From positions 1-35,992 of the IMG/VR virus record IMGVR_UViG_3300047678_000039: DNA of 35,992 nt. One strand, given 5' to 3'. Position 1 is the first letter of the stretch, and each line of letters opens with the position of its first letter. Under the pieces are notes generated by a model. It searched no databases, was not told where the DNA came from, and saw only the letters and a program-made list of their open reading frames with translations. The position numbers and the translations under genes are program-made. The stretch is from a virus. Below are positions 1-35,992 of the stretch, piece by piece.

Positions 1-1
1 T

Positions 2-71
2 CCACCTCCAGGCGGCAATGGCAAAGGAGGTGGCAATGCACTAACAATCAACGCGGACCACTCAGTGGGGG
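2..71 (+). other. Portal upstream segment in a shifted reading frame
   Basis: Reading from base 2 gives a Pro/Gly-rich stretch (PPPGGNGKGGGN) followed by ALTINADHS, which looks like portal linker sequence. That frame should run into the portal ORF but is out of phase with it. Removing one G from the G5 run at 67-71 joins the two as NADHSVGPVTNSILERM. In the frame of the downstream ORF there is a TAA at 42-44. The likely reading is a one-base indel within one portal gene. A sequencing or assembly error in the G run is equally possible. Confidence 0.5.
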
Positions 72-98
72 CCGGTCACGAACTCGATCCTGGAGCGG

Positions 99-1262
99 AT
101 GACCACGGTCACCGACTACACGCTCGGCTATTCGCCCAAGGCCTCGCTCAACCAGCTCAACGACGACATGCGGTTCTACACGCTGCTGCGCGGCTCGCCT
201 GGCGCGGAGCTGATCGTCGACAAGAAGTTCGAACCGGACTCGCTGCGGCTGATCGACATCCAGACGATCGTCTGGACCGAGAAGCAGGCCGGGATCTACA
301 AGCCGACCCAGAAGCCGGCAGGCTCGAACCTCGAGATCAACCTCGACATCCCGACGTTCTTCACGGCCCGGTTCCACCAGAACCCGACCGACGTCTACAC
401 CTACAGCCCGTTCGTCTCGGCGATCAACACGATCGCAAGCCGGGTCCAGGTCATCAACGAACTGTACCGGATCACCCAGATCGTGGGCTACCCGCGCATG
501 GACGTCTCCGTGCTGGAGGAAGTCCTGCTGAAGTCGGCCCCGCCGCTCCTCCGCACCGACCAGACCGCCACGCGCGCGTTCATCGACGGCCAGATCGCCC
601 AGATCCAATCGGCCTTCCTGAACATGAAGTCGGACGAAGCACTGGTCCACACCGACGCCGTCGCCGTGAAGATGGTCAACGAGAGCCGCCCGGCGACCTC
701 GCTGCCGATCGCCAACGTGATCGACGTCCTGAACGAGCAGAACCAAGCCGCGCTCAAGACCATGCCTGCGGTCATCGGCAAGTCCAACAACGGCCAGGTC
801 GCCTCGACCGAGGCCCGCCTCTTCGCCCTCAACTGCGATGCCCTGAACAAGATCGTCGGTGACATCTGGTCGCAGGCCCTCACCCTCGCCGTCCGCCTGG
901 CGGGCTTCCAGGGCCGGGTCGTCTTCGAGTTCGAGCCGGTCGAGCTGCGCCCCGATCTCGAACTCGAACCACAGCGCACGATGAAGCAGTCGCGCTGGGA
1001 GCAGATGCTCAGCCGCGGCTACGTCAGCGACGACGAGTTCCACATCGCCGTGCTGGGCCGTCCCAAGCCGATCAGCGCCCCTGAGCTGTCGGGCACTGGG
1101 TTCATGGACCCGGCACCGGCCGCATCGGTGGACGCACAGGGTGTCAGCCCGAACGGCGACCCGCTCGGCCGCGGTCTCGCCCCCGAAGGCGGCTCCAAGG
1201 CAGCGCGGTCGAAGACCGTAACCAAGCCCAAGGCCAAGGCAGGAGCTGCAGCCGGTGCGTGA
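99..1262 (+). CDS. Portal protein (C-terminal part, apparently frameshifted at its 5' end)
   Basis: Portal proteins form the dodecameric ring at the capsid vertex through which DNA is packaged and ejected and to which the neck attaches. The 387 readable residues include a mid-region with SRPATSLPIANVIDVLNEQNQAALKTMPAVIGK, described here only by its ends (SRPATSL to PAVIGK), then STEARLFALNCDALNK and a region near WEQMLSRGYVSDDEF, which resemble the wing, stem and C-terminal parts of SPP1/HK97-type portals. The tail is Ala/Lys-rich. ATG 99 is probably internal: coding-like sequence continues upstream (GPVTNSILER) and connects to the window's left edge through a G-run indel. Its position before the protease and capsid genes supports the call, though a fibre cassette intervenes. 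The name rests on recognition of the family pattern, not a search. Confidence 0.72.
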   Translation: MTTVTDYTLGYSPKASLNQLNDDMRFYTLLRGSPGAELIVDKKFEPDSLRLIDIQTIVWTEKQAGIYKPTQKPAGSNLEINLDIPTFFTARFHQNPTDVYTYSPFVSAINTIASRVQVINELYRITQIVGYPRMDVSVLEEVLLKSAPPLLRTDQTATRAFIDGQIAQIQSAFLNMKSDEALVHTDAVAVKMVNESRPATSLPIANVIDVLNEQNQAALKTMPAVIGKSNNGQVASTEARLFALNCDALNKIVGDIWSQALTLAVRLAGFQGRVVFEFEPVELRPDLELEPQRTMKQSRWEQMLSRGYVSDDEFHIAVLGRPKPISAPELSGTGFMDPAPAASVDAQGVSPNGDPLGRGLAPEGGSKAARSKTVTKPKAKAGAAAGA

Positions 1263-1575
1263 TATGCCCGCCATCGTCACCGAGAGTGGTGACATCCAGA
1301 TCCACGGACGCGAGGGCGCCTCGCTGGTGTTCGAGTTCACCGACGACGCCGATGCGCCGCGTGACATGACCGCCGCCACGGTGACCTTCGAGATCGAGGG
1401 CTTCACCAAGGGCCTGACCCCCGGCGCCGCACCCCACCTGATGGTGCTCCAAATCCAGCGCGGCGAGCTGCCGAACACGATCGGCAAAGTCGTCGAGTTC
1501 GTCGTCATCGACGAAACCGATACCGTTCCCCATGTCATCTGGTCGGGGAACTTGATCCAAGTCGGGTGGCGGTAA
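1255..1575 (+). CDS. Small Ig/BppU-like structural protein
   Basis: This is a 106-residue beta-rich protein. The pattern GREGASLVFEFTDD...MTAATVTFEIEG resembles the N-terminal domain of BppU-type baseplate or fibre proteins, which attach adhesins to the virion. The start is taken as GTG 1255, overlapping the portal stop by 8 bases, because AGGAG at 1241-1245 is well spaced for it. ATG 1264 would lie too far from that site. It begins a run of five fibre-like genes. Its function is inferred from pattern and context; it could instead be a head-fibre base or a small decoration protein. Confidence 0.55.
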   Translation: MRDMPAIVTESGDIQIHGREGASLVFEFTDDADAPRDMTAATVTFEIEGFTKGLTPGAAPHLMVLQIQRGELPNTIGKVVEFVVIDETDTVPHVIWSGNLIQVGWR

Positions 1576-1576
1576 A

Positions 1577-1918
1577 ATGACCGACACCGTCAAGCTCTCG
1601 CGCAAGAACGTCGAGTATCTGTTGGTCCAAGGGAAGCGCACCGCGCAGGTGCGGGCGAAACCGGGTAGCCAGCAGGTCCGCATTATTCGAAGTGCAGCTC
1701 CGCTCTCGGCGATTAATACCGGTGGTAGTGGCTACGAGTTCATTCAGAGTTCGGCAGCGGCGACCTGGACCATTAATCACAACCTAGGGCGCAACCCCGT
1801 GGTCTCGATCCTGTCGACAGGTGGGATCGAGGTTGAGGCCGAGGTCATGCACATCAGCCCCAACCAGACCGTAGTGAATTTCGCCAGCCCCTTCGCGGGC
1901 AAGGCAATGATGAGGTAG
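1577..1918 (+). CDS. Short tail-fibre-type protein
   Basis: A 113-residue protein starting at ATG 1577, one base after the preceding stop. Residues about 57-113 (SSAAATWTINHNLG...GIEVEAEV...FASPFAGKA) match a beta-sandwich module often found at the distal end of phage tail fibres and head fibres. The first 50 residues are basic and could form an attachment region. It is too short for a free-standing trimeric fibre, so it may be a tip or adaptor protein. Base composition around 1680-1790 is somewhat lower in GC than in neighbouring genes, which suits a swapped adhesin module. Confidence 0.6.
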   Translation: MTDTVKLSRKNVEYLLVQGKRTAQVRAKPGSQQVRIIRSAAPLSAINTGGSGYEFIQSSAAATWTINHNLGRNPVVSILSTGGIEVEAEVMHISPNQTVVNFASPFAGKAMMR

Positions 1919-1921
1919 TTC

Positions 1922-2725
1922 GTGGCCAAGTATATTCTCGTCAATCTGGACTTTGACGGTGTCTCCCGGATCATGAACCTGCCGAACGCGGTCTCGGGTT
2001 CGGAGCCGGTCACGCTGAACCAGCTCAACGCAGCGCTCGAAGGCGTCAACTGGAAGGACAGCGTCCGCGCGGCCTCCACCGGAAACGTCACGATCAGCGG
2101 CCCCGGCACCTCGCTCGATGCTATCACGCTCGCCAACGGCGACCGAGTCCTGCTCAAGAACCAGACCCTGCCTGCCGAGAACGGCATCTACATCTTCAAC
2201 GGCTCCGGCACCGCGCTGACCCGCGCGCCGGACGCCAACACCTTCACCGAAGTCGAGGCTGCGGTCGTGATCGTCGAGGAGGGCACAGCCAACCTCGGCA
2301 CCTCCTGGCGTCAGACCCAGGTCAACGGCACCCTCGGCACGAACGACATCTTGTTCACCGCCTTCCTGGCCGGCGCTCCCGACGCTTCGGAAACGACCAA
2401 GGGCATCGCGGAGATCGCTACCCAGGCCGAGGTCGATGGCGGCACGGATGACGCCCGGTTCATCACGCCGATCAAGCTGAAGAACAGCAAGTGGTTTTCC
2501 CAGTCCAAGATCTTCACGATCGGCGACGGTTCGGCCACCAGCTTCAACTGCGATCACAACCTGAGCACGCGCGCCGTCCAGACCGAGGTCTTCCGTAACA
2601 GCGGAAACTACGACTCCGTCGTGGTCGAGACGAGCCGCCCGACCGTGAACCGGGTGACCGTGGGCTTCACCGCCGCACCGGCCTCGAACGCCTATATCGC
2701 AGTCGTGCAGGGCCAGCTGAACTAA
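1922..2725 (+). CDS. Tail-fibre/adhesin protein
   Basis: A 267-residue protein starting with GTG. Residues 1-35 (KYILVNLDFDGVSRIMNL) closely resemble the first residues of the next gene (KVLVNFDFDGTGRISNL), so both probably share an attachment domain. The middle has a pattern frequent in phage fibres (NVTISGPG...LANGDRVLLKNQT...NGIYIFNGSG). Around residues 160-185 it has ASETTKGIAEIATQAEVDGGTDD, a common tail-fibre segment given here only by its ends (ASETTKG to GGTDD). The C-terminus carries an IGDGSATSFNCDHNL module. The expected role is receptor binding or side-fibre shaft. No fibre-assembly chaperone is evident nearby. Confidence 0.7.
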   Translation: MAKYILVNLDFDGVSRIMNLPNAVSGSEPVTLNQLNAALEGVNWKDSVRAASTGNVTISGPGTSLDAITLANGDRVLLKNQTLPAENGIYIFNGSGTALTRAPDANTFTEVEAAVVIVEEGTANLGTSWRQTQVNGTLGTNDILFTAFLAGAPDASETTKGIAEIATQAEVDGGTDDARFITPIKLKNSKWFSQSKIFTIGDGSATSFNCDHNLSTRAVQTEVFRNSGNYDSVVVETSRPTVNRVTVGFTAAPASNAYIAVVQGQLN

Positions 2726-2759
2726 TCCAGTCGGGGGGCCGACCGGGGTCGATTAAAAC

Positions 2760-4220
2760 GTGAAGGTCCTAGTCAACTTTGACTTCGACGGGACGGGACG
2801 GATTTCAAACCTCCTCGACCCGGTGAGCGCCCAGGATGCGGCGACGAAGAACTACGTCATCACCCAGCTGGCCAGCTACGTGCTGACCTCTGCCTTCACC
2901 TTCACCAACCTTGGCAGTAAGCCGACGACCCTCTCGGGCTTCGGCATCACCGACGCGGTGCTGACCACCAATTTCACCTTCGCCAACCTGGGCAGCAAGC
3001 CGACGACCCTCGCCGGCTACGGGATCACCGATGCTCAGGCGACCACGGCTGGCCTAACCGCCTTCCTCGCGCTGGGCACCACTGGCTTCGTGAAGAAGAC
3101 CGCGGCGAACGCCTACTCGCTCGACACGTCCACCTATCTCACTGCCAACCAGACCGTCACGCTTTCGGGCGACGCCACCGGCTCAGGCGCTACCGCGATT
3201 ACCATCACGCTCGCCGCGAGTGGGGTGACGGCCGGAACCTACAAGTCGGTGACCGTTGACGCTAAGGGCCGCGTCACCGGAGGCACTAACCCGACCACTC
3301 TCTCGGGCTACGGCATCACCGATGCGGTGCTGACGACCAACTTCACCTTCGCCAACCTTGGCACCAAGCCGACGACGCTCTCTGGCTATGGCATCACCGA
3401 CGCCCAGCCCCTGCACACCGGCCTGACCAACATCGCCACGGCCAGCGCGAACGCCTCGGTCGGCTTCTTCAAGAAGACCGCGGCGAACACCTGGTCCTTC
3501 GACACCTCCACCTATCTGACGGCCAACCAGTCGATCACTCTCTCGGGAGACGCGACAGGCTCTGGCACGACGGCCATCACCGTTACCCTCTCGGCGAGTG
3601 GCGTCACGGCAGGTACCTACAAGTCCGTGACCGTGGACGCGAAGGGCCGGGTCACCGAGGGGACGAACCCAACAACGCTGTCTGGTTACGGGATCACTGA
3701 CGCGCAGGCCACCACGGCGGGCCTAACGGCCTTCCTCGCTCTGGGTGCTTCCGGCTTCGTCAAGAAGACCAGCGCGAACGCCTACTCGCTCGATACGTCC
3801 ACCTACCTCACTGCCAACCAAACCGTGACCATCTCGGGCGATGCCAGTGGATCGGGTGCGACCGCCATCACCCTGACGCTGGCGTCAAGTGGAGTGACCG
3901 CTGGCACGTACAAGTCGGTGACCGTCGATGCCAAAGGGCGGGTCACGGGTGGAACGAACCCGACGACCCTGTCGGGCTACGGCATCACCGACTCTGTCGT
4001 GAAAAAGTCTAGCTCCACCATCGGCAACGGTAGCAGCACCTCGATCGCAGTGACCCACAACTTGGGAACCCAGGACGTGGAAGTCGTAGTCCGCAAGGTC
4101 GCCGACAACGCGATGATCATCGTGGACTGGGTGGCAACCGACAACAACACGGTCACGCTCACCTATGCGTCCGACAAGCTCCCCGCTTCGAACGCCCACC
4201 GCGTCACGGTGTTCGGATGA
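2760..4220 (+). CDS. Repetitive tail-fibre protein
   Basis: A 486-residue protein starting with GTG. After an N-terminal attachment segment shared with the preceding gene (about residues 1-35), most of it is repeats: six copies of TTLSGYGITDA-like units and three longer SLDTSTYLTANQ...SGVTAGTYKSVTVDAKGRV units. Such repeats are typical of trimeric phage fibre shafts. The last 70 residues (SSSTIGNGSSTSIAVTHNL onward) are a tip-like beta module related to the C-terminus of the preceding protein. The stop overlaps the next gene in an ATGA junction. The protein probably projects from the virion and binds host surface polysaccharide or protein. Location between portal and protease leaves open whether it decorates the head or the tail. 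Confidence 0.8.
   Translation: MKVLVNFDFDGTGRISNLLDPVSAQDAATKNYVITQLASYVLTSAFTFTNLGSKPTTLSGFGITDAVLTTNFTFANLGSKPTTLAGYGITDAQATTAGLTAFLALGTTGFVKKTAANAYSLDTSTYLTANQTVTLSGDATGSGATAITITLAASGVTAGTYKSVTVDAKGRVTGGTNPTTLSGYGITDAVLTTNFTFANLGTKPTTLSGYGITDAQPLHTGLTNIATASANASVGFFKKTAANTWSFDTSTYLTANQSITLSGDATGSGTTAITVTLSASGVTAGTYKSVTVDAKGRVTEGTNPTTLSGYGITDAQATTAGLTAFLALGASGFVKKTSANAYSLDTSTYLTANQTVTISGDASGSGATAITLTLASSGVTAGTYKSVTVDAKGRVTGGTNPTTLSGYGITDSVVKKSSSTIGNGSSTSIAVTHNLGTQDVEVVVRKVADNAMIIVDWVATDNNTVTLTYASDKLPASNAHRVTVFG
2900..3985 (+). repeat. In-frame shaft repeats of the tail-fibre gene
   Basis: Short units ending in GGCATCACCGA-like sequence (protein GYGITDA or variants) recur six times. A longer unit encoding DTSTYLTANQ through DAKGRVT recurs three times, beginning near 3120, 3500 and 3790. 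Copies differ at many third positions, so they are old and under protein-level selection rather than recent duplications. Confidence 0.8.
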
Positions 4221-4636
4221 CCGCGCTGACCGGCGACCTCCTTGACACCAACGAGGGTCTCGACGTGATGCGCCAGGCCTGCGCGGACGCAGGGGCGTGC
4301 ATGCCTGCCCTTCGGGATCTCACGGTGGCGTTCACCGCGGGCGAGATCACGCGGCCGATCCTGATCCAGTGCGCGCAGGCTCAAGACGACTGGGCCTACT
4401 GGTGCTTCGAGAACCTCTACCCGGTCTGCGATCAGACGTTCCGCATGTTCTTCCTCGAACTGGCCATCCATAACGACGCTGGGGCTGCTTGCTTCGTCGA
4501 CCGCACTTTCGAGCTGACAGACCTCGAGCGGACCTACCTACGTGGGATCTGGCACAGCGAATACCGCCTGGATGGCGTGGCTGAGTTCCCCGCGTTCGAA
4601 GCAGCGTTGCAGCTGGGTGGTGGCTCGTGGCCGTAA
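4217..4636 (+). CDS. Uncharacterised Cys-containing protein in the fibre cassette
   Basis: A 139-residue acidic protein I do not recognise. It has six cysteines (for example RQACADAGAC, IQCAQ, YWCFENLYPVC) and many aromatic residues in a predicted helical pattern. No signal peptide or membrane segment is seen. It is coupled to its neighbours by an ATGA overlap upstream and a 10-base overlap downstream, so it is made together with two fibre genes. A small helical protein in this place could be a fibre chaperone or a minor virion part; neither is shown by sequence. Confidence 0.6.
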   Translation: MTALTGDLLDTNEGLDVMRQACADAGACMPALRDLTVAFTAGEITRPILIQCAQAQDDWAYWCFENLYPVCDQTFRMFFLELAIHNDAGAACFVDRTFELTDLERTYLRGIWHSEYRLDGVAEFPAFEAALQLGGGSWP

Positions 4637-5592
4637 CCAGCTGGCGCGTCCCAGGCGCTGCTACCAACTATGGCTACGCCGGCAGCAATGGCTGGGGCGG
4701 ATCGGTTTCGGCCATTCAGACCTCCAACGACGTCAGCATGTCGGCCACGAACTCGACCAAGTCCGCCTCCAGCTCTCAACATCTGCGGGTGACCTCGTTC
4801 GGATTTAGCGCAGAGCTTCCGTCGAACGCTGTGATCCTGGGTGTCGAGATGACGATCGAGTGCCGATCCTCGACCGCTGGCACGACCGACAACACGATTA
4901 TGCTGGTCTACGGCAGCGCTGGAAGTTCCGCTGACCACATCAGCTCGAACAAAGCCTTCGCGTCGTGGGGTACGAACACCCCCGACCCGATCTACACCTA
5001 TGGGGGTTCCGCGGATGTTTGGGGGGCGACCCTCACCGCTGCCATCATCAACGATACCAGCTTCGGCGCCACCATTCTCCTCAACCAGGGCGCGAGCGCG
5101 CAGACCTGGATCGACCAGATCCGGATGCGGGTCTATTACACGCAGCTGTCGATCTATTACGGCGCGGTCGGCTCGGCCCTCTACAAGGGCGCGCTGCTGG
5201 CGCAGACCTCGCTCTACTACGGCGCGAACTCGCTCTTCTCGACCTGGCCGACGATCACTGGCTCCGCGCTCGACACGCAGACAATCACGAACGGCAACTA
5301 CAGCAGCGGTCAGTATTTCGGTTACTACTCCAGCCTGTTCGGCTCGATCAGCACGGGCACGTCCGCCTTGAACGGTCAGGCTATCACCGGTGCCTTCTTC
5401 TATGTGGCTGGCTCCCAAGTGACCCTGGTCATCAGTGGCGGACCCACCAATTGGACGACCGTGACGATCAACGGCACTGCATTCAATCGGGCATCGGCCT
5501 CGTTTGATGGAACGTCCAGTTGGACGTGGTCTTCGGGTACAAACCCATTCACCAACACGCCAGGCGCGGCGATCACGATGGTCTTCACGTAA
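4627..5592 (+). CDS. Ser/Thr/Gly-rich adhesin-like virion protein
   Basis: A 321-residue protein starting at GTG 4627 inside the end of the previous gene. It is rich in Ser, Thr, Gly, Asn and Tyr and low in charge, as are fibre tips and bacterial adhesins. Residues about 1-175 look like a jelly-roll or beta-sandwich (SFGFSAELPSNAVILGVEM...WIDQIRMRVYYT). Residues about 176-205 contain a YYGAVGSALYKGALLAQTSLYYGA repeat-like linker, given here only as YYGA...YYGA. The last part is another beta domain. A role in host binding is likely from composition and neighbours. About 70 bases without a clear promoter separate it from the protease gene. Confidence 0.6.
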   Translation: MAVTSWRVPGAATNYGYAGSNGWGGSVSAIQTSNDVSMSATNSTKSASSSQHLRVTSFGFSAELPSNAVILGVEMTIECRSSTAGTTDNTIMLVYGSAGSSADHISSNKAFASWGTNTPDPIYTYGGSADVWGATLTAAIINDTSFGATILLNQGASAQTWIDQIRMRVYYTQLSIYYGAVGSALYKGALLAQTSLYYGANSLFSTWPTITGSALDTQTITNGNYSSGQYFGYYSSLFGSISTGTSALNGQAITGAFFYVAGSQVTLVISGGPTNWTTVTINGTAFNRASASFDGTSSWTWSSGTNPFTNTPGAAITMVFT

Positions 5593-5660
5593 TCCGGTTC
5601 TCGGCGGTGCTCCCACCTATCCCTTTCAAGTAACGTCACCGTAACAGCATAGGCTGGCGC

Positions 5661-6803
5661 ATGAAGCGCCTCCCTATGACCTCCGAATTGATCGCTCAGA
5701 TCAAAGCCGCAGTTGGTGAAGACGTCGACCCGGAAGGGTTTGCCGTCTTCGAATGTGGCGCCGTCAACAGCCTGCCGCTGACCGGCAAGGACGGCACGAT
5801 CTTCGAAAAGGCCCAGATCTCGCTTCTGACGCTGAAGCAGATGGCCGACAGTATCAACGGCGGCAACACGCTCCCTCTGATCCACGACCACGACGTCCAC
5901 TCGATCCCGATGGGCCGGGTGTTCCACTCAGACACGATCCTCAACCAGACCAACAGCTCGGTCGAGCTGCGGACCCTCTTCTACGTCGATGAGACCGAAC
6001 AGAAGATCGCGGCCAAGCTCGACGCCGGCTCGATCGACGAGGTCTCGGTCCAGTTCCTCGCCTCGCAGATCCTGTGCTCCGAGTGCGACTTCGACTTCCG
6101 CGGCGAGGACGCCACCTGGCGGAACTTCGCCGACCGGACCTGCGCGAATGGTCACACGGTCGGCACTGACGGCGTCCACATCCGACTGGTCGGGCTTCAG
6201 ACCTTCACCGAACTCAGTCTGGTTACTCGCGGTGCGGCAAAGAACGCTAAAATTGTCGGCAAGTCTGCTTCAAAGCTCGCCGCACCGCTCCAAGCACTCG
6301 CTGCTCGGGGCTACGAAGTTGATGAGCTGTTTTTGACAGCATCTCTAGGAGAATACGAAGTGGACGTTTCGGTAATTCTTGCACAGCTGACGGAGCAGAC
6401 CACCACTGCTGCCACGGCTACTGCTCAGCTGACGGCAATGACCGCCGAACGCGACACCGCGAATACCGCCCTGGCTGCGGCTCAGGCGGAAATCGTCGAA
6501 CTCAAGGCCGCTGCTGCGACGAACGCCGATGGCGGCACGACCGTGGTCGAGCTGACCGCCGAGCGTGACGAAGCCAAGGCCGTCCTCACCGACATTTACA
6601 CCCGCCTCGCCACCGCTGCCGGTTCGAGCGAAGCGGCCCCCGAAACGATCGCCGATCTGAAGGCCGGCATCGAAGCGCACCAGTCCAAGCTCACCGCGAT
6701 CATCCCGATCGGTGGGGCTGGAGCCGACACCCGCAGCAATGAGCCGGAGGTTGGTTCGAAGTTCGATGCTTCGCGCGCCGCCGCCTTCTCCCTGAACCGT
6801 TAA
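5661..6803 (+). CDS. Prohead protease fused to a scaffold-like coiled coil
   Basis: A 380-residue protein. Residues about 20-200 fit an S78/HK97-type prohead protease: HDHDVHSIPMGRV (candidate catalytic His75 or His77), SIDEVSVQF (candidate Ser129) and TELSLVTRGA at 184-192. Residues about 235-305 are Ala/Glu/Thr-rich and coiled-coil-like (LTAERDEAKAVL), as in internal scaffolds. Such proteins shape the procapsid and then cleave the scaffold and capsid N-termini. An unusual insertion at 139-165 holds CSEC...CANGH, a possible zinc-binding knuckle. ATG 5661 is used; ATG 5676 is an alternative. No strong ribosome site is visible. The capsid gene lies two genes downstream, as expected. Confidence 0.75.
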   Translation: MKRLPMTSELIAQIKAAVGEDVDPEGFAVFECGAVNSLPLTGKDGTIFEKAQISLLTLKQMADSINGGNTLPLIHDHDVHSIPMGRVFHSDTILNQTNSSVELRTLFYVDETEQKIAAKLDAGSIDEVSVQFLASQILCSECDFDFRGEDATWRNFADRTCANGHTVGTDGVHIRLVGLQTFTELSLVTRGAAKNAKIVGKSASKLAAPLQALAARGYEVDELFLTASLGEYEVDVSVILAQLTEQTTTAATATAQLTAMTAERDTANTALAAAQAEIVELKAAAATNADGGTTVVELTAERDEAKAVLTDIYTRLATAAGSSEAAPETIADLKAGIEAHQSKLTAIIPIGGAGADTRSNEPEVGSKFDASRAAAFSLNR

Positions 6804-6818
6804 TAGGAGTAGCCTCAA

Positions 6819-7244
6819 GTGCCCTACACCCCCAACGGCGTCGTCACCCAGCTGTTCCGCTTCCCGGACTTCCAGTTCACGTACAACGTGAGCGGGTCGG
6901 TCACGGCAGCGGATCTCGGCAAGGCCGTCGCCTTCGACACCACCGCAACCAATACGATCAAGCTCGCCGGCGACGGTGATGTTGTGATCGGTCGCCTCGA
7001 AGCGTTCGAGGACCGCACCCAGGAAGGCATCAAGGTCGGCACCGTCGCCCGCAAGATCCGCGGCAAGTTCCCCGTCAAGACGGGCCTGACCGGCTTCAAC
7101 GCTGTTGCCGTTGGCGACACCGTGGTCGGCGCAGGCGCCGGCGAGGTCAAGGCCCTGAACAGCGGCTCCGCGAAGACCCCCAACCAGGCGCTGAACACCG
7201 TCGTCGAAATCGGCACCGGCTTCGCCGTCGTCGAACTGCTCTAA
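6819..7244 (+). CDS. Head decoration-like protein
   Basis: A 141-residue protein with GTG start and a strong AGGAG at 6806-6810. It is a small beta-rich protein (GSVTAADLGKAVAFDTTATNTIKL...GDVVIGRLEAFEDR) placed between protease and major capsid genes, where decoration proteins that stabilise the expanded shell are usually encoded. The hydrophobic C-terminus (GTGFAVVELL) and Gly/Ala-rich pattern (GDTVVGAGAGEV) resemble DUF2190-like capsid-associated proteins. The identification depends on place and size as much as on sequence. Confidence 0.6.
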   Translation: MPYTPNGVVTQLFRFPDFQFTYNVSGSVTAADLGKAVAFDTTATNTIKLAGDGDVVIGRLEAFEDRTQEGIKVGTVARKIRGKFPVKTGLTGFNAVAVGDTVVGAGAGEVKALNSGSAKTPNQALNTVVEIGTGFAVVELL

Positions 7245-7264
7245 GCGAGAAGGAACCTTAAACC

Positions 7265-8464
7265 GTGAAGCCCGCAAACCTCATCGAACTCTCTCAGAAC
7301 CGGCTGCCGGCTGAGGAAGTTCTCGCCACCCTGACCTCCAAGAACCAGGCCGAAAGCCTGCAGGCGGGCAAGGATCTAGTCGCCAGCGCAAAGACCCTCG
7401 GCCTCTCGGCCCGTGACTACCTGCGCCTGTCGATCGACACCAAGAAGGGCGAATATGCCAACTCGGAGCTGGACGGCTACGAGACGGCCCTCGCCTTCCT
7501 CGATCTGCCGATCAAGGACGACTTCTCGAAGGGCGTAGTCCTCCAGGCTGCTGCCGAGACCTTCCAGACCTTCCCCGGCGTCCGCGCTCTGTTCCCGGAA
7601 GTCATCGACGACATCGTCCAGTGGAAGTACCGCCAGGACGAGCTGGAGACCATCGACGGCATCATCGCGCAGTCGCGCACGGTGAACGGCGTCGAGATGC
7701 TCACCACGGTCATCGACGACAAGGCCGAGGACTACCAGCAGTACGGCGTGATCGCCGAAGGCTCGCGCATCCCGGTCCGCTCGATCCGTGGCACCGAGCA
7801 TGCGGTGAAGTTCTTCAAGTTCGGTGGCGGCTACGAGTGGACCTACGAGTTCGCCCGTCGCGCCTCGCTCGACATCGTGACGCCTTACGCGGCGCGCATG
7901 GAGCGCGAAGTCCAGATCGGCCAGGTCGCTGTGGCAACCGCCATGCTGATCAACGGTGACGCCGTCCATGACGCCGCCCCGGTGATCAACGGCAAGACCC
8001 TCGCAACCGGCATCGGCGCCGATTACGCTCAAGGCAAGATCAACTGGGAAGTCTTCCTGAAGTGGCTCGTCGAGCGCGCCAAGGCCGGCTGCCCCGTCGA
8101 CACCGTCGTGGGCAACTACGACATGCACTTCGAGTGGCTCCGCATGTTCGCCAAGCCGTCGATCGGCCTGGGCACGCCGCAGGCTGAAGTTCTCCGCGCT
8201 GCGGGCGTCCAGGTGGCTGAGGCCAACCCGCGCTTCCAGTTCAACGTGAACTTCCAGCTCAGCTCGACCGCCCCGGCGCAGAAGCTGATCGGCTTCCGCA
8301 AGAACGAGACCCTGGAAGAGCTGGTCGAGACCGGTTCGGACATCGCCGAGTCGCAGCAGGCGATCGAGAACCAGATGGTCAAGTACGTGAAGACGAAGAA
8401 CAACGGCTACCGCCTGGTCTTCGGCGACACGCGCTCGATCCTGGATCTGTCGCCCGCCACCTAA
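7265..8464 (+). CDS. Major capsid protein
   Basis: A 399-residue protein with HK97-fold features: a helical N-terminus (about 1-90), a central mixed region (ETFQTFPGVRALFPEVIDD) and a segment GGGYEWTYEFARRASLDIV near 190-210 that recalls capsid proteins of siphophages, quoted here as GGGYEWTYEFARR. Cytosines and guanines dominate third positions, as in a highly expressed gene. GTG 7265 follows AAGGA at 7249-7253. A stable UUCG-loop hairpin directly after the stop suggests transcript-level tuning. It should form the icosahedral shell together with the upstream decoration-like protein. Confidence 0.85.
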   Translation: MKPANLIELSQNRLPAEEVLATLTSKNQAESLQAGKDLVASAKTLGLSARDYLRLSIDTKKGEYANSELDGYETALAFLDLPIKDDFSKGVVLQAAAETFQTFPGVRALFPEVIDDIVQWKYRQDELETIDGIIAQSRTVNGVEMLTTVIDDKAEDYQQYGVIAEGSRIPVRSIRGTEHAVKFFKFGGGYEWTYEFARRASLDIVTPYAARMEREVQIGQVAVATAMLINGDAVHDAAPVINGKTLATGIGADYAQGKINWEVFLKWLVERAKAGCPVDTVVGNYDMHFEWLRMFAKPSIGLGTPQAEVLRAAGVQVAEANPRFQFNVNFQLSSTAPAQKLIGFRKNETLEELVETGSDIAESQQAIENQMVKYVKTKNNGYRLVFGDTRSILDLSPAT

Positions 8465-8470
8465 TTGAGC

Positions 8471-8496
8471 GGGGGGGCTTCGGCCCCCCTCTCTTC
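8471..8496 (+). terminator. Hairpin after the major capsid gene
   Basis: GGGGGGC at 8472-8478 and GCCCCCC at 8483-8489 form a 7-bp GC stem capped by a TTCG tetraloop, followed by a pyrimidine-rich tract TCTCTTC. This is a probable partial terminator or mRNA 3'-end stabiliser, lowering expression of downstream neck genes relative to capsid. The absence of a pure T run makes full termination unlikely. Confidence 0.65.
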
Positions 8497-8514
8497 TCCC
8501 ATTGGAGATCCTTC

Positions 8515-8799
8515 GTGAAGTACCTCGTTGAAACCCTTGGTGACTATGGCCTCCACGACCTGTTCGGCATGCAGGAAGTCGCCGCGCACCGCCCCAGCGT
8601 CGTCAAGAACTCGGCGTTCATCGAAGCTCAGCGTGGGCGTAAGCTCAAGGTGATCGAAGAGCTGGCCGACGAAGCTGACGACAAGACCCTGGCCGATGCC
8701 GCTGTCGATGCCCTCGACAAGGCGGTCGCCGCCCTGCCGCGTCCGTCGAAGGACGAACCCAAGCCGGCTGCTGCGAAGCCCGCCACGGCGAAGAAGTAA
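8515..8799 (+). CDS. Small head protein with Ala/Lys/Pro-rich tail
   Basis: A 94-residue protein starting at GTG with GGAG about 8 bases upstream. Residues 1-60 are helical (YLVETLGDYGLHDLFGMQEV). The last 25 residues are a low-complexity PKPAAAKPATAKK tail, positively charged, which could touch DNA or the capsid interior. I do not recognise a family. Genes of this size right after the capsid gene often encode head-completion or capsid-associated proteins. Confidence 0.6.
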   Translation: MKYLVETLGDYGLHDLFGMQEVAAHRPSVVKNSAFIEAQRGRKLKVIEELADEADDKTLADAAVDALDKAVAALPRPSKDEPKPAAAKPATAKK

Positions 8800-8805
8800 C
8801 CCGAC

Positions 8806-9510
8806 ATGGTCTGGGCAGGCACTCCCTTCGCCCGGAAGATCGAGTTCAGCACTGGTCTCCCGACCGGTGCTGTCTCGTTTTCGCTTATGGGAAATGACGG
8901 CTCCGAGATCCGCGCTGGTACCGTTGCACACGATGCCGACGCGATCAGCACGCTCCTCGTCATCGACGGGGCCGACAATTCCTGTGACAAGCCCTTCTTC
9001 GAGAACCGCACAGTCACCTGGAACTATGTGACCAGCGAAGGCGTGGTCAGCGACCGCGTCACCTACCGGGTCGACAAGCCCCTCCCCTTCGCCGTTTCGC
9101 CTGAGGGTGTGCGCGGTAAGATTGGGATCGAGAACCACGAGCTGGTCGACGAGCTGGTCGATCTGGTCACCGCCTATTCCGAGTTCTCGTCGATGGTCGA
9201 TCCTGACGCGCTGGCAACAGCAGCCTCGGCCGGCGACCGTTCAACCCTGCTCTGCCTTCACGCGATCGAGGCGATTGCTGCCCTCATGGTGCTGCCGACG
9301 ATCCAACTGCGTGCACCGCAGAAGGAGACTAGCGGTACCAACGAGTTCGCCCGCTTCAACAAGATCGACTGGAGCCGGATCGAACTCGATCTCGTCGCCA
9401 GCATCGCGCGTGCTCGCGCTGAGATTGATCCGACGTTCGACGGCACGGGAGCGGGGGCTTTCATGTTCGGAACCGCACCACGCGAGACCGACGCCATCAC
9501 AGGTGCCTGA
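8806..9510 (+). CDS. Head-tail connector (adaptor) protein
   Basis: A 234-residue protein with two parts. Residues 1-95 look like an Ig-like beta domain (FARKIEFSTGLPTGAVSFSL). Residues about 105-215 are helical (VDELVDLVTAYSEFSSM...DWSRIELDLVASIARARAEIDP) and resemble gp6/gp15-type adaptors that form the ring under the portal. The stop codon's A overlaps the next gene's ATG in TGATG. Context between capsid and tail-completion genes supports the role. The Ig-like extension is unusual for this family and may add a surface contact. Confidence 0.58.
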   Translation: MVWAGTPFARKIEFSTGLPTGAVSFSLMGNDGSEIRAGTVAHDADAISTLLVIDGADNSCDKPFFENRTVTWNYVTSEGVVSDRVTYRVDKPLPFAVSPEGVRGKIGIENHELVDELVDLVTAYSEFSSMVDPDALATAASAGDRSTLLCLHAIEAIAALMVLPTIQLRAPQKETSGTNEFARFNKIDWSRIELDLVASIARARAEIDPTFDGTGAGAFMFGTAPRETDAITGA

Positions 9511-9953
9511 TGAGCTTCGGCCTATCGAATATCTACAAGTCGCTGGTCCGCCACCTGGTGGACACGGTCGCTGAGATCGAACGCTCGGGCGCAAGCCCGG
9601 ACATCGAATACTACCCGTGGGATAGCCGCGGCGACCAGTCGGAACTGCCGACCAAGGATCTCATCGGCCTGGCGGGCTGGACCTTCAAGGAGGACAAGGG
9701 CCTCTGGCTGATCCACACCGGGATCACGCTCTCGACGTTCAACGACGAAAACCTGTTTCGCGAGATCGCCATCCTCGACGTGATCCACGATATGTGGGGC
9801 GAAGGCCAGACGGTCCTCCTACGCGACAACGCGGGCAACGAGATCACCCAGCTGGTGGTCTCCGACTTCGAGATGATGCCAGCTGGCACGTCGGAGAAGC
9901 GGAACATGCGCCCTGTTGGCATAGAGCTGCTGCGGACAGCACCTGGTGGCTGA
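9510..9953 (+). CDS. Tail terminator/completion-like protein
   Basis: A 147-residue protein. It begins with a helix (SNIYKSLVRHLVDTVAEIERSG) and continues with alternating strands (WLIHTGITLSTFNDENLFREIAILDVI), the general order seen in small proteins that cap the tail tube and join it to the neck (lambda gpU-like). Translation is coupled by a TGATG junction upstream and an 8-base overlap with the next gene. The family assignment is tentative; a neck stopper is the main alternative. Confidence 0.5.
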   Translation: MSFGLSNIYKSLVRHLVDTVAEIERSGASPDIEYYPWDSRGDQSELPTKDLIGLAGWTFKEDKGLWLIHTGITLSTFNDENLFREIAILDVIHDMWGEGQTVLLRDNAGNEITQLVVSDFEMMPAGTSEKRNMRPVGIELLRTAPGG

Positions 9954-10881
9954 TTGGCAGATCAATTTCGGTTGGACGTCCAGTAACCAAAAGACCGACT
10001 CCGCTGCCGTTCGCGAGATCAAGACGAACAGCGATGCCTTCGCGCGCATGATCGTCAACCAGGTCGCCGTCGCCGCGGGTAAGAAGGTCTACACCGAAGC
10101 TCGTCGAGCATTGCAGCGCAGCGTCCGCAAGGAGGTCCAGCGCGAGATCGGCCGCATGGCAATGAACATCGCCCGATCGACGACGGTCCCTGACAAGCGC
10201 ACGGGACCTTATGGCCCGATGAGCCTCTTCGGCAGCGACACGCTATCGGAGGACGGCGACAGCATCCGGGTGTCCGACACCTACCTCAACACTTTCGGGC
10301 GCCAGTTCACAGGCTTCAAGCGCCAGGACTCCAAGATCAAATGGTCGAAGCGCACCGATAAATACATGCGCCGGAAGCAGCGCGACGGCTTCGGGGGCAG
10401 CTGGTTCAAGCGCACTGGTGAACTCGAAGACTACCTGGGAAACCTCGGCAGCGACGAGTACGAAGCCGCCTTCGGGCCAGTCACTGTGCTGTTCACTCGG
10501 CTGCCCTCCGCGGCCACCGAGGGGGCACGCCTGACCAATACCAGCGCCAAGGGTCAGGTGTCATCCAAGACGGTAGCGGTTGGACGGCTCGAGGTGCTGG
10601 TCTTCAACCGGATCACGCCGGCGATGATGCCGGGTCTGGCTACGATGGACTACCGCTCGAACCCTCAACCTGGGGTCGGTGCCGCGCAGCTCCTATCCGG
10701 CGACCAAGCCGTGAAGCTGCAAGCTGGCAAGCAATCCCGCCCTGCCATCGATCCGTTCGTGAGCTTCTACCTGACGCGCGCGATCCCGAACGCCGTGTGG
10801 CGGCGCACCGAGCGCGTCGTCAAGGACAGCGCACGGCGCACCAGCTTCTCGGGCAAGGGTTCGGACTTCGGGGGCGTTTAG
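9946..10881 (+). CDS. Neck/tail-completion structural protein
   Basis: A 311-residue basic protein starting at GTG 9946. The N-terminal 90 residues have helices rich in Arg and Lys (KKVYTEARRALQRSVRKEVQREI), similar in feel to HK97 gp10-type tail-completion proteins but about twice as long. The middle contains a substrate-like aromatic region (FKRQDSKIKWSKRTDKYMRRK), quoted in part only. It ends where a convergent minus-strand gene ends: the two stop codons share TTAG at 10878-10881. Function is inferred from order between the terminator-like protein and the tail tube gene. Confidence 0.5.
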   Translation: MADWQINFGWTSSNQKTDSAAVREIKTNSDAFARMIVNQVAVAAGKKVYTEARRALQRSVRKEVQREIGRMAMNIARSTTVPDKRTGPYGPMSLFGSDTLSEDGDSIRVSDTYLNTFGRQFTGFKRQDSKIKWSKRTDKYMRRKQRDGFGGSWFKRTGELEDYLGNLGSDEYEAAFGPVTVLFTRLPSAATEGARLTNTSAKGQVSSKTVAVGRLEVLVFNRITPAMMPGLATMDYRSNPQPGVGAAQLLSGDQAVKLQAGKQSRPAIDPFVSFYLTRAIPNAVWRRTERVVKDSARRTSFSGKGSDFGGV

Positions 10882-11429
10882 CCCAACATGCAGATGTAGA
10901 TGCCGAGCTGGCGATCGACGCGCGCTACCTTGCGTCCGTCGATCATGTCGTCCCGCTCGACTGGGGTCGTCGTGATGAAACGGCCAGTCTCGAAGTTGGA
11001 GCGCATGCCGCGGTCGAAGGCCTCACGGCTTTCCGGCTCGTAGGTTCCCCAGATCGGGGGCTGGTCCTTCAGGCCGGTATCCTTCTCCAGCGTCGTCACT
11101 GGATCGATGGCCTTACCACGCTTCTGCCAGGCGAACTGGGCTGTCGCCTCGAACATCCGGAAGTTGCGGAAGAGCGTGCGGCCCGAGACCTCGCTCGCTC
11201 CGTGCTCTCCGAGCATGAACACGGTCCCGTCTGGGTCCTTGATCACCATGCCGGCTTTGAGGGGTAGGCCGGGCTGAACCCGGAGCAGCCTGCGAGGCAG
11301 GTTGAATTGGAAGGATGGGACCTCACCCTGGCCGGGTTCGTTGATCACGCCCGAGAACGTGCCGGAGCCTCCAACGAGGATCGCGAACTTAACCGTGAAG
11401 CGGCTGTCAACCGCTGATAGTGAGGGCAT
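10878..11429 (-). CDS. Structural-looking protein on the opposite strand
   Basis: A 183-residue protein on the minus strand with good coding character. Segments such as FNLPRRLLRVQPGLPLKAGMVI, quoted as FNLPRRLLRVQPG, and GTVFMLGEHGASEV suggest a compact beta protein, and the end RDDMIDGRKVARVDRQLGIYIC resembles neck or head-closure proteins that sit between connector and tail-tube genes. It occupies that slot but is inverted. Its start overlaps the end of the GIY-YIG gene by 23 bases, so it is co-transcribed with the homing gene and the ribbon-helix-helix gene. Plus-strand readthrough needed for the tail genes would be antisense to it. The structural role is inferred. Confidence 0.5.
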   Translation of the reverse strand: MPSLSAVDSRFTVKFAILVGGSGTFSGVINEPGQGEVPSFQFNLPRRLLRVQPGLPLKAGMVIKDPDGTVFMLGEHGASEVSGRTLFRNFRMFEATAQFAWQKRGKAIDPVTTLEKDTGLKDQPPIWGTYEPESREAFDRGMRSNFETGRFITTTPVERDDMIDGRKVARVDRQLGIYICMLG

Positions 11430-12138
11430 GGCTCTTCTTTCGAGGTTCGAGCGGAGTGTTTAGGGCGGCTTCCAAAGGCCATCCGAGTTTAAGCCTTCGG
11501 GCCAGTGACTGTCGGCTCAGTCCAAACCGTTCAGCGAGTTGAGGGATCGACGTAACCTGCCCCTGGAAGATTACTGGTTTGGCAGAGCGACGACGTGCTT
11601 CGCTCATCCTTGCTCGGGTTGTCCGGGACATGACCTTGCCGACCTTAATGGACCGCATTTTCTCTAAGCTCTCAGGGGAGTGCTTTCGGCCAGTCTGAGA
11701 CCGGCTCATCTTCCTTCGCGTATCGTCCGAAGGAGTTTTGCCATATGCAGCTGTAGCCATTTTCAGTTTGGTTTCTATGGATGCTCGACGCATGCCCTGA
11801 ACGTCGATCACATCTATATTAAATCCTCGACTTCGATGGTGGCTTTCGAAGATCGAGATAAAGTGACCCTCTAACCTAGGGAGATCCTCCGCAGACGCGA
11901 TCGTGAGTACGTCAGCAATAAAGTCGTCTTCGCCAAATTTATTGAAGGCACTCTGCAGATGGAGGTTATGATGATACCCCTTCCTCAGGCCATGTAGATG
12001 GGTCCGTAGTCGCTCTCGTACATTGACACTTCGGCCAACGTATAACTTCCCGTTTGACAGGCACCAGATCGCGTAAACGCCGGGGCGCGGCGGAAGCGGA
12101 TCGAGTTGCAATGAGGGAAAGTTAGTTAGCAACCGCAA
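11407..12138 (-). CDS. GIY-YIG homing endonuclease with NUMOD-type DNA-binding repeats
   Basis: The GIY-YIG catalytic domain spans about residues 18-105: PGVYAIWCLSNGKLYVGRS holds the GVY and YVG signature, followed by a conserved Arg in NVRERL and a Glu in RLEGHFI. Downstream are NUMOD3-like segments (YGKTPSDDTRRKMSRSQTG, HSPESLEKMRSIKVGK, SRTTRARMSEARR) and a C-terminal HTH (SIPQLAERFGLSRQSLARRLK), which bind target DNA. The enzyme would make a site-specific break to spread its own gene. I chose TTG 12138, with GAGGGG just upstream; TTG 12132 is possible. The longer frame to 12213 lies inside the ribbon-helix-helix gene. GC content is lower than in flanking structural genes, consistent with invasion. 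Confidence 0.85.
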   Translation of the reverse strand: MRLLTNFPSLQLDPLPPRPGVYAIWCLSNGKLYVGRSVNVRERLRTHLHGLRKGYHHNLHLQSAFNKFGEDDFIADVLTIASAEDLPRLEGHFISIFESHHRSRGFNIDVIDVQGMRRASIETKLKMATAAYGKTPSDDTRRKMSRSQTGRKHSPESLEKMRSIKVGKVMSRTTRARMSEARRRSAKPVIFQGQVTSIPQLAERFGLSRQSLARRLKLGWPLEAALNTPLEPRKKSHALTISG

Positions 12139-12328
12139 TACACCCCTCAGGAAACTCCCGCGCAACCAAGCCAAGCAGGGCCTCCCGAACATCCATCTTG
12201 GCACCGAGGCCAATTCGAATGAGTTCGATACAGACGGCGTTCTGCGTCTTGTCCGAACTGATCGCCCGTTCGGCGACCTCCAGGTACAGATCCTCGGGCA
12301 GTCGTAGAGTAAAGGGACGAACTTTCAC
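12122..12328 (-). CDS. Arc/CopG-type ribbon-helix-helix protein
   Basis: A 68-residue protein starting at GTG with AGGA 5 bases upstream. RPFTLRLPEDLYLEVAERA and the following helix match the Arc-like ribbon-helix-helix fold: a strand whose side chains enter the major groove, then two helices. Such proteins dimerise and repress promoters. It is the first gene of the minus-strand island and diverges from the major tail protein gene, so it may control its own promoter, the tail promoter, or the homing gene. The end overlaps the GIY-YIG gene by about 17 bases. Confidence 0.75.
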   Translation of the reverse strand: MKVRPFTLRLPEDLYLEVAERAISSDKTQNAVCIELIRIGLGAKMDVREALLGLVAREFPEGCIAVAN

Positions 12329-12367
12329 TAGAGTCCTAACGCGGTTCTTCGTGGTGCCCCCCCGTTT

Positions 12368-12396
12368 TCATTGTCCGCCTTCGCCTCGCCGGTCAA
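12368..12396 (-). promoter_or_regulatory. Possible promoter for the minus-strand island
   Basis: On the minus strand CTTGACC (TTGACC at 12396-12391) matches the alphaproteobacterial -35 consensus. The hexamer 17 bases further, CAATGA at 12373-12368, is only a weak -10. It lies about 40 bases before the GTG of the ribbon-helix-helix gene. This is a suggestion only. Confidence 0.25.
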
Positions 12397-12416
12397 GGGA
12401 AAGTGGAGTTTCAACC

Positions 12417-12431
12417 ATGCAGATGGAATAG
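12417..12431 (+). other. Possible four-codon leader minicistron before the major tail gene
   Basis: GTGGAG at 12403-12408 precedes ATG CAG ATG GAA TAG at 12417-12431 with 8-base spacing. The major tail protein ATG follows at 12435, itself preceded by GGAA. The leader could feed ribosomes onto the tail gene by reinitiation. It might equally be a chance ATG in a strong ribosome-loading region. Confidence 0.3.
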
Positions 12432-12434
12432 TTC

Positions 12435-13271
12435 ATGGCCGACGTTAAGAATAGCGCATTCCTCTTGGGTGAAGCCACCCTGATGATGGTCCCCTACGCG
12501 GACCCCACTCCCGTGTTCGAGCTGACCCCTGACCTCCACTCGGTCGGCATGGTTCGCAACGTGACGCTGAACTCGGAGTCCGACCAGGTCGAACTGCGCA
12601 AGGGCATCATGCAGCTGCTCGTCGACTCCAAGAAGTCGAACGTGAAGGTGTCGCTCTCCACTGAGGTCTACGAGTTCTCGGCGCAGAACGTGTACCGCTC
12701 GCTCTCGCTCGCCAAGACCGCGACCAGCACGAAGCGCGGCAAGCTGAAGACCGCCGTCACGAACGCCGGCTCCGCGACGATCGTTATCACCAGCGACCCC
12801 ATCCCAGGTGAAAGCGCCACCGCGATCAGCCAGGCCAGCGACATCCCCAACGGTTCGACGATCATGATCCAGGTGGCCGGCGTCGGCAACGACTACGTCC
12901 TCCCGGTGCGCGTGACCGCGAACACCACGACCACGACCGGCGACTTTACCGTCACCGCGGCTGTGCCGACTGGTATGAGCTTCCCGGCCGGTTCGCGCGT
13001 CTGGGTCGTGAACGAGGTCGAGGTCGGCTCGATCGAAGAGCAGGACTTCTTCAAGGTGAAGGTGGTCGGCACTCTGTCGAACAACGAGCGCCCGCTCGCT
13101 ATCGTCTTCCCGAAGGTGAAGGTCTCGAAGGGCTTCCAGCTCCAGTTCGACGAAGGCAACTACACCTCCATGCCGTTCGAGTTCTCGCCGTACTTCCTCG
13201 CCGGCTCCGAAGTCTCGGGCCGTCTGGCGGAAATCGGCACCACGGCATTGGCCAAGGCTTACCTCGCCTAA
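12435..13271 (+). CDS. Major tail protein (tail tube)
   Basis: A 278-residue, Thr/Ser/Val-rich protein with a beta-sandwich pattern (KKSNVKVSLSTEVYEFSAQNVYRSL, quoted as NVKVSLSTEVYEFS). The middle (about residues 105-195) looks like an inserted surface domain (GESATAISQASDIPNGSTI). Regular GC-rich codons suggest high expression. It lies directly before the G/GT chaperone pair and the tape measure gene, the conserved position of the tail tube subunit in siphophages. A strong hairpin after the stop resembles the one after the capsid gene. Confidence 0.78.
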   Translation: MADVKNSAFLLGEATLMMVPYADPTPVFELTPDLHSVGMVRNVTLNSESDQVELRKGIMQLLVDSKKSNVKVSLSTEVYEFSAQNVYRSLSLAKTATSTKRGKLKTAVTNAGSATIVITSDPIPGESATAISQASDIPNGSTIMIQVAGVGNDYVLPVRVTANTTTTTGDFTVTAAVPTGMSFPAGSRVWVVNEVEVGSIEEQDFFKVKVVGTLSNNERPLAIVFPKVKVSKGFQLQFDEGNYTSMPFEFSPYFLAGSEVSGRLAEIGTTALAKAYLA

Positions 13272-13300
13272 ACCACAACATTAAACCTTGAACACTTCGA

Positions 13301-13329
13301 CAGCCCGCCGTAATTGGCGGGCTGTTCTT
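13301..13329 (+). terminator. Hairpin after the major tail protein gene
   Basis: CAGCCCGCC (13301-13309) pairs perfectly with GGCGGGCTG (13316-13324) around the loop GTAATT, followed by TTCTTG. This 9-bp stem is a likely partial terminator that reduces transcription into the chaperone and tape measure genes. Confidence 0.75.
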
Positions 13330-13354
13330 GTGGGGGGCTACCACAAGGCTTCCA

Positions 13355-13756
13355 GTGACAATCGACAAACCCGCCCGGACTTTCGACCTCACCATCAATG
13401 GTGAGGCGACGAAGGTCGTGATGTCCTTCGCCATGTTCCAAGAGATCATGAAGGTCATCCCCTCCCCCGAGAACATCGCCCACCTCCTGATCCAGGATTT
13501 CTACCTGCGCGAGTACGTCGTTCGTCGCCTGCTGACCGGCAAGAAGACGGTCAACTCGGACGAGGACATGGTCGATCTGTTCGAGCTGAACCTCGACGAC
13601 GACGCAGTCGATGAAATGATCCTGTGGATCACGGATCATATTCTCTATTTTTTTACGAGCACCGCCGAGAAATCGATGGTCCTCGGAAGCAAGTACCAAG
13701 CAAAAATGACGGACCTGACCCAATCGGCCCGATCACAGACTGGTGCGGAAAGTTAA
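13355..13756 (+). CDS. Tail assembly chaperone (gpG-like)
   Basis: A protein of about 133 residues, helical in its second half (ENIAHLLIQDFYLREYVVRRLLTG; LDDDAVDEMILWITDHIL), each quoted in part. It occupies the position of lambda gpG, which coats the tape measure protein and recruits tail tube subunits. GTG 13355 has AAGG 6 bases upstream and gives a natural N-terminus (TIDKPARTFDLTING); the TTG at 13328 lies in the preceding hairpin region. A T7 run near the end allows a -1 shift into the gpT-like frame. Confidence 0.7.
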   Translation: MTIDKPARTFDLTINGEATKVVMSFAMFQEIMKVIPSPENIAHLLIQDFYLREYVVRRLLTGKKTVNSDEDMVDLFELNLDDDAVDEMILWITDHILYFFTSTAEKSMVLGSKYQAKMTDLTQSARSQTGAES

Positions 13757-14046
13757 CCCTAGACGAAGCGTGCCAGTGGGTCTTTGACTGCTGTGAAAGT
13801 GATCTCGACGAAATCTACTGGCGGTATTCTTTTTGGGAACTTAGAAAAAGGGTTGAGCTGAAGGTGGGTTTTACCACTGCGAGTTTCATGGCGAATTACT
13901 CGACCTTGGTAGAGGTAGCAGCGTCCGCACTCGGCGGGAAAAAGGAAACCAAGCCGACCCGTCGCGAAGATGTCGACGAGGATCTCACCCAGCTCTCCGC
14001 TGGCCAGTACCTCGCCCGCTTTGACCAACTGCTGAGCTTCGGCTGA
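13355..14046 (+). CDS. Tail assembly chaperone fusion (gpGT-like) by -1 frameshift
   Basis: The -1 frame stays open from before the gpG stop to 14046 and encodes a helical domain (LDEACQWVFDCCESDLDEIYWRYSFWELRKRVELK, quoted only as DEIYWRYSFWELRKRVELK) typical of T-type extensions. The T part lacks its own plausible start, and the tape measure gene starts at its stop (TGATG). In siphophages the fused form binds the tape measure protein while free G and GT chaperone tail assembly. The likely slip point is 13648-13654. After slippage the reading continues FYEHRREIDG and on to SFG at the end. Confidence 0.7.
13648..13654 (+). promoter_or_regulatory. Programmed -1 ribosomal slip site (T TTT TTT)
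   Basis: Seven Ts lie with codons TAT TTT TTT in the gpG frame, an exact X XXY YYZ heptamer, so both tRNAs can re-pair after moving back one base. The frame reached is the gpT-like one. A secondary candidate is the A5 run at 13702-13706 (GCA AAA ATG), where re-pairing in the A site is imperfect. Confidence 0.6.
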
Positions 14047-17000
14047 TGGCCCTCGACAGCAAGCTCGTCCAGAACATCAATCTCCAGGCCAATGGCGACC
14101 AGCTGCTCAAGCCGCTGGAAGCCTTTGGTCGGGAGATCAACAAGACCATCCGAGGGCTGACCAAGCTCTCGGAGACGATGTCCGCTGGTGGGCATGCAAA
14201 CGAGGACTCGCTGCGTCGTCAGACCCAGCTCCTGCAGCGTCTGATCGGCGAGGCCTCCACCCTTCAGAACGTCCTGTCCTCGTCGTCGAACAAGCGCCGT
14301 GATGGCTTGCTGTCCGGTCTCGATGAGCAGCGGCTCGGGAAGAGCACCCTCTCGGCCTCGAAGCTGAAGCGCGAGCTGGGCGAGACCAAGACCGTCACCG
14401 ACGCGCTCGAAGTCCGCCTCGCCCTCCTCAACAAGCGGTTCGCCGAGCTGGGTCAGACTGGCCGCGCGCTCAGCAAGACCGACATCGCCAAGGCCTTCAA
14501 CACCGAAGGCGCGATCCAGCAGGTTCGCAAGCTCGAGCGTGAGATCGCCAAGCTGGACGCCGCGGCGAAGTCGGGCAACGGCCTCTCCACCGGTGGCCAG
14601 AAGCTCCGCACTGCCCTGCAGAGCCGGATGGGCACGCTGCTCGAGAACGTCCAGAACGTCCGGACTGACCCGAAGAAGTTCGCGGTCGAGATCGCCGGCG
14701 TCGAGCGCCTCGCGGCTGAATATAAGAACCTGGCCCGTGCTGAACTGGAAGCGGCCCGTGCCGCCGATCAGAACGCGCAGGCCCAGCGCCGCACGATCCT
14801 CAACGCCGTGAACCAGGGCGAGGCGCAGCTTCGTTCGACCCTGCAGCGCGGCGCCAGCAAGTATAGCTTCACCCCCGACCAGGCACGCAACTCCGACCAG
14901 CTCGCCCTCGGCAAGACGATCGAAGGCAACATCCAACGTCTGCAGCAGATGCAGCAGGTGATGAGCCGCGCCGTCGCACCGGGCACCGAGAAGAGCCAGG
15001 CGGCGATCGACCGGCTCCAGGCAGCATGGAACCGGGTGTCGAGCGAGACCTCGAAGGCGCTCGCCATGCGGAAGGCCTACGATGGCCTGCCGGAAGTTAA
15101 GCGGGGCAACCTGCTCGGCTCGATCTTCGGCTCGAAGGAAAGCCTGCTCGCCTCCGCTGGCGTCACCGCTGGCTTCATGGGGATCTCTGCCGCCATCGGC
15201 GCGGTCACCAACACCGTCCAGGCTGGCGTGCGTGCGGTCACCGAGTTCGATGACTCGATGGCCAAGCTGCAGGCCATCTCAGGTTCGACCGACCAGCAGA
15301 TGGTCAAGCTGTCGGGTTCGATCCAGGAGGTCGCCCGCAACTCTAAGTATTCGACGCAGGAAATCGCCGACTCTGCGACCCAGATCGCGCAGGCTGGTTT
15401 CACCGCGAACGAGACCGCCGAGGTTCTGAAGAACGCCCTCGCCCTTGCCACCGGCTCAGGGTCCACCCCCGCCGAGGCGGTCGACACGCTGACCAGCTCG
15501 CTGGGCGCATTCAACCTGCAGGCGACGGAAAGCCAGCGGGTCGCCGACACCCTGATGCAGGGGTTGAACGACTCCAAGCTGGCGATGAACCAGATGCAGG
15601 CCGCGATCCAGTACGCGGGTGCGACGGCTCAGGAGAACGGCGTCAAGTTTGAGGAGCTGACGGCTATCGCCGGTAGTCTCGCCAACGCTGGTATCCGCTC
15701 CGGCTCGACCATCGGTACGGGCATCCGTCAGCTGCTGGTCGACCTGAAGACGCCGACCGACGACTTCAAGAAGGAGCTGCAGGGTCTCGGCCTCACGATG
15801 GCCGACGTCGATGTGAAGTCGAAGGGCCTCGCCCAGGTCGTCAAGAACCTATCCGACGCCGGCTTCTCGGCCGAGCAGGCTTATGCCAGCTTCGAGGTCC
15901 GCGCCGCGAGTGCCTTCCTTGCCTTCCGTGGCCAGCTCGACACCTACGACCAGATGTCGCTGTCGCTCGCGCGCACGGGTGCCGCGGCTGAAGCCCAAGA
16001 GCGTGCGATGGGCAGCCTGTCCGCCAAGTGGCAGACCTTCAAGAACCTGCTCGGTGAGTTCGCAGTCGACAATTCCGGCACGGTCGTCACCGCGCTCAAG
16101 CTGATCACCGATGGCGTCAATGGCCTGTTCGGGATGTTCGTCGAAACCGAGGACAGTGTCTCGGGGATGGGTATGTCGTGGACGACCTTCGTTCCGATCC
16201 TCGGCCAGGTCACGACCGGCATCAATGCGCTTGGCGATGCCGTCTACGGCGCGGCGGGTCATCAGGAGAAGCTGAAGACGGCCTCGAATGAGGCCGAGGA
16301 AGCCATGCGCTCGCAGCGCCAGACCATCAGCTCGATCGAGGACGCGATCGGGGATCTTATCTCGCGCTCCTCGACCCTGCAGACCAACCAGGTCGCTATG
16401 CAGGCTGAGGTTCTCACCCTCTCCACCCGCTTCAAGGGTCTGTCGACCGAACTACAGGGTGCCGCGGCGAACTACGACAACGTCCTCGCGGCCATGCAGC
16501 GTCTGCGGAACTACGAGCTGGCGCAGTCGGCGAACAAGTCGCAGCAGGTTTTCGACGCCAAGAACGGTGAAGCCGTGGGCATCGCCGCCCAGATGGTCGA
16601 GCACCGCGACAGTGCCCGTCAGATCGTTGTCCCTGCCTCGCGTGGCAAGAACCCAACCGTCGCGGGTGCTGCCCGGACCTTGCTGGGTAGCCTGAACGGC
16701 AATGCCATCCGTATGAACGGGTCGGAACTGCAGGGTGAATACCTGCGGCTCGACGCGGCTGAGCAGGAGCTTCGCCGGCTGAACGATCAGAGCGCAGGTA
16801 TGCAGCGCCTGATCGGTGCGATCCAGAAGCAGAAGGATCTGATCTCGCAGCTCGCCGCGGTTAAGGGCGAACGCGACCTAGCGAGCCAGCAGATGTACCT
16901 GGCCCGCCAGCTGGGCGGCCCTGCAGGTTCGGCCCGTCAGGGTGTGGTCGATAGCTTCACCTCGGGCATCAACAACGCGCTGCTCGGCAACGAGGACAAG

Positions 17001-19100
17001 GCTCACTCGCAGGATCAGGCTCTCAAGGCCCTCGTCGATCGCATGCAGTCGCAGATCAAGCTGTGGCAGACGGCCCAGCGCGCGGCCAAGACGGTCTCCG
17101 AGCAGTCGGCCCTCAGCGGTTCGATCTCCTCGCTGCAGGCCCTCGTCGCTCGCGCGAACCGCGAGACCCGTGTCACCGACGAGGAAGAAGGCAAGGCCAA
17201 GACCCCGAAGGACCACGCTGGTCGCCGGCTGAGCGCCGACCAAGTGGCTGCCGAGATCAAGCGGCTTGTCCCCCGAGCGAACATCACCGACACGACGCGC
17301 CCGGCGAGCCGGCAGGCTGGTTACGACCGGGCCGCGGGCATCAAGCGCGATCCTAACTCCGCTCCGCACGTTAACGGCACCGCCCTCGATATGGCGCCGA
17401 TCCCAGGCATGAACCCGATGGAGATCGTCGCGATCCTGGAGGGTATGGGTCTGCGTGTCACCGGTGGCCCGGTTCACGCCCCCGGCGTGCGTTACATCCC
17501 GGTCAACCATGGCACCGGACCGCACTGGCACTTCCAGTGGGCAGCTAAGCTCACTTCCGTCGAGCGCGCGGCGAACACGGACGCTGAGAAGCAGGCTCGT
17601 GAGATCCAGCAGCTCGTCGAGGCACGTGCCAGCCAGGGTGCCAAGACGCAGTCGGCCAAGATCACCCGCATCACGAACGAGGCGAAGGCCGGCAGTCGCC
17701 CGATTGGCGATCTGACTTCGGACATGAACACGGCGCTCAAGGACTACGAGACCGCCGAACTGGCCGCGTTCGATGCTGCCCACCCTTCGGCGGGTCAGAG
17801 CAAGGAAGCGATCGAGCTGGCGGCGATGCAGCGCGCCGAGTTGGTCCAGACGCTCAAGGAGAAGACCGCAGGGTTCTTCGCTCAGTTCTGGCGCTACGTC
17901 TCCGACGCCGCGGGCAAGATCCTGGATGCTGGTCTCGCACAGGGCAAGCAGGCCGCGGAGGATGCCACCTATGCGGCAGACGCTCCGGTTCGCGCCGCAG
18001 CCCAGCAGGGCGCAATCCTCGGCAACCGCACCAACCGCAACAACGTCGATGCGGGTATGCGCTGGCGTCAGGAGCGTGAGGCCGAGAACGCCCAGAACAC
18101 CGCCGACACCAACAAGGCCAGCATCCTCGGCGGTCAGGCCCTCGGTGCCTCGCTGCAGCTGGAGGAATACCGCCGCAAGGTCGAGACCCTCATCCCGAAG
18201 TCGGAAGAGTGGAACGCGGCGCAGGAGAAGGTCCGCGACACCGAGACCCGGATCAACGAGATCCTTCGCGAGCGTCAGACCCTCCTTGATGGCGTGACCG
18301 CCCGTACCGCACGGGTAGCTGAGCCTGAACTCGGCCAACGCCTGCGGGACTCGGCCAACGCATGGCGTGAGAACTCTGGCGCCCTCGACAGCTGGGCCAA
18401 GATCGCCGGCGACTCTGTCGGGCCGATGGCTGACCAGCTCGCCGGTAGTATGACGGACTTCTTCACGTCGGTCATCTCCGGTCAGGAGAGCTTCGGCGGT
18501 GCGCTCGTCAAGATGCTGGCCTCGTTCGCTCAGTTCGTGATGCAGATGATCATGCGCGCCCTGGCTCTTCAGGCCGTGAACGCGATCCTCAGCGCGCTGG
18601 GCATGGGGCCGGTTCCGGGTTCCTACGAAGGTGGCAAGGTCCAGACCCCGGCATCCTCTTCGAGCGGCAGCGCTTCCGCTGGCATGCGCGCCTACAACGG
18701 CGGGCCGGTCGTGGTTCCGGGTCGCTTCGGTGGTGGCATCTCGCATCTGGGTTCGGATCTGGGTGGCCGGATCAACCGCGGCAGCCCTGCCCGCGACAGC
18801 GCGCTCTACAACCTCGCCGAGGGCGAGTTCGTCATGCGGAATAAGTCCGTCAAGGACCTCGGCCTGCCGTTCATGGAGAACATCAACAAGCACGGCCGGA
18901 AGGGTCTCGAGAAGATGGCCGGTGCCGGCTCGGCGTTCACCAACGTCCAGATGCCTAAGCAGGAGACCAACGTCTTCGTCGTCCAAGAGAAGCAGGCTCC
19001 CGCGATGGGTCCGAGCGACGTCCTGGTCACGATCGCCCGCGACATCATGTCGAACGGGCCGACCAAGAAATTGATCAAGCAAGTCGCGCAGGGAGGGTGA
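14046..19100 (+). CDS. Tail tape measure protein with embedded M15-like peptidase domain
   Basis: A 1684-residue protein that sets tail length; at about 0.15 nm per residue it predicts a tail near 250 nm (inference). Residues 1-365 are helical and coiled-coil. A hydrophobic stretch near 372-395 precedes a TP901-type tape measure core at about 398-610 (EFDDSMAKLQAISGST; STQEIADSATQIAQAGF). Around 1065-1170 a D-Ala-D-Ala carboxypeptidase-like (M15) domain shows HVNGTALD (His1108, Asp1115) and HWH (1160-1162), a probable peptidoglycan-cutting function during DNA entry. Residues about 1475-1520 are hydrophobic (ASFAQFVMQMIMRALALQAV). The C-terminus has DSALYNLAEGEFVMRNKSV, common at tape measure ends. 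It starts in the TGATG overlap with gpGT. Confidence 0.9.
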   Translation: MALDSKLVQNINLQANGDQLLKPLEAFGREINKTIRGLTKLSETMSAGGHANEDSLRRQTQLLQRLIGEASTLQNVLSSSSNKRRDGLLSGLDEQRLGKSTLSASKLKRELGETKTVTDALEVRLALLNKRFAELGQTGRALSKTDIAKAFNTEGAIQQVRKLEREIAKLDAAAKSGNGLSTGGQKLRTALQSRMGTLLENVQNVRTDPKKFAVEIAGVERLAAEYKNLARAELEAARAADQNAQAQRRTILNAVNQGEAQLRSTLQRGASKYSFTPDQARNSDQLALGKTIEGNIQRLQQMQQVMSRAVAPGTEKSQAAIDRLQAAWNRVSSETSKALAMRKAYDGLPEVKRGNLLGSIFGSKESLLASAGVTAGFMGISAAIGAVTNTVQAGVRAVTEFDDSMAKLQAISGSTDQQMVKLSGSIQEVARNSKYSTQEIADSATQIAQAGFTANETAEVLKNALALATGSGSTPAEAVDTLTSSLGAFNLQATESQRVADTLMQGLNDSKLAMNQMQAAIQYAGATAQENGVKFEELTAIAGSLANAGIRSGSTIGTGIRQLLVDLKTPTDDFKKELQGLGLTMADVDVKSKGLAQVVKNLSDAGFSAEQAYASFEVRAASAFLAFRGQLDTYDQMSLSLARTGAAAEAQERAMGSLSAKWQTFKNLLGEFAVDNSGTVVTALKLITDGVNGLFGMFVETEDSVSGMGMSWTTFVPILGQVTTGINALGDAVYGAAGHQEKLKTASNEAEEAMRSQRQTISSIEDAIGDLISRSSTLQTNQVAMQAEVLTLSTRFKGLSTELQGAAANYDNVLAAMQRLRNYELAQSANKSQQVFDAKNGEAVGIAAQMVEHRDSARQIVVPASRGKNPTVAGAARTLLGSLNGNAIRMNGSELQGEYLRLDAAEQELRRLNDQSAGMQRLIGAIQKQKDLISQLAAVKGERDLASQQMYLARQLGGPAGSARQGVVDSFTSGINNALLGNEDKAHSQDQALKALVDRMQSQIKLWQTAQRAAKTVSEQSALSGSISSLQALVARANRETRVTDEEEGKAKTPKDHAGRRLSADQVAAEIKRLVPRANITDTTRPASRQAGYDRAAGIKRDPNSAPHVNGTALDMAPIPGMNPMEIVAILEGMGLRVTGGPVHAPGVRYIPVNHGTGPHWHFQWAAKLTSVERAANTDAEKQAREIQQLVEARASQGAKTQSAKITRITNEAKAGSRPIGDLTSDMNTALKDYETAELAAFDAAHPSAGQSKEAIELAAMQRAELVQTLKEKTAGFFAQFWRYVSDAAGKILDAGLAQGKQAAEDATYAADAPVRAAAQQGAILGNRTNRNNVDAGMRWRQEREAENAQNTADTNKASILGGQALGASLQLEEYRRKVETLIPKSEEWNAAQEKVRDTETRINEILRERQTLLDGVTARTARVAEPELGQRLRDSANAWRENSGALDSWAKIAGDSVGPMADQLAGSMTDFFTSVISGQESFGGALVKMLASFAQFVMQMIMRALALQAVNAILSALGMGPVPGSYEGGKVQTPASSSSGSASAGMRAYNGGPVVVPGRFGGGISHLGSDLGGRINRGSPARDSALYNLAEGEFVMRNKSVKDLGLPFMENINKHGRKGLEKMAGAGSAFTNVQMPKQETNVFVVQEKQAPAMGPSDVLVTIARDIMSNGPTKKLIKQVAQGG

Positions 19101-19101
19101 G

Positions 19102-19617
19102 GTGACCCTTCATGAACTTGAGAAAGCGATGTGCCGTGAGGCCGTCAGGCGCTACAACCAACGTAACCTGGAAAAGGTTCGTGCTCGCAACCGGGATCGG
19201 ATGCGTCGTTGGCATCACGATAATAAGGAAGCGGCCTCGGAAAAAGCGCGGCGCTTCCGGCAGCAAAATCCACACTATGCCTCACAGAGATATGCCACGG
19301 ACGTCCAATTCCGCCTCCGGCACATCCTCAGGTCTCGGCTGCGTGAGGCGCTCAAAGGTAAATTCAAAACTGGCTCTGCCATCAAGCTGCTCGGATGTTC
19401 AGTTGATGAACTCGTCGCCCACCTAGAGAGTCTTTTCCAGCCCGGGATGAATTGGGACAACCAAGGCGTCGGAGGGTGGCACATTGATCACAAGAAACCC
19501 CTTGCTTTGTTCGATCTCAACGATCCAAGGCAAGTTGCGGAGGCCTGCCATTACACCAACCTTCAACCTCTTTGGGAACCTGATAACTTGAGCAAGGGTA
19601 CAAAGATCAGTGGCTGA
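19102..19617 (+). CDS. HNH homing-type endonuclease
   Basis: A 171-residue protein starting at GTG with GGAGGG just upstream. The N-terminal half is basic and helical (RNLEKVRARNRDRMRRWHHDNK, quoted as RARNRDRMRRWHHDNK), suited to DNA binding. The HNH motif is WHIDHKKPLALFDL (His127, Asp129, His130), YTNLQPLW (Asn153) and DNLSKG (Asn162). It is inserted one base after the tape measure stop and overlaps the next gene by 8 bases, so it moved in without breaking tail genes. GC content is visibly lower than that of its neighbours, consistent with lateral arrival. Confidence 0.85.
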   Translation: MTLHELEKAMCREAVRRYNQRNLEKVRARNRDRMRRWHHDNKEAASEKARRFRQQNPHYASQRYATDVQFRLRHILRSRLREALKGKFKTGSAIKLLGCSVDELVAHLESLFQPGMNWDNQGVGGWHIDHKKPLALFDLNDPRQVAEACHYTNLQPLWEPDNLSKGTKISG

Positions 19618-20020
19618 TTTCGACTTCGTTCCCAACAGCCATGTCGCCGTCGAGATCGCTCCCGACGAGCAGAACGTCGTGTCGATGAACGGTTGGGAGT
19701 TCACCTCTCGGCCCTCGACGCCATACCGGCGCAAGTTCCGGCTCAAGATGGGGGGCCTCTACTGGCGCATGAACGAAGCGGGCACTGCCCTCGACGTTCT
19801 GACCGATCCGACAACCAACGCCGGCCGGCTGCTCAACTTCTACGTCGCGCATCGGCGTTGGAAGAGCTTCACCTACCAGCACGAGTATCTCGGCCTGATC
19901 ACCTGCCGCTTCGCGGACGGTGGTCTGGCGATCCCTGAGGCGATCCTGAACTCGGGGGGCTTGGTCCCTGAGTTTGAACTGGTCCTCATCCACCATAATC
20001 CGAGTTACGAATTTGGCTAA
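19610..20020 (+). CDS. Minor tail protein, gpM-like
   Basis: A 136-residue beta-rich protein starting at GTG 19610, in the end of the HNH gene. The pattern RRKFRLKMGGLYWR, then NFYVAHRRWKSFTYQHEYLGLITCRFADG and PEFELVLIHHNPSYEFG, quoted in short pieces, suits lambda gpM/HK97 gp17-type distal tail proteins. It sits after the tape measure gene and before the gpL-like gene, as in lambda. It probably forms part of the ring at the tail tip that starts tube assembly. Confidence 0.68.
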   Translation: MADFDFVPNSHVAVEIAPDEQNVVSMNGWEFTSRPSTPYRRKFRLKMGGLYWRMNEAGTALDVLTDPTTNAGRLLNFYVAHRRWKSFTYQHEYLGLITCRFADGGLAIPEAILNSGGLVPEFELVLIHHNPSYEFG

Positions 20021-20504
20021 TCCCATCCCCCCTGAGCACGTCGAAGATGCCCTCAAGCTCGAGGCCGATGCTGAGATCGACCTCTATGAGCTGTTCCCGC
20101 TTGCGGGCGGCACGATCTACTTCAAGAACGACAACAACGTGACCTGGCTCGGCCATGAGTATGAGGGCATCCCTTGCTCGATGACGGGCGAGGAGTTCGA
20201 CACCGAGAAGTCGCCGACGCCGACGCTCGAGATCGGTCAGCCTGACCTCGACCTCCTGCCGTTCAAGGGGCTGATCCACGACGGCTACCTCGACGGCGCG
20301 ACCCTCGTCCGCAAGACGGTGCTGCTTCAGAACCTGCTCGACAATCTTAACATTCGGCAGACGGCTTACTTCCGCGTCAAGCGCGTGCCGCACTATTCGC
20401 GCACTAGCGTTTCAATGGAACTGGCCTCGTTCTCAAGCGCGCAGGGTCAAACCATCCCATTCCGTCAGTATATCCCGCCCGCGTTCCCCTGGGTCGACAC
20501 CTAA
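20013..20504 (+). CDS. Minor tail protein, gpL-like
   Basis: Starting at TTG 20013 the protein has about 163 residues and opens with ANPIPPEHVEDALKLE, close to the start of many gpL-type proteins. The upstream extension to 19974 reads inside the gpM-like gene and is unlikely. DLYELFPLAGGTIYF, HEYEGIPCSMTGEEFD and PTLEIGQPDLDLLPFKG fit the gpL N-terminal domain. The four-cysteine C-terminal iron-sulfur domain of lambda gpL is absent; only one Cys is present. The protein should help build the tail tip below the gpM ring. Confidence 0.7.
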   Translation: MANPIPPEHVEDALKLEADAEIDLYELFPLAGGTIYFKNDNNVTWLGHEYEGIPCSMTGEEFDTEKSPTPTLEIGQPDLDLLPFKGLIHDGYLDGATLVRKTVLLQNLLDNLNIRQTAYFRVKRVPHYSRTSVSMELASFSSAQGQTIPFRQYIPPAFPWVDT

Positions 20505-20555
20505 CTGATAAAATAACCCTTGCGGGATTTCGACAGGACCTCAATAGGCTGTTCT

Positions 20556-21029
20556 ATGAAGTTGGAGTACGAGCATCTTCTTGGACGACCCTATGTTCCT
20601 GGTGAGGTCCACTGCTACAAGCTGCTCCGCGATTTCTACCGTGACAACTTCGGGATCGAGGCGGGCAACTATGCTCTGCCGAACGACTGGAACGCCGACG
20701 AGCTGAACCTGATCGAGATGATCTGGGAGCGCGAGGGCATGATCAAGGTCGAGGATTGGACGATCCGAAACCTCCGACCGGGCGACGTCCTGTGCCTGGC
20801 GGTGAACTCGAAGAACCCCAACCACTTCGCCATCTACGTCGGCGGCAACAAGCTCATCCATCACGCCTTCGGCAAGTTCTCCTGTGAGGAGACCATGCGC
20901 GACTTCTGGCGAATGGCGACGTGCTTCGTGCTGCGACACCCCGCCGTGCCGGACCTCACCCCGGCTCTCCCCTCTTCCACCCTCAAGGACATGGCCGATG
21001 CCCGATACCATCCGCAAGCTGAAGCGTAA
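20556..21029 (+). CDS. NlpC/P60-type peptidase of the tail tip
   Basis: A protein of about 157 residues from ATG 20556. GEVHCYKLLRDFYRDNFG carries the candidate catalytic Cys20, and NPNHFAIYVGGNKLIHH carries His90 with a further His near 99, the Cys-His pattern of NlpC/P60 hydrolases that cleave peptidoglycan stem peptides. In lambda this activity is the C-terminal half of gpK. Here it is a separate gene, placed before the JAB gene and overlapping it by 32 bases. A TTG at 20520 would add twelve residues but has no better ribosome site. It likely helps the tail tip pass the cell wall. Confidence 0.75.
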   Translation: MKLEYEHLLGRPYVPGEVHCYKLLRDFYRDNFGIEAGNYALPNDWNADELNLIEMIWEREGMIKVEDWTIRNLRPGDVLCLAVNSKNPNHFAIYVGGNKLIHHAFGKFSCEETMRDFWRMATCFVLRHPAVPDLTPALPSSTLKDMADARYHPQAEA

Positions 21030-21348
21030 GCTCAAGGCCGGCGATAAGGTCGAGCGTTGCGGCCTTGTCCTCAAGAACGGCCGCACCTTCACCGTCGCCA
21101 ACCAGCACCCGAACCCGGCTGTCGGTTTCGTGATCAGCGCGCGCGACATGAAGAAGCACTTCAACGAGCTGGCCGGTATCTGGCACACCCACCCTCTGTC
21201 CTCGTCTCACCTCAGCCAGGACGACTGGTACGGGATCTGCAACTGGCCGGGGATCACGCACTACATCATTGGCCGTGACGGCGTGCGGTCCTACCACACC
21301 GACGACGCTGATTGCCCCGCCCTGGAGGTTGGCTTTGCAGCTCATTGA
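20998..21348 (+). CDS. JAB/MPN-domain metallopeptidase of the tail tip
   Basis: A 116-residue protein starting at ATG 20998 with AAGG 9 bases upstream. It has a full JAMM set: Glu in KVERCGLVL and HTHPLSSSHLSQDD (His63, His65, Ser73, Asp76), which binds zinc. In lambda the same domain is the N-terminal half of gpK. Here it is free-standing and second in order. It overlaps the NlpC gene upstream and the gpI-like gene downstream, so the three are translationally coupled. Its substrate in phage tails is not established; a role in tip assembly or processing is possible. Confidence 0.78.
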   Translation: MPDTIRKLKRKLKAGDKVERCGLVLKNGRTFTVANQHPNPAVGFVISARDMKKHFNELAGIWHTHPLSSSHLSQDDWYGICNWPGITHYIIGRDGVRSYHTDDADCPALEVGFAAH

Positions 21349-21907
21349 GGTCGTCCCCTCTGGCCCTCTCGCCGGCCGCTTCCGGTCGATGAAGATCGCG
21401 GCCCGGACTGTGGCCGAGGCTCTCGAAGGTTGGAGCCGTCAGGCAATCGACAACGGTCGGAAGCTGGCCGTGGAAGTCCTCGACTTCGACACCGAAGAGA
21501 AGCTGCGCCGCCCGACCGACGTCACCCGGATCGAGGTCTTCCCACTGATGGCTGGTGGTGGTGGTCTCGGCAAGATCCTGCTCGGCATCGCCATGATCGC
21601 TGTCGCAATCCTCAACCCAGGTATCGGAGGTATGATGCTCAGCCAGGCTGGCGTCTCCGCGGTCGCCGGTATTGGTATCAGCATGGTTCTCGGCGGCATC
21701 ATGAGCTTGTTCATGAAGGCGCCGACGATCTCGAAGTCGGAAGACCCCGATCCGTCGAAGTATATCGGCACGGGAAAGAACACCACATCCATCGGAACCC
21801 TGATGGGAATTGGTGGCGGACGCACGTTGATAGGGGGGCAATTCCTATCAATCCAGGTGAACTCTAGCGAAATTGTCATGGGCAAGTTCCCGGAGTCTCC
21901 TGCCTAA
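21335..21907 (+). CDS. Tail assembly protein, gpI-like
   Basis: From TTG 21335, with GGAGG at 21324-21328, the protein has about 190 residues. QLIEVVPSGPLAGRF and TVAEALEGWSRQ form a small N-terminal domain like the ubiquitin-like part of gpI proteins. Residues about 70-125 are Gly-rich and hydrophobic (GGGLGKILLGIAMIAVAIL; GISMVLGGIMSLFM). The end (GTLMGIGGGRTLIGGQFLSIQVNS) resembles the C-terminus of lambda gpI; it is quoted from a longer run. Lambda gpI acts in tail-tip assembly and is not found in the finished tail. Confidence 0.72.
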   Translation: MQLIEVVPSGPLAGRFRSMKIAARTVAEALEGWSRQAIDNGRKLAVEVLDFDTEEKLRRPTDVTRIEVFPLMAGGGGLGKILLGIAMIAVAILNPGIGGMMLSQAGVSAVAGIGISMVLGGIMSLFMKAPTISKSEDPDPSKYIGTGKNTTSIGTLMGIGGGRTLIGGQFLSIQVNSSEIVMGKFPESPA

Positions 21908-21920
21908 GTGGAACTGCCCC

Positions 21921-22985
21921 TTGAGCACGAAAACGGAAATGCTCGCCGACCTGGTCAAGGTCAGCGAACTCAACGAGAACGGTAACCTCACCCGCAACGC
22001 CTACCGCGAACACGGTCGCTTCTCGAGCTTCGAGATCGAGGACGAGTTCGGGAATTTCACCGAGGCCAAGCGCCAAGCCGGCGTGATGAACACCCGGATG
22101 CAAAGCCAGCTGGTCGGCCAGGTCGCCAAGCACGTCAGCTACGACGAGATCCGCAAGCTCAACATCGATCGCGCCGACTACGGCAGCCTGTACCTGAAGC
22201 CGAGCGGCAAGCGGTTCCAGACGATCCTCCACTGCTCGGACCTCCACGACAAGGAGATGGACAGCTTCTTCAAGCGCGTCCTCCTCGACACCATCGCCCG
22301 CGCGCAGCCTGACATTCTGGCTCTGGGCGGCGACATCTTCGACCTCCCCGAGTTCGGCAAGTACGGCGTCGATCCGCGGGAGTGGGATGTGGTTGGCCGG
22401 ATCAAGGCCGTCCACGAGTTCCTCGACGAGGTTCGCGAGATCGCGCCCGACATGCAGATCGACCTGATCGAGGGCAACCACGAGTACCGGCTGCTGCGTC
22501 ACCTGGCTGAGGCCAGCCCGGCAATTCGCGCGGTTCTATCAGATCTCCATGGAATGACGGTCGGCAGTCTTCTAGGCCTCGACAAGTACGAGGTACGTTA
22601 TGTTGCCCGCGGCGACCTCGCCGCATGGACAAAGGGTGACATCAACAAGGAACTGCGAAAGAACTATGAAGTCTATTTTGACACTTTCTTGGTCGATCAT
22701 TTCCCGGATGCTATTCGGCGTGGTCTATCCGGTGTCAACGGTCACCATCATAAGTTCGAAGCGCGCTCATTTTTTAGCCAGCTCCGTGGACCCTGCAACT
22801 GGTATCAGTCTGGTTGCGGCCATCGACGCTCTGCGAGCTACACGTCCGGCGAACTCTGGAACATGGGGTTCACGTTGAGCCACGTCGACACCCAGCGAAA
22901 CCTCGTTTCGATGAACTACGTGCCGGTACTGGATCACGCGGAAGTCGGCGGGAAATTCTACTTCCGGGGGCCGGACGAGGCGTAA
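21921..22985 (+). CDS. Calcineurin-like metallophosphoesterase with N-terminal DNA-binding-like domain
   Basis: The C-terminal two thirds have all motifs of the fold: SDLH (about 106-109 from TTG 21921), GDIFD (137-141), GNHE (185-188) and GHHH (near 274), which bind two metals. The first 60 residues (ADLVKVSELNENGNLTRNAYREHG) resemble HTH-like segments of phage nucleases and homing-associated proteins. It may be a DNA phosphodiesterase or a free-standing mobile enzyme. It sits between gpI-like and gpJ-like genes, where no such enzyme is needed for tail building. Both TTG 21921 and ATG 21939 are possible starts, with no clear ribosome site. GC is lower at about 22650-22780. Confidence 0.75.
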   Translation: MSTKTEMLADLVKVSELNENGNLTRNAYREHGRFSSFEIEDEFGNFTEAKRQAGVMNTRMQSQLVGQVAKHVSYDEIRKLNIDRADYGSLYLKPSGKRFQTILHCSDLHDKEMDSFFKRVLLDTIARAQPDILALGGDIFDLPEFGKYGVDPREWDVVGRIKAVHEFLDEVREIAPDMQIDLIEGNHEYRLLRHLAEASPAIRAVLSDLHGMTVGSLLGLDKYEVRYVARGDLAAWTKGDINKELRKNYEVYFDTFLVDHFPDAIRRGLSGVNGHHHKFEARSFFSQLRGPCNWYQSGCGHRRSASYTSGELWNMGFTLSHVDTQRNLVSMNYVPVLDHAEVGGKFYFRGPDEA

Positions 22986-25900
22986 GTGGGCTTCCATAAC
23001 AACCCCGACAATCTACGTTCCACAGACACTTTCGAGGTCCTTCTTGGGCTGACCACCTCGCGCGCCACGCTGGCGCCGGGTGGCCTCAAGAACTTCCTGG
23101 TGGACGGCGTCCCGGTCGAAGACGGTCAGGGTAATGCGAGCTTCCAGGATCTGACGATCAGCCTGTTCGACGGCGATCCGACGATCGTCGATCCGGTCAA
23201 GCTGGTCCTCGGCCAGTCGAGCGGCCCGACCACGGTTAACCTCACGGTCGGCAACAGCTATGAGAACGGCCAACCGGGTGATTGGGTCAACGCTGCGATC
23301 ACCTCGATCGGTGCCGAGTTCATCGATCTGCGGTTCGTCGTCCAGCAGCTCTACAGCCAGACCAAGAAGGGCATCTACGACAACACGGCTTCGCTCGAAG
23401 TCGAGATGCGCGCCTCCGGTACGAGCACTTGGGTCAACCCGATGGCGGACCTCACCGAGGTCAGCAACCCATCCATCCAGAAGAAGCTGTTTGGTGGTCG
23501 CACGACCTACCAGTCGAACCCGCCGTGGCTCGCCCAGCTGACCAGCGGCCAGTGGGTCGATCCGAACTCGCCCTACATGCGGATCACCGGCAAGACCACT
23601 TCGGCCTACGTCCGCGAGCTGCGCGTCCAGGTTCCGAGCACGGGCGCCTACGCCGGCAAGTCCTGGCAGGTTCGTGTCCGTCTGATCGAGCGCGACTATC
23701 AGGTCTCGGGAAGCGACGGCGAGAACGAAGATCGCCGGACGATCACGTGGGAGTCGATCAGCCCTGTGTCGACGGCTCCGCTCGGCGGGACCGAAGAGTG
23801 GCGCGGCCTCTCCTATGCTCAGGTCTTCGGCAAGGCGACCGACCAGATCAACGGCATCCCCGAGCTGACCGGCATCTATGACCTGGGCCGCTACCACGTT
23901 CCTCCCTCGACGGTCTGGGACCCGGAGGAGCGGATCTTCTCGGGCGAGGCATGGGATGGCGTCACCACCCAAGTCGCGTGGACGCAGTGCCCCGCCTGGC
24001 AGATCAAGGGCCTGATCGAGGACGACCTCTCGGGCATCTCGGCGCTGACGCCAGGTTCGACGATGAACAAGTGGGACGCTCTCGAAGCGTCCAAATGGTT
24101 CTCCGAGCTGGTGCCGGATGGCAAGGGTGGCATGCACCCGCGCTACTCGGCCAACTGGTTCATCGAGCAGGGCATGCAGGCCCACGAGCTGATCAACTAC
24201 CTCGCCGGCGCGGTGGGTTCCTTCGCGTGGGACGAGGGCAACGGTCAGTGGCGGATCAAGGTCGAGAAGCCGGAAAACCCGGCGATGATCTTCACCAAGG
24301 AGAACATCGTTGGTGAGTTCCACTACCAGCACACCGACTTCGACAGCCGCTTCAACGACTACATCGGCGTGTTCCGGAACCGGGACGCATTTTACAAAGA
24401 GGACCGGGTTCGGGTTCACGACCAGCCCGACATCGACGCCACCGGTCGTCGTCACACCTCGATCGTGCTGGTCGGCTGCGACAACCGGCAGGAGGCTCTT
24501 CGCCGGCTGAAGCTGCGCCTGCTCAGCTCGCTGAACGAATACCGGATCGTCTCCTTCACAACCAACCGCCAGGGCAACCTCCTTGAGCCGCTGAGCATCA
24601 TTGGCGTGGCCGATGGTGATCTCCTCGCGGACACCTCGATCCGCTCGACGGGCCGCATCGTCGGCATCAGCTCCGATCGTAAGTCGATCACCGTGCGCGA
24701 CACGCTGCGGCTCGAACTGGGCGTTGGCTACGAGCTGCTGCTCACGGTTCCGAACCCGGATTACACGCCGGACACCAACGTCCAGCCTGCCAGCCCTGAA
24801 TGGCGGAAGCCGACGATTGCGATCACGCGCCAGGTGGTCAACACGAACAGCCAGCGTGGGGACATCTACACGATCCACCTCGACGCGCCGCTGCCTGAAA
24901 GCCTTCCCGAGTTCGCTCCGGTTTCGCTGTCGTGCCCTGGACTGCCCGCGCTGCCGAAGCAGTACCGCGTCACCAACGTCACGCCGGGCGAAGACGGTGA
25001 GCTGGTCACGATCACTGCGGTCGAGGTCTACACCCCGAAGTGGGTCGAGAGTGACGCTGTGGTTGAGGACCAGATCCTCTCGCAGCAGATCAGCCGCTTC
25101 GTGCCGCCCCCGGTCGAACCGGCTGATGGCGTCTTCAAGATCAACGAATACTCGACACAGTACCAGGACAACCGCGTCCTCACGGTCAACTGGGGTCGGC
25201 CGGCATCCTTCTTCTTCAAGAACTACCGGTTCATGTACCGCTTCAACGGCGGCAACTGGATCACGCACGACAACTATCTCGAAAACTTCTTCGAGATCCA
25301 GAACCCGCTTGAGGGCCACTATGAGGTTCAGGTTTTTGCTCGGGATCGCCGCGGGCTGGAGTCCGTGCCGCTCTTGGCCGAGACTGATCTAGACGAGTTC
25401 TTCAACCTCCGTCCGCTCTACAACATCACCGGTTTCCTGACGAACGAGTCGCACACCGTCCCGACCGACAACGCGGGCGCGAATGGCGACTACTCGCTGG
25501 CGACGGGTGAGTTCCGGGTCTTCTTCGGCGACGTCGAGATCACCGAAGAATGCGTGTTCCAGGAGGTCTCAAAGACCAACTGCAACGGCAACCTGAACAT
25601 CGCGACCAACCAGTTCTTCACGGGACCGAAGGGCGCCTACCGCGTCACGTCTATGAGCGGCAACACCGCGTCGTTCCGCATGAAGGCCACCTACACGACG
25701 TCGTTCGGCTCGATGTCCGTGACCAAGGACTTCACGCTCGCCAAGTCGAAGGCCGGCGTCGTCGGCGTGGATGGCGCTCCGGGCGCGGCAGCGAAGACGC
25801 TGTCGATCAGCAGCGACCGCCAGGTCCTCTATTACGACAAACTCGGCGTTGCGTCCCCGACCACCCAGACGATCGCCCTCACGGCCAACAAGCAGAACAC

Positions 25901-27875
25901 CTCGGCGACGGTGAACTGGACGGTCACGGACGCCAACGGCGTGGCTCGGACCCCGACCACCAGCTACCTGTCGAGCGCCACCGGTGACACGGTCTCGATG
26001 ACCGAAAGCCAATTCGCCGCGGCACGCAACGCCACGAGCGGGGTCATCATCAAGGCGACCCTGACGGACGGGACGACGCTCATCGACCAGATCAGTGTCG
26101 TGCGCGTGCAGGCGGGCGCGGATGGTGCGCCGGGCGCTGCTGGGCACGATGCTCTGGTCGCTTTCCTCACGAACGAGGCCGTGACGCTGGCTGCGGCTTC
26201 GGACGGGGTTCTGGCTGGATACGGTGGCGCGAACGGCTCCTTCAAGGTCTACTCCGGTGCGGCCGATGTCAGCTCGAGCTTCCAGCTTTCGACGCTGGCC
26301 AACCCACAGGTTCTGACGGTTGCCTACACGGGCATGAACTACAGCGTCTCGGGTGGCTTCGACGCCAACGAGGACACGGCTTCGGTCACGATCCGCGCCA
26401 CCGGCACCGGCACTTACGCGGGGATGATCCTCGACAAGGTCTTCAGCCTGGCGAAGTCGAAGAGCGGCACCGCTGGCAACAATGGCGCAGACGCCAAGAC
26501 CCTGTCGGTCGTCACCGACCGCCAGGTCATCTTCTACGATGGCGCTGGAGCGGCGTCCCCGACGAACCAGACGATCAACTTCTCGACCAACAAGCAGAAC
26601 ACCTCGGCGACGGTGAACTGGACGCTCACGGACGCCAACGGCGTGGCTCGTACCCCGGTCGCAACCTACCTCTCTGCCGCAACCGGCAACTCGGTCAGCA
26701 TGACCGAAGCGCAGTTCGCCCTCGCCCGCAACGGCACGAGCGGCGTCATCGTCACCGCCTCGCTGACCGATGGCACCACGATCAGCGACAAGATCTCGAT
26801 CGTGCGCGTGCAGGCGGGAGCCAACGGCACGAACGGAACCAACGGCACGAACGGCAGCGATGGCATGACCGTCGCGAACGTCATCATCTACAAGCGTTCG
26901 GTCCTGAGCCCCGTGTTGCCTTCGGCAACGACGACATTCACCTTCGCCAGTGGGGTACTCACCGGTCTCGATAACGGTTGGTCGACCAGCCTCCCTAGTG
27001 GCACACAGCCCGTCTGGGTTTCGAGCGCAGTCGCAGCAGCGGCAGGCGCTTCAGACACGATCGCCAACACTGAATGGATCACCCCAGTCCTATTAGTCCA
27101 GAACGGAACGGACGGCCTTCCTGGAACCCCGGCTGCATCGCCCTACATGAGTAACGAAGCTCAGGCGCTGCAGGCCTACTCGGATGGTACGGTCCTGTCG
27201 TTCCTCCCAGCCACCGGTCTGTTCAAGATGATGGTTGGCAACGCCGACGTGACCATTGATGCGGTCCTATCGGTGACTACGGCCAACTGCACCGGCACGG
27301 TCAACACCGCGGCGAACACCCCGGTCGCCGGCCAGGTCAAGGGTTACTATCGCGTCACGGCGATGAGCGCTGACGACGCCTCGCTGACGATCACCGCGAC
27401 CTACAACGGCTCGACCTACGTCAAGGTGTTCAGCCTGACCAAGGCCAAGGCTGGCATTGAGTCGGTCACGACCCTTCCGACCACGAACCTGTTCCTGGAC
27501 CGCGTCGTGATCTTCAACGGGAAGATCTACCGCTACACCAGCACCGGTTGGGACGCGAAGACGCTTGCCGCGGACCTCACCGGTCAGATCACCGAGACGC
27601 AGATCGCCACCGACGCGATCACCACCCCGAAGCTGGCAGCCGGCGCGGTTACCGCAGGCGAACTCGCGGCCAATGCGGTCGAGTCCGACAAGATCAAGGC
27701 AGGCGCGGTTCTGGCTGGCCACATCAGCGTGACCAACCTCTCGGCGATCAGCGCCACGCTCGGAACGTTCCAGAGCGCCCCCTCTGGCGCTCGCACGCTG
27801 ATCAGCGGCGACGTGATCAAGGTCTTCTACGCCAGCGGTGGTGTCGCGGTTCAGATCGGGAACCTCTCTGCGTGA
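22986..27875 (+). CDS. Tail-tip host-specificity protein, gpJ-like
   Basis: A 1629-residue protein starting at GTG with GAGG upstream. The N-terminal 700 residues resemble the gpJ/tip-attachment core (DTFEVLLGLTTSRATLAPGG; NWFIEQGMQAHELINYLAG). About 711-795 is a fibronectin-III-like domain (LTVNWGRPASFFFKNYRF). From 810 to 1480 follow Ig-like repeats, two of them near-duplicates 234 codons apart, joined by Gly-rich linkers including GANGTNGTNGTNGSDG. Residues about 1534-1582 have the helical pattern ITETQIATDAITTPKLAAGAV seen in fibre stalks, quoted in part. The protein should form the central tail spike and contact the receptor. Its stop overlaps the next gene's GTG (GTGA). Confidence 0.88.
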   Translation: MGFHNNPDNLRSTDTFEVLLGLTTSRATLAPGGLKNFLVDGVPVEDGQGNASFQDLTISLFDGDPTIVDPVKLVLGQSSGPTTVNLTVGNSYENGQPGDWVNAAITSIGAEFIDLRFVVQQLYSQTKKGIYDNTASLEVEMRASGTSTWVNPMADLTEVSNPSIQKKLFGGRTTYQSNPPWLAQLTSGQWVDPNSPYMRITGKTTSAYVRELRVQVPSTGAYAGKSWQVRVRLIERDYQVSGSDGENEDRRTITWESISPVSTAPLGGTEEWRGLSYAQVFGKATDQINGIPELTGIYDLGRYHVPPSTVWDPEERIFSGEAWDGVTTQVAWTQCPAWQIKGLIEDDLSGISALTPGSTMNKWDALEASKWFSELVPDGKGGMHPRYSANWFIEQGMQAHELINYLAGAVGSFAWDEGNGQWRIKVEKPENPAMIFTKENIVGEFHYQHTDFDSRFNDYIGVFRNRDAFYKEDRVRVHDQPDIDATGRRHTSIVLVGCDNRQEALRRLKLRLLSSLNEYRIVSFTTNRQGNLLEPLSIIGVADGDLLADTSIRSTGRIVGISSDRKSITVRDTLRLELGVGYELLLTVPNPDYTPDTNVQPASPEWRKPTIAITRQVVNTNSQRGDIYTIHLDAPLPESLPEFAPVSLSCPGLPALPKQYRVTNVTPGEDGELVTITAVEVYTPKWVESDAVVEDQILSQQISRFVPPPVEPADGVFKINEYSTQYQDNRVLTVNWGRPASFFFKNYRFMYRFNGGNWITHDNYLENFFEIQNPLEGHYEVQVFARDRRGLESVPLLAETDLDEFFNLRPLYNITGFLTNESHTVPTDNAGANGDYSLATGEFRVFFGDVEITEECVFQEVSKTNCNGNLNIATNQFFTGPKGAYRVTSMSGNTASFRMKATYTTSFGSMSVTKDFTLAKSKAGVVGVDGAPGAAAKTLSISSDRQVLYYDKLGVASPTTQTIALTANKQNTSATVNWTVTDANGVARTPTTSYLSSATGDTVSMTESQFAAARNATSGVIIKATLTDGTTLIDQISVVRVQAGADGAPGAAGHDALVAFLTNEAVTLAAASDGVLAGYGGANGSFKVYSGAADVSSSFQLSTLANPQVLTVAYTGMNYSVSGGFDANEDTASVTIRATGTGTYAGMILDKVFSLAKSKSGTAGNNGADAKTLSVVTDRQVIFYDGAGAASPTNQTINFSTNKQNTSATVNWTLTDANGVARTPVATYLSAATGNSVSMTEAQFALARNGTSGVIVTASLTDGTTISDKISIVRVQAGANGTNGTNGTNGSDGMTVANVIIYKRSVLSPVLPSATTTFTFASGVLTGLDNGWSTSLPSGTQPVWVSSAVAAAAGASDTIANTEWITPVLLVQNGTDGLPGTPAASPYMSNEAQALQAYSDGTVLSFLPATGLFKMMVGNADVTIDAVLSVTTANCTGTVNTAANTPVAGQVKGYYRVTAMSADDASLTITATYNGSTYVKVFSLTKAKAGIESVTTLPTTNLFLDRVVIFNGKIYRYTSTGWDAKTLAADLTGQITETQIATDAITTPKLAAGAVTAGELAANAVESDKIKAGAVLAGHISVTNLSAISATLGTFQSAPSGARTLISGDVIKVFYASGGVAVQIGNLSA
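25780..26830 (+). repeat. Tandem Ig-like module duplication inside the gpJ-like gene
   Basis: Two copies of a module (KTLSI..DRQVL to RVQAGA) lie exactly 702 bases apart, in frame. A stretch near 25885-25922 matches 26587-26624 without change, and similarity continues to about 26115/26817 with scattered differences. The copies are separated by a distinct Ig-like domain. The high nucleotide identity in the core suggests fairly recent duplication or gene conversion. Confidence 0.8.
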
Positions 27876-28150
27876 CCTATGGTGTTCGGACATTTGACGA
27901 GGCCGGCAATATTATCCTCGATACCAACAGCCGGATGGGGCGCGTCCTTGGGACAGCGCAGAGCGGCACAACCCCTGGCTCGCTGGTCCACGCGGGGTTC
28001 GCCGTTGGTGAGCCCTTCTGCATCGTCATACCCACAGGCACGGGAGTCCAGTGGGGTACGCCCCTCGTCAGCTTTTCAGGGACGACCATGTCCTGGAGCT
28101 GGCCTCGGGCGGCCAAGACGAACTGCAAGCTGCTTTACGGAGTTTACTAA
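27872..28150 (+). CDS. Small distal tail protein
   Basis: A 92-residue protein starting at GTG 27872 in a GTGA overlap with the gpJ-like gene. It begins TYGVRTFDEAGNIILDTNSRMGR, quoted as YGVRTFDEAGNIILD, which is a pattern of short proteins found after J genes and on distal tail fibres. The rest is a beta-rich domain (PGSLVHAGFAVGEPFCIVIP). The next gene opens with a similar YGFRI motif, so the two are probably paralogous tip proteins attached to the same structure. The next ATG overlaps its TAA. Confidence 0.65.
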   Translation: MTYGVRTFDEAGNIILDTNSRMGRVLGTAQSGTTPGSLVHAGFAVGEPFCIVIPTGTGVQWGTPLVSFSGTTMSWSWPRAAKTNCKLLYGVY

Positions 28151-28797
28151 TGACCGACCCTTATGGCTTCCGGATCGTAGGGGAGCACGGCGTCACCCAG
28201 GTTGATCAGGACTATAAGAACCTCGCGGTATGCGCCTCTGGTTCTCTCTCACCACCAAGCGACCCGACGACTTACATCAACGTGGTCTACACCGGGATCA
28301 ATCCTATCATCGCCTTCTCGTGCCCCCAAACCTATGTGGTCGCTGGACCTCATATAATCAGTGGCAACACCTGGACATTCCGACTCCGCGCACCGGCTGG
28401 GGGTTCCTTTACAATCAAATACTGGATCTTCGACGAGCCCCCTGGTCTGGGACTACCAACTCATGGGTTGGTTGTTCGGAATGAGGCCGGAGATATTACG
28501 TTCCGTAGCGACCACCGGTACATGCGGATTGCGAATTGGGTTCAGCAGAGCTTCAACGTGAACACCGAGACGTTCGCGCTCGATGTTGGGAGAAGCTATG
28601 CAGTCGTCTGCACTGGCGACACTCTCTTCAACCCCCCAAATGGTGAAGGCCCATGGCCAATGTATCAAATTGGTTTTAAGGTAAATGGTGGAGGAACAAT
28701 TAACAAAAGCTGGCCAATTGTGGGAAGTACAGTTATTGGGTTTATTCCCTTCGTCACGCAGTTCCTGATTGTCGATGTGACTGGATATCCCACTTAA
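28150..28797 (+). CDS. Distal tail or receptor-binding protein
   Basis: A 215-residue protein. ATG 28150 sits in a TAATG overlap; longer readings to 28051 lie inside the previous gene. DPYGFRIVGEHGVTQVDQDYKNL resembles the start of the preceding small protein, quoted as DPYGFRIVGEHG. The rest is beta-rich with many aromatic residues (GNTWTFRLRAPAGG, SFTIKYWIFDEPPG). The last 70 codons (28600-28797) are markedly AT-rich compared with the upstream tail genes, with many A/T third positions. That suggests a swapped receptor-binding tip. A terminator follows one gene later. Confidence 0.62.
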   Translation: MTDPYGFRIVGEHGVTQVDQDYKNLAVCASGSLSPPSDPTTYINVVYTGINPIIAFSCPQTYVVAGPHIISGNTWTFRLRAPAGGSFTIKYWIFDEPPGLGLPTHGLVVRNEAGDITFRSDHRYMRIANWVQQSFNVNTETFALDVGRSYAVVCTGDTLFNPPNGEGPWPMYQIGFKVNGGGTINKSWPIVGSTVIGFIPFVTQFLIVDVTGYPT

Positions 28798-28818
28798 CCC
28801 TAAACTTTGGAGAATACC

Positions 28819-29028
28819 GTGAAAAAGACTACCCTAATGCTGCTCGCTACTGCTCTGATCCTCGCCGGCTGCGGTGAAACTATCCCCCAGGCTTTTACCA
28901 CCCCCGGTTGGACCTTGGGCGTCGAATGTATCAACGGTCGGTTGATCCGCACGGCGACCAATAACGACACCGGGGAGGTGAAGCGCCAACCGGCTTTCGA
29001 CAGCATGGGACAGCCCATCCCCTGTTGA
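28819..29028 (+). CDS. Small lipoprotein
   Basis: A 69-residue protein. GTG 28819 has GGAG at the usual distance and starts a signal peptide: KKTTLMLLATALILAGC, with the lipobox LAGC and Cys at about position 17. The mature part is short (GETIPQAFTTPGWTLGVE), with two more Cys that could form a disulfide. It should be lipid-anchored in the host envelope. It is the last gene before a strong bidirectional terminator and lies straight after host-recognition genes, as do receptor-blocking lipoproteins of several phages. That role is inference; a host-derived morphology or lysis lipoprotein is also possible. Confidence 0.75.
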   Translation: MKKTTLMLLATALILAGCGETIPQAFTTPGWTLGVECINGRLIRTATNNDTGEVKRQPAFDSMGQPIPC

Positions 29029-29031
29029 TAC

Positions 29032-29060
29032 AAAAAACCCCCGCCTAGGCGGGGGTTTTT
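29032..29060 (+). terminator. Bidirectional intrinsic terminator between tail and nucleotide genes
   Basis: AAAAAA then CCCCCGC, loop CTAG, GCGGGGG, then TTTTT. The stem is perfect and A and T tracts flank it, so it can stop both the plus-strand tail operon and the minus-strand operon that ends at 29064. Confidence 0.9.
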
Positions 29061-29063
29061 CAT

Positions 29064-29657
29064 TCAGGTGATCCGACCGACCAACTTATTCACTTCTCGT
29101 TCCAGCTCCTCAATGGTGCTGTCGTTTCGGACCAGGTCCATCACCTCCGGATCGTAAGGGATGTCGAACGAACTGGTCGGCTCGGGTGGAACCCCCCGAC
29201 CGCTCGCATCGACCCAGACGATCTGGTCGAACAGGTGCTTCGCGGCCTCGAACTCGGTCGCTGATCGCATACCGACATAGAGATCGTGCTCCTTCAGGAT
29301 CTCTTCCGCCAACCGCGATCCGCCGCGGTTGTAGGCTGATATCGCCTCGTACCAGAACGCCCGCCAGTTCACCCGGTCTTCGTAGCAATTCTCGAGCGTG
29401 AGGTAGGAGACACCGCATGCAGCAAGCGCCGGCCGGACAGCCTTTTCAGCAGCGAAGAAGCTAGAGCTGGCGAACGAAAAGCCGTGGCTATCGCGCAGCA
29501 ACTCGGCCACCGTGTCCTTCCCATGCTGGGCGTGGCCCAGGATCAGGACCTTCGGACGCTTCGACTTCGGCGTCGGAACGCCGAAGTCGAAAGCATCCTC
29601 CAGTTTGTGTTGGTTGACGGCGCCCGTCTCGAGGGCGTCATTTGCATTTCCGTACAA
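29064..29657 (-). CDS. Deoxynucleoside monophosphate kinase-like P-loop protein
   Basis: A 197-residue protein. VLILGHAQHGKDTVAELL (residues 37-54) is a Walker A loop of the GxxxxGKDT type found in phage T4 gp1-like dNMP kinases and adenylate-kinase relatives. EDRVNWRAFWYEAI and VGMRSATEFEA fit the nucleotide-binding part; IVWVDASGR is the strand before a LID-like region. It would phosphorylate dTMP or other dNMPs using ATP, right after thymidylate synthase in the same operon. The start is TTG 29657 with GGAG 7 bases upstream. The first 33 residues are a non-conserved extension. It is the last gene of the minus-strand cluster. Confidence 0.8.
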   Translation of the reverse strand: MYGNANDALETGAVNQHKLEDAFDFGVPTPKSKRPKVLILGHAQHGKDTVAELLRDSHGFSFASSSFFAAEKAVRPALAACGVSYLTLENCYEDRVNWRAFWYEAISAYNRGGSRLAEEILKEHDLYVGMRSATEFEAAKHLFDQIVWVDASGRGVPPEPTSSFDIPYDPEVMDLVRNDSTIEELEREVNKLVGRIT

Positions 29658-29683
29658 TGGTATTCTCCAGGCCCCCTGGAAAA

Positions 29684-30667
29684 TCAGACTGAGACTTCCG
29701 CCCTGATTGCTGCGTGTGGGTAGTAGCCGACGAAGCCGACGTCCTTCGTTTCGAGGTCGAAGAGACCAACTCGCTCCGTCAGTTCCAGCGTCGGGAACGG
29801 ACGCGGCGTGCGGGTCAGCTGCTCGCGAGCCTGATCCACATGGTTCGCGTAGAGATGGACGTCGCCGAAGGTGTGGACGAAGTCCCCAACCTGCAGACCG
29901 ACCTCACGGGCGACCAGGTGAACCAGCAGCGCGTAGGACGCGATGTTGAACGGAACGCCGAGGAAGATGTCGGCCGAGCGCTGGTAGAGCTGGCACGACA
30001 GCTTGCCGTCCGAGACGAAGAACTGGAACAGGCAGTGGCACGGCGGAAGAGCCATGTCCGGGATCTCGACCGGGTTCCAGGCGGTGACGATGTGGCGCCG
30101 ACCGTAGGGGTCCTTCTTCAGGCCCTGGATCAGGTTCGCGATCTGGTCGACCTCCTTCGTCTCGATGAAGGTGAACACACCATCGGTACGCTCCCGCGCC
30201 GCGAGCCACGACCGCCACTGCTTACCATAGACCGGCCCAAGCTCACCGTCCTCGTCGGCCCACTCGTCCCAGATCGTGATGCCCTGCTCCTGCAATGGCT
30301 TCACGCTGGTCGAGCCGGACAGGAACCACAGCAGCTCGCCGATGATCGCCTTAGTGAACAGCTTCTTCGTCGTCAGGACCGGCAGGCCGTCGTCGAGGTT
30401 GAAGCGGATCTGGCGACCAAACAGACCATAGGTGCCGCCATTGCGACCCTCACGGTAGACGCCGTTCTCCAGGCAATCGCGCAGCAGATCGAGGTACTGA
30501 TACTCCGGGCTGTCGAACGCGAGCTGCTTGTCGTGGAAGATATGGTCCCACCCGTCAGCGTGACGGACGGAGCACTTCTCTTCGTCGGGATAGACGGCGA
30601 CGACCTTGCCGGTGAACGGGTAGCCGACGACCTTGCGAACCTTGTCGCCAATGCTGAACCGGCTCAC
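29684..30667 (-). CDS. thyA: Thymidylate synthase (ThyA type) with N-terminal SH3/KOW-like domain
   Basis: A 327-residue protein that converts dUMP to dTMP with methylene-tetrahydrofolate. The ThyA domain (from about residue 55) shows [39 protein letters not shown] (catalytic Cys210), [20 protein letters not shown] and YPHAAIRAE, quoted in pieces. Residues 4-50 ([17 protein letters not shown]...[10 protein letters not shown]) form an extra SH3/KOW-like domain. GTG 30667 is chosen because it makes a GTGA overlap with the small gene upstream; GTG 30679 and the frame to 30760 are less likely. It supplies dTTP for phage DNA synthesis together with the kinase downstream. Confidence 0.93.
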
Positions 30668-30792
30668 GAGAACAGCCACTTCACGGCTGCAGCGATGAGA
30701 ACGACCCGCGTGGCGATGCCGGCGACGATCAGGCTTCCGACGACTGCGAGGCCGAGGCACCCACAGCCGATAAGGGCGAAGTTAGATTTCAC
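30664..30792 (-). CDS. Tiny membrane protein, 42 residues
   Basis: A short gene reading [20 protein letters not shown], then [21 protein letters not shown]. It is almost wholly hydrophobic, with one or two membrane segments and a CGC motif. GTG 30792 has AAGGAG about 8 bases upstream. Both ends overlap neighbours in GTGA junctions: with the stop of the 79-residue gene and with the start of thymidylate synthase. That pattern, with the ribosome site, makes it a real gene despite its size. The function is unknown; a small membrane regulator or toxin-like peptide are guesses. Confidence 0.7.
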
Positions 30793-31028
30793 GAGTAGTG
30801 CTCCTTGAGCGCAGCCCACACCGAGCGGCCATTGAACAGCCGGCGCAGCACGTACTGGCGGATGATCGAGACCACGGTGAAAATGCCGGTGATGATGATG
30901 TTGGTGCTGAGCGGCATAGGGATGCCGAAGGCCAACGCGACGAAGTGCCAGGTGATCATGGAGACCACCAGGCCGATCGCGGTGTTGACCAGCGCCTCCA
31001 TGACGCTGTCGACCTTGCTCTGTTTCAC
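30789..31028 (-). CDS. Small two-helix membrane protein (DUF7220-like)
   Basis: A 79-residue protein with two membrane segments (LVNTAIGLVVSMITWHFVALAF and TNIIITGIFTVVSIIRQYVL, quoted as such in short parts) and a basic end RRLFNG. The pattern VMEALVNTAIG...FTVVSIIRQYVLRRLF matches small phage membrane proteins of the DUF7220 type, of unknown role. GTG 31028 follows GGAGG. It lies 1 base after the stop of the 124-residue gene and overlaps the 42-residue membrane gene by GTGA. Confidence 0.7.
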   Translation of the reverse strand: MKQSKVDSVMEALVNTAIGLVVSMITWHFVALAFGIPMPLSTNIIITGIFTVVSIIRQYVLRRLFNGRSVWAALKEHYS

Positions 31029-31029
31029 C

Positions 31030-31404
31030 TCAGACCTCCAGCTTGAAGTAGTGGGTGCGGTTGTTCGCCGGCCACCGAAGCGGGATCGAGTAGAGGATCA
31101 GCCAATCGCCATCGCGCCCGGTGACCATGTCGTGGGTGCCAGCCTCGTAGGCAGCACGCGCCGCGGCGATCTCGGGGATGGTATTGTCCCACGCCACGTG
31201 GGCGCGCTTCCGAGCAACGAAGAACTCCAGAAGTTCCGGACGGCCATTACCATCGAATTGTTCGGGTCGAGTAGCACGGGTAGCGCCACCGATCTCGTCT
31301 GCGACCTTCAGGACTTCCCGAATGTCGACCCCGAGGTTGCGAGCAACTTTGGCGGGGGCGCGAACCTTCCGCAGCTCTGCAATTATTTCATCACGAATTG
31401 TCAC
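31030..31404 (-). CDS. Uncharacterised protein with HTH-like N-terminus
   Basis: A 124-residue protein. Residues about 1-45 (RDEIIAELRKVRAPAKVARNLGVDIREVLKVADEIG) have the helix-turn-helix look of a DNA- or RNA-binding segment, quoted in part as APAKVARNLGVDIREVLKVA. The rest (PELLEFFVARKRAHVAWDNTIPEIAAARAAYEAGTHDMVTG) is a helical pattern seen in phage proteins of unknown function; only PELLEFFVARKRAHVAW is cited. GTG 31404 has GGAG 6 bases upstream, but that site is buried in a strong hairpin (31410-31455). It follows the SbcC-like gene. A self-controlling regulator is a reasonable guess and not shown. Confidence 0.6.
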   Translation of the reverse strand: MTIRDEIIAELRKVRAPAKVARNLGVDIREVLKVADEIGGATRATRPEQFDGNGRPELLEFFVARKRAHVAWDNTIPEIAAARAAYEAGTHDMVTGRDGDWLILYSIPLRWPANNRTHYFKLEV

Positions 31405-31409
31405 TTAAT

Positions 31410-31455
31410 ACTCCAGTTTGCCCTGAAGCCTCTTTGGCGCAGGACAAACTGGAGT
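31410..31455 (-). promoter_or_regulatory. Hairpin that sequesters the ribosome-binding site of the 124-residue gene
   Basis: On the minus-strand RNA, ACTCCAGTTTG pairs with CAAACTGGAGT (11 perfect pairs). Inside, a T-G wobble and CCTG/CAGG extend the stem to 16 pairs, and GCC/GGC closes an AAAGA loop beyond a small internal bulge. The 3' arm contains the GGAG used by GTG 31404, paired with the 5' ACTCC. No T run follows, so this is not an intrinsic terminator. It should block translation unless opened by a protein, ribosome movement or RNase. Confidence 0.75.
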
Positions 31456-31484
31456 GGAACGGCTCGCGAAATACTTACTTATGG

Positions 31485-33377
31485 TTAGAGCGCGATTTGC
31501 TGATCGGCCACGAAGTCGTCCTTGTGGGTGACCACGATGATCTGGGTCAGGAACTGCTTCAGGGACTGCAGCGTGTTGTGGGTGGTGGAGGCCCGGTCGC
31601 TGTCCATGTCCTTGTCGATCTCGTCGCCCATGAAGATCGGCAGCACCTTGCTCGTGAGAACCTGGCCCAGGCCGATCCGCAGAGCGAGGTTCACGACCGA
31701 CTTGCCCGACCCCGAGAGGGTCTGAAGCGGCTGACCATCGACCACGATGTTGAAGTCGTGATCCACAGCCACGTGCCGGCGTTCGCCGCCCGTCATGCTG
31801 GCGAGCAGGCTCGATGCCGCCACCGACAACGCCGGAGCCAGCTCCTGCTTCACCCGCAGACGGGTTGCCTTCAGAGCATCTGCGCCACGAGAGTACCCCT
31901 CGGCCGCATCACGCTTATCGGCCACTCGCTGTACCAGCTCGGTGTAGCGCGCTGCGTCGTTGCGATACCGATCAAGGTATCCCTCGTAGGAGCGGGCGTC
32001 ACTGGCTCGAGTCCGTAGCGCGAGAAGGTCCGTGGAGCGGTCTTCCATTGCCTCAACAGCTCGTCGCGCACCCTCGTAGGTATCCATTTCCGAACGATAG
32101 CGAGAAACTCGCTCGTCGTAGATGGCGCGATCCGACTGGTATGCTCGTGCAGCTCGAAGGTCTCCTGCGCGGTCAGCTGGCACTTGAATGTCTGCAAGCC
32201 GGTTGAGAACTCCAACTCGATCGTCGGTATGGGCATGGGCGAGAATTTCCTTCTGCATATTGGGGATGGTGAACTCGGCCACCTCAGCGAGCGGCTCGGC
32301 CCACAGTTCGTGACGACGGAACTGGCCCGTGATCTGGGCCACCGTCAGCTCGGGCTGGTTGCCCTCGGCGACAGCGAGGATCGCGGCGTCGATGTTGGGC
32401 ACGAAGTGATGCTGGCAGGCCGGGCAGTCGATGGCCTCGCGACCGGCGACCTGGGCCTTGGCATCCCACACCATCTCCATTGCCTTCAGGTCCTTCACCG
32501 AATACTCCGGCTTCGGACCACGGCGTGAGACCTCAGCCGCGTAGGTCTGGTAGGCCAGAGCCTTCTCCAGATCGCCGCGGCTGACGGTTGCCTCGGGCAT
32601 CCCTGCGAGCTGCCCCTCAAGCCGAGCCTTATCCTGCAGCGCCTTCTGTCGAACGGCCTCGTGCTCTTCGAGCGCGGCGACGTCGGTGTGATCCGGTGCG
32701 ACAGGCGCGGTCGGCTCCACAGGCTCCTTGACCAGCAGGAGCTGGTCGCGCTTCTGCTGGTGAGCCTGAACGTCGGCCAGGGTCTGTTCCAGGTTCAGGC
32801 TCGGCTCGTAGTCGTCTGGCTCCACCGGCTCGACCGGCTCAGCCATGCTGACGGCGAGGTTGGCCGCGACCGTCTCGTGCATCTTGGCCTCGGCCTTCAC
32901 TTCCTTCTCGATCGTCTCGATCACGTCGAGGCCGATGAGCTGGTCGACCATCGTGCGGCGCGCGGTCGGCTTCATCTCGGTCAGACGGCCAAGGTCGCCC
33001 TGCTGTGCAGCGCAGGCGACGTTGAAGACGTCCAAGCCAAAACCGAGCAGCGCCGGCACGGCCTTGTTGATGGCGTCAGCCCCAACGGCTTCGATGTTGC
33101 CATCGATCCACAGGGTCTCCTTCTTCGCGCGCTCGATGAGAACAGATTTCCCACGAGCCTCGAAAGCGAGAGTTGCGGCGAGCGATTTGTAGTCGCTGGC
33201 CTGACCACGCAGGGCTTTCGACCCAAATAGGCAATAGCCGATCATTTCAATGATGAGGGTTTTTCCCTTTTCGTTTCTTCCGGTGATGGCGGTTAACCCC
33301 GGTGCGAACTCAATCTGGTTCTCGAAGCACCTGCCAGTGGTAGGGAACTCGACCTTGTAGTTCAGACTTTTCAACAT
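31485..33377 (-). CDS. Rad50/SbcC-like SMC-family ATPase
   Basis: A 630-residue protein. Residues 33-40 (GRNEKGKT) are Walker A; VACAAQQGDLGRL carries the Q-loop; CPAC (318-321) sits between coiled coils as a zinc hook; LSGSGKSVVNLALRIGL is the ABC signature; PIFMGDEIDKDMD is Walker B with D-loop; VVTHKDDF is the H-loop. Such ATPases act with a Mre11/SbcD nuclease to process DNA ends, like T4 gp46. No partner nuclease is next to it. ATG 33377 has GGAG 8 bases upstream. It is the first gene of the minus-strand cluster and diverges from the lysis genes. Confidence 0.88.
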   Translation of the reverse strand: MLKSLNYKVEFPTTGRCFENQIEFAPGLTAITGRNEKGKTLIIEMIGYCLFGSKALRGQASDYKSLAATLAFEARGKSVLIERAKKETLWIDGNIEAVGADAINKAVPALLGFGLDVFNVACAAQQGDLGRLTEMKPTARRTMVDQLIGLDVIETIEKEVKAEAKMHETVAANLAVSMAEPVEPVEPDDYEPSLNLEQTLADVQAHQQKRDQLLLVKEPVEPTAPVAPDHTDVAALEEHEAVRQKALQDKARLEGQLAGMPEATVSRGDLEKALAYQTYAAEVSRRGPKPEYSVKDLKAMEMVWDAKAQVAGREAIDCPACQHHFVPNIDAAILAVAEGNQPELTVAQITGQFRRHELWAEPLAEVAEFTIPNMQKEILAHAHTDDRVGVLNRLADIQVPADRAGDLRAARAYQSDRAIYDERVSRYRSEMDTYEGARRAVEAMEDRSTDLLALRTRASDARSYEGYLDRYRNDAARYTELVQRVADKRDAAEGYSRGADALKATRLRVKQELAPALSVAASSLLASMTGGERRHVAVDHDFNIVVDGQPLQTLSGSGKSVVNLALRIGLGQVLTSKVLPIFMGDEIDKDMDSDRASTTHNTLQSLKQFLTQIIVVTHKDDFVADQQIAL

Positions 33378-33389
33378 GCAGGATACTCC
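33378..33389. promoter_or_regulatory. 12-bp divergent gap holding both ribosome-binding sites
   Basis: Only GCAGGATACTCC separates the ATG of the minus-strand ATPase gene from the GTG of the first lysis-cassette gene. AGGA serves the plus gene (6-base spacing), and GGAG on the other strand serves the minus gene (8-base spacing). Any promoter for either gene must lie inside the other's coding sequence or further away. Confidence 0.7.
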
Positions 33390-33779
33390 GTGAACGACCA
33401 GCAACACTCGATCGAAGTCAAGGCGCTGGTGGATGCAATTACCTCGTCCAATAAGCGTCCGGACGAGGGTTTGGCTCTAGGGAAAAACGTCAACATCTTA
33501 CTTATGAGTGCGATTGGTGCTGCCGGCGCGCTCGTCTGGAGTGTTGTCGCGCCTTCGGCGAACATCACCGACCTTTCGCGCCAAACTGCCGAGATCCGAA
33601 CGACCGTCCTCGAGATGCGGACGATGTTTACCGACCTCTCGCAGAAGCTCGACAAGAGCCAGGCGGCTCAGTCGGAGCAGCAGGCCAAGCTGGTTGGCCT
33701 CGAAGCCAAAGTCACCAGCAACAGCGACAACATCGAAAAGCTCTCCGAGCGGCTCTCTGACATGGAGCGCAAGTGGTGA
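33390..33779 (+). CDS. Membrane-anchored coiled-coil protein of the lysis cassette
   Basis: A 129-residue protein. Residues 34-56 (VNILLMSAIGAAGALVWSVVA) form one membrane segment. Residues about 60-128 are a coiled coil (LSRQTAEIRTTVLEMRTMFTDLSQKLDKSQ, quoted as TVLEMRTMFTDLSQKLDK). It precedes the endolysin gene and ends within its GTG. A holin or holin regulator is possible, but class III holins are usually shorter. A membrane-linked scaffold is another option. GTG 33390 has AGGA inside the divergent gap. Confidence 0.62.
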   Translation: MNDQQHSIEVKALVDAITSSNKRPDEGLALGKNVNILLMSAIGAAGALVWSVVAPSANITDLSRQTAEIRTTVLEMRTMFTDLSQKLDKSQAAQSEQQAKLVGLEAKVTSNSDNIEKLSERLSDMERKW

Positions 33780-34456
33780 TCATCGCCAATCAGATCGACC
33801 TCGGTCTCATGAAGATCGCGTTCCCGACCAGCAAGGCCGCGGACCTGATCCCCTGGATCGAACCCTTCCAGAAGGCATGCAAGGAGTTCGGGATCGACAC
33901 GATCCGCGAGCTGGCCAGCTTCCTCGGTAACATCGCCGTCGAAAGCCAGGACCTCCGCAGCTTCTCCGAGAACCTCAACTACTCCGTCGCTGGCCTGCTC
34001 AGCACGTTTGGCCGTCACCGCATCACTGCGGCGGACTGCCAGCGTCTCGGGCGCAAGCCTGGCGAGGGTGCCCTCTCTCATGATCGTCAGCGTCAGATCG
34101 CCAACCTGATCTACGGTGGCGAGTGGGGCCGTATCAATCTCGGCAACATCAAGGCCGACGACGGTTGGAACTTCCGCGGGTACGGACCGAAGCAGCTGAC
34201 AGGCCGCGCGAACCATGAGGCATTCGCACGGGCCATCGGCAAGCGTGTCGAGGAGATCCCCGACTATATCCGTACCCGCGAAGGGGGCGCCCGATCGGCA
34301 GGTTGGTTCTGGAAGAGCCACAACCTGGACCCCAAGGCGGCTACCCCCGGCGTCGAAGACGATCGCAAGGCCATCAACGGGGGCTTTCTCGGAGTCGAAA
34401 TCTTGAAGAAGCGCTTCGACCTTCTGGTCGCTGAACTGCTGCGTCGGGGCTGCTGA
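33773..34456 (+). CDS. Endolysin, GH19 chitinase-like lysozyme
   Basis: A 227-residue protein. LASFLGNIAVESQDLRSFSENLNYS (about 45-69) has the Glu-containing AVES and SENLNY motifs of phage GH19 endolysins. GWNFRGYGPKQLTGRANHEAFARA (about 123-146) is the second family signature; each is quoted in part. It cuts the sugar backbone of peptidoglycan at lysis. No signal peptide is seen, so a holin is needed for export. GTG 33773 and GTG 33776 are adjacent, with GGAG at 33764-33767; 33776 has the better spacing. The stop overlaps the next ATG. Confidence 0.85.
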   Translation: MVIIANQIDLGLMKIAFPTSKAADLIPWIEPFQKACKEFGIDTIRELASFLGNIAVESQDLRSFSENLNYSVAGLLSTFGRHRITAADCQRLGRKPGEGALSHDRQRQIANLIYGGEWGRINLGNIKADDGWNFRGYGPKQLTGRANHEAFARAIGKRVEEIPDYIRTREGGARSAGWFWKSHNLDPKAATPGVEDDRKAINGGFLGVEILKKRFDLLVAELLRRGC

Positions 34457-34791
34457 TGGGCTGGCTCCGCAACGCGCTGTGCGCGATGATCAATCTGAAC
34501 GACGACCAACGCCAGACGATGACCACCTGGTCGATGTTGGGCGGTGCGATCGCCAGCACGGGCGTCATCGCCGGCCTGATCTACATCATGCGCTACTCGT
34601 GGCCGGATGCGATCATCCAGCTGCACGCCGCGCTGATCATCGGCGGGCTGTTCAATGTCATCTACGGCTTCATGGGCCTGGTCGGCATCATGGTCATTGC
34701 CCAGGCGGTGATCGCCATTGGTGGCAAGATGAAGGCGTCCTTCGGCGGGGCCTCACTCGAAGCTGAGGCTGAGAAACGTGATCACAACTAA
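34456..34791 (+). CDS. Holin candidate
   Basis: A 111-residue membrane protein starting at ATG in a TGATG overlap with the endolysin. Segments about 29-46 (LGGAIASTGVIAGLIYIM), 55-75 and 73-96 (LVGIMVIAQAVIAIGG) are hydrophobic, so two or three membrane helices are likely. The C-terminus is charged (EAEAEKRDHN), usual for holins. Position between endolysin and spanin genes supports a holin that triggers lysis. No dual-start motif was found. Confidence 0.68.
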   Translation: MGWLRNALCAMINLNDDQRQTMTTWSMLGGAIASTGVIAGLIYIMRYSWPDAIIQLHAALIIGGLFNVIYGFMGLVGIMVIAQAVIAIGGKMKASFGGASLEAEAEKRDHN

Positions 34792-35248
34792 ACTCCTCGG
34801 CTACGGCCTCGCTGGTTCACTTCTTATCTCTGGCGGTCTGGGCATCGCGTTGGCAGTTTCCAACCATCGTCTCTCGAGCGCAAAGGAGGTGATCCTAGTT
34901 CTTGACCGATGGCAAGACGGAGTGATTGGAAGCCTCCGTCTTGCCTCGGGAAACAACGAGGTCACCGCCGACACAGCTCAGCTGCAGATCGCCGCCCTCG
35001 GAAATTCTCTCGTCACACTGCACTCCAGCCTGAAGCAGAGCAACGACGCGGTCGACAAGCTGGCCGAGGACGCGGCCCGCGCTCAGGCTCTGGCTCAGAA
35101 AGAGGCTCAGGCTCGTGCCGCGGCGATCAAGAAGGCAGATCAACTGGCAGCACAGCTGCACGCGGGGGCAGCAACGTCAGTGGCACCGGAGGAGATCGAA
35201 GCCGAGATCCGCCGCACCCAGGACGAACTTTACGAGGCCAGCCTGTGA
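34778..35248 (+). CDS. i-spanin (Rz-like)
   Basis: A 156-residue protein with an N-terminal membrane anchor (LLGYGLAGSLLISGGLGIALAV, quoted in part) and a long Ala/Glu/Lys-rich coiled coil in the periplasmic part (KLAEDAARAQALAQKEAQAR). It should link the inner membrane to the o-spanin and fuse the membranes at the last step of lysis. GTG 34778 lies inside the holin gene. Its stop overlaps the start of the o-spanin gene in a GTGA junction. Rz proteins of this size are usual. Confidence 0.8.
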   Translation: MITTKLLGYGLAGSLLISGGLGIALAVSNHRLSSAKEVILVLDRWQDGVIGSLRLASGNNEVTADTAQLQIAALGNSLVTLHSSLKQSNDAVDKLAEDAARAQALAQKEAQARAAAIKKADQLAAQLHAGAATSVAPEEIEAEIRRTQDELYEASL

Positions 35249-35538
35249 AGCACCTACTCCTTGCCATCCTGCTGATCGGCATGCTCCCTCTCGCCGGCTG
35301 CGCGCACGTGACCCCGCCTCCGGTGATCAAGGAGGTCGCCGTCGAGGTGAAGGTTCCGGTTCAGGTTCCCTGCGTGAAGGATCGGCCGGGCGAGGTCACC
35401 GCGCTCAACACGGTCATCAGCCGCAGCGAGTGGGATGAGTTATCCACAGATCAGCGCGAGAAGCTGCTCGGATCGCAGAGCATGAACCGCAAGGGGTTCG
35501 GCGATCGACTGGTCGTCGCCACAGCTGGCTGCACATAA
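35245..35538 (+). CDS. o-spanin lipoprotein (Rz1-like)
   Basis: A 97-residue lipoprotein. KHLLLAILLIGMLPLAGC is a signal peptide with lipobox LAGC, followed by a Pro-containing stretch (HVTPPPVIKEVAVEVKVPVQVPC), quoted in part. It should sit in the inner leaflet of the outer membrane and bind the i-spanin. It is longer than lambda Rz1 and not nested within Rz; the genes only overlap by GTGA. A bidirectional terminator follows the stop directly, so it ends the lysis operon. Confidence 0.82.
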   Translation: MKHLLLAILLIGMLPLAGCAHVTPPPVIKEVAVEVKVPVQVPCVKDRPGEVTALNTVISRSEWDELSTDQREKLLGSQSMNRKGFGDRLVVATAGCT

Positions 35539-35569
35539 AAAGGCCCCCGTGATTAACGGGGGCCTTCTT
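35537..35569 (+). terminator. Bidirectional intrinsic terminator after the lysis operon
   Basis: AAAAA, GGCCCCCGT (35542-35550), loop GATTA, ACGGGGGCC (35556-35564), TTCTT. The 9-bp stem ends the lysis operon. With the A tract on the other side, it can also stop minus-strand transcripts coming from the att side. Confidence 0.88.
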
Positions 35570-35790
35570 CAATGTGGAACGAAGTCTCGGATCAGACGCT
35601 GGACCCTCTGGCGCATGAAGGTCAGGGCGTGGTCCTTGTTCTTCGGTGTGGAAGCCAGATCCATTGAGTGAACCGGGCCACCGTCTGGCAACGTGATCTT
35701 GAGCTTCTGGTGGCCATCGGTTCGAGACCGCGCCCAGCTTGGCGTTGACGACGTGCGGGCCGCGCGGCGAGTTCCCTGAAAGTCCCCTGA
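35569..35790 (-). pseudogene. Probable remnant of a small HicA-like gene
   Basis: On the minus strand one frame reads DGHQKLKITLPDGGPVHSMD through HALTFMRQRVQRLIRDFVPH and stops at 35569. This has the look of HicA-type small proteins (a His followed by strand and DG turn). No ATG or GTG precedes it in frame. A neighbouring frame reads GPHVVNAKLGAVSN just upstream, and one base removed near 35719 would join the two. I read it as a frameshifted, start-less leftover near the att site. The family call is weak and the stretch could be a false ORF. Confidence 0.35.
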
Positions 35791-35811
35791 AAATTCAGGG
35801 GCGTCCCTGAA
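35773..35811. repeat. TCCCTGAA repeats beside the att core
   Basis: TCCCTGAA occurs at 35773-35780, as TCCCCTGAA at 35783-35791 and as TCCCTGAA at 35804-35811, with an inverted TTCAGGGG at 35794-35801. The middle two form a short hairpin (CCCCTGA, loop AAAT, TCAGGGG). Such clustered repeats 60-100 bases from an att core are what integrase arm-type sites look like, but no integrase is available to test this. Confidence 0.5.
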
Positions 35812-35866
35812 TAAGTGCCGATTAGTTGTTTAGTTTCATGTGGTTAGGCAAGTTCACTCCTGAGCT

Positions 35867-35910
35867 TCCTAATCTGGGGGCCATGGGTTCGAATCCCGTC
35901 GGGCGCACCA
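35867..35910 (+). other. Attachment-site core: 3' part of a tRNA-Arg(CCT) gene
   Basis: 35868-35870 is the anticodon CCT in loop TTCCTAA; TCTGG follows as the 3' anticodon stem. ATGGG TTCGAAT CCCGT (35883-35899) is a good T arm, and CGGGCGC (35900-35906) is the 3' acceptor strand before ACCA. The upstream bases do not give the paired anticodon stem (TGAGC against TCTGG), D arm or acceptor 5' strand, so this is not a complete tRNA. It is the identity segment of an att site whose crossover lies in the anticodon loop. An imperfect inverted repeat at 35844-35872 overlaps its left end. Confidence 0.75.
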
Positions 35911-35921
35911 CCGCGGTCGGT

Positions 35922-35992
35922 TCAGTTCGCCTCGCCAGGCGGAACCACGCGAAACGGCAGTGGCACCAGTTCGATACCTTCCTCGAAGAGTT
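35922..35992 (-). CDS. C-terminal end of an unidentified gene, cut by the window edge
   Basis: Reading the minus strand from 35990, the sequence encodes LFEEGIELVPLPFRVVPPGEAN and then TGA at 35924-35922. The codons are GC-rich, as in a host gene or a phage gene. It lies just beyond the tRNA fragment, so in a prophage it would be chromosomal DNA next to the insertion site. It does not resemble the end of a tyrosine integrase, though only 22 residues are visible. Confidence 0.45.
   Translation of the reverse strand, partial: LFEEGIELVPLPFRVVPPGEAN

Follow-up and report, generated by a model that had tools for sequence, protein, structure and literature searches.

A hairpin over the ribosome site of a conserved SbcC-adjacent phage gene, maintained by compensatory change and likely to act as a translational lock

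Masked ribosome sites are an already known type of control in phages, and in the literature considered here most of the locks described for DNA phages belong to the T4 group. T4 genes e, soc, 49, I-TevI, and segB, as well as mobE of phage Aeh1, are preceded by hairpins that mask the ribosome site: a stable helix pairs the Shine-Dalgarno (SD) sequence on long transcripts started upstream, so that the gene is silent, and a late promoter within the 5' strand of the helix lets late transcripts escape (PMC2988022, PMC3014915). In a second class of systems, namely, MS2 coat-replicase, f1 VII-IX, and rpmI-rplT, the SD of the downstream gene is masked and coupling occurs by RNA unfolding (PMC12548453, PMC9894550). 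A third case is the strong hairpin of seg43(25), which stands beside the ribosome-binding site in the replication region of Aeromonas phage 25 (PMC2988022).

The locus described here lies in a virus record with a tailed-phage-like genome, from a virus of bacteria, and the whole stretch of 35,992 bases that was analyzed is referred to as the window (W). P1 is the name used for the gene of a 124-residue protein downstream of the hairpin. The gene order on the minus strand is ATPase, linker, hairpin, P1, DUF7220, a membrane-like open reading frame (ORF), thymidylate synthase, and a dNMP-kinase-like gene (Table 1). The operon ends in a bidirectional terminator-like palindrome at 29033-29060 that is flanked by A and T runs, and a palindrome of the same kind is found at 35537-35569, at the end of the rightmost plus-strand genes. 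Following the stem in order, there are 11 Watson-Crick pairs, one U-G pair, and four further pairs. A spacer of 6 nt separates GGAG from the GTG at 31404, which is the sole in-frame start ahead of the conserved part of P1, and relatives start at the matching codon. The anatomy given by the original prediction, i.e., a 16-pair stem with an inner GCC/GGC stem, GGAG in the 3' arm 6 nt before GTG, and no T run, agrees exactly with the sequence and its fold. The bases TATTAAGTG stand after the stem in place of a T run, and no Rfam covariance model matched at its gathering score anywhere in the window.

Table 1. Features at and around the P1 start in the window
Feature	Positions	Strand	Description and basis
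SbcC/Rad50-like ATPase gene	31485..33377	-	likely start ATG 33377; Pfam SMC_N/AAA_23, phrog_77
Linker of 29 nt, ATPase stop codon to stem	31456..31484	-	sequence
Hairpin 5' arm	31440..31455	-	ACTCCAGTTTGTCCTG; first bases complementary to SD; sequence, fold, inverted repeat I4
Hairpin loop	31426..31439	-	inner 3-bp GCC/GGC stem, 31438-31436 with 31430-31428; fold
Hairpin 3' arm	31410..31425	-	CAGGGCAAACTGGAGT; sequence, fold, inverted repeat
Shine-Dalgarno GGAG within 3' arm	31411..31414	-	sequence, pairing probability, spacing shared with L002/L007 and L008
GTG start codon of P1	31402..31404	-	start position conserved in relatives
P1, 124-aa protein	31030..31404	-	family directly downstream of SbcC-like gene in most relatives
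DUF7220 gene	30789..31028	-	Pfam PF23858; GTG 31028
Small membrane-like ORF	30664..30792	-	GTGA overlaps with DUF7220 and thymidylate synthase; sequence
Thymidylate synthase gene	29684..30667	-	PF00303; GTG overlaps preceding stop

As in the T4-type masks, a stable helix pairs the SD in the window. The hairpin differs from them in that no promoter-like site was found at it: a scan for sigma-70-like promoters over 28000-35992 returned no site and hence none in or after the 5' arm, the phage's own promoters, late ones included, being possibly different from the consensus scanned. In addition, P1 is neither a homing endonuclease nor a lysis gene but a conserved neighbor of the SbcC-like and thymidylate synthase (TS) genes. 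The masked downstream SD near the end of the upstream gene is shared with the unfolding-coupled systems, but the ATPase stop is located 29 nt before the stem, which should be too far for the upstream ribosome to affect it.

The occlusion of the SD is pronounced in all calculations made. The hairpin alone has a folding energy of -31.5 kcal/mol; the fold of 76 nt amounts to -32.9 kcal/mol (z -5.1), a value equaled by none of 200 dinucleotide shuffles. The probability that GGAG pairs with the 5' arm is at least 0.996 in contexts of up to -300/+200 nt, and 17.1 kcal/mol is needed to open the SD region, as compared to 4.2 +/- 2.0 kcal/mol in shuffles that preserve the SD (0/200). The prediction that the hairpin hides the P1 ribosome site is thus borne out computationally, with the SD paired inside a stable helix. 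Among 334 gene starts of these loci, of which those within the P1 family were partly picked by an SD rule, the mean opening energy is 5.0 kcal/mol and the 99th percentile 15.3 kcal/mol, and a few other genes also have starts with a high opening energy.

Relatives of P1 and of the ATPase were taken from IMG/VR, in which L002 and L007 are one contig; no record of the annotated phage collection matches P1 directly, and scans of genome contigs did not find P1 relatives. The closest relatives, L002 and L008, share 62% and 67% identity in P1 and 63% and 58% in the ATPase, and together with the window they form a clade (SH-aLRT 98). Both possess a hairpin of 16 to 20 pairs at the equivalent place, after the SbcC-like ATPase gene and before P1: CTCCGAGTTGCC-G-CTGA...TCAG-G-GGCAACTCGGAG-TAAACA-GTG in L002, with one mismatch within the stem, and ACTCCAATGCCCTGGTGACA...TGTCACCGGGGCATTGGAGT-TTTTT-GTG in L008. 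In all three sequences GGAG occupies the outermost pairs and is followed by a 6-base spacer to GTG. Stem pairs were numbered by position from the stem base, and MAFFT misaligned the arms of the three hairpins. Pairs 2 to 5, which comprise the SD complement, are identical in W, L002, and L008, whereas 9 of the 11 inner pairs (6 to 16) are changed on both sides, a covariation that, coming from three sequences, is strong per pair and limited in number. Each hairpin pairs 10 to 11 of its 11 inner positions with its own arm, as against 4 to 8 when arms are swapped between relatives. The structure is therefore retained through compensatory change, the very feature whose lack had been named in advance as grounds for refutation.

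Two L002 features stand apart from the comparison. At L002:3813-3840 there is a mini-ORF, MFPPSCR, whose ATG overlaps the stop of the ATPase gene and which terminates within the 5' arm of the hairpin, and a 12-base direct repeat, AGTAAACAGTGA, is present on both sides of the P1 start. An opening of the stem by translation of such a mini-ORF was considered and rejected, since only L002 has one (UGAUG, MFPPSCR) and it is absent from W and L008. Read-through by frameshifting was discarded because the gap of 80, 57, and 84 nt is not constant modulo 3. A mobile repeat was dismissed as well: both arms co-occur only once in the window, and the arm 10-mers recur in four viral contigs (L009-L012), none of which encodes any protein of the window's operon.

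The same comparison bears on the proposal that the inverted repeat is a DNA operator or an RNA target, either of the P1 protein in an autoregulatory circuit or of thymidylate synthase. In its favor, the repeat adjoins a gene that has weakly Fis/HTH-like relatives, but the arms are not conserved along with the protein: any two of W, L002, and L008 have just 2 to 6 of the 11 inner arm bases in common. With P1 62 to 67% identical, this turnover makes sequence-specific binding by the 124-residue protein unlikely. Moreover, the U-G wobbles in W and L008 can form solely in the coding-strand RNA, which fits a one-strand RNA. This proposal is considered highly improbable. As to the protein itself, the HTH-like start claimed originally has a faint counterpart in the relatives, which match HTH_8 (Fis) at an E value of 5e-4, just under the Pfam cut-off; the window protein has no Pfam or PHROG family match, and its N terminus may be weakly Fis/HTH-like.

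A scan of 722 kb of these loci found GGAG together with a start codon and an ORF no shorter than 60 codons at 478 sites, and the three longest stems, with 17, 17, and 20 pairs (next, 12), are those of W, L007 (i.e., L002), and L008, all at the orthologous gene P1. A neutral or chance structure, or a stem that stabilizes the mRNA and has no translational role, would be in keeping with the several relatives that do without a hairpin; however, this orthology of the best 3 of 478 sites and the compensatory turnover at a constant SD register and spacing render it improbable. Much the same standing is given to an intrinsic terminator that overlaps the ribosome site by chance. Six T residues follow the 20-bp stem of L008, and TTTT is present in L069 and L036, but no T run exists in the window or in L002 (TAAACAGTG), the terminator scan lists none at the hairpin, and it is the stem-embedded SD and its 6-nt spacing that the hairpins have in common, rather than the tail.

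On these grounds, it is likely that the hairpin is a cis-acting, selected lock on the ribosome site of P1, which would lower P1 translation and would be kept for that reason. On transcripts that carry the SbcC-like gene together with the intact hairpin, the P1 SD would be paired and loading of the 30S subunit hardly possible, so that P1 would be off or expressed at a very low level. The 30S subunit is a poor competitor against a helix of about -30 kcal/mol, as known from work on MS2.

How the lock would be opened is the least certain step. One reading holds that ribosomes that finish the ATPase gene either open the hairpin or start anew at P1, which would tie P1 to SbcC output. There is good documentation of coupling at masked sites (PMC12548453); in most relatives P1 overlaps the stop of SbcC or directly adjoins it, and one group of them carries the hairpin within the coding end of SbcC. 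However, the distance from stop to stem is 29 nt in the window and 31 nt in L008, beyond the reach of a terminating ribosome, and only the 7 nt of L002 permit coupling; in f1 VII-IX, coupling was lost when the stop was shifted to a site well ahead of the hairpin (PMC12548453). Furthermore, P1 no longer adjoins SbcC in L003, L034, and L036. Coupling is accordingly an unlikely explanation of the hairpin, and opening by translation of the ATPase gene, one of the routes originally suggested, is disfavored in the window phage.

Given this distance and the f1 result, removal of the 5' arm would be a more probable way to open the window hairpin than unfolding by ATPase-terminating ribosomes. It might occur by an RNase III cut in the stem of 16 to 20 bp or on a transcript that starts inside or after the 5' arm, in the manner of T4 genes e and I-TevI (PMC2988022, PMC3014915). 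RNase III is known to open masked sites elsewhere, as in adhE and the lambda N leader. That the stem serves primarily as a site at which RNase III or another endonuclease separates the message of SbcC from that of P1 and exposes the SD can be entertained tentatively, possibly as the opener of the lock: an enzyme specific for double strands would go well with stems of 16 to 20 pairs whose sequence is not conserved, although the type-B stems of a second group of relatives, described below, have merely 8 to 11 pairs. No conserved opener was found, and permanently low P1 expression in which no opener takes part is possible.

In the majority of the relatives obtained, P1 homologues come next after the SbcC-like gene and usually overlap or abut its stop; outside this clade, their ribosome sites are masked in other ways or not at all. 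The second group (L069/L106, L036/L037, L034, and L109) has unrelated SD-masking stems of about 8 to 11 pairs around GGAGA, followed by TTTTG; in L069/L105 no in-frame start other than this TTG precedes the conserved part, and in L036/L107 and L109 it is the first of them. A weaker mask, ACTCC-GACAA-GGAGT plus outer pairs, is present in L003, with an opening energy of 12.8 kcal. In a third group (L032, L035, L039, L040, L042, L044, and L046) the hairpin lies inside the last SbcC codons and is stronger than expected from randomization of synonymous codons (0 to 6 of 200 as strong). Unfolding coupling fits such SbcC-internal hairpins, for example that of L044, better than it fits the window: here SbcC ribosomes would open the hairpin directly, and in L002, with its stop 7 nt before the stem, opening by SbcC ribosomes may also be suitable. 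In L003, L034, and L036 other genes separate SbcC from P1, yet the hairpin remains at P1.

No unusual occlusion of the P1 SD was observed in L027 (the sister of the hairpin clade), L070, L099, L101-L103, L029-L031, and Caulobacter phage Seuss, and the hairpin, which in this form is borne by three sequences only, is thus not essential to the family. It is relatives L027 and L103 that the seg43(25) hairpin resembles, and its ribosome-binding site is outside the stem, whereas that of the window hairpin is inside. The tree requires six changes of the occlusion label, five of them forced by well-supported branches, the label being threshold-based and L034 and L036 having been scored as unmasked before their hairpins were found. 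It is conceivable, if doubtful, that P1 locks evolved several times independently, that the lock of the window lies beyond the reach of SbcC ribosomes, and that an opener controlled by phage or host (processing, a helicase, or a ligand) times P1. As separate observations, changes of SbcC C-terminal residues in L032, L035, L039, L042, L044, and L046 appear correlated so as to preserve the stem over the P1 ribosome site, for example Gln with Glu-Leu-Glu and Ala with Ala-Val-Gly, and at L036:6729 the start of the thymidylate synthase gene downstream of P1 is likewise strongly SD-occluded (16.2 kcal/mol).

What is new at this locus is the present member of a known control type, its comparative support, and the repeated occurrence of different masks at one undescribed gene, P1. 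The retention of structure while sequence turns over, together with the recurrence of unrelated locks at P1, argues that the dose of P1 matters to the phage; with the sequence almost completely changed and the hairpin retained, evolution seems to protect an off-switch of P1. The family also offers a natural series for the relation between coupling and distance, with the upstream stop inside the hairpin, 7, 29, or 31 nt before it, or with genes between.

The reach of the proposed lock is narrower than had been suggested. Control of the whole downstream set was part of the original prediction, but DUF7220 has its own GGAGG 6 bases ahead of its GTG, with an opening energy of just 3.1 kcal/mol. 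Since this SD is its own and accessible, neither DUF7220 nor the genes coupled with it have to rely on translation of P1. Further along the same minus-strand operon, a smaller second masked ribosome site, TTCCAGG-GGG-CCTGGAG, is located at 29657-29683 (opening energy, 7.6 kcal/mol), right after the thymidylate synthase stop and before the TTG that is the putative start of the kinase-like gene. Within the frame of the latter, perfect 14-base palindromic arms, TTCGACTTCGGCGT and ACGCCGAAGTCGAA, are found at 29560-29591 (z -6). The minus-strand ATPase gene and a plus-strand gene diverge at 33377-33392 with their starts within about 15 bases of each other, and their two SD sequences are the opposite strands of one AGGATACTCC stretch.
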